This document shows, one piece after another, positions 1 to 64,000 of a stretch of 64,000 nucleotides of DNA. The notes beneath the pieces are model-generated. The model was not told where the DNA came from, did not search any database, and worked only from the letters and a program-made list of their open reading frames with translations. The stretch lies in NCBI GenBank assembly GCA_016218685.1, contig JACRDD010000035.1, positions 30,994-94,993 on the forward strand, in the 5' to 3' direction. The DNA comes from Desulfobacterales bacterium. GTDB lineage: Bacteria; Desulfobacterota; Desulfobacteria; Desulfobacterales; Desulfosarcinaceae. Position 1 is the first letter of the stretch; every line of letters begins with the position of its first letter. A program made the translations under genes and the position numbers.

Positions 1-297
1 GGCGGCGAGGAGTTCGCCATCCTGCTGCCCAACACGGATCTGCTGGGTGCGGCCCAGGTCGCCCAGGAGATCAGGAGTGCGGTCCATGAGCTGATGATCA
101 AGCACCGTGCATCCAAGGCCGGCGAATTTGTGACCTTGAGTTTCGGCGTGGCCTCCCTGCTTCCCGAAGGCGTGGCGCCGGCCAAATCCATTGTGGAGCG
201 CGCCGATTGCGCCCTATACAGAGCCAAGGCCATGGGTCGCGACCGTATCGTCGCCCCGGGGATGGGTGAAGGCGAGGGGCTGCGCTGTAGTTTATAA
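1..297 (+). CDS. Diguanylate cyclase GGDEF domain, C-terminal fragment
   Basis: The reading frame is open from base 1 and starts exactly on GGEEF, the active-site signature of GGDEF diguanylate cyclases, so the N-terminal part including any sensor lies outside the window. The rest fits the second half of the domain: SFGVA strand, then ADCALYRAKAMGRDRI, the usual final helix. GGEEF is a functional variant of the motif, so c-di-GMP synthesis is likely. Only about 98 residues are visible, ending in a short tail. The ORF-track start at 94 is an internal Met, not a real start. It converges on the LysE-type gene with 9 bases between stops. Confidence 0.9.
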   Translation, partial: GGEEFAILLPNTDLLGAAQVAQEIRSAVHELMIKHRASKAGEFVTLSFGVASLLPEGVAPAKSIVERADCALYRAKAMGRDRIVAPGMGEGEGLRCSL

Positions 298-306
298 TCT
301 GGACGG

Positions 307-936
307 TTACCCCCGGTTTGGCCACGCCAGGCTCAACCCCAGCAGGATCAGCGCGCTGCCGGCGATTTTCCCCATGCGCACTTCGGCCCGGGCGTTTCGG
401 CGCAGCCAGGCGCCAATCCATCCGGCGCACAAGCCCACCGTGCCGAAGCAGATCAGAACCAGAATCACGAAAAGAGTCCCGAGCAGGGCCATCTGGAGTT
501 GCGGGCGGCCCTGGGCCGGATCGACGAACTGGGGAAAGAAGGCCAGAAAGAAGATGGCCACCTTGGGGTTGAGGATGTTGGCCAGGATGCTCTGCCGAAA
601 CACGGCCCACCCGCTCATGGGCGCCGCGCCGCCGGTGCCCATGGCCGAGGCAGCGTGCCGGATCATCTGAACGCCCAGGTAGATCAAGTACAGCGCGCCA
701 GCCCACTTCACGATCTGGAAAGCCGTGGCCGAGGCCATCAGCAGGGCCGACAGCCCCAGCACCGCGAACAGCGTGTGGGCGAAGTTGCCCAGGCCAAAGC
801 CGGCCGCTGCGGCCAGGGCCGCCCGGCGGCCCTGGGCCATACCGCGGGTCATGACATAGATGATGTCGGGTCCGGGGGTGAAGATCAACGCAATGGACGC
901 GATGGTGAACAGGCCGATCTGGCTAAAAGAGAGCAT
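307..936 (-). CDS. LysE/RhtB family amino-acid exporter
   Basis: This is an inner-membrane protein of about 209 residues, the normal size for the LysE/RhtB family, which exports amino acids such as lysine, homoserine or threonine. The family signature FTPGPDIIYVMTRG follows the first membrane segment, and about six hydrophobic segments can be seen. I start it at the Met of MLSFSQIG (936), 24 codons inside the ORF-track start, because a GGAAAGAAG-type ribosome site precedes it and family members begin there. It lies downstream of livF on the same strand, after an 85-base gap, so it may be a separate unit. The substrate cannot be read from sequence. Confidence 0.85.
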   Translation of the reverse strand: MLSFSQIGLFTIASIALIFTPGPDIIYVMTRGMAQGRRAALAAAAGFGLGNFAHTLFAVLGLSALLMASATAFQIVKWAGALYLIYLGVQMIRHAASAMGTGGAAPMSGWAVFRQSILANILNPKVAIFFLAFFPQFVDPAQGRPQLQMALLGTLFVILVLICFGTVGLCAGWIGAWLRRNARAEVRMGKIAGSALILLGLSLAWPNRG

Positions 937-1021
937 GCGGACTTCTTTCCGTGGGCATTTGAAACGATTATGCAGTGGTTTATACCCGCCCACGGATCGG
1001 AATAGCAATATTTTGTAGCGC

Positions 1022-1765
1022 CTACATGCCTAGATAGGTTTTGCGCAACACCTCGTCCTTGAGCAACTCCTCGCCCTTGCCTTCAGCGATGATTTTGCCG
1101 GAAGACAAAACGTAGTTGCGGTCGGTCATTTTGAAGACCGTGCTCACCTCCTGCTCCACCAGGAGTACCGTGATCCCCATCTCCTTGATCTCTTTTATCT
1201 TGCGGAACACTTCGGCGCGCATGATGGGCGCCAGGCCCGTTGAGGGTTCGTCGATGCACAGCAGCTTTGGGTTGGACATCAGCGCCCGGCCGATGGCCAG
1301 CATCTGTTGCTCGCCGCCGGATAAGGTTCCCGACACCTGGGCCGAACGTTCCTTGAGCCGGGGAAAGAGCTGGAAGACGTTGCGCAGGTTCTCTTGGATC
1401 TCTTCTTTGTTCTTGAGCAGGTAGGCCCCGGCGTGCAGGTTTTCCAGAACGCTCATCTCCTTGAAGGGCCGCCGGCGCTCGGGGCAGTGGATCAGGCCCA
1501 TTTCGGCGATGCGGTGGGCCGGTGTGCGTTCGATGCGTTTGCCCATGAACTCCACCGTGCCCTGCATGGAGACGCCTTCGTCGCTGCCGCGGTGGATGCT
1601 GCGCTCCCAGGTAACCAACCCGGTGATGGCCCGCAAGGTGGTGGATTTGCCGGCGCCGTTGGGGCCCACCAGGCTGACCAGCTCGCCTTCGTTGACTTTC
1701 AGGCTGATGTCGTTGATGATCATCGCCTTGTCGTAATTGACCGTCAGATTATTGATTTCCAGCAC
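1022..1765 (-). CDS. livF: Branched-chain amino-acid-type ABC transporter ATPase LivF
   Basis: This is one of the two cytoplasmic ATPases of a LIV/HAAT-type importer. The 247 residues carry a Walker A (GPNGAGKST, near residue 35), the signature LSGGEQQMLAIGRALM and a Walker B ending in CIDEPSTGL. The order and length fit LivF rather than LivG. It is the last transporter gene of the livKHM-ligase-livGF operon and begins one base after livG ends. The segment after Walker A (SIHRGSDEGVSMQG) is slightly longer than in many LivF proteins. The accompanying acyl-CoA ligase suggests the cargo is a carboxylic acid rather than leucine; this is inference. Confidence 0.92.
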   Translation of the reverse strand: MLEINNLTVNYDKAMIINDISLKVNEGELVSLVGPNGAGKSTTLRAITGLVTWERSIHRGSDEGVSMQGTVEFMGKRIERTPAHRIAEMGLIHCPERRRPFKEMSVLENLHAGAYLLKNKEEIQENLRNVFQLFPRLKERSAQVSGTLSGGEQQMLAIGRALMSNPKLLCIDEPSTGLAPIMRAEVFRKIKEIKEMGITVLLVEQEVSTVFKMTDRNYVLSSGKIIAEGKGEELLKDEVLRKTYLGM

Positions 1766-1766
1766 C

Positions 1767-2534
1767 TTAGATCTCTCCTTTGCCCAGGTAGCATTCGATC
1801 ACGGCAGGGTGTTGGACCACTTCCGCGGGCGAGCATTGGGCCACGACTTCACCGTAATTGAGGACGATGACGCGGTCCACGATTTTCATCAGGGCTTGCA
1901 GTTTGTGCTCGATGATGATCATGGCCGGGCCTTCGCTGTGCAGCCGGCCGAAGCGTCCGCCCTTGTGCAAGCGTTTGACCGATTTGGCCATCAGGTCGGT
2001 TTCGGCCGGGCTCAGGCCGCCGAAGGGCTCGTCGAGCAGCAGCAATTCGGGCTCGGTGGCGATGGCCCGGGCCACCTCCAGGCGCTTGAGGTCGCCCTGG
2101 GAGAGGGTCGAGGCCTTTTCCAGGGCCATGTCCGAGATGCCGGCGAACTCCAGGGCATCCATGGCCTTGGCTTCGATGCGCTTGACCCATTCGCCGGTCT
2201 TCATGGAGCGCGGCGAAAGGCACGACACCATGACGTTGGCGATGATCGGCAACCGCCGGAACGGGCGCATGTTCTGGAAGGTGCCGGCAATGCCCAGGTT
2301 GACGATGTCCCACACCTTCATGCGGGTGATGTCCTGGCCCTTGAAGCGCACCGCGCCGCTGTCCGGCTTGAGGATGCCGGTGATCAGGCGCAGCAAGGTG
2401 GTCTTGCCGGCGCCGTTGGGGCCGATCAGACCCACGATCTCGTCCCGGGCGATGCTGAAACTGACGTCGTTGGTGGCCTTCAATCCGCCGAACCCCTTGC
2501 TCAGGTGGGCGACCTCCAAAAAAGGTGCGGTCAT
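1767..2534 (-). CDS. livG: Branched-chain amino-acid-type ABC transporter ATPase LivG
   Basis: This is the second ATPase of the importer, 255 residues. It has Walker A GPNGAGKTT near residue 38, the LivG-like sequence GTFQNMRPFRRL, the signature LSQGDLKRLEVARAIA, and Walker B LLLLDEPFGGL followed by the H-loop IIIEHKL. The C-terminal region ending ECYLGKGEI is the conserved LivG tail. The gene is packed between the acyl-CoA ligase, whose stop is one base upstream of its start, and livF, so the three are surely co-translated. A short insertion (HKGGRFGRLHSEGPAM) before the H-loop is a minor oddity. Confidence 0.92.
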   Translation of the reverse strand: MTAPFLEVAHLSKGFGGLKATNDVSFSIARDEIVGLIGPNGAGKTTLLRLITGILKPDSGAVRFKGQDITRMKVWDIVNLGIAGTFQNMRPFRRLPIIANVMVSCLSPRSMKTGEWVKRIEAKAMDALEFAGISDMALEKASTLSQGDLKRLEVARAIATEPELLLLDEPFGGLSPAETDLMAKSVKRLHKGGRFGRLHSEGPAMIIIEHKLQALMKIVDRVIVLNYGEVVAQCSPAEVVQHPAVIECYLGKGEI

Positions 2535-2535
2535 A

Positions 2536-4242
2536 TCAGATCTCCTCCGCCTCTTCGCGCAGTTCGCGGCGCGAGACCTTGCCCACGTCGGTCTTGGGCA
2601 ATTCCCCCCGGAACTCCACGATGCCGGGGACTTTGTAATGGGCCATGTTCTGCTTGCAGAACGCGATGATCTCTTCCTCGGAAATCTTGCCGCGGGCCTC
2701 GCTTTGCAGCACCACGTAGGCCTTGATGAGCTGGCCCACCTTGGGATCGGGCACGCCCACCACGCCGGCCGCCTTGACCTGGGGATGCATGTAGAGCACT
2801 TCTTCCACGTGACGGGCGAAGACCGAATAGCCCTTGTGCTTGATCAGGTCGCGCTTGCGGTCGAAGAAGTGGAAGTAGCCCTCTTCGTCCATGCGCACCA
2901 GGTCGCCGGTGCGCATCCAGCGCTTGCCGTCGATCTCGATGAAGGTTTCCGCGTTGGCGTCGGGCCGCTTCCAGTAGCCGAGCATGACGTTGGGGCCGCT
3001 TAAAATCAATTCACCTTCCTGATTCACGGGCTTGAAGCTGAGGTCATCCATGTCGATCACGGCGGCATCCATCCCACAGATGGGCATGCCGAACGAGCCC
3101 TTCTTGGGACGGTTGTAAGGATTGCCGTGGCTGATGGAGGTGCATTCGGTCATGCCGAAGCCTTCCAGGATGGGGATGCCGGTGCGCCGTTCCCACCCTT
3201 CGGCGGTGGAGTCGTGCAGCGTATCCGCGCCCGAAACCACGATCTTCAATTTCTTCCAGTTGACCCGCCCGGTTTTTTCATGCTCCTTCAGATATTCATA
3301 CAGCGTGGGCACGCCATAGAAGGCCGAGGCCTGATAGCGTTCCACGGCATCCAGAATCTCTTCGATGTCCGGGGTGGTGAACAGCACCAGGGTGTGGCCC
3401 TGGGTCAGGCCCGAGAGCATCAACACCGCCTGGCCGTAGATGTGAAAGAGCGGCAGGAAGGCGATCACGGTCTCGTTGCCCTCCTGGACAAAGGGCCACC
3501 AGGCTTTGCCCATCACATAGATGGCCACCATGTTGCGGTGGGTCAGCATGGCGGCCTTGGGCAGACCGGTGGTGCCGCCGGTGTAGGGCAGGGCGGCGAT
3601 ATCCTTGGCGGGATCGAACTGGATGGCCGGCGGCGTGCCTTTGGCGGCGATGAAATCTTTGAAGACGTGCAGGCCCAGGCGCTTGATTTCGTCGGCCGTG
3701 GGTGGCTTGAGGCCCTGATAGGCCTTGCTGATCATCTTCTTGGCAAAGGCGCGTTTGAGCAGCGGCAGAAAATCCCCCAGATTGGAGATGATGATGTTGT
3801 CCAGTTTGGCCCCCGCGCGTTCGACGTTGGCATAGAGCATGTCTTCGCAGATGATGGTGCGCGCCTCGCTGTCTTCCAGTTGGTGCTTGACCTCTTTGCT
3901 GGTGTAGACCGGGCTGACCGGGGTCACCTTGGCGCCGGCCTTCAAAGCCCCGAAGTAGCTGATGACGAACTGGGGCGAATTGAGCAGGTAGATGGCCACC
4001 GTGTCGCCCTTCTTGACCCCCAGGCCGGCCAGGGCCGCGGCGCAGCGGTTGACCATGTCGATCAGTTCACCGTAGGAGATCTTGCGACCGTAGAAGACCA
4101 GGGCGGTTTTCTTCTTGAATTTTTCGGCGGTACGGTCGAGCAGGTCGGGAACCGAGACGTTGGGGATCTCCACGTCGGGTGCCACATCCTCGGGGTAAAA
4201 TTTGAGCCACGGCTTGCTGGTGTAGAGCTCTTTTGCATCCAT
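2536..4242 (-). CDS. Long-chain-fatty-acid/aryl-CoA ligase (AMP-binding) inside the liv operon
   Basis: The 568-residue protein is an ANL-superfamily acyl-CoA ligase. It activates a carboxylic acid with ATP and CoA through an acyl-adenylate. Visible motifs are the P-loop PYTGGTTGLPKAAMLTH, GFGMTECTS, the TGDLVRMDEEGYFHF hinge region and the C-terminal catalytic lysine in KTDVGKVSRREL. Size and similarity fit FadD-like long-chain ligases, but aromatic-acid ligases look alike and the substrate is unknown. It lies between livM and livG in a transporter operon, which implies that acids entering through the importer are immediately trapped as CoA thioesters. It starts at ATG 4242. Confidence 0.9.
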   Translation of the reverse strand: MDAKELYTSKPWLKFYPEDVAPDVEIPNVSVPDLLDRTAEKFKKKTALVFYGRKISYGELIDMVNRCAAALAGLGVKKGDTVAIYLLNSPQFVISYFGALKAGAKVTPVSPVYTSKEVKHQLEDSEARTIICEDMLYANVERAGAKLDNIIISNLGDFLPLLKRAFAKKMISKAYQGLKPPTADEIKRLGLHVFKDFIAAKGTPPAIQFDPAKDIAALPYTGGTTGLPKAAMLTHRNMVAIYVMGKAWWPFVQEGNETVIAFLPLFHIYGQAVLMLSGLTQGHTLVLFTTPDIEEILDAVERYQASAFYGVPTLYEYLKEHEKTGRVNWKKLKIVVSGADTLHDSTAEGWERRTGIPILEGFGMTECTSISHGNPYNRPKKGSFGMPICGMDAAVIDMDDLSFKPVNQEGELILSGPNVMLGYWKRPDANAETFIEIDGKRWMRTGDLVRMDEEGYFHFFDRKRDLIKHKGYSVFARHVEEVLYMHPQVKAAGVVGVPDPKVGQLIKAYVVLQSEARGKISEEEIIAFCKQNMAHYKVPGIVEFRGELPKTDVGKVSRRELREEAEEI

Positions 4243-4294
4243 TGTCCTATGTCCCTCCTGGTTCTATGCGGAGCCGCCTGAGCGGCACAACGGT

Positions 4295-5335
4295 TCAATG
4301 TATTTGCGCGGCGCAGACGCGGCAGACTTTGCGCGTGGCGATGTTGCGGATTTTGCAGCGCGGGCACTCGTGTTCCACTTTGCTGCGCAACCACGGCAGC
4401 AGGCCGCCCGGCATGTAGAGCAGGATGACCAGGACCACTATGGCGAACATCAGTTGCCGGATCTCGGGCAGCATTCGGAACAGCTCCAACATGGGAAAGA
4501 GGATGAACACAGCGCCCACCGGCCCCCAGATGGTGACCATGCCGCCGAAGACGCACCAGATGACCACTTGGAAGGACATGCCCACCTCCAGGGTCGAAGG
4601 ACCCGCGATGCGCATAAAGTGGGCGTAAAGACCGCCGGCCAAACCGGCGAAAAAGCCGCTGAGGCAAAAGGCGATCAATTTGTACTTGGTGGTATTGATG
4701 CCGGCGGCCTTGACGGCCAGCTCGTCTTCGCGGATGGCGTGGAAGATGATGCCCATCTTGGAATCGGTGATCTTCCACATGATGCTGACCAGCACCAGCA
4801 TGGCGATGACCACGATGTAATAGTTGGCGATGCGCGACATGGCCAGGCGGCTCAATCCGGAGATACCCAGTTCACCGCCGGTCAGGGTGGGAAAGGCGAA
4901 GACCAGTCCCATCAAAATGATCGGGAAGGCCAGGGTGGTGAGCGCCAGGTAGGTGCCGCGCAGCCGCAGGCAGGGAATGCCCACGGTCAGGCCCGCGGCC
5001 ACCGCAGCCACGGCCCCCAGGGGAATGCTGGCCCAGGGCGGCATGCCGGTCTCCCGGTTGAGGATGGCCGCTCCATAAGCGCCCACGCCGAAGAACAGGG
5101 CGTGGCCGAAGTTGACCTGGCCGGTGAAGCCCGAGAGCAGATCCCAACTGGCGGCGAAGATGGCGAAGATGCTCGATAGTATCAGCACCCGCAGCAGGTA
5201 GGGATCGTCCACCAGCAAAGGGATGAGGAGCAGGGTCACGAAAAAGATCAGGACCGCGACCCGGCTGGGAAGGACCAGGATTTCGTTTTTCAACAGGGTG
5301 TAGAACTTGCGAAGGTAGTAACGCAGCAGATTCAT
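4295..5335 (-). CDS. livM: LIV-type ABC transporter permease LivM with a C-terminal zinc-ribbon-like tail
   Basis: This membrane permease has about 346 residues and many hydrophobic segments. It contains the LivM signature LSGFTGQVNFGHALFFGVGAYG and the cytoplasmic loop REDELAVKAAGINTTKYKL that contacts the ATPases. I start it at MNLLRYYLRKFY (5335); the 78-codon upstream extension in the ORF track overlaps livH and is shadow. After the last membrane segment the protein ends in EHECPRCKIRNIATRKVCRV plus CAAQIH, giving two CxxC pairs 10 residues apart. This looks like a small zinc ribbon, not usual for LivM. It pairs with LivH in the operon. Confidence 0.92.
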   Translation of the reverse strand: MNLLRYYLRKFYTLLKNEILVLPSRVAVLIFFVTLLLIPLLVDDPYLLRVLILSSIFAIFAASWDLLSGFTGQVNFGHALFFGVGAYGAAILNRETGMPPWASIPLGAVAAVAAGLTVGIPCLRLRGTYLALTTLAFPIILMGLVFAFPTLTGGELGISGLSRLAMSRIANYYIVVIAMLVLVSIMWKITDSKMGIIFHAIREDELAVKAAGINTTKYKLIAFCLSGFFAGLAGGLYAHFMRIAGPSTLEVGMSFQVVIWCVFGGMVTIWGPVGAVFILFPMLELFRMLPEIRQLMFAIVVLVILLYMPGGLLPWLRSKVEHECPRCKIRNIATRKVCRVCAAQIH

Positions 5336-5337
5336 GG

Positions 5338-6207
5338 TTATCTCTCTTCTTCGAATTGAACGCCGAACAGTCCGGCGGGCCGGACCAGAAGCACCAGGAT
5401 CATGATCGAGAGGGCCACGGCGCCCTTGAGGAAGGCGCCCGCCGGGATCAGGAAAACCACCAGCGCCTCGGCAAAACCCAGGATGAAGGCCGCATAGAAA
5501 CTGCCCTTGATGCTGCCCATGCCGCCGAGGACCACCACCGCCATCATCATGATCAGGGGATGGTTCCACATGAACGGCTCCACCGTGGTCAGGGGCACGA
5601 TCACCGCGCCGGTGGCGGCGGCCAGACCCACGGAGATGAGTACAGCCATCATGGCCACGCGGCTTTCGTCCATGCCCATGAGATTGGCCACTTCACGGTC
5701 CTGGGCCGTGGCGCGGATGGCCAGGCCCAGCTTGGTGTGCAGCAAAAAGAGGCGCATCAACCCCAGCATCACCAGCACCGAGGCGAAGGTGAGCAGTTGC
5801 TGGTAGAACACCTTGACGCCGAATATGGACGTATAGCCCTTAATCAAGGCCGGCACGCTCAGGTAATCGCCCGTGAAGATCAGCATCATGACCTCTTGAA
5901 AGGCGATGGCCAGGGCGATGGTGCCGATCAGCACCGCCTGCTCATGCTCGCGGATCGGTTTGATGAAGAGCGTGTAGGCGATGTAGCCTAGGAAGGTGAC
6001 GAAGACGATCGCGGCGAGCATGGCGCTCACCGGATTGAAGCCCATGCGGTAGGTGGTAAAGTAGATACAGTAGGCCGCCACCATGTAAAAGGCCGTGTGG
6101 GCGATGTTGACGATGCGAGCTACGCCGAAGATCAGCGAAAAGCCGATGGCCAGCATCGCGTACGTACTGCCGTTGATCAGGCTGGTGATCAGGATGTCGA
6201 ATACCAT
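5338..6207 (-). CDS. livH: LIV-type ABC transporter permease LivH
   Basis: This is the second integral-membrane permease, about 289 residues and strongly hydrophobic. It has the family opening INGSTYAMLAIGFSLIFG and the loop ATAQDREVANLMGMD that engages the ATPase subunits, followed by GGMGSIKGSFYAAFILG. The start is MVFDILITSL at 6207, preceded by GAGGT at good distance; the upstream 15 codons of the ORF track are not needed. It ends two bases before the livM start codon and follows livK after an 87-base gap. It forms the membrane pore with LivM. Confidence 0.93.
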   Translation of the reverse strand: MVFDILITSLINGSTYAMLAIGFSLIFGVARIVNIAHTAFYMVAAYCIYFTTYRMGFNPVSAMLAAIVFVTFLGYIAYTLFIKPIREHEQAVLIGTIALAIAFQEVMMLIFTGDYLSVPALIKGYTSIFGVKVFYQQLLTFASVLVMLGLMRLFLLHTKLGLAIRATAQDREVANLMGMDESRVAMMAVLISVGLAAATGAVIVPLTTVEPFMWNHPLIMMMAVVVLGGMGSIKGSFYAAFILGFAEALVVFLIPAGAFLKGAVALSIMILVLLVRPAGLFGVQFEEER

Positions 6208-6294
6208 AATACCTCGTTGCGCGGAGCGGGCCGGCCACCCCGGTCGCGGCACTGGCGACCGGGGTGGTGGCTTGATCCTGTGGGAGAGGAGGGT

Positions 6295-7611
6295 TTACTT
6301 TTTGTAGGCGGCCTCGACCCAGGGCGGAATTTTGTAGTCGATGATGCCTTTATAGGTGATTTCGGGCGCATCTTCCGAGGCCTTCCACTTGTTGGGCCAT
6401 ACGCCCACCAGCTTGCCGGCTTGCCACTGGCCGCCCATGCTGGTCAGGTATCCCGGCCCCCAGGTCAGGTCGTGGGTCTGGCGCCCCTGCTCGTCCTTAT
6501 AGTATTTGGCGATGCCCGAGGGAACCATGGCGGTGCTCTCTTCCAACACCGGCACAATCTTATCCGCGTCCAGCGTGCCCGATTTTTCGATAGCCGGCAC
6601 AAGGGAGTGCACGATGGCCGAATAAGTATCCGCCGTGTAGGTGGGGGTCTCTCCGTATTTCTTGACGTAGGTGGTGATGAACGGTTTGGTCAGTTCGTTG
6701 TACTCCACGCCCTGGGTGTAGGTGGCCATGGTGAATACATATTCACCCAGGCCCTGGGTGGCTTCCCAGAAACCGTCCTTCTGGGCCTCCACATTGATGC
6801 CGACCTGTACCGCCGGGATCTTCAGCTCGCCGGCCTGGCGGGCGAAGGGAATGCCCACGGAAGATGAGAAGATGGTGAAGATCATCTGGGCGCCGGAGCG
6901 CTGGATGGCGGACAGTTCGGCGGTCACATCGGTGGCGACCGAAGACGGCCGCCAGATGCCGGCCACTTCCATGCCGATTTTAGGCAGGTAACCTTCGGTG
7001 GCGCTGACCATGGGATCGGCCCACATGGCTTTCTCGGCCACGATGGCCACCTTGAGTGCGGGGATGTTGAGTTTGGACTTGAGCAGATCGCCTACGTATT
7101 TCAGGTGCAGGAAGCTGGTCTTGACCAGGAACTTGGAATTGAAGGGCGTGCCGCGGAAGAAGTATTTATAGGTATCGTAGTTTTGGGCTACGCGTTCGCA
7201 CAGCTCGGGATGGGCCGCGCCGCAACCGATGAAGATCTTCTTGTACTCCATGGCGATGTCCTGCATGGCCAGCACCGCTTCCGTGCGGAAGCCGCCCACC
7301 ACGAAGTCCACCTTGTGCTTGGTCATGAGCAGTTCCATGGCGTTGGTGGCGTCGGTGACGTTGAGGAATTCATTGGAGTCGGCTTGCACCAGCTCGATCT
7401 TCATCATCTTTTTGCCGACCTTGACCCCGCCCTTGGCGTTGATCTCATCGGCCGCCATGGTGGCGCCGTTCCAGTGCCCCTTGCCCTGCACGAACTGCAT
7501 GGGGCCGATGACGCCGATTTTGATCGTGTCGGCCGCCCAAGCGGATGCTCCGAAGGTCCAGGCGATCGCCGCCATCATGATCACGACCCATAAAAGTCTC
7601 TTGCCTTTCAT
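6295..7611 (-). CDS. livK: Periplasmic substrate-binding protein of the LIV-type importer (LivK family)
   Basis: A secreted binding protein of about 438 residues. Translation starts at MKGKRLLWVV (7611) behind AAGGAGAG; the 72-codon extension in the track precedes the ribosome site and is not translated. A signal peptide runs to about residue 26 (GASAWA, then ADTIKIG). The mature part has the type-1 periplasmic-binding fold seen in LivK/AmiC proteins (IKIGVIGPMQFVQG; NGATMAADEINAKGGV). Length and divergence from E. coli LivK, and the ligase in the operon, point to an organic-acid ligand. It is the first gene after the promoter at 7862-7891. Confidence 0.9.
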   Translation of the reverse strand: MKGKRLLWVVIMMAAIAWTFGASAWAADTIKIGVIGPMQFVQGKGHWNGATMAADEINAKGGVKVGKKMMKIELVQADSNEFLNVTDATNAMELLMTKHKVDFVVGGFRTEAVLAMQDIAMEYKKIFIGCGAAHPELCERVAQNYDTYKYFFRGTPFNSKFLVKTSFLHLKYVGDLLKSKLNIPALKVAIVAEKAMWADPMVSATEGYLPKIGMEVAGIWRPSSVATDVTAELSAIQRSGAQMIFTIFSSSVGIPFARQAGELKIPAVQVGINVEAQKDGFWEATQGLGEYVFTMATYTQGVEYNELTKPFITTYVKKYGETPTYTADTYSAIVHSLVPAIEKSGTLDADKIVPVLEESTAMVPSGIAKYYKDEQGRQTHDLTWGPGYLTSMGGQWQAGKLVGVWPNKWKASEDAPEITYKGIIDYKIPPWVEAAYKK

Positions 7612-7861
7612 AATCTCTCCTTTCGCTCGTGAGTAACACGGGGTTGCCGTTTGCCGGCCTGCCGGCCGAATTTCGGTTTTTGTGGATGAAGGACAAGGTA
7701 ACGGTGGAGGGGGCGCCCGATCGGTGCCCATTACCTTGGGTGGGTGGTCGGCCAATGGTACAAGTCCTTGGTTGAAAGGTTCAAACCAGCACAGACGCTC
7801 GCAACGGGATTCGGTATGCCCGCACACAATAAGAAACTGAACTCCATTCAGTATTTAAATT

Positions 7862-7891
7862 TTTGTATGCCAAGCCCGGCAAGGTTGTCAA
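7862..7891 (-). promoter_or_regulatory. Sigma70-like promoter for the livK operon
   Basis: On the minus strand a perfect -35 TTGACA (7886-7891) is followed after 18 bases by TACAAA (7862-7867). This would give a leader of about 240 bases before livK, which is long. No experimental start is known. Confidence 0.5.
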
Positions 7892-8096
7892 CAGCTTGTC
7901 GCGAAAAGGTCGCTGCTCACAAAGCGCTTTAATGCTTTAAATACAAGCAAATTATACCAATTACGGAGGGTTGTGGAATTCGAGGATGGAAAATCGTGTT
8001 CGTAAAAAGAGCGATCGTTCTATCGGCGGCGCAACTAGGCACCGGCGGACAGTTCTCAATTGTACCCGTTTATGGCAAAGGCGGGAAGGGGGTTGT

Positions 8097-8122
8097 CCGG
8101 AGGCGCCCGCAGGTGCCTCCGG
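8097..8122 (-). terminator. Inverted repeat after the acyl-CoA synthetase gene, possible terminator
   Basis: CCGGAGGC and GCCTCCGG form an 8-bp stem around a 10-base loop, 26 bases past the stop codon on the minus strand. No T run follows on that strand, so intrinsic termination is doubtful. Confidence 0.35.
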
Positions 8123-8148
8123 AATACAATGCAGGTCGCGCCAGGCGG

Positions 8149-10059
8149 CTATTTCGGACGGGATTTGGCCAGCCCGATGGTGCCCAGGGCAGCTTCGATC
8201 TCACCCAGGATCGCGGGATCGTCGATGGTGGCCGGTACCTTGAAATCTTTGTTGTCGGCGATTTTTTGGATCGTACCGCGCAAAATTTTGCCCGAGCGCG
8301 TTTTGGGCAGCCGTTTGACCACCGTGGCTTTCTTGAAGTCCGCCACCGGCCCGATCCGTTCGCGCACCATCTTGATCACCTCGGCGATGATCTCCTGTTC
8401 GGGTCGCTTGACGCCGGCCTTGAGCACCATGAAGCCAACCGGCACCTGTCCCTTGAGGGCGTCGTCCACCCCCAGCACCGCGCACTCGGCCACATCGGGA
8501 TGGTCGGAGAGCACCTCCTCCATGGCACCGGTGGAGAGGCGATGGCCGGCCACATTAATGATGTCGTCGGTGCGGGTCATGACATAGGCGTAGCCGTCGG
8601 CGTCGATGAAGCCGGCATCGGCAGTCTTATAGTAGCCCGGAAATTCCGCCAGGTAGGATTCGATGTAACGCTGGTCGTTGTTCCACAAGGTGGGCAAGGC
8701 GCCCGGGGGCAGCGGCAGTTTGACCACCAGGGCCCCGATATCTCCGGCCTTGACCGGCTCTCTGGTTTCCGGGTCGAGCACTGCAAGGTTCCAGCCCGGC
8801 GCCGGCTTGGTGGGCGAACCCTCTTTGACCGGATAGGTGTGCAGCCCCATGCAATTGGCGCAGATGGCCCATCCGGTTTCGGTTTGCCACCAGTGATCGA
8901 TTACCGGCACGTTCAATTGTCTGCGTGCCCACTTGAGGGTGTCGGGGTCCAAGCGCTCGCCGGCCAGGAACAGGGCCCGGAACTTGGACAGGTCATACTG
9001 CTTGATCAGGCGGCCGTCGGGATCGTCGCGTTTGATGGCCCGGAAAGCGGTGGGCGCCGTGAACATGGTGCTCACCTTGTGCTGGGAGATCACGCGCCAG
9101 AAGGCGCCGGCATCGGGTGTGCCCACCGGCTTGCCCTCGTATAGAATCGTGGTGCACCCTTTGAGCAGCGGGCCATAGACGATATAGGAGTGGCCCACCA
9201 CCCAGCCCACATCCGAAGCGGCCCAGTAGACCTCGCCGGCATCGACGTTATAGACGGCCTTCATGCTCCATTTGAGGGCCACGGCATGGCCACCGTTGTC
9301 GCGTACCACCCCTTTGGGCTGCCCGGTAGTGCCCGACGTATAAAGGATGTAGAGCGGATCGGTGGCGGCCACGGGCACGCAATCGGCCGGTTGTGCCCCA
9401 GCCATGGCCTCCTGCCAATCCAGGTCGCGGCCCGGGATCAGGTCGCAGCGCTGCATGGGCCGTTGCAGGATGACGCACTTCTGGGGCTTGAATTGGGCCA
9501 TCTGGATCGCGGCATCCAGCAGCGGTTTGTACGGAATGACACGCTGTACCTCAATGCCGCACGAGGCCGAGACCATCATCTTGGGTTTGGCATCGTTAAT
9601 GCGCGTGGCCAGTTCGTTGGCGGCAAACCCGCCGAACACGACCGAATGCACCGCGCCGATGCGGGCGCAGGCCAGCATGGCGATGGCCGCCTCGGGAATC
9701 ATGGGCATATAAATGATGACCCGGTCGCCTTTAGCCACCCCCTGGGCTTTCAAAACGCCGGCGAAACGGGCAACTTCGTCGCGCAGTTGGCGATAGGTAA
9801 ATGTTTTGACCGTGCTGGTGACTGGACTGTCGTAGATCAGGGCCGCCTGATCGCCGCGTCCCATGGCCACATGGTGATCGAGGGCATTGTAGCAAGTGTT
9901 GAGTTGGCCGCCCACGAACCAGCGGTAGAACGGCTGGTTGCTGCCATCCAAGACTTTATTCCAACGTTGAGTCCAGACGATATCCTCGGCCGCGTCGCCC
10001 CAGAAACCTTCCGGATCGTTGATGGATCGTTCAAATGCCTTTTTGTATGCATCGGTCAT
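8149..10059 (-). CDS. prpE: Propionyl-CoA/acetyl-CoA synthetase (PrpE/Acs-type AMP-binding)
   Basis: The 636-residue enzyme makes an acyl-CoA from a short-chain acid, ATP and CoA. The P-loop YTSGTTGQPKGVVRDNGGHA, with the RDNGGHA extension, is typical of propionyl-CoA synthetases (PrpE/ACSS3) rather than standard Acs. The N-terminal FWGDAAEDIVWTQRW and the C-terminal lysine in PKTRSGKILRGT fit the same family. I start at MTDAYKK (10059) because GGAGG lies seven bases upstream; the ten extra codons of the track overlap that site. It has its own promoter at 10095-10123. Acetate use cannot be excluded. Confidence 0.85.
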   Translation of the reverse strand: MTDAYKKAFERSINDPEGFWGDAAEDIVWTQRWNKVLDGSNQPFYRWFVGGQLNTCYNALDHHVAMGRGDQAALIYDSPVTSTVKTFTYRQLRDEVARFAGVLKAQGVAKGDRVIIYMPMIPEAAIAMLACARIGAVHSVVFGGFAANELATRINDAKPKMMVSASCGIEVQRVIPYKPLLDAAIQMAQFKPQKCVILQRPMQRCDLIPGRDLDWQEAMAGAQPADCVPVAATDPLYILYTSGTTGQPKGVVRDNGGHAVALKWSMKAVYNVDAGEVYWAASDVGWVVGHSYIVYGPLLKGCTTILYEGKPVGTPDAGAFWRVISQHKVSTMFTAPTAFRAIKRDDPDGRLIKQYDLSKFRALFLAGERLDPDTLKWARRQLNVPVIDHWWQTETGWAICANCMGLHTYPVKEGSPTKPAPGWNLAVLDPETREPVKAGDIGALVVKLPLPPGALPTLWNNDQRYIESYLAEFPGYYKTADAGFIDADGYAYVMTRTDDIINVAGHRLSTGAMEEVLSDHPDVAECAVLGVDDALKGQVPVGFMVLKAGVKRPEQEIIAEVIKMVRERIGPVADFKKATVVKRLPKTRSGKILRGTIQKIADNKDFKVPATIDDPAILGEIEAALGTIGLAKSRPK

Positions 10060-10094
10060 GGTGGCCTCCTCGGTGGGTTTGATTTTCATTTTAG

Positions 10095-10123
10095 ACCATA
10101 GAAAAGGGGGGTAATGATGTCAA
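10095..10123 (-). promoter_or_regulatory. Sigma70-like promoter for the propionyl-CoA synthetase gene
   Basis: On the minus strand TTGACA (10118-10123), a 17-base spacer and TATGGT (10095-10100) give a leader of roughly 30 bases. A second TTGACA lies about 38 bases further upstream with a poorer -10. Confidence 0.5.
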
Positions 10124-10199
10124 GGCAAAAAATGAATGAGATACAGCCACTGAATGTCAAACAAATTAAATGAAGGAAGGTTGCATACATTTTTGGGGT

Positions 10200-10907
10200 T
10201 CATGAGCGGATGAAGCACTGCGCTACGATTGGCGCGGCGACCGTCTTGAGCTGTTCCATTTCGGAAGGGGTAAATCCGGGGGCCTGGCTGGCCAAAAAGA
10301 CGGGGTCCAGCAGGGAAACGTCCCGAAAAGGTTGCAAGACATAGCGGCGGGCGCCTTGGATGGCCTGGGCGATATTTATAATGATGTTCGCGTCCACGAA
10401 AGGCCGCACGCAGGTGGTGCGAAATTCATGATCCAGGCCGCTGGTCATGATCAGGTGGATGCTGCGGCGCAGGCTGGCGCGAATGGGCCCCGCCTCTTCG
10501 GCCGCCACCAGGGGCGGGCCATAATGGGATAGATCCGTTTTGAGGTCCATGGCGATGTAGTCGAGCAGGCCCTCCTCGATCAAGCGGGCCAGCACCTCCG
10601 GCCGGCTGCCGTTGGTGTCCAGCTTGACCGATAGGCCCATTTCGCGAATGGCGCGGCACAGCGTTGCCAGGCCCGGGGAGAGGGTGGGTTCGCCGCCGCT
10701 GATTACGACCCCGTCGAGCAGCATGCGCCGAGGTTCCAGAAACGCCAAGAGCTGGTCCAGGGTGATCCGCTGGGGAAAGCGGCCCCGGGCCAGCTCAGGA
10801 TTGTGACAGAAAGGGCAGGTGAAGTTGCAGCCGGTGACGAAGACCACGCAACTGATCTTGTCGGGAAAGTCGATGAGCGAGGTCTTCTGTATACCGGCCA
10901 GGATCAT
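10200..10907 (-). CDS. nrdG: Anaerobic ribonucleotide reductase activating protein (radical SAM)
   Basis: This 235-residue radical-SAM activase installs the glycyl radical on NrdD using S-adenosylmethionine and a 4Fe-4S cluster. The cluster motif is C27-x3-C31-x2-C34 (GCNFTCPFC), followed by SGGEPTLSP, the SAM-contacting GGE motif. It begins 9 bases after the nrdD stop on the same strand, so the two are one operon. The protein is of the longer type found with deltaproteobacterial nrdD and is oxygen-sensitive, so it marks an anaerobic life style. Confidence 0.92.
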   Translation of the reverse strand: MILAGIQKTSLIDFPDKISCVVFVTGCNFTCPFCHNPELARGRFPQRITLDQLLAFLEPRRMLLDGVVISGGEPTLSPGLATLCRAIREMGLSVKLDTNGSRPEVLARLIEEGLLDYIAMDLKTDLSHYGPPLVAAEEAGPIRASLRRSIHLIMTSGLDHEFRTTCVRPFVDANIIINIAQAIQGARRYVLQPFRDVSLLDPVFLASQAPGFTPSEMEQLKTVAAPIVAQCFIRS

Positions 10908-10916
10908 GGAACCGTG

Positions 10917-13130
10917 TCAGCGCGAAGCGGCGCCGGCCAGTTCGCGCAGGGGCGCCTCGGCCGGCGTTGAACTTGGCTCCCGTTGGGCCGGCGGCTGTGG
11001 CGCCTTGGCCACCACGGTGACGCTCAGCTCCGGGTCCACCGATTCCACGCGATAGGTCTTGCGCAGGGCATACTCGGCCTGCTTGCCGTCGTTCCACTGC
11101 TTCACCGGCCGCAGGTAGCCCACCACCCGGGAGTAAATTTCGGTCTCCTGGCTGCACTGCGGGCAACGTACCTGTTCGCCCCGCAGGTAGCCGTGGGAGG
11201 GGCAGATGCTGAAGGTGGGGGTCAAGGTGAAGTAGGGCAGGCGATAGTTGGAAGCGATCTTGCGCACCAGGGATTTGACCGCCTGGATGCTGCCGAGCTG
11301 CTCGCCCAAAAAGACGTGCAGCACCGTGCCGCCGGTGTATTTGGTCTGTAGATGGTCCTGGAGCTGAAAAGTCTGGTACAGATCGTCGGTGTAGTTGACC
11401 GGCAGTTGGGTCGAATTGGTGTAGTAAGGCGCGGCGCCCTTACGGAATTCGGATTCGTTGGAGCAGATGATGGCACCGTGGCGCTTCTTGTCCAGCATGG
11501 CCAGGCGGTAGGAGGTGCCCTCGGCCGGCGTGGCTTCCAGGTTGAAGATGTCGCCGGTTTCGTCCTGCACCTTGGCCAGCAGGTCGCGCAGATAGTCCAT
11601 CACCCGCAGGGCAAAGGCTTGGCCTTCCATGGTGCCGATGTCCTTGCCCATGAAGTTGAGGCACGCTTCGTTCATGCCGATGATGCCGATGGTGGAAAAA
11701 TGGTTCTTCCAGTAGGTGCCGCTGCCCTGTTTGACCTCGCGCAGGTAGAAGCGCGAGTAGGGGTAGAGATTTTTTTCGGTGAATTTTTCCAGCACCTTGC
11801 GCTTTATGATCAGGCTCTCCACGGCCAGGCGCACCTTGCTTTCCAACCGATCGAAGAAATCCTTCTCGCCTTCGGCCTCGTGTCCGATGCGCGGCAGGTT
11901 GATGGTCACCACGCCGATCGATCCGGTGAGCGGGTTGGCGCCGAACAGGCCGCCGCCGCGCTTGAGCAGTTCGCGGTTGTCCAGGCGCAGCCGGCAGCAC
12001 ATGGAACGTGCATCCTCGGGCGACATGTCGGAGTTGACGAAGTTGGAGAAGTAGGGGATGCCGTATTTGGCCGTCATCTGCCACACCAGATCCAGGTTGG
12101 GATTGTCCCAGTCGAAATCCGGGGTGATATTATAGGTGGGAATGGGAAAGGTGAAGACCCGTCCCTTGGCGTCACCGGCCATCATCACGTCGGCAAAGGC
12201 CCGGTTGATCAGGTCCATTTCGGGCTGGAAGCCGGCATAGGTTTCGTCCAGCTCCCGGCCGCCCACGATCACCGGATGGTCCTTGAGGATCGAGGGCACG
12301 CACAGGTCCATGGTGATGTTGGTAAAGGGGGTCTGAAAGCCCACCCGGGTGGGGATGTTGATGTTGAAGATAAACTCCTGCAAGGCCTGTTTGACCTTGT
12401 CGTAGCTCAGGTGGTCGTAGCGCACGAAGGGCGCCAGCAAGGTGTCGAAATTGGAAAGCGCCTGGGCGCCGGCGGCCTCGCCCTGCAACGTATAGAAGAA
12501 GTTGACGATCTGGCCCAGGGCCGAGCGCAGGTGCTTGGGCGGTGCGCTCTCCACCTTGCCTTCCACGCCCTTGAAGCCGTTTTTCAGCAAGTCTTTCAGG
12601 TCCCAGCCCACGCAGTAGACCGAGAGCAGGCTCAGGTCGTGGATGTGCATATCGCCATCCTTGTGGGCCTGGCGAATCTGGGGCGGGTAGATCTTGTTGA
12701 GCCAATATTCGGAGGTCACATCCGAGGAGATGTAGTTGTTCAGGCCCTGCAGCGAGTAGCACATATTGCTGTTCTCTTTGATCTTCCAATCCTGGCGCTG
12801 GATATAATGATCCACCAGCTCCACGTTGGCCTTGGTGGTGATGCTGCGGATCTGGGCGTGCTGCTCGCGGTAGAGAATGTAGGCCTTGGCCGTGCGGTGA
12901 TAAGTAGATTCGAGCAATACATGTTCGACGATGTCCTGGACCTCTTCCACCTCGGGCTGGGACCCCAGGCGCAGTTCGTGGGCCAGGGTCAGGACGCGCA
13001 GGGTCAGCTTGCGCGCTTCGCGCTCGGAAAATTCGCCCGTGACTTGGCCGGCCTTGGCGATGGCGGCCGTGATCTTGGTGGAATCGAACTCGACGATGCG
13101 TCCATCTCTTTTCTTGATTTGTTCAAACAC
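10917..13130 (-). CDS. nrdD: Anaerobic (class III) ribonucleoside-triphosphate reductase
   Basis: The 737-residue glycyl-radical enzyme reduces ribonucleotides to deoxyribonucleotides without oxygen. An ATP-cone allosteric domain occupies about residues 3-95 (IKKRDGRIVEFDSTKITAAI). The C-terminal zinc site appears as CPSHGYLRGEQVRCPQC and the radical loop as SRVVGYL, with the glycine near residue 671. After that the protein carries an unusually long Ala/Pro-rich tail of about 45 residues. The start is GTG at 13130, seven bases after AAGGAG. It is divergent from nrdJ across a region with NrdR-box-like sites and co-directional with nrdG. Confidence 0.95.
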   Translation of the reverse strand: MFEQIKKRDGRIVEFDSTKITAAIAKAGQVTGEFSEREARKLTLRVLTLAHELRLGSQPEVEEVQDIVEHVLLESTYHRTAKAYILYREQHAQIRSITTKANVELVDHYIQRQDWKIKENSNMCYSLQGLNNYISSDVTSEYWLNKIYPPQIRQAHKDGDMHIHDLSLLSVYCVGWDLKDLLKNGFKGVEGKVESAPPKHLRSALGQIVNFFYTLQGEAAGAQALSNFDTLLAPFVRYDHLSYDKVKQALQEFIFNINIPTRVGFQTPFTNITMDLCVPSILKDHPVIVGGRELDETYAGFQPEMDLINRAFADVMMAGDAKGRVFTFPIPTYNITPDFDWDNPNLDLVWQMTAKYGIPYFSNFVNSDMSPEDARSMCCRLRLDNRELLKRGGGLFGANPLTGSIGVVTINLPRIGHEAEGEKDFFDRLESKVRLAVESLIIKRKVLEKFTEKNLYPYSRFYLREVKQGSGTYWKNHFSTIGIIGMNEACLNFMGKDIGTMEGQAFALRVMDYLRDLLAKVQDETGDIFNLEATPAEGTSYRLAMLDKKRHGAIICSNESEFRKGAAPYYTNSTQLPVNYTDDLYQTFQLQDHLQTKYTGGTVLHVFLGEQLGSIQAVKSLVRKIASNYRLPYFTLTPTFSICPSHGYLRGEQVRCPQCSQETEIYSRVVGYLRPVKQWNDGKQAEYALRKTYRVESVDPELSVTVVAKAPQPPAQREPSSTPAEAPLRELAGAASR

Positions 13131-13300
13131 CGCTGACTCCTTTGGGAAGGGTGGTAAGGTTAATCGGATCGGGTTGTACTCGCCTCTGGAGGAGGCACCA
13201 CGGCTGTCGAGGCTTACATCAGGGATACGGGGTCACTGGTTCAATGAGGTGCTTGGTACATTAACGGGTTAAAAGCAGCAAAACGTGCAGAATGATGAAT

Positions 13301-13330
13301 CTGTTACCCCAATCGTCTGTTGGCTGTCAA
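13301..13330 (-). promoter_or_regulatory. Possible promoter for nrdDG
   Basis: A perfect TTGACA on the minus strand (13325-13330) is followed after 18 bases by TAACAG, a weak -10. The leader to the nrdD GTG would be about 165 bases. It is back-to-back with the nrdJ promoter, 36 bases away. Confidence 0.4.
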
Positions 13331-13340
13331 TGGAAAATTT

Positions 13341-13356
13341 CTACAAAATGTAGTCG
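13341..13356. promoter_or_regulatory. NrdR-box-like site 1
   Basis: CTACAAAATGTAGTCG matches 10 of 16 positions of the NrdR box as I recall it (acaCwAtATaTwGtgt), including every strongly conserved core position (C-w-A-x-A-T-x-T-w-G). Its centre is exactly 31 bp from that of site 2, the usual spacing of paired NrdR boxes. Confidence 0.6.
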
Positions 13357-13366
13357 AAATTTCCTG

Positions 13367-13396
13367 TTGACACACAACATCTTGTGAGAATACAAA
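13367..13396 (+). promoter_or_regulatory. Sigma70-like promoter for nrdJ
   Basis: TTGACA (13367-13372) followed after 18 bases by TACAAA (13391-13396). NrdR-like site 2 fills the spacer, so repressor binding would block RNA polymerase. The expected start near 13403 leaves a leader of about 155 bases. Confidence 0.6.
13372..13387. promoter_or_regulatory. NrdR-box-like site 2
   Basis: ACACAACATCTTGTGA matches 13 of 16 positions of the recalled NrdR consensus and lies between the -35 and -10 of the nrdJ promoter. nrdR itself is present at 36403. Confidence 0.7.
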
Positions 13397-13428
13397 ACCA
13401 ACATCATCCGCTGATTCGCAAACGGCGA

Positions 13429-13460
13429 CCGTGCCTCACCGGTACGGCGGTCAGTTTTTT
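13429..13460 (+). promoter_or_regulatory. Hairpin plus T run in the nrdJ leader, possible attenuator
   Basis: CCGTGCC and GGTACGG form a 7-bp stem (one G-T pair) with a 5-base loop. Seven bases later comes TTTTTT. The spacing is long for an intrinsic terminator, so this is tentative. No cobalamin-riboswitch B12 box was seen in the leader. Confidence 0.3.
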
Positions 13461-13560
13461 CAACGTTACGATGGCTCCGGGCAAGGCGGGCAACTCCTCC
13501 TCCGGCGCCGACCCGAGCCCCATCATCTTACCACCTATCATCTATACAGGAGCAAAGCCC

Positions 13561-16065
13561 GTGGGTCGTAAAGCCAAACTAATTGAAACCAAGGAAGGCG
13601 TCATCGACATGGCGACCTATAGCTGGGATGACGAGCGTTTCTCCCGGGTCCTGATGGCGCAGCATCCCATGGACAACCAACAAGCCACCGCCATCAGCCG
13701 CTTTGTGCGCGAGGCCATCGAAGAGCTGAAAATTCACCGTGTCACCTCGCCCGTCGTGGAGGCCGTGGTCAAGGCCACCCTGGAAGAGCACGGCGTATCC
13801 AAACCCGTGGAGGTGCCGGTGAACAAATCGCTCTTCGTGCGCAACGGCCTGCATTTATCGGACAATGCCCGCATCGTGCTCGAACGGCGCTACCTGCGCA
13901 AGGACCCCAGCGGCAAGCCCCTGGAAAAACCCGGCCAGATGTTCCGCCGCGTGGCCCGCCACATCGCCCAGGCCGAGCTCAAGAGCGATCCCAACGCCGA
14001 CACCCAGGCCGTGGAAGAGCAGTTCTACGAACTCATGACCGATCTGAAATTTTTGCCCAACTCGCCGACCCTGATGAACGCCGGCCGCCGTTTGGGCCAG
14101 TTGGCCGCCTGTTTCGTGCTGCCGGTGGAAGACAGCATGGAGGCCATTTTCGACACCTTGAAAAATGCCGCGGTGATCCACAAGTCGGGCGGCGGCACCG
14201 GCTTTTCCTTCTCGCGCCTGCGGCCCAAGAACGCCATGGTGGGGACGACCGGCGGCGTGGCTTCCGGGCCGGTCTCGTTCATGAAGATCTTCAACACCGC
14301 CACCGAGCAGGTCAAGCAGGGCGGCACCCGCCGCGGGGCCAACATGGCCATCTTGCAGGTGGACCACCCGGACATCATGGAGTTTATTTTCTGCAAGCAG
14401 CGCAACGACGAGCTGAACAACTTCAACATCTCCGTGGGCGTCACGGATGCCTTCATGCAGGCCGCGCTGGCTGGCGCCAGCTATGACCTGATCGACCCTT
14501 CCACGCGCCAGGTCACCGGCTCCCTGGAGGCTGCCGCGGTTTACACGGCCCTGGTGCAGCAGGCCTGGAAGAACGGCGATCCGGGCATTGTCTTTCTGGA
14601 CCGCATGAATCGGGACAACCCCACGCCGGCCCTGGGCGCCATCGAAAGCACCAATCCGTGCGGCGAGCAGCCGCTGCTGCCCATGGAGGCCTGCAACCTG
14701 GGCTCGATCAACCTGGCGCGCTGCGTGACCATTGAGGGCGAGGCGGCGCGCATCGACTACGACGAACTGGGCCGGGTGGTGCACAGCGCGGTCCATTTCC
14801 TGGACAACACCATCGACATGTCCAAATATCCCCTCAAAGCCATCGAGGCCATGGTCAAAGGCAATCGCAAGGTGGGCCTGGGGGTCATGGGCTTTGCCGA
14901 CCTGCTCTACCTGCTGAAAATTCCCTACAACTCCGAAGCGGCCCTGGCCGTGGCCGACGAGCTGATGCACTTTATCCAGGACGAGGCCCATGCCGCCTCC
15001 CGGGCCCTGGCCGAAAAGCGGGGGGCCTTCCTCAACTTCGACCAGAGCATTTATAGTGAGAAGGGTGAGGCGCCCTTGCGCAACGCCACCCTGACCACCA
15101 TCGCCCCCACCGGCACCCTGAGCATCATCGCCAACTGCTCCAGCGGCATCGAGCCGCTTTTCGCCCTGAGCTTCGTGCGCAACGTGATGGACAATGACCG
15201 CCTGCTGGAGGTCAATCCGATCTTCGAGGCCGTGGCCAAGGCGCGTGGCTTTTACTCCCGGGAGCTGATGGAGACCATCGCCCAGCAGGGCTCGCTCCGG
15301 CACGTCGAGGGCATTCCCGACGATGTCAAGACGGTCTTCGTCACGGCCCATGACGTCGCGCCCGAATGGCACCTGCGCATGCAGGCCGTCTTCCAGAAGC
15401 ACACCGACAACGCCGTCTCCAAGACGGTGAACCTGCCCCGTGACGCCACGGCTGAAGATGTGCGCAAGATCTACGACCTGGCCTATCAATTGGGCTGCAA
15501 GGGCGTGACCATCTACCGCGATGGCAGCAAAGCGAACCAGGTGCTCTCCACCGGCGCCACCGGCGCCACGGCCAGCGAAAAAGCGGCCGAGGCCCACGAA
15601 ATCGCCATGCGCGAACGGCCCGAGACCCTGGAGGGCTTCACCACCAAGACCCGCACCGGCTATGGCCATCTGTACGTTACGGTTACCGAATTCAACGGCC
15701 GGCCCTTCGAAGTCTTCGCCACCATCGGCAAATCTGGCCGTTCGACCACCGCCAAGACCGAGGCCATCGGCCGGCTGGTCTCCCTGGCCCTGCGCTCGGG
15801 AGTGGAAGTCAAGCTGATCGTGGACCAGCTCAAGGGCATCGGCGGCGAACATCCGATTTTTCAAGAAGGCGGGCTGGTGCTCTCGATCCCCGACGCCATC
15901 GCCCGGGTGCTGGAACGGCGCTACCTGCTCAAAAACGGCGATGTCCAGAAAAGTGCGCCGGGCAAAAGCCTGATGGGCGCCACCTGTCCCGAATGCGGCC
16001 AGACCATCAGCTTCGAGGAGGGGTGCCAGACCTGCCACTTTTGCGGCTACACCAAGTGCGGGTAA
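13561..16065 (+). CDS. nrdJ: Adenosylcobalamin-dependent (class II) ribonucleotide reductase
   Basis: This enzyme reduces ribonucleotides using coenzyme B12, so it works with or without oxygen. Visible signatures are the finger-loop region ESTNPCGEQPLLPMEACNLG, the nucleotide-binding NSPTLMNAGRRLGQLAACFV, and a C-terminal Cys-rich zinc tail (CPECGQTISFEEGCQTCHFC). The track start (13384) lies ahead of the predicted transcription start; GTG 13561 with ACAGGAG about eight bases upstream is my choice, giving about 834 residues. ATG 13609 is the alternative. It is divergent from nrdDG and ends before a strong terminator. Confidence 0.93.
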   Translation: MGRKAKLIETKEGVIDMATYSWDDERFSRVLMAQHPMDNQQATAISRFVREAIEELKIHRVTSPVVEAVVKATLEEHGVSKPVEVPVNKSLFVRNGLHLSDNARIVLERRYLRKDPSGKPLEKPGQMFRRVARHIAQAELKSDPNADTQAVEEQFYELMTDLKFLPNSPTLMNAGRRLGQLAACFVLPVEDSMEAIFDTLKNAAVIHKSGGGTGFSFSRLRPKNAMVGTTGGVASGPVSFMKIFNTATEQVKQGGTRRGANMAILQVDHPDIMEFIFCKQRNDELNNFNISVGVTDAFMQAALAGASYDLIDPSTRQVTGSLEAAAVYTALVQQAWKNGDPGIVFLDRMNRDNPTPALGAIESTNPCGEQPLLPMEACNLGSINLARCVTIEGEAARIDYDELGRVVHSAVHFLDNTIDMSKYPLKAIEAMVKGNRKVGLGVMGFADLLYLLKIPYNSEAALAVADELMHFIQDEAHAASRALAEKRGAFLNFDQSIYSEKGEAPLRNATLTTIAPTGTLSIIANCSSGIEPLFALSFVRNVMDNDRLLEVNPIFEAVAKARGFYSRELMETIAQQGSLRHVEGIPDDVKTVFVTAHDVAPEWHLRMQAVFQKHTDNAVSKTVNLPRDATAEDVRKIYDLAYQLGCKGVTIYRDGSKANQVLSTGATGATASEKAAEAHEIAMRERPETLEGFTTKTRTGYGHLYVTVTEFNGRPFEVFATIGKSGRSTTAKTEAIGRLVSLALRSGVEVKLIVDQLKGIGGEHPIFQEGGLVLSIPDAIARVLERRYLLKNGDVQKSAPGKSLMGATCPECGQTISFEEGCQTCHFCGYTKCG

Positions 16066-16098
16066 GGCTTGAAAAGAAATGAAAAGTTGAAATCGAGG

Positions 16099-16130
16099 AA
16101 AGGGTTGCGCCGAGAGGCCCAACCCTTTTT
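16099..16130 (+). terminator. Rho-independent terminator after nrdJ
   Basis: AAAGGGTTG and CAACCCTTT form a 9-bp stem around a 12-base loop, running into a T-rich end. It lies 34 bases after the nrdJ stop. Confidence 0.8.
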
Positions 16131-16182
16131 CGCCTCCAACCACCTGCCTGGAGCAGCGGACTACCCTATCGGACAGATCGGG

Positions 16183-16210
16183 TTGACAAAAAGTCGATCG
16201 GGGGTATGAT
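16183..16210 (+). promoter_or_regulatory. Sigma70-like promoter of the TetR-family gene
   Basis: TTGACA (16183-16188), a 16-base spacer and TATGAT (16205-16210), 33 bases before the ATG. The palindrome found ahead of the next operon is not repeated here, so autoregulation is not evident. Confidence 0.6.
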
Positions 16211-16243
16211 GGCTGCCCGACGTTTGCACAAAGGATAATACGG

Positions 16244-16870
16244 ATGCCGCCGATAGCTGAGTTGGAAGCGATTCGAAAAAAGCAAATATTGGAGGCGGGT
16301 CTGATCGCCATCTCCGAGCGGGGCAGCGCCAATGTCACCATGGACGATATCTGCCAAGCCGCGGGCCTATCCAAGGGCGGACTGGCCCATTATTATCGTT
16401 CGAAAAAAGATCTGTTCAAAGCGGTATTCCAATATTTTTTCGAGCGCATTTTCCAGCGCAGCGAAGCTACTATGGCTCAGTACAAGCATCCGCTGGACAG
16501 GGTGTTGTCGTTCGACTGGCTGTACAACCGGGACGATCCCACGGTCAATGTCGGCTACCCCTTGCTTTTCGACATCATGGCCATCAGCGTGCGCGACACG
16601 GAGCACAGAGCAATATTCCACGATTGGATCGACAACTGGGTGGGGTTGCTCAAGGAGGCGCTGGAGCAGGGGATCGCCGAGGGCACCTTCAAAAACCTGG
16701 ATGATCCGGAGGCCACCGCCCGCGCGATTTCAGCCATCTACCAGGGGATCGGCGCCCGCTGGTATCTGGATTCCGAGGCGCACTCCCGTGAATGGGCGGT
16801 CAGCTCTTTTAAGAAAGCCATTCGTGGCCTTCTCTTGCCGCACATGACCTCAAAGCAAATCCTTCCGTAG
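16244..16870 (+). CDS. TetR/AcrR family transcriptional regulator
   Basis: A 208-residue repressor-type protein. The N-terminal helix-turn-helix is clear (VTMDDICQAAGLSKGGLAHY, then YRSKKDLFKAV, about residues 28-58), and a helical ligand-binding domain follows. The ATG is preceded by AAAGGA at eight bases. It lies just upstream of, and in the same direction as, the SCP2-DUF2148-acyl-CoA operon, whose promoter carries a TetR-style palindrome. The simplest reading is that it represses that operon and is released by an acyl-CoA or related ligand; this is inference. Confidence 0.9.
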   Translation: MPPIAELEAIRKKQILEAGLIAISERGSANVTMDDICQAAGLSKGGLAHYYRSKKDLFKAVFQYFFERIFQRSEATMAQYKHPLDRVLSFDWLYNRDDPTVNVGYPLLFDIMAISVRDTEHRAIFHDWIDNWVGLLKEALEQGIAEGTFKNLDDPEATARAISAIYQGIGARWYLDSEAHSREWAVSSFKKAIRGLLLPHMTSKQILP

Positions 16871-17052
16871 TCCGCCGGCCGCCTCACCACCTGCCCCTGT
16901 TCGAACCGAACAACCTGCCGTTGCACAGCCGTCCAGGGCAAATCATGCGCTGTTTCGGGCTCGGCCCTTCGGCCGCCAAATGGATCCTCGTGCCGACCTT
17001 CAGGGCCTATCGGCTAATCCGTTGTGGATGATGAATACCATTCAAAAAATTG

Positions 17053-17080
17053 TTGACAACAATGAACTGGCGGGTAAGAT
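17053..17080 (+). promoter_or_regulatory. Sigma70-like promoter of the SCP2-DUF2148-acyl-CoA operon
   Basis: TTGACA (17053-17058), a 16-base spacer and TAAGAT (17075-17080). The operator-like palindrome begins nine bases downstream, covering the start of transcription. Confidence 0.65.
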
Positions 17081-17088
17081 ACAAAAAA

Positions 17089-17122
17089 ACCGACCAATCA
17101 GTCGGTAATGCGACCGGTTGGT
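17089..17122. promoter_or_regulatory. Palindromic operator, probable TetR-family binding site
   Basis: ACCGACCAATCAGTCGGT is a perfect 6-bp palindrome around a 6-base centre. Overlapping it, ACCAATCAGTC (17093-17103) and GACCGGTTGGT (17112-17122) form a larger inverted repeat matching at 9 of 11 positions. The architecture suits two TetR dimers, just after the -10. Confidence 0.65.
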
Positions 17123-17179
17123 ATGTGGCCTTTCAATGGCCACGCACCGGAATCAATTGAAAAGGAAAAAGGAGGAAGC

Positions 17180-17587
17180 ATGGCTGTCTTCGAAACCAAG
17201 GAAAAGATGCAGGCGGTGCTGGGCGGTCTCTTCGAAAAGTTGTTGGCCGATCCGGAATTCGGTCCCAAGTTTGCCGGGGCCGGCATCACCATCAAGTTCA
17301 ACATCTCCGACCCCACCGCGGGTTTGTGGGTCACGCCCGGGGACGGAAAGCACGGCAAGGTGTTCTGGGACCTGTCCGGCGAGAAGGCCACGGTGGAAAT
17401 GACCCTGAGCGGTGATACTTGCCATAAATTCTGGCTCAAGCAGATCTCCCTGCCCATCGCCCTGGCCAAGGGCTTGATCAAGGCCAAGGGACCGATGCCC
17501 AAGGTCCTCAAGCTGCTGCCCATGCTCGGTCCGGCCTATCAAGCCTATCCCGATTGGGCCCGTTCCCACGATCTGCCCGTCGATTGA
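17180..17587 (+). CDS. SCP2 sterol-carrier domain protein
   Basis: A 135-residue single-domain protein of the SCP2 sterol-carrier superfamily, which binds lipids or fatty acyl-CoA in a hydrophobic pocket. The region FGPKFAGAGITIKFNISDPT followed by ATVEMTLSGDTCHKFWLK fits the SCP2 beta sheet. The start is MAVFETKEKM at 17180 behind AAAGGAGGAAGC; the track start (17108) lies inside the operator. It is the first gene of the TetR-linked operon. Together with the thiolase at 21882 it resembles the two halves of eukaryotic SCP-x, encoded separately. It probably presents the substrate to the acyl-CoA enzymes. Confidence 0.8.
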   Translation: MAVFETKEKMQAVLGGLFEKLLADPEFGPKFAGAGITIKFNISDPTAGLWVTPGDGKHGKVFWDLSGEKATVEMTLSGDTCHKFWLKQISLPIALAKGLIKAKGPMPKVLKLLPMLGPAYQAYPDWARSHDLPVD

Positions 17588-17605
17588 CATCCAGGAGGAG
17601 GAGTT

Positions 17606-18277
17606 ATGGAACGCAGCCTTAAGCAGTACGAAACCGACCGCAAGGAGGCCGTCCGCATCGCGGCGCGCCTGATGCTGGCATCGGGCACCACCACGCCGCG
17701 GGTGGGCGGGGTGGGCGAGTGCACCATCCATACCGTGGAGGACGATTGCGACATTGAAGATATCTGCCAGAAGATGGAAGAGATGGCCGGAATCAAGAAA
17801 AGCTGGGAGTTCTTCCAACGCGATGCGGCCATGGTGCGTGATGCCGATGCCCTGCTGATCACCACCTCGCTGCGCAGTCTGACCGATCCGGCTGACATCA
17901 ACTGCAACATGTGCGGAAAGATGGTGTGCGAATACCTTAAGGAAGAAGAAAAGCTGCCGGCCGACCCGGAGGTGGCTTTCACCGGCCCCCTGTGCACCTT
18001 CAGAGCCGCCAACATCGCCTATGCCGTGGATGGGATGGTTTCGGCCGCCCGTAACCTGGGCATCGACTACGGGGTGTACTGGTCGGTCGGGGCGGCGGCC
18101 CTGCGCATGGGTGTTCTGCCGCGGGCCACAGGATTCGCCCTGGCGGTGGCCATCTCCATCACCGAGAAGAGTCCCTTCCGGGACATCCCGCCCAAATACG
18201 CGGAGATCAACCAGCGGTCGATGAACGATCGCATGATCAACCGTCTGTGGCCCCAATTCAGGTCGATCTACAGCTAA
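17606..18277 (+). CDS. DUF2148 ferredoxin-domain protein, first copy
   Basis: A 223-residue protein of the DUF2148 family (COG4739, 'contains a ferredoxin domain'), whose function is unknown. A cysteine cluster NCNMCGKMVCEYL near residues 99-108 with a later GPLCTFRAANIAYAVDG resembles a Fe-S binding site. No signal peptide or membrane segment is seen, so it is cytoplasmic. GGAGGAG precedes the ATG. It is the first of two tandem, clearly related DUF2148 genes (13 bases apart) inside an acyl-CoA oxidation operon; a role in accepting electrons or in assembling a redox complex is an idea from context only. Confidence 0.8.
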   Translation: MERSLKQYETDRKEAVRIAARLMLASGTTTPRVGGVGECTIHTVEDDCDIEDICQKMEEMAGIKKSWEFFQRDAAMVRDADALLITTSLRSLTDPADINCNMCGKMVCEYLKEEEKLPADPEVAFTGPLCTFRAANIAYAVDGMVSAARNLGIDYGVYWSVGAAALRMGVLPRATGFALAVAISITEKSPFRDIPPKYAEINQRSMNDRMINRLWPQFRSIYS

Positions 18278-18289
18278 CCGGAGGAGAGT

Positions 18290-18940
18290 ATGGCAATCAT
18301 CGAAATGGCCGAAATGGTCAACGCGGGCCTTTCGCGGGCCGTGGAACTGATGGCCCTGGCCGCCCATAACAGCTTTCGCTTCAATGACCGCAACACCGTC
18401 AAGATCATCTCCGTCGGCAGGGAAGAGATGGAGCAGATCGCCGAGTACTGCTTCTCGCTGGGCGACATGTCGCCCCTGGCGGCACGCGACGGGCGCCATC
18501 TGGTGCAATTGATCAAGGAGCCCTGCGCGCTGCTGGTCATCGGCGAAAAGCGCCGTTCGGATTTGAACTACAACTGCGGCGCTTGCGGGTATCGGACCTG
18601 CAAGGAGCTCAACGCCGCCGAGGAAGTGAACTCGCTGACCGCCAACGGGCCCTCGTGCCTGTTCAAGAATGTCAATCTGGGCATCGCCGCCAACGCGGCC
18701 GCCAGCATGGCGCACCGCCTGGGGCTGCACTGCCGGGTCTTCTCCACCCTCGCGTTCTCGGCCCTGGCCCTGCAGATCATCACCGATGTGGACCTGTGCG
18801 TCAGCGTGTCGGTCAGCGCGGCACGGAAAAATCCCTACTTCGACCGCCACGAGTTCTGGACCAAAGAGCACTGGGACGAGATCTTTGCCAAGGAATTTCC
18901 AACCTATCATCGCGGTTTCATCGGCGCGGTGGAAGAGTGA
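18290..18940 (+). CDS. DUF2148 ferredoxin-domain protein, second copy
   Basis: A 216-residue paralogue of the preceding gene. It keeps the same order of features: NYNCGACGYRTCKEL (CxxCGxxxC) near residue 100, then GPSCLFKNVNLGIAANAAAS, and a C-terminal part ending in a charged helix. The two copies differ enough that they may form a heterodimer rather than being redundant. GGAGGAG precedes the ATG. Function is unknown; it lies immediately before the acyl-CoA ligase gene. Confidence 0.8.
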   Translation: MAIIEMAEMVNAGLSRAVELMALAAHNSFRFNDRNTVKIISVGREEMEQIAEYCFSLGDMSPLAARDGRHLVQLIKEPCALLVIGEKRRSDLNYNCGACGYRTCKELNAAEEVNSLTANGPSCLFKNVNLGIAANAAASMAHRLGLHCRVFSTLAFSALALQIITDVDLCVSVSVSAARKNPYFDRHEFWTKEHWDEIFAKEFPTYHRGFIGAVEE

Positions 18941-18964
18941 TCAACGTTTGCAAGCGAGGTAACC

Positions 18965-20572
18965 ATGTCATCCAATGCCTATTTGAACCAAGCGATCGTT
19001 TCGCATTTGATCGAGATGAAGGCCGAGGAGCATCCGGATCAGGAGATTTTCGTGTTCGAGAATGGCGACAGCGCGCCTGACGTCCTGACCTACAGCCGCC
19101 TGCACGAGAACGCCAACCGCGTCGCGCGGCTGATGTTGGACAGCGGCCTGTCCAAGGGCGATACCTATGCCGTGTTCATGCGCAACCATGCCGAATTCGT
19201 GTACGCTTTTTTGGCCGGACCGGTGATCGGCGCGATCCTGGTGCCCATCGATCCGCGCAGCCGGGGTGAGCGCCTGCGATTCCTGCTCGGCCATGCCAAT
19301 GCCAAAGCAGTGTTCGTCAGCGGCGAACTGCTGCCCCAGCTCGAAGAGGTCTTGCCCCAGACGCCCGGGGTCCGGAAAGTCTTCGTCGCCTGGCGCAAAG
19401 AACAGAATCTGGCCGTCTCCGATCGGCATCCGGCCCTCAACGAAGCCCTCGAGAAGCCCTCCTGGGAGCGCGTCCGGCAGCAGATTATGGACGTGCGCCA
19501 CCCCATGGAGATCATCTACACCTCCGGCACCACCGGCGACCCCAAGGGGGTCACCATCCGCAACAACCGCTTCGGCATGTACAACATCGTGACCAAGCTG
19601 GTGTGGAAGTACAAACCGTCCGATGTTTTATACACCGGCCTGTCGCTGACCCACGGCAACGCCCAGGCGGTCACGCTGTTTCCCGCCATCGGCGCGGGCA
19701 TCAAGGCGGTTTTCTCGGCCCGCTTCACCAAAAGCCGGATCTGGGACATCTGCCGCACCTACGGCTGCACCAGCTTTTCGCTGCTGGGCGGCATGATGGC
19801 GGGCATCTTCAATGAGCCGCCCCGGCCCAGCGACGCAGACAATCCGGTGCAAACCGTGATCAGTGCGGGAACGCCGGCCGCCATCTGGGAAGAGTTCGAG
19901 CGACGCTTCTCCGTGCGGATTCTGGAGTGGTACGGCGCCGTGGAGGGCGGTTTTGCTTACAAGCCGCCCGGGGTCGGGCCGGTGGGCTCTTTCGGTAAAC
20001 CGATCCCCGGCATGATGGAATTCAAGGTGGTCGACGAGTACGACCAGCCGGTGCCGCCTGGCGATTCGGGCGAACTGATCTGCCGCATGACCAAGGGGGA
20101 TACCAAGGTCGATTACCTGGATAACAAGTCGGCTTCCGAAGAGAAGACCCGCGGCGGCTGGCTGCGCACGGGAGATATCGTCAGCAAAGACGAAAACGGC
20201 TGGTATTTCTTCCGCCACCGCAAGGGCAGTGAACTGCGCCGGGCCGGAGACTTCATCCAGCCCGACCACATTGAACGGGTGATCGGCGGTCATCCGGCCG
20301 TCAGCGAGGTGTGCGTCTACGGCATCCCGGCGGCCTCCGGGGCTCCCGGCGAAAGCGACCTGGTGGCGGCCGTGGCGGTTTTCGACGGCGCCCGCATCGA
20401 TCCGGTTTCGATCTTCGATACATGCCGCCGGCAACTGGAACCCAACTTCATCCCCACCTTCCTGCAGATCGTGGAAGAGATCCCCAAGACCATTTCGGAA
20501 AAGGCCCTCGACCGGGTGCTGCGCCAGCAGTTCTCCCCGTCGGCGCCCAATGTGTTCGCGTTCGCAAAATGA
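18965..20572 (+). CDS. AMP-binding acyl-CoA ligase (CaiC-like)
   Basis: A 535-residue ANL-superfamily ligase that would activate the pathway's acid to its CoA thioester. Seen are YTSGTTGDPKGVTIRNNRF (P-loop), EWYGAVEGGF, GGWLRTGDIVSKDENGWYFF and the C-terminal PKTISEKALDRVL with the catalytic lysine. Closest resemblance is to the carnitine/crotonobetaine-CoA ligase type, which does not fix the substrate. It follows the second DUF2148 gene by 24 bases and precedes the dehydrogenase, giving the order ligase, dehydrogenase, thiolase of a beta-oxidation-like pathway. Confidence 0.88.
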   Translation: MSSNAYLNQAIVSHLIEMKAEEHPDQEIFVFENGDSAPDVLTYSRLHENANRVARLMLDSGLSKGDTYAVFMRNHAEFVYAFLAGPVIGAILVPIDPRSRGERLRFLLGHANAKAVFVSGELLPQLEEVLPQTPGVRKVFVAWRKEQNLAVSDRHPALNEALEKPSWERVRQQIMDVRHPMEIIYTSGTTGDPKGVTIRNNRFGMYNIVTKLVWKYKPSDVLYTGLSLTHGNAQAVTLFPAIGAGIKAVFSARFTKSRIWDICRTYGCTSFSLLGGMMAGIFNEPPRPSDADNPVQTVISAGTPAAIWEEFERRFSVRILEWYGAVEGGFAYKPPGVGPVGSFGKPIPGMMEFKVVDEYDQPVPPGDSGELICRMTKGDTKVDYLDNKSASEEKTRGGWLRTGDIVSKDENGWYFFRHRKGSELRRAGDFIQPDHIERVIGGHPAVSEVCVYGIPAASGAPGESDLVAAVAVFDGARIDPVSIFDTCRRQLEPNFIPTFLQIVEEIPKTISEKALDRVLRQQFSPSAPNVFAFAK

Positions 20573-20603
20573 AAACGCCGAGCGTTACGGAAGGAGCACT
20601 CCC

Positions 20604-21827
20604 ATGAACGGATACAATGAATTGAACATGGAGCTGACCAAGCCCCAGATCGCCATGAAAGAGGAGACCCGCCGCTTCGCCAAGGAGGTGCTGCGGCCGG
20701 CCAGCATCGAGCTGGACAAGCTGCACGACCCGGCCGAAGTCATCAAAAGTCCTGTCTTCCGGCGCACTATGCAGCAGGGCTATGAGCTGGGCTACCACAC
20801 CATCTTCCTGCCCGACACCTACGGCGGTCTGGCCACCGACCCCATAGAGACCAACATCATCCTGGAAGAACTGGGCTGGGGCAGCGCGGACTTCGCCGTC
20901 GGCCTGGGCGTGGCCTGTTTTCCGGCCTTTTTCGCCTCCATGGTGCCCAACGAGCGCCTGATCGAAGAAATTATCGAGCCTTTCTGCCAATGCACGGACG
21001 CGTCGATCATCGGCTGCTGGGGCATTACCGAGCCGGACCACGGCACCGACATCCTCTGCCCCTTTACCGACAGCTTCCACAATCCGAAGATCTCCGGGCA
21101 GACCCGGGCCCGGCTGGATGGCGATGAATACGTCATCGACGGCCAGAAGGCGGCCTGGGTCTCCAACGGCACCATCGCCACCCATTGCCTGCTGTTTCCC
21201 CACATCGATCCGTCCATGGGCATGGCCGGCGGCGGCATTTGCGTAGTGCCGCTGGATTTGCCGGGGGTCAAAAGGGGGCGGCCGCTGGACAAGCTGGGCC
21301 AGCGTGCCCTGAATCAGGGGGAGATTTTCTTCGACGGGGTGCGCATTCCCCGGGAGTACATGCTGGTCGAGCCCGACAGCTACGAGTCGATGCTGGACAT
21401 CACCCTTTCCACGGCCAACGCGGGCATGAGCGCCATCTTCGTCGGCCTGGCGCGGGCCGCTTATGAGGAGGCCCTGGCGTACGCCAAGCAGCGCGTCCAG
21501 GGCGGCAAGACGTTATTCGAGCACCAGATGATCAAGCACAAACTCTTTTCCATGTTCATGAAGATCGAGGCGGCGCGCGCCCTGTCGCGCTCGGCCATGA
21601 TCTTCAACTACAACAACACCCCGCCGATGATCCAGTACTCCATCGCCGCCAAAGTGTTCAGTACCAATACGGCCTTCGAAGTGGCCAGCGAGGCGGTACA
21701 GATCTACGGAGGCAACGGTGTGAGCCGCGATTACGTGCCGGAGAAGTTCTTCCGGGATGCTCGGGCGAGCATGATCGAGGACGGGGCCAACGATTCGCTC
21801 ATGATCACGGCGGCTCACCACTTGTAG
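20604..21827 (+). CDS. Acyl-CoA dehydrogenase with altered catalytic motif
   Basis: A 407-residue flavoprotein of the acyl-CoA dehydrogenase family; the FAD-binding loop CWGITEPDHGTD and the C-terminal QIYGGNGVSRDYVPEKFFRD are clear. At the position of the usual YEGT (catalytic Glu in MCAD-type enzymes) this protein reads IEDGAND, so the base is Asp or a shifted Glu. That can mean an unusual substrate, for example a cyclic acyl-CoA, or altered chemistry. The start is MNGYNELN (20604) after GGAAGGAG; the 18 upstream codons in the track overlap the ligase gene. It lies in the TetR-linked operon. Confidence 0.88.
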   Translation: MNGYNELNMELTKPQIAMKEETRRFAKEVLRPASIELDKLHDPAEVIKSPVFRRTMQQGYELGYHTIFLPDTYGGLATDPIETNIILEELGWGSADFAVGLGVACFPAFFASMVPNERLIEEIIEPFCQCTDASIIGCWGITEPDHGTDILCPFTDSFHNPKISGQTRARLDGDEYVIDGQKAAWVSNGTIATHCLLFPHIDPSMGMAGGGICVVPLDLPGVKRGRPLDKLGQRALNQGEIFFDGVRIPREYMLVEPDSYESMLDITLSTANAGMSAIFVGLARAAYEEALAYAKQRVQGGKTLFEHQMIKHKLFSMFMKIEAARALSRSAMIFNYNNTPPMIQYSIAAKVFSTNTAFEVASEAVQIYGGNGVSRDYVPEKFFRDARASMIEDGANDSLMITAAHHL

Positions 21828-21881
21828 CATACAGAGGCGGGCCGATCGCGATTCGGCCTCCGCCTGCAAGAGGAGATATCC

Positions 21882-23120
21882 ATGAACGACATTTTCATCA
21901 TCGGCCTGGGAATGCTGCGCTTCGGAAAATATCCCGACCGCGATGTGCGCGACATGGCCCACGAGGCCGTCCGCCTGGCCCTGGCCGACGCCGGGCTGGT
22001 CAAGGAAGATATCCAGGCGGCCTTTTTCGCCAATACGTTCTGGGGCATGTTCGCCAACCAGCACTCCATCCGCGGCCAGGTAATCCTGCGCTCCATGGGC
22101 ATCCAGGCCATTCCGGTCACCAACGTTGAAAACGCCTGTGCCGGGGCCGCAACCGCCCTGCATATGGCTTATACCGGCATCCGCGCGGGCATGTATGAGG
22201 TGGCCCTGGCCGTGGGATCGGAGAAGATCACCCATCCCAACAAGGCACTATCGCTGGGCGCCTACGCCTCGTGCATGGACGTGGGCAACTTCGAAGCCCA
22301 CATCCAAATGATCGAACGGACCGGCCGCTCGCTCGCGGTCGAGATTCCGCCGGACCAGAGCCCGCCCGGCGAAGGCCGCAGCATTTTCATGGACGCCTAT
22401 GCCATGGGCGCCCGCTGGCATATGAGCCGCTTCGGATCGACCCAGCGGCAGTTGGCCGCGATTTGCGCCAAGAACCACTTTCACGGATCGCTCAACCCCA
22501 TGTCTCAGTACCAGACCGATATGACGGTCGAGCAGGTGCTGGCCGACAAACCTGTGGCCTATCCGCTCACCCGCGCCATGTGCGCACCGATAGGCGACGG
22601 GGCGGCCGCAGCCATCGTCTGCTCGGCGTCCTACCTGAAAAAATTGAAAAACGCGCGCCCCATCAAGATCCGCGCCTCGGTGCTGGGCACCGGCACCGAT
22701 CGCGAACTGGACGGCCAGGACATCGGCGAGCGGCTGGCTCACCAAGCCTATGCCATGGCCGGCGTGGGCCCGGCCGACATCAGCCTGGCCGAGTTGCACG
22801 ACGCCACCGCCTATGGCGAACTGCACCAAACCGAGGCCATGGGGTTTTGCCCGCCCGGCGGAGGGGGGCCCTGGGCCGAAACCGGCGCCACCCGCCTGGG
22901 TGGTAAACAGCCGGTGAACACCAGCGGGGGCCTGGAGTGCCGCGGTCATCCCATCGGGGCGTCGGGCCTGGCCCAAATCTATGAAATCGGACTTCAACTG
23001 CGCGGCGCGGCCGGCCGTCGCCAGGTGGAAGGCGCCCGGTTGGGCCTGGCCGAAAACGGCGGCGGCAACATCGGCGTGGAAGAGGCGGCCATGTGCATCC
23101 ATATTCTGGAAAAAGCCTGA
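21882..23120 (+). CDS. Thiolase-family acyltransferase (SCP-x type)
   Basis: A 412-residue thiolase-like enzyme for CoA-dependent cleavage of a 3-ketoacyl-CoA. The nucleophile region is VENACAGAATALHMA, the catalytic His region ELHDATAYGE, and the C-terminal motif GGLECRGHPIGASGLAQI contains the second Cys and the GHPxGxxG loop. The HDA rather than NEA motif places it with SCP-x-type or lipid-transfer thiolases, in keeping with the SCP2 gene at the start of the operon. GAGGAGATATCC precedes the ATG. Confidence 0.88.
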   Translation: MNDIFIIGLGMLRFGKYPDRDVRDMAHEAVRLALADAGLVKEDIQAAFFANTFWGMFANQHSIRGQVILRSMGIQAIPVTNVENACAGAATALHMAYTGIRAGMYEVALAVGSEKITHPNKALSLGAYASCMDVGNFEAHIQMIERTGRSLAVEIPPDQSPPGEGRSIFMDAYAMGARWHMSRFGSTQRQLAAICAKNHFHGSLNPMSQYQTDMTVEQVLADKPVAYPLTRAMCAPIGDGAAAAIVCSASYLKKLKNARPIKIRASVLGTGTDRELDGQDIGERLAHQAYAMAGVGPADISLAELHDATAYGELHQTEAMGFCPPGGGGPWAETGATRLGGKQPVNTSGGLECRGHPIGASGLAQIYEIGLQLRGAAGRRQVEGARLGLAENGGGNIGVEEAAMCIHILEKA

Positions 23121-23251
23121 CAGTCTGCTAACTAGACTTTAGTGTACGGCCCAAATACAGGGGGGGGGCGATGGCGGACATCGCTCCCTGTATGGTCCAA
23201 TCCCGCTCCTTGAAAACCATAGATAACATTGTTCATCATCATGAGGTGGAT

Positions 23252-24046
23252 GTGGAGAAAAGCATTTTCATCACCGGTGCGGCATCGGGTATCGGCAAAG
23301 AGACGGCCCTGCTTTTCGCCCGCAAGGGATGGTTCGTGGGCGCCGTCGATGTGAGCGAAGCGGCCTTGAAGCAATTGGGAGAGCAAATCGGCGGAGGCAA
23401 TGTTCTTCTCAAAGTCGCGGATGTCACCCGGCCGGAGAGCCTCAGGCAGGCTGCGGCGGCCGTCGGCCAAAGAACCGGCGGTCGGCTGGACATCCTGTTC
23501 AACAATGCCGGCACGCTCGCCATGGGGCATCACCAGACCATTGCTCTGGAAAAACAGAGAGGCATCGTCGAGGTCAATCTGCTGGGGGTTCTCAACGGAA
23601 TCGCCGTCTGCCTTGACCTGTTGAAAGGGACGGCGGGGGCGCGCATCATCAATATGTCTTCGGCCTCGGCCTTGTACGGCACGCCTGAACTGGCCGTCTA
23701 CTCCGCGACCAAGGCGGCCGTCAAGGCGCTGACCGAAGCGTTGAACATCGAGTTCGAACCGCTGGGCATTCACGTCTGCGACATCATGGCGCCCTTTGTC
23801 CGCACGCCTATGATTGTGCAGGCCGCCGTCGCGGCCACCAGCGTCAAGCGTTTGGGGATTCATCTCCGCCCCCAGGAGGTGGCCCACGTGGTTTGGCAAG
23901 CCGCGCACGGCAAAAAGCTGCATTGGGAGGTAGGTTTCATGATGCGTCTGCTGCGCTGGGCGGTCATGCTTTTTCCGTTTGCCCAACGGCCGATGGTTAA
24001 AATGCTGGGCTTTTCTTCAGCGGCTGGGAAGGGAGGCGCTCATTGA
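23252..24046 (+). CDS. Short-chain dehydrogenase/reductase
   Basis: A classical SDR of about 264 residues using NAD(P)H. Visible are TGAASGIG (cofactor), FNNAG, and the catalytic S...YxxxK as MSSASAL and VYSATKAA. The C-terminal part MMRLLRWAVMLFPFAQ is hydrophobic, suggesting membrane association. The track start at 23171 has no clear ribosome site; GTG 23252 follows GAGGTGG and sits directly before the fold (VEKSIFITG), so I prefer it. It follows the thiolase by about 130 bases and could be the last intact gene of the operon. Substrate unknown. Confidence 0.8.
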   Translation: MEKSIFITGAASGIGKETALLFARKGWFVGAVDVSEAALKQLGEQIGGGNVLLKVADVTRPESLRQAAAAVGQRTGGRLDILFNNAGTLAMGHHQTIALEKQRGIVEVNLLGVLNGIAVCLDLLKGTAGARIINMSSASALYGTPELAVYSATKAAVKALTEALNIEFEPLGIHVCDIMAPFVRTPMIVQAAVAATSVKRLGIHLRPQEVAHVVWQAAHGKKLHWEVGFMMRLLRWAVMLFPFAQRPMVKMLGFSSAAGKGGAH

Positions 24047-24372
24047 AGCATCTTCTGATCACCGGGATCTCCGGTTATATCGGCCGCGCACTGGCCCTGG
24101 CGCTGGCCGACGACCCATCGGTGGAGTGGGTGCCATACCGGTGGCTGTGCATGCTCAACCATGTCGCCTGGACGCTGCGGAAATACCTCCCTTTACCCTG
24201 GCCGTTTGCTGAAACCATCGGTTGTGCGTCCACCCAACAACGCATCCAGCGCTTCAATGACCACGCCCGCTACAGTGCTGTCGTGTTCCGTTGCGTACCT
24301 TTGGACTCTCTCGGCCAGTCGGCAGGGAATGTTGATGATAATTTGCTTGGTTTCGTCAGAGCATTTGATTGA
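24043..24372 (+). pseudogene. Truncated SDR/NAD-epimerase gene, 5' remnant
   Basis: A TTG codon overlapping the preceding stop, with GGGAGG upstream, opens a frame starting MKHLLITGISGYIGRALALA. This is a textbook N-terminus of an extended SDR (GxxGxIG). After about 30 codons (near 24130) the similarity ends and the frame runs into unrelated sequence, stopping at 109 codons. The rest of the gene is missing. The break coincides with a drop in GC content and with minus-strand DUF2889 and RHH genes, pointing to an insertion or deletion. Confidence 0.65.
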
Positions 24373-24390
24373 ATCAGGTTGATTTGACAA
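24193..24390 (-). CDS. Small ribbon-helix-helix (RHH) domain protein
   Basis: A 65-residue protein whose segment KQIIINIPCRLAERVQRYAT then AGVVIEALDALL has the strand-helix-helix pattern of CopG/MetJ-type DNA-binding proteins, as in many antitoxins. The start is TTG at 24390, eight bases after AGAGGA on the minus strand, which overlaps the end of the DUF2889 gene, so the two are probably co-transcribed. No toxin gene is seen next to it. It lies in the AT-richer segment after the truncated SDR gene. Confidence 0.6.
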   Translation of the reverse strand: MSNQPDSIKCSDETKQIIINIPCRLAERVQRYATEHDSTVAGVVIEALDALLGGRTTDGFSKRPG

Positions 24391-24403
24391 AAATTAAATC
24401 CTC

Positions 24404-24943
24404 TCAGTTGATATCGTTTTCGGCATCTTTAAGCTGGCGCATCAAGGGGCCATCTGAACGCCACACCCAACAGGTATTTTCCATCTTCTGTCCGATAATT
24501 CCTGGAGCCTTAAATTTTCGATCCATACCGCTGAAGACCCCCTGGAATGCCGCTGGTGCCATGGCGGTCAGTAGGGCCACCAAATGAACGCATCCCTTAA
24601 CACCACCAACAAGGCTTTTCACCTTTGATGTGAACCCGGAAACGATTTGCATTCCCTTAATAGGGTCAAGGCATTTGATCGTTTCGATGCAATATTCATT
24701 CGGAAGCGTTGGCATCTCAACCTCGATATCCTCGATAAGAAGGTCGAGCCCCTTCACCAGCATCCTTATGGTCATATGGTGAATGGTTCCAGGGGATCGG
24801 AGCCCTACAGGTCCATACGAATCAGCCAGGCGATCATCTTTCAAAACACCTTCGACGATGAAGGTATCATGGGAACATTTGTAAGTGGCACATTGTATCT
24901 TTCGCGTGTGGATTTTTTGGGCCGTCTTTTTATCGAAATTCAT
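24404..24943 (-). CDS. DUF2889 family protein
   Basis: A 179-residue protein resembling the DUF2889 family: an N-terminal HTRKIQCATYKCS, a central IHHMTIRMLVKGLDLLIEDI and the conserved GGVKGCVHLVALLTAMAPAA. The family's function is not established; some members occur near beta-oxidation genes. The start is ATG 24943 with GGAG eight bases upstream. It is more AT-rich and has different codon use from the neighbouring operon, suggesting transfer. Confidence 0.7.
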   Translation of the reverse strand: MNFDKKTAQKIHTRKIQCATYKCSHDTFIVEGVLKDDRLADSYGPVGLRSPGTIHHMTIRMLVKGLDLLIEDIEVEMPTLPNEYCIETIKCLDPIKGMQIVSGFTSKVKSLVGGVKGCVHLVALLTAMAPAAFQGVFSGMDRKFKAPGIIGQKMENTCWVWRSDGPLMRQLKDAENDIN

Positions 24944-25137
24944 CCTGTAACTCCGGTTGCTTCAAACCTGCTGGTAATCAGTCCTTGGAACGCCCATCGA
25001 TTGAAATTTATTATCGGCTCTCTCAATTGTAGCACGTTGGGTCCCATATCATTGCATTAGATTTTTTAATCAACGGGCGGCCGTTTAGGTGTTAAGCGCT
25101 TTGACGGGGATGTGTAAGAATTCTTGGCGTAAACGGG

Positions 25138-25359
25138 TTGACTGGCAATCAGCTAATAGTTGCATCCATTATGAACGGGGAACAGCTTGTGATGTTCCTG
25201 ATGGAACACGGTATTGCCATCGCTCAACGCCCGATCTGTTTGAGATTGACGAAAAATATGCGGCAGGAGGCTGGATTGAAAGAGGACGAAAAGGTTCAAA
25301 TTCACGGGTTGGTTGCGAAGCACCTTGAGGATTTTGCAGGGCAGCTTGCCGCCTTTTAA
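25138..25359 (+). CDS. Doubtful small hypothetical protein
   Basis: A 73-codon frame with a TTG start and no good ribosome site. The segment ICLRLTKNMRQEAGLKEDEK followed by VQIHGLVAKHL has a protein-like amphipathic character, so it may be the end of a decayed gene rather than noise. I do not recognise a family. Confidence 0.25.
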   Translation: MTGNQLIVASIMNGEQLVMFLMEHGIAIAQRPICLRLTKNMRQEAGLKEDEKVQIHGLVAKHLEDFAGQLAAF

Positions 25360-25392
25360 GGAAAGGTCCTGCCAAAAACGGCGCTTGGGCGG

Positions 25393-25423
25393 TGTGTTCC
25401 GACCGGCGAATGGCCGGAACACA
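25393..25423. repeat. Inverted repeat, possible terminator
   Basis: TGTGTTCCG and CGGAACACA form a perfect 9-bp stem around 13 bases. A T-rich stretch follows on the plus strand at some distance; on the minus strand it is just past the rhodanese gene stop but lacks a T run. Confidence 0.45.
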
Positions 25424-25444
25424 CCTGAGGATTTGTTTGTTTGG

Positions 25445-26614
25445 CTAGGCCGGCTCCTTGAGCACGAATGTGCCGTCCTTGTGGATGGTGAGTTCTCCAT
25501 CCAGGTAGTAGACTTCTTTCAGCTCAGGGCGTTTATCCTTGACCATGTAGTATGATTCGCCACTGCGCGCGCCGGTGCCGCACACGAAGACGATCGGTTT
25601 GTCCGCCGGGAGCGCCGAAATCTTCTTCTCCAGATCGTCGACCGGTATATTGATCGCCGTCTTCAACGTGCCCTTGTCGTATTCATTCTTGTCGCGTACA
25701 TCGATCAACATGATTTGAGATGGGTTTTCGGCCAGGATTTTCTTGAACTGTGCCGGGTCGATGGTGCCTTCGGCTTTGCCGGCCTTGATGCTGTTGGCGG
25801 GGGGCTTGGCCACGGGAGCCGCATCGGCAGCCTTCGCGGTTACGGTCTCCGCACCGACCGCCGCCACCCATCCCGGGTAGCCTTCAGGATAGACTTTGAC
25901 ATTGGTGTACCCCAAAGCGATGGCTTTGGATGCGGACTTGCTGCTCAAGGGGCATGCCAGTCCACCGCAATAGAAGACCAGCATTTTATTCTTGTCGGCG
26001 GGCAGTTGGGCGGTTAGTTTGTCGAACTGGCTGTCGGAAATGGAGATGGCGCCGGGAATATGACCCTGGTCGTATTTTCCCTGCTTGGGCCGCGAATCGA
26101 CCAGCACCATATCGGCCTTGGCATCGATCTGTTGTTTGACCCAATCGGTGGAAACGGCCGCAAAATTGCCGGGGACTTTCATCCAGCCCGGAAAGCCGTC
26201 GGAGAATACCTTGACGTTGGTGTAGCCAAGGGCTTCCGCTTTGCGCGCCGATTTGTGGCTCAGGTCACAGGCCGGTCCTCCGCAATAGAAAATCAGCAGG
26301 GCACTTTTATCCGCTGGCAGCATGTCCCGCATTTGCTCGAATTTACTTTCGGGAATGCTGATCGCCATGGGAATATGCCCTTCATCGTACTTGGGACGCC
26401 GGGGGCGCGAATCGATCAGCATAACCCCCTCAGGCATGGGCGACTGAACGTGTTGTTGAACGAAAGCAACGTCCACGATGGCATGAAAGGGCCCGGCTTC
26501 CGACGCTGCCGGCTGGGTCACCGGTGCGCTGGGAGGTGTAGTGCTGCATCCAGTCATAAGGACGAGCAGCATGCCCAAGGCCGCTACGAAGTTAAAAGCC
26601 TGTCGCGTTCGCAT
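25445..26614 (-). CDS. Triple-rhodanese-domain lipoprotein
   Basis: A 389-residue exported lipoprotein: signal peptide with lipobox LMTGC (Cys about 23), then three rhodanese domains. Domains 1 and 2 carry the active-site sequence FYCGG (FYCGGPACDLS, FYCGGLACPLS) and near-identical flanks (RPKYDEGHIP and QGKYDQGHIP), showing an internal duplication. Domain 3 is more divergent, with CGTGARSGESYY. Rhodaneses transfer or bind sulfane sulfur, so a periplasmic or membrane-anchored sulfur carrier is likely. AAAGGAG precedes the ATG. It follows, on the same strand, the small cytochrome-like gene by 45 bases. Confidence 0.88.
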   Translation of the reverse strand: MRTRQAFNFVAALGMLLVLMTGCSTTPPSAPVTQPAASEAGPFHAIVDVAFVQQHVQSPMPEGVMLIDSRPRRPKYDEGHIPMAISIPESKFEQMRDMLPADKSALLIFYCGGPACDLSHKSARKAEALGYTNVKVFSDGFPGWMKVPGNFAAVSTDWVKQQIDAKADMVLVDSRPKQGKYDQGHIPGAISISDSQFDKLTAQLPADKNKMLVFYCGGLACPLSSKSASKAIALGYTNVKVYPEGYPGWVAAVGAETVTAKAADAAPVAKPPANSIKAGKAEGTIDPAQFKKILAENPSQIMLIDVRDKNEYDKGTLKTAINIPVDDLEKKISALPADKPIVFVCGTGARSGESYYMVKDKRPELKEVYYLDGELTIHKDGTFVLKEPA

Positions 26615-26659
26615 GGTTTTTCTCCTTTTCCTGCCACAAACCTGAAAATGTTAAGTGGG

Positions 26660-27004
26660 TTACTTGCATTTGGCCGGGGTGGGTGAATCCGCTGCAAATT
26701 CCCACAGGTAGCTGTAGATATCGTTGAGATCTTCCGCTGGCAGTGCAGCCCATTCCTGATCGCAGCCGAACTGGGCAAAATCCTTGTTTGCAAAAACCTT
26801 ATCCCACTGTGCGCGGGTTTTGGCATCCGGGTTGACTGTCGGCTTGGGGGATTCCACAGCGCCGCGCGCCATGCAGGTCGAGTACACCTTGCGATAGGTA
26901 TATTTGCCTTTGCGCGGATTACCTTTTTCCAAGGCCGCGGCGGGGCTGATAAAAACCAGGCCCAGCGTCAGTGCAACAACTCCGAGAACAAGACGTTTGA
27001 TCAC
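26660..27004 (-). CDS. Small exported cytochrome c-like protein lacking a haem motif
   Basis: About 114 residues with a signal peptide ending near SPAAA. The body KGKYTYRKVYSTCMARGA then ARTRAQWDKVF-like, CDQEW and LNDIYSYLWEFAADSPTPAK has the layout of small class-I cytochromes c from sulfate reducers, but CxxCH is absent; only one Cys occurs at the expected place. Covalent haem binding is therefore unlikely. I start it at GTG 27004 (MIKRLVLG), eight bases after AAGGAG, not at the track start. It is probably co-transcribed with the triple-rhodanese gene, suggesting a periplasmic sulfur role. Confidence 0.65.
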   Translation of the reverse strand: MIKRLVLGVVALTLGLVFISPAAALEKGNPRKGKYTYRKVYSTCMARGAVESPKPTVNPDAKTRAQWDKVFANKDFAQFGCDQEWAALPAEDLNDIYSYLWEFAADSPTPAKCK

Positions 27005-27500
27005 CGTTTTTCTCCTTTTATAAATTCTCAATTCTTTCGTGTGGTGTTAACACGATAACTGCCGCACAGTGTTGAGCAAAGGATGTGCCAAGAGACTGCG
27101 ATGGGGTTAAGCGGCCTGAAACAATGAATTTTATCGCTTTTGTCAGGGTGCCTCGGTGCGCGAATCCAAAGACAACATTAACAGGGAGGGTTAGCAGGTG
27201 TAGCGCATCAAGGCCCTTGTGGCTTTTAAGCTCAGAAAATGAGCCGGCGCCCGCAGGAGAGCAGTAAATCGGTCTATCGGCAGAGTGACACCCCCGAACC
27301 GGTTAATTTGAAAACCGGGACGCGCGGTTCGGATGGATTGGCAGCGGGTGAATAGGTATATTAACGACTGTTAACAAGTTAACGATTCCCATTCGCGATA
27401 GGCACTATGATACTTCCACGGCCTCCGAAGACCAATTACGCTTGAAGGCTTTGTCGCCTTAATGTATTCGAGCTTGCCAGAAAAAAGTCTCACACAGATG
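27005..27500. other. Intergenic stretch upstream of the cytochrome-like gene
   Basis: No gene is seen. Near 27294-27332 CCGAACC and GGTTCGG form a 7-bp stem, with GGTT/AACC nested inside, of unknown meaning. A promoter for the cytochrome-rhodanese pair is expected here on the minus strand, but I found no convincing -35/-10 pair. Confidence 0.5.
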
Positions 27501-27534
27501 AAAAAGGGTCACAGAACTGAATCTGCAACCCTTT
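27501..27534 (-). terminator. Terminator after tRNA-Gln, usable on both strands
   Basis: AAAGGGT and ACCCTTT close a structure that contains an inner CAGA/TCTG stem. On the minus strand it is followed by a T run and lies 10 bases past the tRNA. T-rich sequence also follows on the plus strand. Confidence 0.7.
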
Positions 27535-27543
27535 ATTTTTATT

Positions 27544-27617
27544 TGGCTGGGGGACGAGGATTCGAACCTCGGCAGACGGAGTCAGAGTCCGTAGTCCTAC
27601 CGCTAGACGATCCCCCA
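27544..27617 (-). tRNA. tRNA-Gln (anticodon CUG)
   Basis: On the minus strand a 74-base cloverleaf begins TGGGGGATCG and ends with encoded CCA. The anticodon stem ACGGA/TCCGT encloses CTCTGAC, so the anticodon is CUG. The T arm GAGGTTCGAATCCTC and acceptor TGGGGGA/TCCCCCA are intact. It lies 52 bases downstream of gltX on the same strand and before a terminator, so the two are probably co-transcribed. Confidence 0.95.
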
Positions 27618-27669
27618 GCGAAGTGCCCCGTACATAATGAAAACGGGGTCGTGAGTCAAGGGGTTTCCT

Positions 27670-29070
27670 TTAACGCTTTTCGATATAGGCCATGGCCCGC
27701 TCCAGCCGCGCCAGCACCCGATCTTTGCCCAGCACGACCATGATCTCGAATATGCCGGGGCTCACGGTGGTGCCGGTCAGGGCCACCCGCAGCGGTTGGG
27801 CGATCTTACCCAGTTTGATCTTAAAGGCTTCCATTACTTCAAGGAAGACAGCTTCCAGATCCTTTTCGCCAAAAGAGCCGAGCGCCGACAGGCGCTCGGC
27901 CAAGGCGCGCAGCAGTTCCAGGGCTTCGGCAGTCAGGAATTTTTGGGCTGCCGCTTCATCCAGCGCCACCGGTTCGGCATAGTAGAAATGGGCCTGGCGG
28001 GCCATCTCGTCCAGGGTTTTGCTGCGGGCCTGCAACGTGGCGATGACGCCATGCAGAAAGGCATCGTCCTGGGCGGCGATCCCCTGGGCCTGCATGAAGG
28101 GCAGCAGATGCCGCGTCAAGGCCTGGGGGGATGTGGCTTTGATGTGGTCGGCATTCAAGGCGCCGAGTTTGACCGGGTCGAAGATGCCGGCCGATTTGCC
28201 CACCCGGTCCAGGGTGAATTTTTCGATGAGCTCGGCCCGGGTGAAGAACTCCTGGTCGCCGTAGGACCAGCCCATGCGGGCCAGAAAGTTGATGAAGGCA
28301 TCGGGCAGCAGCCCCATGTCGCGGTAGGCGGTCACCGAGGTGGCCCCATGGCGTTTGGACATGCGCGTGCGGTCATTGCCCAGCACCATGGGCACGTGGG
28401 CGAAGACCGGCAGGGGATGACTCAGGGCATTGTAGATCAGGATCTGCTTGGGGGTGTTCATCACATGGTCGTCGCCGCGGATGATGGTGTCGATCCGCAT
28501 GGTTACGTCGTCCACCACGGCCGCGAAGTTATAGGTGGGCATGCCGTCGCTGCGGCGCAGGACAAAGTCGTCCAACTCTTCGTTGGCAAAGACGATGTTC
28601 CCTTTGACCACATCCTCCACCACCGTGGTGCCCGTGGCCGGTGCCTTGAAGCGCACCACTGATCCGGGGCCGGCGCTCAGGCCTTTTTCACGACAGGTGC
28701 CGTCGTAGCGCGGCTTGTCGCCGGTGGCCCGGGCCTTTTCACGCATGGCCTCGATCTGCTCCGGCGTGCAGGTGCAATGGTAGGCATGGCCTTCGGCCAC
28801 CAGTCGGTCGATATGAGCGTTGTAAATATCGAGGCGTTGGCTTTGAAAGAACGGCCCTTCGTCCCAATCGATCTCCAGCCAGCGCAAAGCGTCGAAGATG
28901 GCCTGGACCGACGGTTCGGTGGAACGCACCTGGTCGGTATCCTCGATCCGCAGGATGAAGCATCCCCCCGTATGGCGGGCATGCAACCAGTTGAACAGGG
29001 CGGTGCGCGCCCCCCCCACGTGCAGGTAGCCGGTAGGACTGGGGGCAAAGCGGGTTCGTACGGAGGCCAT
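27670..29070 (-). CDS. gltX: Glutamate--tRNA ligase
   Basis: The 466-residue class I aminoacyl-tRNA synthetase charges tRNA-Glu. The HIGH-like motif is in FAPSPTGYLHVGGARTALFN and the KMSKS-like motif is RMSKRHGA. A zinc-site pattern, CTC near residue 107 and later RYDGTC, matches zinc-type GluRS. Length is standard. tRNA-Gln follows it, which is notable because in bacteria without GlnRS the GluRS also charges tRNA-Gln for the amidotransferase route; whether that holds here cannot be seen. AAGGA precedes the ATG. Confidence 0.95.
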   Translation of the reverse strand: MASVRTRFAPSPTGYLHVGGARTALFNWLHARHTGGCFILRIEDTDQVRSTEPSVQAIFDALRWLEIDWDEGPFFQSQRLDIYNAHIDRLVAEGHAYHCTCTPEQIEAMREKARATGDKPRYDGTCREKGLSAGPGSVVRFKAPATGTTVVEDVVKGNIVFANEELDDFVLRRSDGMPTYNFAAVVDDVTMRIDTIIRGDDHVMNTPKQILIYNALSHPLPVFAHVPMVLGNDRTRMSKRHGATSVTAYRDMGLLPDAFINFLARMGWSYGDQEFFTRAELIEKFTLDRVGKSAGIFDPVKLGALNADHIKATSPQALTRHLLPFMQAQGIAAQDDAFLHGVIATLQARSKTLDEMARQAHFYYAEPVALDEAAAQKFLTAEALELLRALAERLSALGSFGEKDLEAVFLEVMEAFKIKLGKIAQPLRVALTGTTVSPGIFEIMVVLGKDRVLARLERAMAYIEKR

Positions 29071-29455
29071 TGATATTATATCCTTTTTATGTAATTTACT
29101 TTTAACTTAAAAATGAGTAAGGCGAACTAGTCAAACAGGCCGACCAGAGAACTTTGACCGGCTGGTGCCAGCGCATCCGGAATCGCCTCACCACCTTGCC
29201 TGCGGGTGATGCCATCCACGCCTCCCCCGCTTGCCTTTGCCAATGGAGTAAATAGGCTACGCTTTGCTAAAAATGGCAACCGGAGAAGGGTGCTCTCATA
29301 GCATATCGCCGATGGGGTCACAAGCGGCGCGCGCGGGCCCAGGGATAAAACTCCTTGACAAGCCGCTCTAATTTAACTACTAGATGCTTTCGCCTACGGT
29401 GGTGAAGGTAATAAATCTAATTAAATAACAAGTAGTTATAGTTTGGAGATGACTC
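29071..29455. other. Intergenic stretch between gltX and rpmF
   Basis: Divergent control region. It holds the rpmF promoter (29355-29383) and, next to gltX, an AT-rich leader on the minus strand. The 64-codon minus-strand ORF inside has no ribosome site or familiar sequence; I treat it as chance. Confidence 0.6.
29355..29383 (+). promoter_or_regulatory. Sigma70-like promoter for the rpmF-fab cluster
   Basis: TTGACA (29355-29360), a 17-base spacer and TACTAG (29378-29383), a weak -10. The leader would be about 65 bases. Confidence 0.45.
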
Positions 29456-29638
29456 ATGGGCTTACCAAAGCATAGGATTTCCAAGTCAAGACGCGACAAG
29501 CGGCGCACCCACCAGAAAAAAGAGGTTCCCAATCTGTCCACCTGCCCGGAATGCGGTGAAGCGATCCAGTCGCACCATGCCTGTGCCAGTTGCGGCGCAT
29601 ACAAAGGCCGGACGGCCGTTGAGACCGAAAAAGAATAA
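29456..29638 (+). CDS. rpmF: 50S ribosomal protein L32
   Basis: A 60-residue L32 with the typical start MGLPKHRISKSRRDKRRTH and a zinc-binding ribbon CPECG and CASCGAYKGR. Length is normal. GGAG lies eight bases before the ATG. In many bacteria rpmF precedes plsX-fabH-fabD; here it precedes an acyl-CoA dehydrogenase and then fabG-acpP-fabF. Confidence 0.95.
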   Translation: MGLPKHRISKSRRDKRRTHQKKEVPNLSTCPECGEAIQSHHACASCGAYKGRTAVETEKE

Positions 29639-29677
29639 TTTCGGACATAAGCTCTATATTATAAGGACGCGTCATCG

Positions 29678-31324
29678 ATGAATGAGAACGCATACCGGGG
29701 TTTGGATCTCGAGTCCCGCCAGATGGTTGTGGACACGGTCCGACAGTTGCGCAAGAAGCTGTTAACCAAAGAAAATATTCTGGAGTGGGACAAGGTCGAA
29801 ATTTTCCCCGAAGCCGAAATTCGCGAGATGCTCGGCCCGGAGATCGGCCTGCAGTTGCTGTTCATCCCCGAAGATTTCGGCGGCATGGGCGGCGGTGCCC
29901 GGGACTGCTGCAAGGTGGTCCAGGAGATGGCCAAGATCTGCCTGGGCGTGGCCACCGGCTTTTTCGCCATCCAACTGGGGGCCGATCCCATCCTGGTGGG
30001 CGCCACCGATGCCCAGAAAGAAAAATGGCTGGGCCGCATCGCCGAGGGTAACTCCCTGGTGGCCTATGCCGTGACCGAGCCAGGGGCCGGCAGCAACCTG
30101 GCCTCGCTCAAGACCAAAGCCGTGCCGGTGACCAACGGCGATGGCCGTGTTACCGGATACAAGATTACCGGCAACAAGCAGTTCATCTCCACCGGCGGCT
30201 ACGCCGACTTCGTGACCGTGCTGGCCGAGGCCCCCGAAGGCCACACCTTCTTCATCGTGGAAAAGGGCGCGCCGGGCTTCAAGCAGCACAAGGGCGAAGA
30301 GAAGCACGGCATCCGCGCCTCCAACACCTCGCCGTTGACCTTCGATGATGTCTTCGTGCCCATCGAAAACCTTATCGGCGGCGAGCCGGGCAAGGGCCTC
30401 AAGCAATCCAACGTGGTGTTCGGCTACACCCGCCTGATGGTGGCCTCCATGGCCCTGGGCGCGGGTGAGGCGGCCATGGAGATCGCCATTCCGTATGCCA
30501 AGGAGCGCATTCAGTTCGGTTCGCCCCTTTCCGAAAAGCAAGGTTACACCCACAAGCTCATCGTGCCCAACGTGGTGCGCCTGGCAGCTGCCGATGCCTA
30601 CATCGACGAAATCGGCGAACTGCTGGATAGCAAGGAAGAAGACCTGCAGGTGGAAGGCTCCATCGGCAAGCTCTTCACCACCGAGGCGGCCGACCGCGCG
30701 GCCAACGATTGCATCCAGGCCCTGGGCGGTTACGGCTACATCCGGGAGTTCGGCGTCGAGAAGATCAAGCGCGACGTGAAGATCACCTGCATTTACGAAG
30801 GCACCAGCGAGATCCAGCAGAGCATCATCAGCACCTTCCGCTGGAAGAGCAGCCGCAAGAGCAAGGGCGAGTTCTACGGCCGCGTGGCCGCGGAGATGGA
30901 GCGCCTGGGCGTCGAAGTGCCCGATGCCGGCTGCCGCTTTTACGCCCTGGCGGCCCGGGCCCTGAACCGCACCATCGACCTGGCCCACAACCATCGCCTC
31001 ACCCGCCAGCAGACCATCATGTTCGCCCTGGCCGATATGATGACTTATGTTGAAGTGGGCGCGGCCCTGGCGCGCAAGGCGGTCAAACTGACCCAGGCCC
31101 AGGCGGCCGACGCCGAAAAGTACCGGGCCATGGCACGGGTCTTCGCCGGCGAAGTGACCCAACTGGTGGGTGAAAATGCCTTGAAGATCGCCTCCAGCGG
31201 CGATCTCGAAGCCGCCGCGGCCCAGCAGCACCTGACGGAGATCGCCTATACCGAGATGCTGGCCGGTCGGACCAATTGGGCCAAGGACATGGATCGCATC
31301 GCGGACATCATTTTCGAGAGGTAA
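29678..31324 (+). CDS. Acyl-CoA dehydrogenase between rpmF and fabG
   Basis: A 548-residue flavoprotein. The dehydrogenase core spans about residues 10-400, with the FAD loop AYAVTEPGAGSNLASLKT and ALGGYGYIREFGVEKIKRD, then the catalytic Glu motif CIYEGTSEIQ, intact here. A further C-terminal helical extension of about 150 residues (GRVAAEMERLGVE onward) is like that of very-long-chain or ACAD9-type enzymes. It sits in a fatty-acid-synthesis cluster, two bases before fabG, in the place of plsX-fabH-fabD. Its role there is unclear: it could provide enoyl-thioesters, act as a reductase in reverse, or supply primers. Confidence 0.88.
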   Translation: MNENAYRGLDLESRQMVVDTVRQLRKKLLTKENILEWDKVEIFPEAEIREMLGPEIGLQLLFIPEDFGGMGGGARDCCKVVQEMAKICLGVATGFFAIQLGADPILVGATDAQKEKWLGRIAEGNSLVAYAVTEPGAGSNLASLKTKAVPVTNGDGRVTGYKITGNKQFISTGGYADFVTVLAEAPEGHTFFIVEKGAPGFKQHKGEEKHGIRASNTSPLTFDDVFVPIENLIGGEPGKGLKQSNVVFGYTRLMVASMALGAGEAAMEIAIPYAKERIQFGSPLSEKQGYTHKLIVPNVVRLAAADAYIDEIGELLDSKEEDLQVEGSIGKLFTTEAADRAANDCIQALGGYGYIREFGVEKIKRDVKITCIYEGTSEIQQSIISTFRWKSSRKSKGEFYGRVAAEMERLGVEVPDAGCRFYALAARALNRTIDLAHNHRLTRQQTIMFALADMMTYVEVGAALARKAVKLTQAQAADAEKYRAMARVFAGEVTQLVGENALKIASSGDLEAAAAQQHLTEIAYTEMLAGRTNWAKDMDRIADIIFER

Positions 31325-31326
31325 GC

Positions 31327-32091
31327 ATGAGCGAGAAGAACCAACGCGTTGTCGTGGTGACCGGCGGCTCCCGCGGCATCGGTCGCTGTATCTGCAAGGC
31401 CATGGCCGCGCCGGGCACCCGTATTTTTTTCAACTACTTTTCACCCGCCGATCCCGAGGGCGAGAAGGCGGCCGCGGCCGAGACCATCGCCCAGGTGGGT
31501 CAACTGGGCTGCGAAGCCTTAGGTCTGTGGGCCAATGTGGCCGTGCAGGCCGAGGTGACCGCCTTTTTCGATCAGGTGATGGATGCCGCCGGGCGCGTGG
31601 ACGTGCTGGTCAACAATGCCGGCATCACCCGGGACGGCCTGATCGCCCGCATGAAAGAGGCCGATTGGGATGCGGTGCTCAATGTCAACCTCAAAGGCCC
31701 CTTTTTGTGCACCCAGGTCGCGGCGCGCATCATGGCCAAGCAGCACGGTGGCCGGATCATCAACATCTCATCGATCGTCGGGGCGATCGGCAACATCGGC
31801 CAGGCCAACTATGTGGCAGCCAAGGCCGGCCTCATCGGTCTGACCAAGACAACCGCCAAGGAGTACGCCTCCCGAAACGTCACGGTCAATGCCGTGGCCC
31901 CGGGGTTCATCGACACCGACATGACCGCCAACTTGCCCGAAAAGGTCAAGACCCTCATGTTGGCCTCGATTCCCATGGCCCGCATGGGCCAGCCCGAAGA
32001 AGTCGCCGCCGTCGTGGGCTTTTTGGCCTCGGACGCGGCGGCCTACATGACCGGACAGGTGCTGCATGTGAACGGCGGCATGTTCATGTAA
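31327..32091 (+). CDS. fabG: 3-oxoacyl-ACP reductase
   Basis: A 254-residue SDR of the fatty-acid-synthesis cycle that reduces 3-oxoacyl-ACP with NADPH. Motifs: TGGSRGIGR, VNNAG, the catalytic SSIVGAIGNIGQANYVAAKA (S...Y...K) and NAVAPGFIDTDMT. The start is MSEKNQRV (31327), two bases after the dehydrogenase stop and with GAGAGGT upstream. The N-terminal CICKAMAAPGTRIFFNYFSP is slightly unusual. acpP follows by 57 bases. Confidence 0.92.
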   Translation: MSEKNQRVVVVTGGSRGIGRCICKAMAAPGTRIFFNYFSPADPEGEKAAAAETIAQVGQLGCEALGLWANVAVQAEVTAFFDQVMDAAGRVDVLVNNAGITRDGLIARMKEADWDAVLNVNLKGPFLCTQVAARIMAKQHGGRIINISSIVGAIGNIGQANYVAAKAGLIGLTKTTAKEYASRNVTVNAVAPGFIDTDMTANLPEKVKTLMLASIPMARMGQPEEVAAVVGFLASDAAAYMTGQVLHVNGGMFM

Positions 32092-32148
32092 TTCCACGAA
32101 GCTGTCTGTAATGGCAGGTAGCACTCACTCATTGAAAGGAGAAAGTAG

Positions 32149-32376
32149 ATGTCGGTTGAAGATAAAATCAAGAAAATCATTAGCGAGAAGTTAAGTGTGG
32201 ACCTGGAAGAAGTAGTACCCGAGGCCTCTTTCGTGGACGATCTGGGAGCCGATTCCTTGGACCTGGTGGAGCTGATCATGTCCATGGAAGAAGAATTCGA
32301 TATCGATATCTCCGATGAAGATGCCGAAAAACTGGTGACCGTGAAGGACGCCATCGATTACATCAACGCCCACTGA
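32149..32376 (+). CDS. acpP: Acyl carrier protein
   Basis: A 75-residue, acidic, four-helix ACP. The phosphopantetheine attachment site is Ser in [12 protein letters not shown], near residue 36. GAAAGGAGAA precedes the ATG. It lies between fabG and fabF as in most bacteria. Confidence 0.97.
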
Positions 32377-32574
32377 TACTGCCGTTCGACAGGGCGTTTG
32401 CCGCCGGTGAACGCACATTTATCGAAGGCCGCCGTACCGGGAGCGGGAATAGAAAGATATTCCAGGCGCCCCAGCGGCGAGCCGTCCGATCTGCCGCAGG
32501 GGTCTTCCGTCCGTTCGAGGTGGGGGCCCCCGGTTTGTTCTAGATGCGTACCAGCGACTTAGAAGGAGGTTCTT

Positions 32575-33816
32575 TTGGAAAGACGGGTAGTGGTCACCGG
32601 AATCGGCCTCATCACCCCCTTGGGTGTCGGCGTTGACGAAACCTGGTCGAACCTGATTGCCGGTAAGTCCGGTGCGGGCGAAATCACCCGGTTTGATACC
32701 AGCGACTACGGCACCAAGATCGCCGCCGAGGTTAAAGGTTTCAATGCCGAGGATTTCATGGCCAAGAAAGATGCCAAACGCACGGAAACATTCATTGCTT
32801 ACGCCGTTGCGGCGTCGCGTATGGCCTTGGAGGATTCGGGACTTAAGATCGACAGCCAGAATGCCCACCGCGTCGGGGTCCTGACTGGTTGCGGATTGGG
32901 CGGCTTGAATATGCTGGAGGTCACGGCCCGTACGGTGGATACCGCCGGACCCAAGCGCGTCAGCCCATTTTTCATTCCTCTGCTGATCGGCAACATGGCC
33001 CCCGGTATGATCTCCATTCAGTTCGGCGCCAAAGGCCCCAACTCCTCGGTGGCCACGGCCTGCGCCGCCGGCGCACATGCGATCGGCGATGCCTACGAAA
33101 TCATCAAGTACGGTAAGGCTGATGCCATGATCACGGGGGGCGTTGAGTCGGTGATTACCCGCACCTGTATTGCCGGTTTCGGTGCCATGAAAGCGCTCTC
33201 CACCCGTAACGATGATCCCCAGCGCGCCTCGCGTCCGTTTGACAGGGATCGGGACGGCTTCGTGGTGGGTGAGGGCAGTGGCATGCTGATCCTCGAATCC
33301 CTTGATCATGCCCTGGCCCGCGGCGCCAAGATCTACGCCGAAATGGCCGGCTACGGCATGAGCGGCGACGGTTACCACATGACCTCCCCGCCGCCCGACG
33401 GTGAAGGCGCGGCGCGCTGCATGCAGGCCGCCATCGACGATGCCGGCATCCAGCCATCCCAGATCGGCTACATCAATGCCCACGGTACCTCGACCCCCTT
33501 GAACGACCTGTATGAAACCCGGGCCATCAAGACGGTATTTGGTGCAAACGCCCCCAAGGTACCGATCAGTTCCACCAAATCCATGACCGGGCATCTGCTG
33601 GGCGGCGCCGGCGGCATCGAAACCGTCTTCACGGCACTGGTTCTGACCCACGACATCTTGCCACCCACCATCAATCTGGACAATCCCGGCGAAGAGTGCG
33701 ACCTGGATTATGTGCCCAAAGTGGCGCGCAAGGCCGTCGTGACCTATGCCATGACCAACTCATTCGGCTTCGGCGGCACCAATGCCTCCTTGATCCTTAA
33801 AAAGTACACGCCCTAA
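32575..33816 (+). CDS. fabF: 3-oxoacyl-ACP synthase II
   Basis: A 413-residue condensing enzyme that elongates acyl-ACP with malonyl-ACP. Active-site Cys in SSVATACAAGAHAIGDAY, His in NAHGTSTPLND and KSMTGHLLGGAG. It begins with TTG at 32575, four bases after a strong AAGGAGGT; no ATG is better placed. The 198-base gap from acpP contains no gene. It ends before a strong terminator, which closes the cluster. Confidence 0.95.
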   Translation: MERRVVVTGIGLITPLGVGVDETWSNLIAGKSGAGEITRFDTSDYGTKIAAEVKGFNAEDFMAKKDAKRTETFIAYAVAASRMALEDSGLKIDSQNAHRVGVLTGCGLGGLNMLEVTARTVDTAGPKRVSPFFIPLLIGNMAPGMISIQFGAKGPNSSVATACAAGAHAIGDAYEIIKYGKADAMITGGVESVITRTCIAGFGAMKALSTRNDDPQRASRPFDRDRDGFVVGEGSGMLILESLDHALARGAKIYAEMAGYGMSGDGYHMTSPPPDGEGAARCMQAAIDDAGIQPSQIGYINAHGTSTPLNDLYETRAIKTVFGANAPKVPISSTKSMTGHLLGGAGGIETVFTALVLTHDILPPTINLDNPGEECDLDYVPKVARKAVVTYAMTNSFGFGGTNASLILKKYTP

Positions 33817-33837
33817 ATCCGCCCAAGAGAAAATCGA

Positions 33838-33877
33838 AAGCCGCGCGCCGGGTTCATTGAGCGCGCGGCTTTTTTTT
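33838..33877 (+). terminator. Rho-independent terminator after fabF
   Basis: GCCGCGCGC and GCGCGCGGC form a 9-bp GC stem (extended by AA/TT) around 12 bases, followed by eight T. Confidence 0.92.
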
Positions 33878-34135
33878 CTAATCTGTCCAGGAAAAGCAGA
33901 TGACCTCAGCCGGCTTGGCAGGCTCAGATTCCCGGTTGAATGGTGCTGCGCGCGGGGCTCTCCGGTCCCGATTTTTGCTTGCGATCCACCCGAGATAAAG
34001 CTATGAGATGCAGTCGCCACCTTATATATAGGGGGTATCGCTACCGGGATGACACGACCGGTGGATATTTGCGGTGCCAGGGCATGCCGAAGCTGCCGGG
34101 TTTCTGGCTATCGGAAAAAGGAGAAGAGGGTAACG

Positions 34136-34579
34136 ATGAAGATTCTCATCGGATGTGACCACGCGGCATTCGGGCTCAAGGAGACCATCAAGCGCTATTT
34201 GATCGAAAAGGGTGTTGCCGTGGAGGACCTGGGCGCCTTCAGCGAGGCCTCCGTGGATTACCCCCAAATCGGCATGCAGGTGGCATCCCGGGTGTCCAAG
34301 GGGCAAGCGGAGCGCGGGATTCTGCTGTGCGGCACCGGGCTGGGGATGTCCATGGTGGCCAACCGTTTTGCCCATGTGCGCGCGGCCCTGTGCAACGACT
34401 TGTTTTCCGCAGGCATGAGCCGCCGGCATAACGACGCCAACATTCTGGTCATGGGCGGCCGGGTCATCGGCGACGTGCTGGCCCTGGAAATTGTGCGCAC
34501 CTGGCTGGAAACCCCCTTCGAGGGCGGTCGCCACCAGCGGCGGTTGGACCTGTTCGATACACCAGGCCAAGAACCATAA
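34136..34579 (+). CDS. rpiB: Ribose-5-phosphate isomerase B
   Basis: A 147-residue RpiB/LacA-type sugar-phosphate isomerase interconverting ribose- and ribulose-5-phosphate. Motifs GCDHAAFGLKE at the N-terminus, the active-site Cys region GILLCGTGLGMSMVANRF and SRRHNDANILVMGGRVI. The start is ATG 34136 after GGAGAAGAGGG; the 29 preceding track codons are not needed. It precedes glyA, an arrangement common in bacteria. Ribulose-5-phosphate is also a riboflavin precursor (RibB), matching the rib genes downstream. Confidence 0.93.
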   Translation: MKILIGCDHAAFGLKETIKRYLIEKGVAVEDLGAFSEASVDYPQIGMQVASRVSKGQAERGILLCGTGLGMSMVANRFAHVRAALCNDLFSAGMSRRHNDANILVMGGRVIGDVLALEIVRTWLETPFEGGRHQRRLDLFDTPGQEP

Positions 34580-34631
34580 GTTTCATGAGTTTCGATAGAA
34601 GCTAAATATACGGACAAGGGGAAAGAAGAAG

Positions 34632-35873
34632 TTGAACAACGAGCTTATCGCCACAGTGGATCCTGAAATCGCCAAAGTACTGGATCAGGAGTTGGAACGG
34701 CAGACCAGTCACCTGGAACTGATTGCATCGGAAAACATCGCCAGCAAGGCGGTCATGGCCGCCCAGGGCAGCCTTTTGACCAACAAATACGCCGAGGGCT
34801 ACCCCGGCAAGCGCTACTACGGCGGGTGCGAATATGTGGACGTGGCCGAACGCCTGGCCATTGAGCGCGCCATTCAGTTGTTCGGCTGCGAGTATGCCAA
34901 CGTGCAGCCCCACTCCGGCTCCCAGGCCAACATGGCCGCCTATTTTTCCCTGCTCCAGCCGGGCGACACCGTGCTGGGCATGGACCTGGCCCACGGCGGC
35001 CATCTGACCCACGGCGCCAAGGTGAGTTTTTCAGGCCAACTCTATCGCTTCGTACATTACGGGGTTAACCCGCAGACCGGCACCATCGACTATGACAACC
35101 TGCGGCGCCTGGCCAAGGAGCATCGTCCAAAGATGATCGTGGCCGGCGCCAGTGCCTATCCGCGCATCTTGGATTTCGACACCTTCAGCGACATCGCCAA
35201 GGAAGTGGGCGCCCTCTTCATGGTGGACATGGCCCACATCGCCGGCCTGGTAGCCGTGGGGCTGCATCCCTCGCCGGTGCCCCGGGCCGATGTGGTCACC
35301 TCCACGACCCACAAAACCCTGCGCGGGCCGCGCGGCGGATTGATCCTGGCCAAGTCGGCCTGCGGCGACAAGCTGCGCGCCGAGGTCTTTCCGGGCATCC
35401 AGGGCGGGCCTTTGATGCACGTGATCGCCGCCAAGGCCGTGGCCTTCAAGGAGGCGTTGCAGCCCTCGTTCAAGCGTTACCAGGAGCGCGTGCTGGCCAA
35501 TGCCCAGGCCCTGGCCGCCGGGTTGCAAAGCGCCGGCTTGCAACTGGTCTCCGGCGGCACCGACAACCACCTGATGCTGGTGGACCTCACCTCATGGGAC
35601 ATCACCGGCAAAGCGGCCGAAACCTCCCTGGGCCAGGCCGGTATCACCGTAAACAAAAATGCCGTGCCCTTCGACAAACGCGGCCCGGTGGTGACCAGCG
35701 GCGTGCGCATCGGAACCCCCTATGTCACCAGCCGCGGCATGGGCACCGAAGAGATGCGCCAGATCGCCGGGCTGATCGTGGCCGTGCTCAAAAACATGGA
35801 AGATGCGCGCATCTTGGAGCGGACGCGACTGGAAGTGGCCGAATTGTGCCGCGCTTTCCCACTCTACGCATAA
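34632..35873 (+). CDS. glyA: Serine hydroxymethyltransferase
   Basis: A 413-residue PLP enzyme converting serine and tetrahydrofolate to glycine and methylene-tetrahydrofolate. Signatures: [14 protein letters not shown], the PLP lysine in [16 protein letters not shown] and [15 protein letters not shown]. The start is TTG 34632, preceded by AAGGGGAAAG. It supplies one-carbon units for thymidylate, in keeping with the dCMP deaminase and nrdR beside it. Confidence 0.96.
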
Positions 35874-35932
35874 GCCGCTGGGTGGGTGAACGTTGAAAGT
35901 TAAGCAGTTCCGGCGATTGGAGGAGGATGTAA

Positions 35933-36406
35933 ATGGATCGTGAGCGCCCCTCCTGGGACGAGTACTTCATGGACATCACCTGCCTGGTGGCCAAGCGGGC
36001 CACCTGCCTGCGCCGGGCCGTGGGGGCGGTGGTGATCAAGGACCGCCGCCTGCTCTCCACCGGATATAACGGCGCGCCCAGCAACGTGCGCCACTGCGCC
36101 GAGACCGGCTGCCTGCGCCAACAGCTCAACGTGCCCTCGGGCGAGCGCCATGAGTTGTGCCGGGGCATTCACGCCGAGCAGAACGCCATCATCCAGGCGG
36201 CCTATCACGGTGTCTCCATCAAGGGTGCCACGCTCTACTGCACCAATCAGCCCTGTTCCATTTGCGCCAAGATGATCATCAACGCGGGGATTGTCCGGAT
36301 CGTCTACCAGGACGGCTACGCGGACCCGCTGTCCACGGAAATGCTGGCCGAAGCCGGCATCGAACTGCTGAAACTGGCTGGCAACCAAGGGGAGGTGTCT
36401 GCATGA
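35933..36406 (+). CDS. comEB: Deoxycytidylate deaminase (ComEB family)
   Basis: A 157-residue zinc deaminase making dUMP from dCMP for thymidylate synthesis. Zinc and catalytic residues are in GIHAEQNAI and [12 protein letters not shown]; the insert [18 protein letters not shown] is typical of dCMP deaminases. GGAGGATGTAA precedes the ATG. Its stop overlaps the nrdR start (ATGA), so the two are translationally coupled. Confidence 0.93.
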
Positions 36407-36861
36407 AGTGTCCTTTCTGTGGCGAGATGGACAACAAGGTGATCGACTCCCGGGTGAGCAAGGACGGCGCCGTCATCCGGAGGCGCAGGGAGTGCATCGA
36501 CTGCACCCGACGGTTCACCACTTACGAGCACATCGAAGAGATTCCCATCATGATCGTCAAAAAGGACGGTCGCCGGGAGGTGTTCAACCGCGACAAGGTG
36601 CGCTCGGGGATGCAGAAGGCCTGCCAGAAACTGGACATCAGCATGAACGCCATCGAGGATTTCATCGACGACCTGGAGCGGGACCTGCGCGAAACCGGCG
36701 AAAAAGAGATTCCGTCCCGGGTGGTGGGTGAGAAGATCATGGCCCAGCTTCACACCTTGAGCGATATCGCCTACGTGCGCTTCGCTTCGGTGTACCGTGA
36801 ATTCAAGGATGTGAACGATTTTGTGGCCGAACTGAAAACCTTACTAAGCGAACGGCGATGA
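36403..36861 (+). CDS. nrdR: Transcriptional repressor of ribonucleotide reductase genes
   Basis: A 152-residue NrdR: an N-terminal zinc ribbon [17 protein letters not shown] and [15 protein letters not shown], then an ATP-cone domain ([19 protein letters not shown]) that senses ATP/dATP. It binds NrdR boxes in front of nrd operons. The start overlaps the comEB stop; the track's longer frame is an out-of-gene extension. Box-like sites occur in this window between nrdD and nrdJ, which are its likely targets. Confidence 0.97.
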
Positions 36862-37958
36862 ACGATGAAGACTACATGGACATGGCCTTGGAACTCGCGG
36901 CCCAAGGGGCCGGCTTTGTCGCTCCCAACCCTATGGTGGGGGCCGTGGTGGTGCGGGATGGTCAGGTGGTGGGCCAGGGCTTTCACCAGGCCGTGGGCGG
37001 AGCCCATGCCGAGGTAAATGCCCTCGATGCCGCCGGTGAGCGTGCCGTCGGCGCCACCTTGTACGTGACCCTGGAACCGTGCAACCATTTCGGCCGCACG
37101 CCGCCCTGCACCGAAAAGGTGCTGGCCGCCGGCATCCGGCGGGTGGTGGTGGCCATGGCCGATCCCAACCCCGACGTCCGGGGCGGCGGCAATGAGATGC
37201 TGCGCGCCAAGGGGATCGAGGTGGTCTGCGGGGTGCGCGAGGCCCAAGCCCGGCGGCTGAACGAGAGCTTCATCAAGTTTGCGGCCACCAAGCGTCCGTT
37301 CGTGGTGCTCAAAATGGCCGCCACCCTGGATGGACGCATCGCCGCCAGCACGGGCGATGCCCGCTGGGTAACCGGCGAAGCGGCCCGGGCGCACGTGCAT
37401 CGTCTGCGCCACGCCATGGACGCCATTCTGGTGGGGGTCGGCACGGTCAAGGCCGACGATCCCGAACTGACGGCGCGCCTGGTCGAGGGCCAGGGCAAGG
37501 ACCCCATCCGGTTGGTGCTCGACACCCGGCTGAGCATGTCCAAGCGCGCCAAGGTGCTCACCCAGGCCTCCACGGCGCCCACCTATGTGGTGTGCGGACC
37601 CGAGGCCTCGGATGTGGACCGGCGCCGGCTATCGGCCAGCGGCGCGCGCATTCTGGACGCCGCCGTCCGAAAGGGGCACATCGATCTGGCGGCCCTCATG
37701 GGGCAGTTGGGCAAGATGGGCATCACCAGCCTGCTCATTGAAGGCGGCGCCCAGGTGGCCGGCAGCGCCCTGGCCACCGGTATCGTGGACAAGGTCGTGT
37801 TCTTCTACGCCCCCAAGCTGCTCGGCGGCGACGACGGCACGCCCATGTTCCGCGGCCAAGGAGCCGCTTGGATGAAGGATGCCCTCGCCCTGCACGATGT
37901 GACGGTGGCGCGGGTAGGCGAAGATATTATGGTGGTCGGGTATCGGCATAAGGGATAG
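36858..37958 (+). CDS. ribD: Bifunctional riboflavin biosynthesis deaminase/reductase
   Basis: A 366-residue two-domain enzyme. The N-terminal deaminase has AHAEVNALDAAG and EPCNHFGRTPPC (zinc ligands); the C-terminal reductase has LKMAATLDGRIA and LLIEGGAQVAGS. Together they carry out the second and third steps of riboflavin synthesis. The start codon overlaps the nrdR stop (ATGA), coupling the genes. No FMN riboswitch was seen upstream. Confidence 0.96.
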   Translation: MNDEDYMDMALELAAQGAGFVAPNPMVGAVVVRDGQVVGQGFHQAVGGAHAEVNALDAAGERAVGATLYVTLEPCNHFGRTPPCTEKVLAAGIRRVVVAMADPNPDVRGGGNEMLRAKGIEVVCGVREAQARRLNESFIKFAATKRPFVVLKMAATLDGRIAASTGDARWVTGEAARAHVHRLRHAMDAILVGVGTVKADDPELTARLVEGQGKDPIRLVLDTRLSMSKRAKVLTQASTAPTYVVCGPEASDVDRRRLSASGARILDAAVRKGHIDLAALMGQLGKMGITSLLIEGGAQVAGSALATGIVDKVVFFYAPKLLGGDDGTPMFRGQGAAWMKDALALHDVTVARVGEDIMVVGYRHKG

Positions 37959-38012
37959 TGGTTTGTTCCTGCCACTTTTTGTGAGTGAATGACAACCGGG
38001 CATTGAGTTCGT

Positions 38013-38675
38013 ATGTTTACCGGCATCATCGAAGGATTGGGAACCCTGGTGGGAATGCGCGCGGCAGGTGAGGCCCGGATCATCACCGTGGCCGCCGATT
38101 TCGACTTGGCTGGCACGCGCATCGGCGACAGCATCGCGGTCAACGGTGCCTGCCTGACGGCGACCACTCTGGCCGGCAATCGTTTCACGGCCGATGTGTC
38201 GCCCGAAACCCTTTCCAAGACCACCTTCGGCGCTGCCAAGATCGGCCAGCGGGTGAATCTGGAGCGGGCCCTGCGCCTTTCCGACCGCCTGGACGGCCAT
38301 CTGGTATCGGGTCATATCGACGGCATGGGACGCCTGGAGAGCCGGGAGCGCGCGGCCACGGCGATAGTCTTGCGCTTCAGCGCACCCCCGGAGCTGACGC
38401 GCTACATGATCGTCAAAGGTTCGGTGGCCGTGGACGGCGTCAGCCTGACGATCAATCAATGCGACGACCATGGGTTTACGGTGAGCATCATCCCCCACAC
38501 GGCCCAGATGACCACCATCGGCCTGAAAGGGGAGGGGGATGGGTTTAACATCGAGACCGATCTGATCGGTAAGTATGTGGAGCGCTTTCTGACCCGCGGC
38601 CAAGCGCCGGCCGCAGCGCCGGGCCGCGGCATCGATATGGCCTTGCTTGCAAAATCAGGGTTCTTGGACCGTTAG
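38013..38675 (+). CDS. ribE: Riboflavin synthase alpha chain
   Basis: A 220-residue riboflavin synthase that dismutates two lumazines to riboflavin. It has the usual start MFTGIIEGLGTL and two homologous lumazine-binding halves (GDSIAVNGACLTAT and VKGSVAVDGVSLTIN). Length is normal. It lies 54 bases after ribD and before ribBA. Confidence 0.95.
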   Translation: MFTGIIEGLGTLVGMRAAGEARIITVAADFDLAGTRIGDSIAVNGACLTATTLAGNRFTADVSPETLSKTTFGAAKIGQRVNLERALRLSDRLDGHLVSGHIDGMGRLESRERAATAIVLRFSAPPELTRYMIVKGSVAVDGVSLTINQCDDHGFTVSIIPHTAQMTTIGLKGEGDGFNIETDLIGKYVERFLTRGQAPAAAPGRGIDMALLAKSGFLDR

Positions 38676-38716
38676 GAGTTGGACGGCCGCCCTTTTGAAT
38701 TGGAGAAGTGAAGAAC

Positions 38717-39937
38717 ATGCCACGCATTACTGTCGAACAAGCCATCGAAGAGATCGCCGCCGGGAAAATGGTCATCCTGGTGGATGACGAAGACCGCGAA
38801 AACGAAGGCGACCTGACCATGGCCGCCGAGAAAGTCACGCCCGAAGCCATCAATTTCATGGCCAAATACGGACGGGGCCTGATCTGCCTGTCCCTCACCG
38901 GCGAAAAGTGCGACCAACTGGAGTTGCCCTCCATGGTGCGCAACAACACCTCGCCCTTCCAAACCGGTTTCACCGTCTCCATCGAAGCCAAGCGGGGGGT
39001 TACCACCGGCATCTCGGCCGCCGACCGCGCCACCACGATCCTCACCGCCGTAGCTGACGGCGCCAAGGCCAGCGACCTGGTGCGGCCCGGCCACATCTTC
39101 CCCTTACGCGCCCGGGCCGGCGGCGTCATGGTGCGCGTGGGCCAGACCGAAGGCTCGGTGGATCTGGCGCGCCTGGCCGGACTCAAGCCGGCCGGCGTGA
39201 TCTGCGAAGTGATGGACGAGGACGGCACCATGGCCCGCATGCCCACCCTGACCGTATTTGCCGAAAAGCACGGCCTGGGGATCGTCACCATCGCCGACTT
39301 GGTGGAGTACCGCATGCGCAACGAGCTGTTCGTCCACCGGGCGGCCGAAACCATAATCCCCACCGATCACGGCGGCGAGTTCAAGATCATCGCTTTCGAA
39401 AACGATGTGGACGACCTGCTGCACATTGCCTTGGTCAAGGGCAACATCGATCCCGAGAAACCGGTGCTGGTGCGCGTGCACTCCGAGTGCATGACCGGCG
39501 ACATCTTCGGCTCCATGCGCTGCGATTGCGGCGATCAACTGCACCGGGCTATGGCCATGATGGAAAAGGAAGGCACGGGCGTGATCATCTACCTGCGCCA
39601 GGAGGGCCGCGGCATCGGCTTGGTCAACAAGCTCAAGGCCTACGAGTTGCAGCAGAAGCAGGGGCTGGACACGGTCGAAGCCAACCGCCAACTGGGATTC
39701 AAGGACGACATGCGCGACTACGGCATCGGTGCCCAGATGCTGCGCAATATCGGCGTGCGCAAGATGCGCCTGCTGACCAACAACCCCAAGAAGATGGTGG
39801 GCTTGGACGGCTACGGCCTGAGCATCGTCGAGCAGATTCCCATCGAGGTGCCGCCCAACGAATACAATCGCTGCTACCTGGAGTGCAAGAAACTCAAGAT
39901 GGGCCACCTGTTGCAACTGGAAACCAACGGTCATTGA
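38717..39937 (+). CDS. ribBA: DHBP synthase / GTP cyclohydrolase II
   Basis: A 406-residue fusion that supplies both riboflavin precursors. The N-terminal half (about 1-200) has DDEDRENEGDLTMAAE of DHBP synthase (RibB). The C-terminal half has RVHSECMTGDIFGSMRCDCG (zinc Cys) and RQEGRGIGLVNK of GTP cyclohydrolase II (RibA). I use ATG 38717 (MPRITVEQ), nearer to the conserved start, rather than GTG 38708. Confidence 0.95.
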   Translation: MPRITVEQAIEEIAAGKMVILVDDEDRENEGDLTMAAEKVTPEAINFMAKYGRGLICLSLTGEKCDQLELPSMVRNNTSPFQTGFTVSIEAKRGVTTGISAADRATTILTAVADGAKASDLVRPGHIFPLRARAGGVMVRVGQTEGSVDLARLAGLKPAGVICEVMDEDGTMARMPTLTVFAEKHGLGIVTIADLVEYRMRNELFVHRAAETIIPTDHGGEFKIIAFENDVDDLLHIALVKGNIDPEKPVLVRVHSECMTGDIFGSMRCDCGDQLHRAMAMMEKEGTGVIIYLRQEGRGIGLVNKLKAYELQQKQGLDTVEANRQLGFKDDMRDYGIGAQMLRNIGVRKMRLLTNNPKKMVGLDGYGLSIVEQIPIEVPPNEYNRCYLECKKLKMGHLLQLETNGH

Positions 39938-39993
39938 GCATGCAGGGTTTGAGAAGTAAATATAATTTTAGGATCTTAACTGGAGGATGATCG

Positions 39994-40467
39994 ATGCCCA
40001 ACATCGTCGAAGCCAATTTAGTCGCCCAAGGAAAGAAGTTCGCCATCGTGGTGAGCCGCTTCAATGATTTTATCACCGACAAGCTGGTGGGCGGCGCCGT
40101 GGATGCGCTGACCCGCAGCGGCACCAAAACCGAGGATATCGATATCGTCAAGGTGCCGGGCGCCTTCGAGATCCCGCTGGTGGCCCTCAAGCTGGCCGAA
40201 AAGAAGCGCCATGACGCCGTCATCTGCCTGGGCGCCGTGATCCGCGGGGCCACTCCTCATTTCGACTACGTGAGCGCCGAAGTCTCCAAGGGCGTGGCTG
40301 CGGCCAGCATGGAAACCGGCCTGCCCATCATCTTCGGCGTACTGACCACCGACAATTTGGAGCAAGCCATCGAGCGCGCCGGCAGCAAAGCCGGCAACAA
40401 AGGTTGGGACGCGGCCCTGGCGGCCGTGGAGATGGCCAACCTGATGGGAGCGGTGGAAAAGATCTGA
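39994..40467 (+). CDS. ribH: 6,7-dimethyl-8-ribityllumazine synthase
   Basis: A 157-residue lumazine synthase with [13 protein letters not shown] at the N-terminus, [23 protein letters not shown] and [17 protein letters not shown] with the family's conserved residues. It joins the RibBA and RibD products. GGAGG precedes the ATG. nusB follows after one base, a common bacterial pairing. Confidence 0.97.
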
Positions 40468-40468
40468 T

Positions 40469-40945
40469 ATGGGAACCCGCAGACAAGCAAGAGAACTGGC
40501 CATGCAGGCCCTGTTCAGCATGGACATGAGCTGCGCTTTTTCCGAGCGCAATTTGTCCGAATACTGCCGCTCTTTTCCGCCCGGCAAACGCTTCTATCCC
40601 TTTTTCGAATACCTGGTCACCGGCGTGCTCGACAACAAGGTGCACATCGACGAGGTCATCGAAAGCCATTCCAGCAACTGGAAGATGCGGCGCATGGCCT
40701 GCGTGGACCGCAACATCCTGCGCATCGCCGCATTCGAGATGCTTTACTGCGCCGACATTCCGGCCAAGGTCTCGATCAACGAAGCCATCGACATCGGCAA
40801 GCGCTTCGGCTCGCCCGAATCCGGGGCCTTCATCAACGGCATCCTGGACAGCATCCGCATCGCCATCGAGCAGGGCAAGCTGCAAACCACCCCCACGCCC
40901 ATGCCTTTCATGGATGAAGAACAGGAGGCGGTCAATGGGGATTAA
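40469..40945 (+). CDS. nusB: Transcription antitermination factor NusB
   Basis: A 158-residue all-helical protein that binds boxA RNA with NusE. It begins MGTRRQARELAMQALFSMDM and contains RNILRIAAFEMLYCADIPAKVSIN-like sequence typical of NusB. It starts one base after the ribH stop. Confidence 0.94.
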   Translation: MGTRRQARELAMQALFSMDMSCAFSERNLSEYCRSFPPGKRFYPFFEYLVTGVLDNKVHIDEVIESHSSNWKMRRMACVDRNILRIAAFEMLYCADIPAKVSINEAIDIGKRFGSPESGAFINGILDSIRIAIEQGKLQTTPTPMPFMDEEQEAVNGD

Positions 40946-40963
40946 GTCAAAGGAAATCCGATC

Positions 40964-41587
40964 ATGATCATACGCTCTATGCCCGTGGGCCCATTGCAGG
41001 CCAACTGCTTCATCGTGGGGTGCGATGCCACCCGCCACGCCGCCGTCATCGATCCGGGCGGCGATGCCGACCGAATCCTGCTGGCCCTGGCCAAAGACAA
41101 GCTGACGCTCAAAGCCATCATCAACACCCACGGCCATTTCGACCACGTGAGCGCCAACAAGGCGCTCAAAAAAGCCTCGGGCGCCGACCTGATGATCCAT
41201 CCCCTGGACGCCCCCATGCTGGCCCAACTGGCCAGGGGCGCGGCCATGTGGGGCATGCGCTCGGAAGATTCGCCGGCCCCCGACCGGTTGCTCCAGGACG
41301 GCGACACGGTGACCGTGGGCCAGATCCAGTTTAAGGTGCTGCACACCCCCGGCCACACCCCGGGCGGCATCTCCCTGCACGCCGACAAAGCGGTCTTCGT
41401 GGGCGACACCCTCTTTGCCGGGTCCATCGGCCGCACCGATTTCCCCGGCGGCGACTTCGACACCCTGATCCGCAGCATCCACACCAAGCTCTTCACCCTG
41501 CCAGACGACACCGCCGTCTACACCGGCCACATGGAAGCCACCACCATCGGCAAGGAGAAGAAGTACAATCCGTTCTGCCGGATTTAG
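40964..41587 (+). CDS. MBL-fold metallohydrolase (glyoxalase II-like)
   Basis: A 207-residue metallo-beta-lactamase-fold hydrolase. The metal-binding motif is INTHGHFDHVSANK, with further ligands in HTPGHTPGG, FVGDTLFAGSIGR and YTGHMEATTIGKEK. This set fits the short, single-domain hydroxyacylglutathione-hydrolase-like group. Substrate unknown. It follows nusB by 18 bases and closes the operon before a terminator. Confidence 0.9.
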   Translation: MIIRSMPVGPLQANCFIVGCDATRHAAVIDPGGDADRILLALAKDKLTLKAIINTHGHFDHVSANKALKKASGADLMIHPLDAPMLAQLARGAAMWGMRSEDSPAPDRLLQDGDTVTVGQIQFKVLHTPGHTPGGISLHADKAVFVGDTLFAGSIGRTDFPGGDFDTLIRSIHTKLFTLPDDTAVYTGHMEATTIGKEKKYNPFCRI

Positions 41588-41613
41588 GGACATCGGACCT
41601 TTTGCAATGTTGT

Positions 41614-41641
41614 AGGGGCGATCCTTGTGATCGCCCTTTTT
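41614..41641 (+). terminator. Rho-independent terminator at the end of the rib-nusB operon
   Basis: GGGCGATC and GATCGCCC form an 8-bp stem around CTTGT, followed by five T. The sequence resembles small palindromic elements that occur many times in some genomes. Confidence 0.85.
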
Positions 41642-41653
41642 GTTAACAAACTA

Positions 41654-41822
41654 TCACTCCAGGCTCCATTCATCCGACAACCGCTCGGCTTGTTGCAGCT
41701 CGTCCTCCCTTTCGGGCGAGATTTTCTGTATCGCGGTGAAGACGATTCTGACCGAAGGTCTGGAACAACTGGCCGTCCAGATCGTTACGGTCGGTGACCA
41801 CCACGCTCGCCAAGGATTTGCA
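41654..41822 (-). pseudogene. Fossil of a type I restriction enzyme HsdR
   Basis: On the minus strand one frame reads SLASVVVTDRNDLDGQLFQT, which matches the VVLTDRNDLDDQLF segment of HsdR helicase domains. A few bases later, in another frame, IVFTAIQKISPE resembles the VFTTIQKF segment that in HsdR lies some tens of residues further on. The frame then ends in a stop. I read this as an HsdR gene with a large internal loss and a frameshift. The first part is the stronger match. It lies directly downstream of a broken AlbA_2 gene of a kind often found with type I restriction loci. Confidence 0.6.
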
Positions 41823-41899
41823 TCTAAATAAGACTTAGTTCTTTTTCCAACATGTTATCGATAAACAAACGTCCAAATCACTTTAGCTCCAAAATAGGC

Positions 41900-43309
41900 T
41901 CAAGCCCAGAAAGGGACATAGCGTGCGTAGCGTTTCGAAGCCGCCTCAGGATTGTCGAGCTTAACCAGTCTGGCATCCAAAGCATCCCGCAGGATTCTCG
42001 ATGCCGTCTCGGCCCGTTCTTCGGGCAGTCGGAAGCGTTCTCGCAGACTCTGGTTGGACATTTTTTCACCCATTACGTACCGCAGGCAACAATGTTGATA
42101 ACACGCCCGCACGCGATCCTGCCGGTCCATCTCCTCGAACGGCCTGGGGCCAAATATGGTCACGTTTGTCCGACGATAGCCTGGGCGAAAATCCGGCGCG
42201 GGCAACTGGAATATTTCGGCTGCCTCCACCACACGATCAATACCGCTGCTTTTTTCCTCGCAAATATGACATCGCCGCATCAGGTCCGCCAATCGCTCAT
42301 TGCGTGATTGATAACCGTCAATAAAGCGCTCCACCGGCACCACCGGCTCGCCGGGGCTGGATACTTCAACCCGGTTGACATAGATTTCGACCATTATCGA
42401 TGTTCCGGAGATGGTCAGATCCTGATGGATGAGGGCATTGGCGACCAACTCGCGGATGATGACTTCCGGGACAAGCTTGGTCTCTTTGCGCAAGGCATCT
42501 TCGATAATCTCGTTCTGGGGGAGCTGGTTCATGATAAGCTGCACCAACCCTTGAAAGCCGGTGGCGTAACCCTTCTCCCATGTCTGATCCAGCCGGGTTT
42601 CTAATTTGGATGTGCCGGTATAGACCACTATGCGTGCGGCCTTGCGGGCCAGGTCGGGAAAATCGTCGATCTTTTTGGCGAGCAAAAGGGCGCCGATGCG
42701 GCGGATGGCATACCCGCTGTCGAGGGTGTCAATCAACCGTTCCCGCGAAAGGCGGTCCATGACGCCGTCCCGGTGACTTGGGTAGGGGAGTTTGAGCAGG
42801 TCGAAGAAGGTTTGGGTGTCGAGCAGGGCCACCACGTGCTGGGCCTCCAGACCCCTGCGCGTGTGTTCTTCCAGCCAGCTCGGTTCGCCTTCGGCAAAGA
42901 CCTTGCGCAAATGGTCTTCGCTCATGGGTACCAGCGCCCCGCCGGCGCGCATCAGGTACTTGCCGTCCAGATGATAGGCGGTGCCCCGGGGTCGCGACGG
43001 GATCGTGAACACCAGCACGCGGCCATCCGGGTGGCCCACTTCTTCGATTTCCACCCGGAATCCGAGGGCGTGAAAAAGCTTCTCCGCCATGGCCACCGGA
43101 TCGCGGAACGCCTTGGTTCCCACCACCGGCCGCGGCGGCTTGTCGCCGATGCCCAGCAGCAATCGCCCGCCTCCTTCGTTGGCCAAGGCCACGCAATACT
43201 CGTAAAGCTTTTGGTTGTCGAACTGCGCTTTGGCCTCCTTGAACTATAGCCGCTGGTGTTCCGAAGGGGTTTGCCGCCAGAGGTCGATTTGTTGGGGGGC
43301 GGTGGTCAT
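41900..43309 (-). pseudogene. AlbA_2 (Schlafen-like) ATP-binding protein gene interrupted by one TAG
   Basis: Reading from ATG 43309 the protein begins MTTAPQQIDLWRQTPSEHQR, then L, TAG, FKEAKAQFDN. The usual family text is LEFKEAK, so a GAG-to-TAG change at codon 22 (43244-43246) interrupts an otherwise complete frame of 469 residues. Beyond it come the AlbA_2 core (YCVALANEGGGRLLLGIGDK) and an HATPase-like segment (IIRELVANALIHQDL, EKSSGIDRVV), followed by a winged-helix end. Such ATP-dependent regulators often accompany restriction systems. GTG 43192 could allow a shortened product, but part of the AlbA_2 domain would be lost. Confidence 0.85.
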
Positions 43310-43605
43310 GTAATCACCCTGCTCTCATCCATTAAAAAGTGCACGATTCCATAGATGCTTGTCTAAAGCCCTCAGAAATTGCCGTTCGTCTTGTTTTATA
43401 GGATGAGGATTCCTGAAGTTGCTGAAAAGTATTTGGAAAATAGAACAAGTAAGGGCTTCGGCGCAAGCAATAATTCAGCAAGATCGGGAGAATATACGAT
43501 GGGGTGAAAGCAAGACTTACCCCTATGGCGCTCGTGGCCCTTTGCCGATTCATGGCGATGCCGCCCCGTTGTATTTGCCACCGGAATCCAGTATATGCAC
43601 CGGTT

Positions 43606-44685
43606 ATGGCCATTGAAATCAAACGTAGATTAACGCGCTTAATTCATGTGGGGCCGGTGGCCGTGGGGGGCGGGGCGCCCATCACGGTGCAGTCCATGAC
43701 CAATACGCCGACCCAGGATGTGGCTGCCACGGTGGCCCAGATCGTGCGCCTTACGGCGGCCGGGTGCGAGATCGTGCGCGTGGCCGTGCCCGATGAGGCC
43801 GCGGCCGAGGCGGTCGCGGCCATCAAGGCCGGCATAAAGATTCCCTTGATCGCCGACATCCACTTCGACTACCGCCTGGCCCTGGCGGCGGCAAAGGGCG
43901 GCGCCGACGGCTTGCGCATCAATCCGGGCAACATCGGCGGCCGAAAGAAGGTGCAGGCCGTGGTGGATTGCGCCAGGGATCTGGGGTTGCCCATCCGCAT
44001 CGGCGTCAACAGCGGCTCGTTGGAAAAGGAGCTGTTGCAGCGCTATGGCGGTGCCACGGCCGCGGCCATGGTGGAGAGCGCCCTGGGGCATGTGGCCCTG
44101 CTGGAAAAGGCCGGTTTTCATGAGATCAAGATTTCGTTGAAAGCCTCGGATGTGCTGCGCACCGTGGAGGCCTACCGCCTGCTGGCCGAGCGCGTGGATT
44201 ACCCGCTGCACGTGGGCGTCACCGAGGCCGGGTCGCTTTACGCCGGCACGGTCAAGTCGGCCTTGGGCATCGGCATGCTGCTGGCCGAAGGCATCGGCGA
44301 CACCTTGCGGGTTTCACTGACCCGCGACCCGGTGGAAGAAGTCCGCGTGGGCTTCGAGATCCTCAAAGCCCTGAATATCCGCCGCCGGGGCCCGGAGATC
44401 ATCTCCTGCCCCACCTGCGGCCGCTGCAACATCAACCTGATGGAGGTTGTGGATCAGGTGGAAAAGGCCCTGCTCACCCACGTCGCGCCGGTCAAGCTGG
44501 CCATCATGGGGTGCGTGGTCAACGGCCCGGGCGAGGCGCGCGAAGCCGACATCGGCGTGGCCGGCGGCCAGGGTCAGGGTATTCTCTTTAAGAAGGGCAA
44601 GGTCGTCAAAAAAGTGCCCCAGGAGCAGTTGGTGAAAGTACTTTTGCAGGAAGTGGATCGATGGGAAAAAGAGCATAAAAAATAA
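43606..44685 (+). CDS. ispG: 4-hydroxy-3-methylbut-2-en-1-yl diphosphate synthase
   Basis: A 359-residue Fe-S enzyme of the non-mevalonate isoprenoid pathway. The start MAIEIKRRLTRLIHVGPVAV matches the family; the track's 34 extra codons do not. Cluster ligands are in ISCPTCGRCNINL and MGCVVNGPGEAREADIGVAG. A good ribosome site is not visible before ATG 43606. The gene lies 14 bases before proS. The 296 bases upstream, back to the AlbA_2 start, contain no gene that I can support. Confidence 0.95.
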   Translation: MAIEIKRRLTRLIHVGPVAVGGGAPITVQSMTNTPTQDVAATVAQIVRLTAAGCEIVRVAVPDEAAAEAVAAIKAGIKIPLIADIHFDYRLALAAAKGGADGLRINPGNIGGRKKVQAVVDCARDLGLPIRIGVNSGSLEKELLQRYGGATAAAMVESALGHVALLEKAGFHEIKISLKASDVLRTVEAYRLLAERVDYPLHVGVTEAGSLYAGTVKSALGIGMLLAEGIGDTLRVSLTRDPVEEVRVGFEILKALNIRRRGPEIISCPTCGRCNINLMEVVDQVEKALLTHVAPVKLAIMGCVVNGPGEAREADIGVAGGQGQGILFKKGKVVKKVPQEQLVKVLLQEVDRWEKEHKK

Positions 44686-44699
44686 AAAGGACTTTTGTT

Positions 44700-46220
44700 A
44701 TGGCCCAAAAAGTTAAAACCGCGATTACTCCGACTCGCGAAGAAGATTACCCCGAATGGTACCAGCAGGTGGTCAAGGCCGCGGACATGGCCGAAAACTC
44801 GCCGGTGCGCGGCTGCATGGTGATCAAGCCCTGGGGCTATGCCTTGTGGGAGAACATCCAGCACGAGTTGGACGATATGTTCAAGGCCTCGGGCGTGAAG
44901 AACGCCTACTTCCCGCTGTTCATTCCCCTGCGCTTCCTGGAAAAGGAGGCCGAGCACGTGGAGGGTTTCGCCAAGGAGTGTGCCGTGGTGACCCACCACC
45001 GCCTGGAAAAGGGACCCAATGGTGGGCTGGTGCCCGGCGGGCCGCTCACCGAACCTTTAGTGGTGCGGCCGACCTCCGAGACGATCATCGGCGACGCCTT
45101 CGCCAAGTGGGTGACCAGCTACCGCGACCTGCCGCTGCTCATCAATCAATGGGCCAACGTGGTGCGCTGGGAGATGCGCACGCGCATTTTTCTGCGCACC
45201 AGCGAGTTTCTCTGGCAGGAGGGGCACACGGCGCATGCCACGGCCCAGGAGGCCCGGGACCGCACCAGCATGATGTTGACGGTCTACGCCCGCCTGGCCG
45301 AAGAGTTGCTGGCCATGCCTGTGCTCCGGGGCAGTAAATCGCCGGCCGAGCGCTTTCCCGGCGCCGTGGACACCCAGTGCATCGAGGCCATGATGCAGGA
45401 CCGCAAAGCCTTGCAAGCCGGAACCTCCCATTTTCTCGGGCAGAATTTCGCCAAGGCCTCGGGCATCCGCTTCCAGAATGCGGAAGAGAAAGAAGAGTTG
45501 GCCTGGACCACCTCCTGGGGCGCCTCCACGCGCCTGATCGGCGGGGTGATCATGACCCACGGCGACGACGACGGCCTGGTGCTGCCGCCCCGCATAGCGC
45601 CCGCCCAGATCGTGCTGCTGCCCATCGCCCACAAGGAAGAGGATCGCCCCAATGTCATGGCGTATGTCGACCAGTTGGCGGCCGAGTTGGGCCAGACCCT
45701 CTACCATGGCCGGCCCCTGCGGGTGGAGGTGGACCGCCGCGACATCGGCGGTGCCCGGGGCTGGGAGTGGATCAAGAAAGGGGTGCCCCTGCGCCTGGAG
45801 ATCGGTCCGCGCGACATCGCAAGCGATGCGGTCTTTGTCGGCCGCCGCGACAAGGCCCACAAAGAGAAGAGCGCCATGGGCCGCGCCCAGTTCATCGCCC
45901 AGGTGGGCGGCCTGCTCGACGAGATCCAGGCCAACCTGCTGGCCCGCGCCCGGGCCTTCCGGGAGGCCAACACCCGGCCCATCGATGACCGCGGCGAATT
46001 TTATGCCTATTTTACCCCCCAGAACGCCGAGAAGCCCGAGATCCACGGCGGCTTCGCCATGGCCCACTGGTGCGGCGCGGCCGAGTGCGAAGGCAAGATC
46101 AAGGAGGATCTGACGGTGACGGTCCGCTGCATCCCCTTCGATGCCCCCGAGGAGGCGGGGCGCTGCATCTGCTGCGGCAAGGAGAGCCGGCGGCGGGTGG
46201 TGTTCGCGAAAGCTTATTAG
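44700..46220 (+). CDS. proS: Prolyl-tRNA synthetase, archaeal/eukaryotic-type
   Basis: A 506-residue class II synthetase charging tRNA-Pro. Motif 2 region RWEMRTRIFLRTSEFLWQEG and motif 3 region TTSWGASTRLIGGVIMTHGD are clear, and the anticodon domain and zinc-binding C-terminus (MAHWCGAAECEGKIK and GRCICCGKES) mark the shorter archaeal-eukaryotic form without the bacterial editing insertion. AAAAAGGAC precedes the ATG. Confidence 0.95.
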   Translation: MAQKVKTAITPTREEDYPEWYQQVVKAADMAENSPVRGCMVIKPWGYALWENIQHELDDMFKASGVKNAYFPLFIPLRFLEKEAEHVEGFAKECAVVTHHRLEKGPNGGLVPGGPLTEPLVVRPTSETIIGDAFAKWVTSYRDLPLLINQWANVVRWEMRTRIFLRTSEFLWQEGHTAHATAQEARDRTSMMLTVYARLAEELLAMPVLRGSKSPAERFPGAVDTQCIEAMMQDRKALQAGTSHFLGQNFAKASGIRFQNAEEKEELAWTTSWGASTRLIGGVIMTHGDDDGLVLPPRIAPAQIVLLPIAHKEEDRPNVMAYVDQLAAELGQTLYHGRPLRVEVDRRDIGGARGWEWIKKGVPLRLEIGPRDIASDAVFVGRRDKAHKEKSAMGRAQFIAQVGGLLDEIQANLLARARAFREANTRPIDDRGEFYAYFTPQNAEKPEIHGGFAMAHWCGAAECEGKIKEDLTVTVRCIPFDAPEEAGRCICCGKESRRRVVFAKAY

Positions 46221-46225
46221 GGGAA

Positions 46226-46255
46226 GTGACAATTGAGCCGGATAGGCGCTATAAT
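46226..46255 (+). promoter_or_regulatory. Sigma70-like promoter for rel
   Basis: GTGACA (46226-46231), an 18-base spacer and a perfect TATAAT (46250-46255). The leader would be about 75 bases. Confidence 0.55.
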
Positions 46256-46337
46256 GGCGCCAGTTGAATTCAGGAACCGATCGCGTGCCTGCATCTATTC
46301 AAGGGTCGGCGATTCAACGAATCGATAATGGCAACCT

Positions 46338-48482
46338 ATGATTCGAATCAACGACATCATCGATAAGATCACCGACTACAACCCCGATGCCGATTTGGAT
46401 CTCATCGACCGGGCCTACATCTTTTCGGCCAAGGTGCACGACGGCCAGGTGCGCCTCTCGGGCGAGCCGTACCTTTCTCATCCCCTGGAGGTGGCCAGCA
46501 TCCTGGCCGACATGAAGCTGGACATGGTCAGCGTGGCCGCCGGCTTGCTGCACGATGTCATCGAAGACACCCATGCCACGGCCGAAGAGATCGGCGCCAT
46601 GTTCGGCGCCGAGGTGCGCCACATCGTCTCGGGCGTCACCAAGTTGAGCACCTTGCCCTTTTCCAGTGCCGAGGCGCGCGAGGCCGAGAGCATCCGCAAG
46701 ATGCTGCTGGCCATGGCCGACGACATCCGGGTGGTGTTGATCAAGCTGGCCGACCGCATGCACAACATGCGTACCCTGCAATATCACTCCAGCGAGGCCA
46801 AGCAGCGCAAGATCGCCCAGGAGACGCTGGACATCTATGCCCCCATCGCCGCCCGCCTGGGGATCTACTGGATCAAGAACGAGCTGGAGAATATCTCATT
46901 CAAGTACACCCTGCCGGCCGAGTATACGTTTATCGAAAGCCAGGTGGATAAAGGCAAGGAGGAGCGCGAAAAGTACATCCAAACGGTCAAAGCCCTGATC
47001 CAGCGGAAAATGGCCGAGAACAGCCTGCCGTGCGAAGTATTGGGCCGCTACAAGAATTACTACAGCATCCACCAGAAGATGACCACCCAGAACCTGGATT
47101 TTGACGAAATCTACGACATCATCGCTTTTCGCATCATCCTGGAAACCATCCCCCAGTGCTACGAGGCATTAGGGCTGGTGCACTCCCTCTGGCGGCCCAT
47201 CGCCAAGAAGTTCAAAGACTACATCGGCATGCCCAAGCCCAATATGTACCAGTCGCTGCACACCACCGTGATCGGGCCGTTCGGCGAACGCATGGAGGTC
47301 CAGATCCGCACCCGGGAGATGGATCAGGTGGCCAAATCGGGCATCGCGGCCCACTGGAGCTACAAGGAGGGCAAGACCGCCGATCCCAAGACCGCCGAGA
47401 CCTTTGCCTGGGTGCAGAACATCGTGGAGAACCAGGCCTCCATCAAAGACCCCAACGAATTTCTCGAAAACGTGCGCATCGATCTGTTCCCCGACGACAT
47501 CTACGTCTTCACTCCCAAGGGCCAGATCAAGTCTCTGCCCAAGGGGGCCACGCCCGTGGATTTTGCCTATGCCATCCATTCGGAGGTGGGCGATCAATGC
47601 GTGGGGGCCAAGGTCAACGGCCGCATGGTGCCGCTCAAGTACCAGTTGCAGACCGGCGAGAGCGTGGCCATCGTCACCCAGAAGGGCCACCAGCCCAGCA
47701 AGGATTGGCTCAGCTTCGCCAAGACCGTCAAGGCGCGCTCCAAGATCCGCCAGTGGATCAAGACCCAGGAGAAAGAGCGCAGCCTGACCCTGGGCCGCGA
47801 AATGTGCGAAAAGGCCTTCCGCAAGGTGCGCCTCAACTTCAATGCATTTCTCAAGACGCCCGAAATGGACAAGGCGGTGGAAAGCTTCGGGCTCAAGTCC
47901 CTGGACGATCTGATCATCGCCATCGGCTATGGCAAGATCACGCCTCTGCAACTGGTGCGCAAATTGATGCCCAAAACCGAGGAGCAAGAGGATCAACTCT
48001 CCTTGCTCAACCGGATCATGGGACGGGTGCGCAAGAAGAAAAGCGGCAGCGGTGTGGTGGTCAAGGGAGCCGACGACATTCTGGTGCGTTTCGGCAAGTG
48101 CTGCCAGCCGGTGCCGGGCGACAAGATCGTCGGTTACATCACCCGCGGGTTCGGCGTGACCGTGCACCGTGCCGGTTGCGTCAATGCCGTTAAAACCAAC
48201 CCCGAGCGGCTCATCGAAGTGGTGTGGGACGCCGCCACGCGCGAATCCTTCCCGGTCAAGATCAAGGTGCGCGCCATGGACCGCGTGGGGCTGCTGGCCG
48301 ACCTGGCCTCCAGCATGAGCAAAGGCAGTGCCAACATCCTTTCCGCCAACACCCAGACCGACAACGACAAGATGGTCTCTTGCTATTTCACCCTGGAAGT
48401 CGCCAACACCGACCAGCTCGGCCAACTCGTGGCCGCCCTCAAGAAGATCAAGAACGTCTTGGAAGTCGAGCGCGTCGGGTAA
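46338..48482 (+). CDS. rel: Bifunctional (p)ppGpp synthetase/hydrolase (Rel/SpoT)
   Basis: A 714-residue stringent-response enzyme. The hydrolase HD domain keeps LLHDVIEDT; the synthetase domain has LGRYKNYYSIHQKM and MPKPNMYQSLHTTVIGPFG; a TGS domain (YVFTPKGQIKSLPKGATPVD) and a C-terminal ACT domain follow. Both catalytic centres look intact, so it can make and degrade the alarmone. The stop lies inside a hairpin that probably ends the transcript. Confidence 0.96.
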   Translation: MIRINDIIDKITDYNPDADLDLIDRAYIFSAKVHDGQVRLSGEPYLSHPLEVASILADMKLDMVSVAAGLLHDVIEDTHATAEEIGAMFGAEVRHIVSGVTKLSTLPFSSAEAREAESIRKMLLAMADDIRVVLIKLADRMHNMRTLQYHSSEAKQRKIAQETLDIYAPIAARLGIYWIKNELENISFKYTLPAEYTFIESQVDKGKEEREKYIQTVKALIQRKMAENSLPCEVLGRYKNYYSIHQKMTTQNLDFDEIYDIIAFRIILETIPQCYEALGLVHSLWRPIAKKFKDYIGMPKPNMYQSLHTTVIGPFGERMEVQIRTREMDQVAKSGIAAHWSYKEGKTADPKTAETFAWVQNIVENQASIKDPNEFLENVRIDLFPDDIYVFTPKGQIKSLPKGATPVDFAYAIHSEVGDQCVGAKVNGRMVPLKYQLQTGESVAIVTQKGHQPSKDWLSFAKTVKARSKIRQWIKTQEKERSLTLGREMCEKAFRKVRLNFNAFLKTPEMDKAVESFGLKSLDDLIIAIGYGKITPLQLVRKLMPKTEEQEDQLSLLNRIMGRVRKKKSGSGVVVKGADDILVRFGKCCQPVPGDKIVGYITRGFGVTVHRAGCVNAVKTNPERLIEVVWDAATRESFPVKIKVRAMDRVGLLADLASSMSKGSANILSANTQTDNDKMVSCYFTLEVANTDQLGQLVAALKKIKNVLEVERVG

Positions 48483-48500
48483 CCCGACGCGCTATTTTCT
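48469..48500 (+). terminator. Terminator overlapping the rel stop codon
   Basis: AGCGCGTCGGGT and ACCCGACGCGCT are perfectly complementary around one A, followed by ATTTTCT. The TAA stop lies in the centre of the hairpin. Confidence 0.75.
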
Positions 48501-48518
48501 AAGGCCGCCGATGGCGGG

Positions 48519-50264
48519 CTATTCCGCCGTCTGCCATTGGAAGGCAAAGGGCACCCAGCCGTAGATTTTTTGCTGCATGGGGTCCCAGGTGGAGATTTCA
48601 TAGTAGAGTTTGGCCTGTTCGGCCGCGATGGAGACCTCCTCGGTGCTCATGCTCAGCAGGGCTTGCTCGGCGTTGGCGTCGAAGAGGATCGCCTTTTCGG
48701 CGCCGGTCTCATTGGACCACTTCTTCCATTGGGGCAATCCTTCGGCAGGCCCCTTGTTGGGGTTGCCGGTACGGGCGAAGTTGGCCATGTACTTCATCAT
48801 CGTATCGGCCAGTGCCTTGCGGCCGGCGGTGTCGTTTTCCGGCCTAAAGGCATAGCCCCAGATGTCGCTCTCCTGGCCGAAGAAGAACGGGATGTCCAGG
48901 GTGTGCAGCGCGCCGTAGATGAAGTCGAACGGCACCGGTCCAGTCCCGGGCTCGCCCCAGTTGAGCTGATAGGCCCAGACATTACCCTGTTGCTCTTTCA
49001 AGGCCCGGGCGCGCTCATCGACGAATTTGGCGCGCCAGTTGCGACTGCCATAGTAGCCGGACACCTGGTACAGCTTCTTGTCGAAGGCCGTGGGCAGCAC
49101 ATAATCGATGGAAGGAATGACTCCCTTGAGTACATAAATCAATTTGATCCAGGGCAGTTCCAGGCCATAGGGTGCCAGTTGCGCGCTCAGCGCTGGTCCG
49201 TACAGGGGCATGAAGGCTTTGGTTTCGCTTTTGTTGGCGCCCAGGATAATGGGCACCTTGTTATAGTTGCCCGAACGGATGGTGGCGGTTACGCTGGCCG
49301 GCACCACGGTGCCGTCCTGGAAAGCGTCGAATGTCATGGTGCCGATGGCGCTGTTCAAGGGCAGCCACAGATCGCTTGCATCCAGACTGCGCAGATAGGC
49401 CTCCTGCTCTTCAGGCGTCCAGGCGTTGAACTCCGCCAGGGTCAGGCCCTCCTGGGCCAGCACCAGGGACAGAATCTGGTTGGCCATCGCTTCGCCCTGG
49501 GCCACGGTTTTGGGATTCATGCCGCCGCTCTGGCTCATGGCGCCGTGGAAGAGGCCGGCGGCCAGGGGTGAGATCACCATGTTCATTACATTGTGGGCGC
49601 CGGCCGACTCGCCGGTGATGGTCACGCGTTCGGGGTCGCCTCCAAAATCCTCGATGTTATGGCGGATCCATTTAAGGGCGCGGATATTGTCCAGGGTGCC
49701 GAAATTGCCTGAATCGTCCAGGGCCGATTCGCCGTGGCGCAGGGACGGGTGGGTGAACCAGCCTAACGGTCCCATGCGCTGTTGCACGATAACCACCACC
49801 ATGTTTCCCTTGGCCGCGATTTGGGAGCCGTCGTAGTCATTGGCCGAGCCGAAATGGTTCGCGCCGCCATGAAAGTAGACGTAGACCGGCAGACCCATCC
49901 GCATGGTGTTGGGACGGTAGATGCTCAGGTAGAGGCAATCTTCGCTGCCGGCCATCGTACCGGTTTTAAGCCAATCGGGCGTGGTGGCGATCTGGGCGCA
50001 CGGCACGCACGGCTGGGTGGCATCCCGCACGCCGGTCCACTTTTCGGGCGGCTGGGGCGCCTTCCAGCGCAGGTCGCCTACCGGAGGTTTGGCAAAAGGA
50101 ACGCCGGTCCAGGCCACGGTTTGCTCGGTGTTGTAAAAGCCTCGCAGGGGTCCGAATTTGGTTTTGACCAGAGTGGGGAAAGGCGGGTCACACGCCCAGG
50201 CGGTGCCGATCGCCAGGGATGCGGCCAGCGCCGCCAACAAAATGGGTTTCAATAGTCGTTTCAA
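48519..50264 (-). CDS. Exported type-B carboxylesterase
   Basis: About 581 residues. Translation starts at TTG 50264, seven bases after AGAAAGGAG; the track's further 24 codons lie upstream of this site. A signal peptide ends at GTAWA. The alpha/beta-hydrolase nucleophile is in TITGESAGAHNVMNMV (GESAG), and the segments PPVGDLRWKAPQPP and YLSIYRPN are typical of carboxylesterase type B. It would hydrolyse esters in the periplasm or outside the cell. It is divergent from the histidine kinase gene. Confidence 0.9.
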   Translation of the reverse strand: MKRLLKPILLAALAASLAIGTAWACDPPFPTLVKTKFGPLRGFYNTEQTVAWTGVPFAKPPVGDLRWKAPQPPEKWTGVRDATQPCVPCAQIATTPDWLKTGTMAGSEDCLYLSIYRPNTMRMGLPVYVYFHGGANHFGSANDYDGSQIAAKGNMVVVIVQQRMGPLGWFTHPSLRHGESALDDSGNFGTLDNIRALKWIRHNIEDFGGDPERVTITGESAGAHNVMNMVISPLAAGLFHGAMSQSGGMNPKTVAQGEAMANQILSLVLAQEGLTLAEFNAWTPEEQEAYLRSLDASDLWLPLNSAIGTMTFDAFQDGTVVPASVTATIRSGNYNKVPIILGANKSETKAFMPLYGPALSAQLAPYGLELPWIKLIYVLKGVIPSIDYVLPTAFDKKLYQVSGYYGSRNWRAKFVDERARALKEQQGNVWAYQLNWGEPGTGPVPFDFIYGALHTLDIPFFFGQESDIWGYAFRPENDTAGRKALADTMMKYMANFARTGNPNKGPAEGLPQWKKWSNETGAEKAILFDANAEQALLSMSTEEVSIAAEQAKLYYEISTWDPMQQKIYGWVPFAFQWQTAE

Positions 50265-50669
50265 TTGCGTGCTCCTTTCTGCGTTCCGGATTCCGTCTCC
50301 ATGACTTGTGTCGCGGGGGTGCCTTTCGCCGGCCAAGCGGTTCCGATGGAACCGGCCATAGCCGGCCCCATCGAACCTCTTGCCGATTCCCCTCTTTGCC
50401 TGTCGTTACATTGTGTAACCCCACTCTAATGGAGCACCGCACGGCTGGCAATTAGGGGCGCCCTAAATTTGGCTCCCGGTTTTACTAATAAGTGCCCCTA
50501 TTTTTACTATGGGGGCCAAAAACAGCAGCATCGCAGCGTCCCTTGACCATCAGCGCCTTTCCCCTGGCTATCTTTAAGAGTTGAATCTATGCTAAAAGTA
50601 ATCTTAAAAATGCCGTGATCGGCTGTTTTTATAACCTTTGTCGCAAGATAAGAAGGGAAAGGCGTTCGA
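50265..50669. other. Divergent intergenic region between carboxylesterase and histidine kinase
   Basis: No gene is seen. It contains a GCCCC/GGGGC inverted repeat around 50492-50514 of unknown meaning and, ahead of the kinase, a weak TTGAAT and TTAAAA pair. The kinase ribosome site AAGGGAAAGG is at the end. Confidence 0.5.
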
Positions 50670-53408
50670 ATGAACCCGCCTATGAAACGCGCCAGGCGAA
50701 AAATCGATCTGGAATCCATTCCCGGCAGCGTCGTCTTGGCCGGTGCCGACGGCATCATTGAATACGCGAATCGGCAGTGCCTTGAGACAACGGGATTTGC
50801 GTTCAGTGAAATGGCCGGCAATCCCTTGGTAGATTTTTGGGAAACCCCTTCCGAATCTCTGGCCGGTATTCTCCAGCATCTTGAACACCGGCCCGTCTGG
50901 CGCAACGTGGTGCGGCATAGAAAAAAAGACGGCACGCATTTTCAGGAAGTCAGCGCTGTCTCTAAATTGCCGGCCGACAATCAAAAGGGGTTTTGTCTTC
51001 TGAAGGTCGGACAGCCGCTGACGGCGCCTGACCAGGCACTACCGCCGGCCAGGGTGCCGGAGGATTCAGGCCGGACGCACGACGACTATCGCGCCCTCTT
51101 CGATGCGGCGCCCTATGCCATCGCCGTCAACCGCATGTCGGACCAGCGATATCTCTTATGCAACAAGGCCTTTTGTGATTACACCGGCTACGGCTCGGAA
51201 GACATCCGGGGCAAAACGTCCCAGGAGTTGAATCTTTTTCACGATCCGGCCGATTGGGAACGCATGCGCGCGATCGTTCACAGCCAAGCAACGCTGGACG
51301 GCTTTGAAGTTACCTTCCGCCGCAAGGATTTCAGACTGGCCCACGGCCTCATCTCGGTCAGGCCCGTCTATTTTTCCGGGCAGCTTTGCATGCTGTATAT
51401 CTCCCAAGATATCGAGGCGGTGAACGCAGCCCAGGAAACCTTGCGGCAGAGTGTGGAGAACTATCGCACCATCATCGAAGGCGCTCCCGTCTCCATCGCC
51501 ATCACGCGCCTCAGGGACAGCATCTACCAGGAAGTCAACGATTCGTTCTGCCGCCGCGTTCACTATCGCCGCGAGGAGATCCTCGGCCATACACCGCCGG
51601 AGTTGAAATTCTACACCAATTTAGAAGACCGCAGACGGTTTCTGGAGCTGTTTGCCGCACAGGGATATGTGGACGACCTGGAAATCCGTTTTCAGGACAA
51701 GTACGGAAAAACACTGGAAAGCCTCGTTTCCGCCCGGCCTCTGCGCTATAAGGGTGAAGACTGCCTGCTGTATATCTCGACCCGCATCGATAACCTCAAA
51801 GCCACCCAAAGAGCGCTGGCGGAACGGGAGGAGAATTATCGCACCATCCTGGATTTGGCGCCTTACAACATCTCCATTACCAGACGTTCCGACGGCGTTT
51901 ATCTGCAAGTCAACAAAGCCTTTACGCTGCGAACCGGATATGATGCGGAAGAGGCCCTGGGGCGCACCCCGTTCGATCTCAACCTTTATGCGATCCCTTC
52001 CGATCGCGACCGATTGCTATCGGTGCTGGAAAGAGATGGGCATGTCGATAGCATGGAGGTTCCCTTTCGACTCAAGAACGGCCGTATCATCGAAACCCTC
52101 ATCTCCATGCGCTTCATCCATTTTCAGGATCAGGACTGCATCATCTCCATGACGGTGGAGATCAGCGAACTGAAGGCGACCCAAAGAGCCTTGGAAGAGA
52201 GCGAGGCCCGTTTTCGCACCATCTTCGAGACCGCCGCCGACCCCATCTTTTTAAATGACATGCAAACGGGACGTTTCCTGGACGTCAACCACGCCGCTTG
52301 CCGCCATCTTGGGTATACAAAATCCGAATTTCTCGGAATGTCGCTCAACGCAATCCATCCTCCCGAAGCCAGGGACGCCATGCCCCGCTTTCGGGAAGAT
52401 CCGGCGGAAAGCAAAGGCTTGTTTTTCGAAACCCAACATATGCGCAAAGACGGCTCCAAAGCCATTGTGGAGGTCAGCAGCCAGCAGATGATGCACGGGG
52501 AGCGTCGGGTGCTGTTAAGCATCGTCCGTGACGTGACGGAGCGCAAACAGATCGAAAACGAACTCGTCCGCTATCGCAAAAGTCTGGAGCAGATGGTGGC
52601 TGAGCAGACCAATGAACTCAAGGCGACCCAGAGAGAGTTGGTCAAAAAGGAGAAGATGGCGGTGCTGGGCCAAATCACTGCCACGGTCAGTCATGAATTG
52701 CGCAATCCCATGAGCGTCATCCGATCCTCCAACTTTTTTCTCCATCGCAAGATCAAATGCTGCGATGATAAAATCATAAAGCACTTTAACCGGATCGATG
52801 AGCAGGTATCGCTCTGTGATGCTATTGTGGCGGATCTTTTGGAGTATACGGAAGGGCGATCCGTCGTACCGATTTATCAGGATGTTGCCCTATGGCTGGC
52901 GGAGGTCGTCGAAGCCCAGCGGAAGCATAAAGAGTTTGATCTTAATCTGCGGATTGCTGCGGATCTGCCCAAGGTCTCCTATGATCGGGAAAAAATGCAA
53001 CGCGTGATCATCAACTTGATCAATAATGCATCCCAAGCGGTCCGTGCCAGGGCAGAAGAGAGCGAAAAGCGTGGGATCTCCTTTGGGCCAGGCGTCGATA
53101 TCGAAGCCCGCCTGGAAGACGACGGCCTGGTTATTGGGGTACGCGATAACGGCATCGGCATGGATCAAAATACCCTGGCGCACGCCTTTGAACCGCTATT
53201 CACGACCCGTGCGCGGGGAACCGGCTTGGGGTTGGCGATTGTCAAAAAGATCGTGGATGAACATGGCGGATGCATTACTTTGGAAAGCCGGGTGGGGCAG
53301 GGAACCAATGCCCGGCTCACGCTGCCCTTGAAAAAGCCCCCGGCCCTCCCCCTCCCGTCCGAACGGGAGGGTAGGAGGGAGAGGAGAAGGCCGGGAGGCA
53401 CCGCTTAA
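50670..53408 (+). CDS. Multi-PAS sensor histidine kinase
   Basis: A 912-residue kinase without an obvious membrane segment, so probably cytoplasmic. I count five PAS-like repeats (about residues 12-120, 140-255, 260-385, 390-510, 515-635); those from the second on open with related sequences such as ENYRTI and ARFRTIF and are joined by ATQRAL linkers. A coiled coil, the HisKA box VSHELRNPMSVIRSS (phospho-acceptor His) and HATPase motifs DNGIGMDQ and GTGLGLAIVKKI follow. No response regulator is next to it. The tail PPALPLPSEREGRRERRR is encoded by a palindromic element. It overlaps the convergent fusion gene by four bases. Confidence 0.93.
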   Translation: MNPPMKRARRKIDLESIPGSVVLAGADGIIEYANRQCLETTGFAFSEMAGNPLVDFWETPSESLAGILQHLEHRPVWRNVVRHRKKDGTHFQEVSAVSKLPADNQKGFCLLKVGQPLTAPDQALPPARVPEDSGRTHDDYRALFDAAPYAIAVNRMSDQRYLLCNKAFCDYTGYGSEDIRGKTSQELNLFHDPADWERMRAIVHSQATLDGFEVTFRRKDFRLAHGLISVRPVYFSGQLCMLYISQDIEAVNAAQETLRQSVENYRTIIEGAPVSIAITRLRDSIYQEVNDSFCRRVHYRREEILGHTPPELKFYTNLEDRRRFLELFAAQGYVDDLEIRFQDKYGKTLESLVSARPLRYKGEDCLLYISTRIDNLKATQRALAEREENYRTILDLAPYNISITRRSDGVYLQVNKAFTLRTGYDAEEALGRTPFDLNLYAIPSDRDRLLSVLERDGHVDSMEVPFRLKNGRIIETLISMRFIHFQDQDCIISMTVEISELKATQRALEESEARFRTIFETAADPIFLNDMQTGRFLDVNHAACRHLGYTKSEFLGMSLNAIHPPEARDAMPRFREDPAESKGLFFETQHMRKDGSKAIVEVSSQQMMHGERRVLLSIVRDVTERKQIENELVRYRKSLEQMVAEQTNELKATQRELVKKEKMAVLGQITATVSHELRNPMSVIRSSNFFLHRKIKCCDDKIIKHFNRIDEQVSLCDAIVADLLEYTEGRSVVPIYQDVALWLAEVVEAQRKHKEFDLNLRIAADLPKVSYDREKMQRVIINLINNASQAVRARAEESEKRGISFGPGVDIEARLEDDGLVIGVRDNGIGMDQNTLAHAFEPLFTTRARGTGLGLAIVKKIVDEHGGCITLESRVGQGTNARLTLPLKKPPALPLPSEREGRRERRRPGGTA
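53350..53371. repeat. Palindromic element in the kinase 3' end
   Basis: CCCTCCCGT and ACGGGAGGG form a perfect 9-bp stem around CCGA, within purine/pyrimidine-rich flanks. The form resembles REP-type dispersed repeats. It could also slow or stop transcription between the two convergent genes. Confidence 0.6.
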
Positions 53409-56065
53409 AGAATTTGCCGGTACAGGGCATCGACGAGCATGGGATCGCTCACCGGCCGGGCATTGAACAGGGTGGCCGTGTCGGCGATGGCGTGGAAGGC
53501 GGCTATGGCCAAATGCTCTTCGGTGACGCCCACCTCTCGCAGGCGCAGGGGGTGACCCACGGCCTTCATCAGCTTTTCCACTGCGTCAGCCGCGGCCAGG
53601 GCCGCGTCATTCTTGCTCATACCGGCCGTGTTGACCCCCAGGGCCTGGGCCGCCAGGGCCAGCTTGTCGGCGGCGTAATCCACATTGAAGCGCATCACCG
53701 AGGGCAGTACCAGGCCGCAAGCCGCGCCGTGGGGCACGTTGGCCAGCATGCCCAGGGTGTGGGCCATGGAATGGGCCAACCCCACCTGGGCGATGTTGAA
53801 GGCCCAGCCGGCGGCCGTGGCGGCCAGTTGCAGGTTCAGGCGCGCCTGCTCGTCCTTGCCGTCGGCGATGGCTTTGGGCAGGTTTTCGGCGATCAGGCGG
53901 ATGGCTTGCAGGGCGTGGCCTTCGCAGATGGCGTTGGACATGGTGCTGGTCAGGGCCTCCATGGCATGGGTCATGGCATCCATGGCGGTCGTGGCGGTCA
54001 GCCCCTTGGGCAGGGACATGGTCATGCGCGGGTCCAGGATGGCGGTGTTGGGCACGATGAAGTGATCCACGATATAGGCTTTGCGCCCGGCGGTCTGGCT
54101 CTTGATCACGGAGACGCTGGTGACCTCGCTGCCGGTGCCCGAGGTGGTGGGGATGCAGATGTGCGGTGTCTGCGGCTCGCTCAGGCGCATGATGGCCAGG
54201 TGGTCGTCGGCCTGGCCGCCGTTTTTCAAGGTGACGCAGACCGCCTTGGCCGTGTCGATGACGCTGCCGCCGCCGACGCTGACGATGCAGTCGACGCCCA
54301 GATCGCGGGCCATCTGGGTGGCGGCATCTACGGTGCCCAGGTCAGTGTCCTGGGCGACATTGTCGAAGACGCCCACGCAGAAATCGCCCAGAGCTTCCTG
54401 CACCATCTGGGTCAATCCCGCCTTGCGCACACCGCCATCGGTGACGATCATGGCGCGCCGGGCCTTGAGCCGGACCACCTCCCGGTAAACGGCGGCCAAT
54501 GCGCCATGGCCGGCCAGCACCAGGGTGGGCGTGATGTACTGCACGAAGGGAATCTTGGGATCGTCGGAGAACAGTTTCATGGTGAAATTGCTCTTGTGAT
54601 CGGCACCGGCGGTCACATGCACGCGCTTGATCTGGGTGTATTCAGCCAGACCGGCATGACCCAGCTCGCGGCCCACGCCCGATTGCTTGTAGCCGCCGAA
54701 GGGGCAGAAATCGCCGAAGGCGTGGTAGTTGTTGATCCACATGGTGCCGGTCTTGATCTGGCGGGCGATGCGCTCGGCGCGGGCGTTGCTGCGCGAGAAG
54801 ACGCCGCCGGCCAGACCATAGATCGAGTCATTGGCGATGGCCACGGCCTCTTCTTCGCCGTCGTATTTGAGCACACAGACCACCGGCCCGAAGATCTCCT
54901 CCTGGGCGATGCGCATGCTGTTCTTGGCGCTGGCGAAGATCGTGGGCTGGTAGTAAAAGCCGCCGTCCAGGCCGGCCACCTGGGCGCGTTGGCCGCCGGT
55001 AACGATCTCCGCGCCCTCTTCTTTGCCCAGGCGCACATAGCGTTCCACGGTGGCCAGTTGGGCCGCGCTCACCAGCGGGCCCTGCTGGGAAGCGGGGTCC
55101 AATTGATAGCCCACGCGCAGGCTCTCGGCGCGCCGTTTCATCTTATCGATAAATTCGTTGTAGATTTTGGAGGCGACCAATACGCGCGTGCCCGATTCGC
55201 ACACCTGGCCCTGGTGGAAGAAGGTGCCGAACAGGGCGCCCTCCACGGCCAGGTCGATGTCGGCATCATCGCAAATGATGTTGGCCGACTTGCCGCCCAA
55301 TTCCAGGGTGACTTTCTTGACTGTGTCAGAGGCCAGCTTCATGATCTGGCGGCCTACCTCGGTGCTGCCGGTAAAGGCGATCTTATCCACGCCCGGGTGG
55401 GTGCACAGCGTATTGCCCAGCTCGCCACCCGGGCCGGCGATGATGTTGATCACGCCTCTGGGAATGCCGGCGGCTTTGGCCGCCTCGGCGATGATCAACG
55501 CGCCCAGGGGGGTGGCCGTGGCCGGTTTGAGCACGATGGTGTTGCCCATGGCGATGGCCTGGCCGATCTTCCAGAAGGCCATGCTCATGGGGAAGTTCCA
55601 GGGGATGATGCCCACGCAGACACCGATGGGTTCCCGCCGGATATAATCCCGCCCGGGGGCGAAGACATTGCCGGCATAGGGGATCTCTTCCTCCCAGGGG
55701 AATTGAGTGGCGGCATAATGGCCGTAGTTGCGCAGCAGTTGGGCGCCGAGCATGCCCCAGTATTTGCTCAGGCCGATGATCTGGCCCGAATCCATGGCTT
55801 CGGTGATGGCCAGGCGCAGGGTCTGCTGGGTGACCTGGTCGGCGAACAGGTTGAGCTTGGCCATGCGCTCGCGGGGCGTCATGTGGCTCCACACGCCGCT
55901 GTCAAAGGCCTGCCGCGCCGCGGTAATGGCCGCTTCGGCATCGGCCTTGCCGGCTTTGGCCACCGTAGCGATGGGCATGCCCGTGCCCGGGTCGATGGAC
56001 TCGAAGGTGGCGCCGTCGGCGGCGTCTATGAATTCGCCGTTGATGAAGAGTTTGTAATGGTCCAT
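53405..56065 (-). CDS. Fusion of hydrolytic-type aldehyde dehydrogenase and iron-containing alcohol dehydrogenase
   Basis: An 886-residue protein in two parts. Residues about 1-490 are a classical NAD(P) aldehyde dehydrogenase: IPWNFPMSMAFWKIG, LELGGKSANII (Glu255) and FFHQGQVCESGTRV (Cys289). Residues about 505-886 are a group III Fe-ADH: GGGSVIDTAKA, TTSGTGSEVTS, MDAMTHAMEAL and GLAHSMAHTLGMLANVPHG with the metal-binding His residues. AdhE also joins these two families, but its aldehyde part is the CoA-acylating type; this one looks like the acid-forming type. It would take an alcohol to the acid, or the reverse. Divergent from the unknown 738-residue gene. Confidence 0.9.
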   Translation of the reverse strand: MDHYKLFINGEFIDAADGATFESIDPGTGMPIATVAKAGKADAEAAITAARQAFDSGVWSHMTPRERMAKLNLFADQVTQQTLRLAITEAMDSGQIIGLSKYWGMLGAQLLRNYGHYAATQFPWEEEIPYAGNVFAPGRDYIRREPIGVCVGIIPWNFPMSMAFWKIGQAIAMGNTIVLKPATATPLGALIIAEAAKAAGIPRGVINIIAGPGGELGNTLCTHPGVDKIAFTGSTEVGRQIMKLASDTVKKVTLELGGKSANIICDDADIDLAVEGALFGTFFHQGQVCESGTRVLVASKIYNEFIDKMKRRAESLRVGYQLDPASQQGPLVSAAQLATVERYVRLGKEEGAEIVTGGQRAQVAGLDGGFYYQPTIFASAKNSMRIAQEEIFGPVVCVLKYDGEEEAVAIANDSIYGLAGGVFSRSNARAERIARQIKTGTMWINNYHAFGDFCPFGGYKQSGVGRELGHAGLAEYTQIKRVHVTAGADHKSNFTMKLFSDDPKIPFVQYITPTLVLAGHGALAAVYREVVRLKARRAMIVTDGGVRKAGLTQMVQEALGDFCVGVFDNVAQDTDLGTVDAATQMARDLGVDCIVSVGGGSVIDTAKAVCVTLKNGGQADDHLAIMRLSEPQTPHICIPTTSGTGSEVTSVSVIKSQTAGRKAYIVDHFIVPNTAILDPRMTMSLPKGLTATTAMDAMTHAMEALTSTMSNAICEGHALQAIRLIAENLPKAIADGKDEQARLNLQLAATAAGWAFNIAQVGLAHSMAHTLGMLANVPHGAACGLVLPSVMRFNVDYAADKLALAAQALGVNTAGMSKNDAALAAADAVEKLMKAVGHPLRLREVGVTEEHLAIAAFHAIADTATLFNARPVSDPMLVDALYRQIL

Positions 56066-56145
56066 GTGTGGCTCCCTCTGGGTTGGATTTAGGTGCGGTT
56101 GGCCTGTGCCGGTTCGGCCGGGCCGATTCGGGGATGTTGATGGTG

Positions 56146-56194
56146 GAAACAGTACGTTTAACTTGAAACACTTGTCAATTAGAGGTACTGTTTC
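56146..56194. promoter_or_regulatory. Inverted GAAACAGTAC repeats upstream of the fusion gene
   Basis: GAAACAGTAC (56146-56155) and GTACTGTTTC (56185-56194) form a perfect 10-bp inverted repeat separated by 29 bases, with another GAAACA at 56165. The spacing suits a dimeric or looping regulator. Related GAAACAG occurs again at 56271. Confidence 0.5.
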
Positions 56195-56203
56195 ATAAAA
56201 CTA

Positions 56204-56269
56204 TTCATTTTAAAGTAAAACATTGCACTGTTTTTAACTATAGAATCTAAATGCGCTTCATTTTGAAGT
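56204..56269. repeat. Two direct repeats in the divergent promoter region
   Basis: TTCATTTTAAAGT (56204-56216) and TTCATTTTGAAGT (56257-56269) match at 12 of 13 positions and are 53 bases apart, about five helical turns. Each is followed by an AAACA and then TGCACTG or GCACTGG. Confidence 0.5.
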
Positions 56270-56334
56270 TGAAACAGGTCCTGCACTGGTCCCAAGGGCG
56301 CCAGAGCCCACCATAATTTATTAAGGATGCAAAG

Positions 56335-58551
56335 ATGCGGAAACAGGAGCGCGCCGCCGCTGCCCTGATGGCGGTTTTCCCCACGGCCGAAAGCTTCGCC
56401 CGTTTCGCGGGCCACACCGAGAATCAGGCGGCACTGCAATCCTTCGTCGATTTTGCGGCCCGTAACGCCATTATCGCCGCATCCGAGCCGGCGGCACTGC
56501 AGGCCTTCGTTGGCGCCCATGCCCGGGATGCGGCGGCGTGCCGGCCGCCCGACCATCTGGGATTCGAGGAGTTTCTGGATCAAAAGGAGGCGTTGATCGA
56601 GCATGCGTTGTCGGCGCGTGTCCTGACCGATCGCATCAACGCCCTGCTCGGAGAACACCGCGTCGCCCTGCCCAAGGTGAGCAACTCGATGATCACGCGC
56701 TTGAAAAAGGAGGTGGCCGATACCGCCCACAAGCAGAACGTGCTGCGCGCCCTGGCGTTCTGGCTGGGTTACGACCGGGCCCACCTGGGACCGCACCTCA
56801 ACTACGAGATGCTGGTGGGGTTGTGCCGGGGGGCCAAGGCCCGGACCGAGCACAAGGAGGGGGTGCGCATCGGATTCGCTCTTTACAGCCGGGGCGACGT
56901 CATCGACCACGAGATCGTGGGCTGGCTCAAAAAGGAGCTCAAGAACTACATCGACGAATCCATCGTGCGCTTCTCTTACGGCCGCTGGGGCAAGGTGCGC
57001 GCCCACGATATCACCACGCTCTATGTGGACTTTCCCAAAGAGGAGCCCATCAGCAACCCCGCTTTCTATCGCAAGTGCCTGATCGCCGCGGTTTCGTTGG
57101 CTCACCAGTTGTGCATCCGTTGGGCCTTGTGCAAATACTTCACGCCGAACCGCTTTCTCTCCATCGGTATTGCCGCCGGCGATTTCGCCGTGCTGGACAA
57201 CTACCTGCTGCCCGTGCTCAATGCCCGGCTGCCCGGAGACCCGGTCATCCGTCTGACCGATTATGTCCGCCAGTGTGTCCTGATCAACGACATCCGGGCG
57301 CTGTTGTGCCCCAAGCCCGCCGAGATTACCCTGTTCAACGGCGAGACGCTCACCATCTGGTGGGTGGTGGGGTTGTGGAGCACCCTTTACTTCGATTTCG
57401 TGCCCGATCTGCTGGCGGACAAGATCCTGCGCGGCCACGAGAGTTCCATGACGGCCCTGGCCGGTACCCCCTGGTCGGAAAACAGCGACGCCGCCAAAGC
57501 CGACGCCGGGACCAATGCCATCGCAACTTTCTTTCGTTTCCCGCACAACTCGCTGCTGGGTCTGGAAATCGCCAAAACGCTCTACTACCGGCGACGATTT
57601 TGGGAGGCGCTCGAAATCCTGCGCATCGTGCTCAGCCTGGACCCCACCCACTTGAACGCCCGCACGCTGCGCATGGTGCTCTTTCGCAATCTGGCCCTGG
57701 ATGCGCGCGCTTTCACAGTGGCCGAAGGGTTGTTCAAGCAGGCCCACCAGGAGGCCGAGTTCATCCGGCAAAGCTGTGCGTTTCAATCCGAAGATTTCTA
57801 CTGCGAATATGCGGTGGTGCATCTGGCCCAGGCCATGCACACCCTGCGCGGCCTGCGCCGGGGCGTATTTGCGGCGGGCGACCTTGAGGGCCGCCAACGG
57901 GAAGTGATGGCCGGTTTGGATCGGGCCGCCGACCTTTTCGGCATGGGCATGATCGTCTCGCCCACGGGCATCCGGGCAAGTTATCTGCTCAACAGTGTGC
58001 TCATACTGAGCGCGGTGTTGAAAAGCGATCCGCTGCTCTTCGGCGATTCGGAACGTGCGCTGGACGCCCGCTGGACGGTCGTGCATCGGCCGGTGACCGA
58101 TTTCCAATATCAGCTAGGCTATTTGCGCGAAGAACTTCCCAAAGAGAGCCCCTATGCCTTGATCGAAAAAATGTATAAGGTCATCACCGTTACCCATGAC
58201 GACTCGATTTCGCTCCAGGCCTATCGGCCCACCACTTACTTCTGTACGGCCGTGGCCTGGTGGGACTTTTTTCCGGTGCGAACGGTGGGCCTGGCCAAAC
58301 GGGCCCTTCACTTTATGCGGGGGGCCGCCGATATCGCCCGGCGCATGCAGGAAAAAAAGATCTGCATCTACTCGTTCACCCGGACCTATGGCGAGATGAT
58401 GCCGGCCCAGGCGTTCATCGATCATATGGCGCGCGGGATGGCCATGATCGAGGCCCAGTGCGGCGGAGACCTGGCCGGCAGGCCAGACGACGAGAACATC
58501 GCGCCAAGGGATGCGGAGCATTCGTCACTGTTGATGACGCTCAATTTCTAA
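56335..58551 (+). CDS. Unknown 738-residue protein
   Basis: I do not recognise this family. The frame is well supported: AAGGA precedes the ATG at seven bases and composition is uniform. There is no signal peptide. The first 180 residues are mostly helical and charged; a middle region includes ALYSRGDVIDHEIVGWLKKE and ARAHDITTLYVDFP-like sequence; a hydrophobic stretch TIWWVVGLWSTLYFDFVPDL lies near residue 345. Around 420-480 there is a TPR-like repeat (YYRRRFWEALEILRIVLSLD). It diverges from the ALDH-ADH fusion over a repeat-rich region and is followed by the metal ATPase. Confidence 0.8.
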   Translation: MRKQERAAAALMAVFPTAESFARFAGHTENQAALQSFVDFAARNAIIAASEPAALQAFVGAHARDAAACRPPDHLGFEEFLDQKEALIEHALSARVLTDRINALLGEHRVALPKVSNSMITRLKKEVADTAHKQNVLRALAFWLGYDRAHLGPHLNYEMLVGLCRGAKARTEHKEGVRIGFALYSRGDVIDHEIVGWLKKELKNYIDESIVRFSYGRWGKVRAHDITTLYVDFPKEEPISNPAFYRKCLIAAVSLAHQLCIRWALCKYFTPNRFLSIGIAAGDFAVLDNYLLPVLNARLPGDPVIRLTDYVRQCVLINDIRALLCPKPAEITLFNGETLTIWWVVGLWSTLYFDFVPDLLADKILRGHESSMTALAGTPWSENSDAAKADAGTNAIATFFRFPHNSLLGLEIAKTLYYRRRFWEALEILRIVLSLDPTHLNARTLRMVLFRNLALDARAFTVAEGLFKQAHQEAEFIRQSCAFQSEDFYCEYAVVHLAQAMHTLRGLRRGVFAAGDLEGRQREVMAGLDRAADLFGMGMIVSPTGIRASYLLNSVLILSAVLKSDPLLFGDSERALDARWTVVHRPVTDFQYQLGYLREELPKESPYALIEKMYKVITVTHDDSISLQAYRPTTYFCTAVAWWDFFPVRTVGLAKRALHFMRGAADIARRMQEKKICIYSFTRTYGEMMPAQAFIDHMARGMAMIEAQCGGDLAGRPDDENIAPRDAEHSSLLMTLNF

Positions 58552-58577
58552 CGAGTACGACGATAAGGAGTTCAACC

Positions 58578-61016
58578 ATAGCACCCGAGGCTGTTCCCGC
58601 CTGTGACCTGTGCGGACTACCCGTGCGGTCCAATGCTTTCACGGCAGATTACGGCGAGCGCACCTATCGCTATTGCTGCGCCGGCTGCCGCATGGTCTTC
58701 GCCATGCTCATGGAGGCGACCGAAAGCCCCGATCCGAATCGCTTCAAGCAGAGCGAACTCTATCGTCGCTGCGTGGCCGCCGGCGTGGTGCCGGCATCGG
58801 CAGCGGAGTTGGCCGGGCTGTCCGCCGATGGCCCTGCGCGTGCCGCGCCGGCCCCGGACGAAGCCGCCCATTTGCTGCCCTTCGAAGAGCAGATCTCCGG
58901 CATGTGGTGTCCGGCCTGCGCCTGGGTGATCGCCGCCGCCGTGGGCCGTTTGACCGGCGTGGCGGGCGTGCGTTGCGATTTCTCCACCGACCGCATGCGC
59001 GGCAGTTACGATCCGGTGCGGACGACGCCCCAAGAGATCCGGCGCGCAGTGCAAGCGCTGGGATATGGAATCGCCGCCGAAACGGACGGGGAGGGCCGTG
59101 GGCCATGGCGCCGCGAGTTTGTGCGCCTGATCGTGTCGGCCCTGTTGTCGGTCAATGTCATGATGCTCTCCTGGGCGCTTTACTCCGGCTTCTTTACGAC
59201 CCTCGGCAGCGAAGGGATCGGCTTTATCTCCTGGCCCATCGTGGTCATGGCCACGGCGGTGATGGCCTATGGCGGCGGCCCCTTGCTGCGCAAGGCCTGG
59301 TCGGGCCTGCGTCACGGCGCGCCGGGCATGGAACTGCTCATCGCCCTGGGGGCCGGCAGCGCCTATCTCTACAGCCTGGTCAACTGGCAACGGGGCAGCC
59401 TGCATCTTTACTTCGACACGGCCGCCATGCTGGTCACCTTGCTGCTCCTGGGCAAGTGGCTCGAGGCCCGCGCCAAGGAGCGCGTGCGCCGGGACCTGGA
59501 AGGGTTCCTGGCCCTGCGGCCCACCAAGGTGCGCATCTGGAACCAGGCTTTGCCCCAGGGACGCTATGCGGCCGCGGAACAGCTTATGGCCGGCGATTGC
59601 TTCCTGGTCGTGCCCGATGAGGTGGTGCCGGCCGACGGCCGGGTGGTTGCGGGCGGCGGCCGGGTAGATGCCTCGGCGGTCACCGGCGAGCCGCGGCCCG
59701 TGGCGCTGGGTGTCGGAGACAGCCTGGTCAGCGGCTGCCGCCTGATCGAGGGACGCATCGTGGCGCGCGCCGAGCGGGTCGGCGCCGAGGCCCTGCTGGG
59801 CCGGATGATCGACGTGGTGACGGCCTGCCTCTCCCAAAAAGGCAAATGGGAAAGCCGCACCGACCGCATCCTGCGCTGGTTCGTACCCCTGATTGCGTTG
59901 CTGGCCCTGGCCACCGGTCTGCTGGCATGGGCCTTTGGGCTGGCCCCGGAGCAGGCCCTGGTGCGGGCGGTCACGGTGCTGGTCATCGCCTGCCCCTGCG
60001 CCTTGGGCATCGCCATCCCCCTGGCCCGGGTGGCCGGGGTGGCCGGTGCCGGCCGGCAAGGCTTGCTGGTGCGGGATTTCGCGGCCTTTGAACAGGCCGG
60101 GCGGATCGACACCCTGATCCTGGACAAGACCGGCACCGTGACCCACGGCCGCTGGCGCGTGACGCGCATGGCCGTGGCATCCGGCATCTCTGCCGAGCAG
60201 GCGCTGGCCCTGGCTTGCGGTCTGGAAGAGGGCATCGATCACACCGTGGCCCGGGCCATCGACGCATATGGCCGCGCCCAGGGCGTGGCGCCCCGGCCGG
60301 TGACCCAAAGGGAGGCGCACCCGGAGGGGATCGCAGGCTGCATCCAGGAAGGCATGGCGCGTATCGGTACGCGGCGTTTCGCCGCCGGCAACGATGACAC
60401 GGAGAGCATGCCCCCGGAAGAGGGTTCGGCCCAGTCGGAAGTGCTCCTCGGCGTGGACGGCCGGCCATGGGCACGCTTTTACTTCGGCGACAGCCTGCGC
60501 GACGGCATGCGGGACCTGGTCGCGGCCCTGGAAGCCGCCGGCAAATCCGTGCTCCTGGTCTCCGGCGACACCCAGGCCGCCACCCGGCATGTGGCAACGG
60601 CCATCGGGGTGCGCCAGGCCCATGGCGATCTGCTGCCCCAGGCGAAGGCCGATCGGGTGCGCCGGCTGCAAACCGAGGGCCGGCGGGTGGCCATGGTGGG
60701 CGACGGCATCAACGACGCCCCGGCCCTGGCCCAGGCCGATCTGGGCGTGGCCGTCTACAACGGAACGGCCCTGGCCCAGCATGCCGCGGCCCTGACCCTC
60801 ATGGCCGGGAACCCGGCCCAATTGCAGCGCTTCTTTCCCTGGGCCGCCCGGGTGGAACGCACGGTGCGCCAGAATCTTTGGTGCGCCCTGGGTTACAACA
60901 TGATAAGCTTGCCCATCGCCATGGCCGGTCTGCTCACCCCTCTGGTGGCGGCGGCGGCCATGCTGCTGAGCAGTCTGACGGTTATCGGCAATACCTTTAG
61001 GCTCGTGCGACGATAA
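58578..61016 (+). CDS. P1B-type heavy-metal (copper-like) transporting ATPase
   Basis: A membrane pump of about 812 residues. An N-terminal Cys-rich metal site (CDLCGLP, then YRYCCAGCRM) and an HMA-like domain with MWCPAC precede the membrane part; the transport motif is ACPCALGIAIPLA, the phosphorylation motif DKTGTVTHG and the hinge GDGINDAPALAQAD. This layout fits the FixI/CcoI-CopA2 group that delivers copper for cytochrome oxidases. The usual SEHP segment reads IDHTVARAI. No ATG, GTG or TTG in frame lies between the previous gene and the first CxxC; AAGGAG eight bases ahead of ATA 58578 makes ATA the best start. Confidence 0.88.
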   Translation: MAPEAVPACDLCGLPVRSNAFTADYGERTYRYCCAGCRMVFAMLMEATESPDPNRFKQSELYRRCVAAGVVPASAAELAGLSADGPARAAPAPDEAAHLLPFEEQISGMWCPACAWVIAAAVGRLTGVAGVRCDFSTDRMRGSYDPVRTTPQEIRRAVQALGYGIAAETDGEGRGPWRREFVRLIVSALLSVNVMMLSWALYSGFFTTLGSEGIGFISWPIVVMATAVMAYGGGPLLRKAWSGLRHGAPGMELLIALGAGSAYLYSLVNWQRGSLHLYFDTAAMLVTLLLLGKWLEARAKERVRRDLEGFLALRPTKVRIWNQALPQGRYAAAEQLMAGDCFLVVPDEVVPADGRVVAGGGRVDASAVTGEPRPVALGVGDSLVSGCRLIEGRIVARAERVGAEALLGRMIDVVTACLSQKGKWESRTDRILRWFVPLIALLALATGLLAWAFGLAPEQALVRAVTVLVIACPCALGIAIPLARVAGVAGAGRQGLLVRDFAAFEQAGRIDTLILDKTGTVTHGRWRVTRMAVASGISAEQALALACGLEEGIDHTVARAIDAYGRAQGVAPRPVTQREAHPEGIAGCIQEGMARIGTRRFAAGNDDTESMPPEEGSAQSEVLLGVDGRPWARFYFGDSLRDGMRDLVAALEAAGKSVLLVSGDTQAATRHVATAIGVRQAHGDLLPQAKADRVRRLQTEGRRVAMVGDGINDAPALAQADLGVAVYNGTALAQHAAALTLMAGNPAQLQRFFPWAARVERTVRQNLWCALGYNMISLPIAMAGLLTPLVAAAAMLLSSLTVIGNTFRLVRR

Positions 61017-61018
61017 AG

Positions 61019-63877
61019 ATGAAAGCGTCTCCATCCATCAGCCCACCTTTCGATGAACTGGCCGCCCGCCTCCGGGGCGAAGTCTGGACCGATGCGCTAA
61101 GGCGCTACCAGTTGTCCACCGATGCCAGCATCTTCCGCAAGATGCCGGCGGCCGTGGTCTATCCGCGCTGCGCCGTAGATGTTCAGGAGACGGTGCGTTT
61201 TGCCGTGCGCCAGGGGCTGAGCGTGCACCCCCGGGGCGCGGGCAGCGGCTTGTGCGGCTCGGCCGTGGGCGACGGCATCGTGGTGGATTTCTCCAAGTAC
61301 ATGCACCGGCTGCTGCGCCTGGCGCCGGAGCAGGGCTGGTTCGAGTGCGAGCCGGGGTTTCGTCTCGGCGAGCTGGAGGCGGCCCTCAAGGGCAGCGGGT
61401 ACTGGTTTCCGCCTGACCCCTCCAGCGGCGAGTACGCCACCTTCGGCGGCATGTGCGCCACCAACGCCAGCGGCGCCCATTCGGTGAAGTACGGCAACGT
61501 GGCGGACTACCTGCTGGATGCCCAGGTGGTCTTCGCCGACGGTTCCCTGGAAATGCTGTCGGCGCTGCAGGCCGCCGACCCCGACAATCTGCCCCGGCCC
61601 CTGGCCCAGTTGGCCCGGCTTTACAAGCAACACGCCGCGGCCATCGAAGGGGCCTACCCGCCCATCGCCTGCAACGTGGCCGGCTATAACCTGCGCGGCT
61701 TGCTGGCCGATGGCCATCTGCGCTTGCACCGCCTGCTGTGCGGCGCCGAAGGCACGCTGGGAATCGCCACACGGCTGCGCCTGCGCCTGATCCCCAAGCC
61801 GGCGGCCGACACGCTGGTGGTGGCCTACTTCGACCATATCGTCCAGGCCGCCCGGGCCGTGCAGCAGGCCATGGCCTTGCAGCCCGCGGGCATCGAAGTG
61901 ATGGACAAATCGCTGCTGCGCCTGGCTTGCGATACGGATGCCGCCCTGCGCCGGGCGATTCCCGACGGCATCGACAACGTGCTGCTCATCGAATTCGACG
62001 GTCCGTCGGCCGAGGCGTGCGGCCGGCAAGCCGAAAGTCTGCGCCGGCAATTGGCCGACGACGGCGGGTGCCGCGCCGCGCATGTGGCCATTTCAGCCGA
62101 AGAAAAAGAGCGCTTCTGGGCCGTGCGCAAGGCGGCGGTGCCCACCTTGTACCGGCTCAAGGGCCGCCGCAAGATCCTGGCCCTGGTGGAGGACGCGGCC
62201 GTGCCCGTGGAGCGCCTGGTGCCTTACTTCGAGGGCATCTACGCGCTCTTCGAACGCCTTAAGGTGCCCTTCGTCATTTACGGCCACATCGCCAAGGGGC
62301 TGATGCACACCCGGCCGCTGCTTGATTTGAAGGATGCCCACGACCTGGCGCTGCTCAAACCCATTGCCGACGGCGTGTACGAACTGGTGGACGCCCTGGG
62401 CGGAACGGTCTCCGGCGAGCACGGCGACGGCCGTCTGCGCAGCGCCTACGTCAAACGCAAATATCCTTCGATCTACGAGCTCTTCGTGCGCACCAAACAG
62501 TTGCTCGATCCCCAGGCGGTGTTCAACCCCGAGATCAAGCTGCGCGACGATCCCCAGCAGATGACCCACAACCTGCGCTACGGTCGCGAGTACCGCGGCG
62601 AAACTTCGACCACCCTGCGCCTGAACTGGTCCGGGGCTTTCGCCGAAGAGGTGGAGCGCTGCCACGGCTGCTCCAAGTGCACCACCCTCACCACGGCCAC
62701 GCGCATGTGTCCGGTCTACAAGTTCACCCGGGACGAGGATGCCGCACCCAAGGCCAAGGCCAATGTGCTGCGTGCCTTGATCAGCGGCGTGGTGGAGCCA
62801 AAGGCGCTCTACAAGCAAGCGTTGCGCCGGGTGATGGCCCAGTGTGTCAACTGCGGCAGTTGTTACCTGGAGTGCCCCTCCAACGTGAACATCCCCAAGC
62901 TGGCCATGGAAGCCAAGGCCCAGTATGTGGCGCGCTATGGCGCCGCCTGGTCCGAGTGGCTGACGGCCCAGGTGGAGACGGCGGCCCGGTTGACCCACCC
63001 GCTGGACCCCGTGGCGGCCCCCCTGTGGGCCCATCCGTCGGCGACCCGGCTGGCGGCGCGCTGCTTCGGTCTGGCGCCCCAACGCCAGATGATTCGCTTC
63101 GACCGCCGGCCGCTCGCCAAGCGCCTGCCCGCAAGGATCGGCGGTTCCGGGCCGCGGGTGCTCTACTATGCCGGCTGTTACGCGGCCTACATCCGGCCGG
63201 GACTGGGCGAGGCCGCCGTGGGCGCGCTGCGCCGCATGGGGTGCCAGGTACATCTGCCGCTCCAGTTCTGCTGCGGGTTGCCCCAACTCTCCAAGGGCCT
63301 GACCGGTGCGGCACGGCGGGCTGTGCGCCGCAATCTGCAAAGCTGGGGCCGCCTGCTCTCCGAAGTCGATTATGTGGCCGTGACCTGCTCCTCCTGCGGT
63401 TATGCCTTGATGCAGGACTGGTCCTATCTCCTGGACCAGCGCCAGGCGGCCCAGGTGGCGGCCAAGACCACCCACATCTCCCATCTGATCCAGACCCATG
63501 GCCCGGCGCTCCCGCTGGGTGCCATCCCCAGCAAGCTGGCCTACCATCAACCCTGTCACCTGCGGCTGCAAGCCCAGGCCGCCAGTTCCCTTCACCTGCT
63601 GCGCCAAGTGCCCGGCGCCCGCCTGGTCGACTTGCAGGGTCACTGTTGCGGCATGGCCGGCAGTTGGGGCCTGCTGGCCCGCAACTACGACCTGAGCACC
63701 ACCATCGGCGCCGACATGGCCCACAAGCTGACCGCTTCGGGCGCCGACCTGGGCGTCACCGACTGTCCCACCTGCCAGATGCAGATGGAGCACCTGGGCC
63801 GCCAGCCCATCCGCCACCCCGTGGAGATCGTCTGGGCCAGCCTGCAAGCCGGCGCCGGCGAGCCCACGACGCTCTAA
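61019..63877 (+). CDS. FAD/Fe-S oxidoreductase, D-lactate or glycolate dehydrogenase type
   Basis: A 952-residue fusion. The N-terminal half is an FAD-binding type 4 oxidase (HPRGAGSGLCGSAVGDGIV; GGMCATNASGAHSVKYGN) with its C-terminal cap (ending VSGEHGDGRLRSAYV). Two 4Fe-4S clusters follow (CHGCSKCTTLTTATRMCPVY and CVNCGSCYLECPSNVNIPKL), then two CCG domains (QFCCGLPQLSKG, CCGMAGSWG). It oxidises a 2-hydroxy acid, most likely D-lactate, and passes electrons towards quinone or a heterodisulfide-type partner. It begins two bases after the ATPase stop, so the two are coupled. Confidence 0.9.
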   Translation: MKASPSISPPFDELAARLRGEVWTDALRRYQLSTDASIFRKMPAAVVYPRCAVDVQETVRFAVRQGLSVHPRGAGSGLCGSAVGDGIVVDFSKYMHRLLRLAPEQGWFECEPGFRLGELEAALKGSGYWFPPDPSSGEYATFGGMCATNASGAHSVKYGNVADYLLDAQVVFADGSLEMLSALQAADPDNLPRPLAQLARLYKQHAAAIEGAYPPIACNVAGYNLRGLLADGHLRLHRLLCGAEGTLGIATRLRLRLIPKPAADTLVVAYFDHIVQAARAVQQAMALQPAGIEVMDKSLLRLACDTDAALRRAIPDGIDNVLLIEFDGPSAEACGRQAESLRRQLADDGGCRAAHVAISAEEKERFWAVRKAAVPTLYRLKGRRKILALVEDAAVPVERLVPYFEGIYALFERLKVPFVIYGHIAKGLMHTRPLLDLKDAHDLALLKPIADGVYELVDALGGTVSGEHGDGRLRSAYVKRKYPSIYELFVRTKQLLDPQAVFNPEIKLRDDPQQMTHNLRYGREYRGETSTTLRLNWSGAFAEEVERCHGCSKCTTLTTATRMCPVYKFTRDEDAAPKAKANVLRALISGVVEPKALYKQALRRVMAQCVNCGSCYLECPSNVNIPKLAMEAKAQYVARYGAAWSEWLTAQVETAARLTHPLDPVAAPLWAHPSATRLAARCFGLAPQRQMIRFDRRPLAKRLPARIGGSGPRVLYYAGCYAAYIRPGLGEAAVGALRRMGCQVHLPLQFCCGLPQLSKGLTGAARRAVRRNLQSWGRLLSEVDYVAVTCSSCGYALMQDWSYLLDQRQAAQVAAKTTHISHLIQTHGPALPLGAIPSKLAYHQPCHLRLQAQAASSLHLLRQVPGARLVDLQGHCCGMAGSWGLLARNYDLSTTIGADMAHKLTASGADLGVTDCPTCQMQMEHLGRQPIRHPVEIVWASLQAGAGEPTTL

Positions 63878-63928
63878 ATTTTGTGTTGTTTCGGCCGCAT
63901 CGATTTGCTATGAAGGGCGCCACATCAC

Positions 63929-64000
63929 GGGGATGTAGCTCAGTTGGGAGAGCGCGGCGTTCGCAACGCCGAGGTCAGGGGTTCGATCCCCCTCATCTCC
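63929..64000 (+). tRNA. tRNA-Ala (anticodon CGC), cut at the window end
   Basis: The cloverleaf GGGGATGTAGCTCAGTTGGG onward has acceptor GGGGATG/CATCTCC and an anticodon arm CGGCG-TTCGCAA-CGCCG, so the anticodon is CGC, for Ala GCG codons. The window stops at base 72; only the discriminator base and CCA are outside. Confidence 0.93.

Follow-up and report, generated by a model that had tools for sequence, protein, structure and literature searches.

The window analysed here is a 64-kb stretch of a Desulfatitalea-type metagenome-assembled genome (assembly 3.8 Mb, 64.6% complete), whose nearest NrdJ record, from WY2.bin100, is 99% identical, other near records being named Desulfatitalea. It carries ribonucleotide reductase (RNR) genes of two classes and the gene for NrdR, a known repressor of RNR genes, and NCBIfam and Pfam matches bear out the identities that a preliminary description had assigned to nrdDG, nrdJ and nrdR:

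10200-10907, minus strand: nrdG, class III RNR activase of the NrdG2 type (TIGR02495, 203 bits)
10917-13130, minus strand: nrdD, class III anaerobic ribonucleotide reductase with an N-terminal ATP-cone (NF006126, 1088 bits; PF13597, PF03477)
13561-16065, plus strand: nrdJ, class II B12-dependent ribonucleotide reductase, GTG start (NF006417, 1209 bits; TIGR02504, 721 bits)
36403-36861, plus strand: nrdR, repressor with Zn-ribbon and ATP-cone (TIGR00244, 205 bits; PF22811, PF03477)

The nrdDG genes (10200-13130, minus strand) and nrdJ (plus strand) diverge, and the "opposite directions" of the preliminary description hold for transcription only; nothing predicts that nrdD and nrdJ are regulated oppositely. 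Read from its translation, the NrdR protein combines the Zn-ribbon and ATP-cone with the DNA-contact residues D15, R17 and R26-R29 (RRRR). Its gene lies immediately after a dCMP deaminase-type ORF and before a ribD-like ORF (window 34632-37958), with a glyA-like ORF at 34632-35873, all named from their translations. The same genome holds a second, more distant class II RNR gene (G000:C8:56377, L197; 62% identity over 180 aa); no NrdR pair was detected in the upstream stretch examined, and we rejected NrdR control of this paralogue on that ground. A B12 riboswitch or another RNA element in the leader of nrdJ was likewise rejected, Rfam giving no match at E values as high as 1, as was a competing class I RNR, whose small subunit had no match in the genus or in 32 relatives, the window genome itself being just 64.6% complete.

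Between nrdD and nrdJ lie two candidate promoters and the NrdR elements discussed below. Boxes were scored with a 16-bp position weight matrix (PWM) trained on 38 boxes from the nrdD upstream regions of species of other genera; the genus itself contributed no sequence. The boxes have no assigned strand, and the promoter elements are read from the sequence:

13301-13306, minus strand: nrdD -10-like hexamer TAACAG, 18-bp spacer; a TAAC/TAAT-type hexamer is retained in most relatives
13307-13322: former position of the nrdD inner box (D-in), CCCCAATCGTCTGTTG, in the nrdD -35/-10 spacer; box lost, PWM -11.1 bits
13325-13330, minus strand: nrdD -35, TTGACA, present in all 16 nrdD promoters compared
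13338-13353: middle box in the nrdD register, core CTACAAAATG, 31 bp from the nrdD inner position and shifted 3 bp from 13341-13356; weak, PWM 4.5 bits
13341-13356: middle NrdR box (J-out, the upstream member of the nrdJ pair), CTACAAAATGTAGTCG, flanked by the two -35 elements
13367-13372, plus strand: nrdJ -35, TTGACA; in relatives TTGAC is equally placed relative to J-in
13372-13387: nrdJ inner NrdR box (J-in), ACACAACATCTTGTGA, inside the nrdJ -35/-10 spacer
13391-13396, plus strand: nrdJ -10-like hexamer TACAAA, 18-bp spacer; a weak match

A generic sigma-70 scan listed neither promoter, both -10 hexamers being weak. The preliminary description had placed two NrdR-type boxes at 13341-13356 and 13372-13387, with centres 31 bp apart, one within the -35 and -10 of nrdJ and the other just upstream of the nrdD -35, and the coordinates, the spacing and the placement relative to the promoters as read from the sequence are all right. 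Both sites are palindromic 16-bp boxes that match the core CWANATNTWG, with its conserved C and G, in full. J-in scores 20.2 bits, the highest in the 64-kb window, and is the sole site genome-wide within one mismatch of the full consensus; the middle box scores 10.9 bits (rank 3 in the window), departs from the consensus outside its core, and shares that core with G010 and G006. Together they sum to 31.0 bits against 12.4 for the runner-up pair in the window, and when the intergenic region was dinucleotide-shuffled 2000 times no shuffle attained that sum, the highest reaching 18.8 bits. Genome-wide, where we matched patterns rather than the PWM (whose ranks refer to the 64-kb window), no other pair at a 31-bp offset in the 3.8 Mb assembly has a perfect core or just one core mismatch. 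The matrix check proposed in the preliminary description thus came out in favour of the boxes, and both sites are confirmed as convincing predicted NrdR boxes.

Published work has the NrdR tetramer, in its dATP- and ATP-loaded form, binding to two boxes and bending the DNA by about 90 degrees at each (PMC9110341); both boxes are needed, and spacers of 14-17 or 24-27 bp are tolerated (PMC12051234). With both boxes present, a spacer of 15 bp (three helical turns centre to centre) and J-in lying within the predicted nrdJ promoter, the pair fits the published NrdR rules fully for nrdJ. For nrdD the result is different. A canonical target would have a pair to itself, with the -35 between a box in the -35/-10 spacer and a second box farther upstream, and the window genome lacks this arrangement: a complete second pair was rejected, just the two boxes already described exceeding 7 bits upstream of nrdD. 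The middle box favours the nrdJ register (10.9 bits) over the nrdD register (4.5 bits), so its sharing with nrdD is positional, and since it is the sole NrdR element near nrdD and lies 10 bp upstream of the nrdD -35, any control of nrdD by NrdR would be indirect. The idea that the boxes are common to both promoters thus stands in part: real boxes do lie between the two, but as judged from its registers the pair is a canonical operator of nrdJ, not one jointly owned with nrdD.

Comparison with relatives, the second check that had been proposed, also supports the boxes. An NrdR pair with an offset of 30-32 bp occurs in 30/30 nrdD upstream regions recovered across the order, some of these pairs belonging to nrdJ, and nrdR was detected in 59/60 genomes of relatives. 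With the nrdD -35 as reference point, 22/30 have the standard nrdD pair, in which one box lies within the -35/-10 spacer and its partner immediately upstream of the -35; this pair is missing from G012 and G018 as well as from six species with a compact layout, described below. Within the family nrdJ, too, has a pair upstream in most cases, with J-in in the promoter spacer and a usually weaker J-out upstream of the -35. In 11 congeners the pair pattern, with up to 1 mismatch, occurs in 27 places, against 1 for a reversed control pattern. Strong pairs of 28-35 bits also lie away from nrdD and nrdJ in congeners (G009:C21:6074-6114, L149; G001:C12:67876-67916, L151; G007:C12:13066-13106, L153) and are possible further NrdR targets. 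In G012 and G018 (L027/L034) the nrdD inner box is lost and two strong boxes lie upstream of the nrdD -35, 42 and 41 bp apart, their 26- and 25-bp spacers corresponding to the four-turn spacing known from Streptococcus, and nrdJ retains a 32-bp pair; as predicted sites, these show that nrdD is able to keep a pair elsewhere after D-in is lost.

Within Desulfatitalea the two genes are arranged in two ways. Five congeners have separate nrdD and nrdJ pairs: G001, G002, G008 and G009 are divergent with four boxes, and in G007 the genes lie about 50 kb apart with one pair each. Four-box divergent regions also occur in family members such as G017, G022, G023, G024 and G028, and in such regions the outer boxes are 55-221 bp apart. 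Six congeners (the window genome, G010, G006, G003, G004 and G005) are compact, with a single middle box and a -35 to -35 distance of 39-42 bp, compared with 94-261 bp in G001, G002, G008 and G009. The middle box fits both registers in G003, G004 and G005, that is, the outer boxes coincide; the window genome, G010 and G006 have in the middle a 13-bp palindrome, CTACAAAATGTAG, with two overlapping cores 3 bp apart, perfect in the nrdJ register and with two mismatches in the nrdD register. At the D-in position the score is -11 to -24 bits in 6/6 compact species versus 15-18 bits in the five with separate pairs, yet the compact species retain the nrdD -35 TTGACA and a -10-like TAAC/TAAT/TAGC hexamer.

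How might such a region work? The reading that we favour, with moderate confidence, is a compacted divergent control region, with canonical repression of nrdJ by NrdR and, at most, an indirect or weak effect on nrdD. A tetramer of NrdR with dATP and ATP would sit on the middle box and J-in, three helical turns apart, and cover the nrdJ -35/-10 spacer, so that abundant dATP would shut down the class II enzyme. Originally there would have been two full pairs, one for each gene; the intergenic DNA would then have contracted until the outer boxes coincided, after which D-in was lost and the nrdD -35 and -10 were kept. Because D-in is gone while these promoter elements remain, we expect NrdR to exert just a weak control over nrdD, by way of a tetramer about 10 bp upstream of the nrdD -35 that would bend the DNA there. 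We infer, in short, that NrdR binds here, represses nrdJ and has a weakened hold on nrdD.

Loss of D-in need not end control of nrdD, and a tetramer near the -35 might still repress well. A true shared operator, which comes close to the idea of the preliminary description, would carry this furthest: one tetramer on both boxes would repress nrdJ directly and nrdD about equally, the latter through the DNA that it covers or bends just upstream of the nrdD -35, and one pair would do the work of two. The middle box, 10 bp from the edge of the nrdD -35, is indeed near the site of the nrdD outer box in relatives, the outer boxes coincide in G003, G004 and G005, and NrdR bends DNA sharply at each box (PMC9110341). 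However, in the window lineage the middle box has shifted 3 bp into the nrdJ register, leaving 4.5 bits in that of nrdD, and none of the six compact species retains the box within the nrdD core promoter; we regard equal repression as rather unlikely. At the other extreme, nrdD may have escaped NrdR fully in the compact species, with nrdJ alone controlled and its closeness to nrdD incidental. In favour of this, D-in is lost, the spacer sequence has diverged and the -35 and -10 are retained, but in G003, G004 and G005 the outer box still occupies the nrdD-register position, albeit one that nrdJ needs too, and an NrdR pair at nrdD is otherwise the rule across the order, so full escape also seems improbable to us, if only slightly more so. 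That both sites are functionless chance AT-rich palindromes is very hard to credit: the middle site by itself ranks just third in the window, but chance is ruled out by the shuffles and the genome search, and the boxes are kept across the order.

Another question is how often the compact arrangement arose. In NrdD, NrdJ and rpoB trees the compact species fall in three places, with backbone branches that are seldom supported. A single clade of compact species, a group defined in these tests by the compact trait and not by the tree, was rejected by rpoB plus NrdD proteins (p-AU 0.011) but not by rpoB DNA alone (p-AU 0.11). With rpoB plus NrdD proteins, joining G003/G005 with the window group was also rejected (p-AU 0.028), whereas G004 with G003/G005 was allowed (p-AU 0.355). 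Given the rejection of the single clade at p-AU 0.011, the fusion probably arose at least twice, though counts of this kind leave room for a single gain and subsequent losses. Had an ancestral fusion re-expanded later, boxes would have had to be regained, which we consider less likely.

Parts of this arrangement have parallels in known NrdR systems. The nrdRJ and nrdAB pairs of Streptomyces coelicolor share the 10-bp core with conserved C and G, the 31-bp offset, a class II target and an NrdR with D15, R17 and the RRRR motif, but there each operon has its own pair, whereas in the window the pair lies between divergent RNR promoters, one of which is without its pair (PMC9110341). In Pseudomonas aeruginosa one NrdR serves class II and class III genes (nrdJ and nrdDG, besides nrdAB), a feature that the window may share; there, two boxes accompany each separate promoter and a shared intergenic operator is not described (PMC4409342). 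The three boxes of Streptococcus pneumoniae nrdHEF and the two pairs of Listeria monocytogenes nrdAB resemble the window in that box number is not one plain pair per promoter and spacing follows whole helical turns; all of those boxes serve one promoter, whereas here the boxes of two divergent promoters appear to have merged (PMC12051234). We found no description of a divergent or shared NrdR operator in the literature searched, which was mostly without subscription papers, and this absence is weak evidence.

In conclusion, the nrdD-nrdJ region combines a well-known type of repressor and operator with a new arrangement of promoters. We tentatively propose, as a possibility that we hold at less than even, that in Desulfatitalea divergent NrdR operators collapsed onto a single middle box in at least two independent fusions, D-in being lost in each; a two-gene regulon that had been balanced would thereby have become asymmetric, with class II sensing dATP via NrdR and class III largely not. 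The genus offers a one-operator evolutionary series, from separate pairs through fusion with coinciding outer boxes to fusion with a 3-bp shift, that lends itself to questions about the number of NrdR boxes required at a promoter, repression by a tetramer adjacent to the -35, and the way in which two RNR classes split control in an anaerobe where no class I enzyme was detected.
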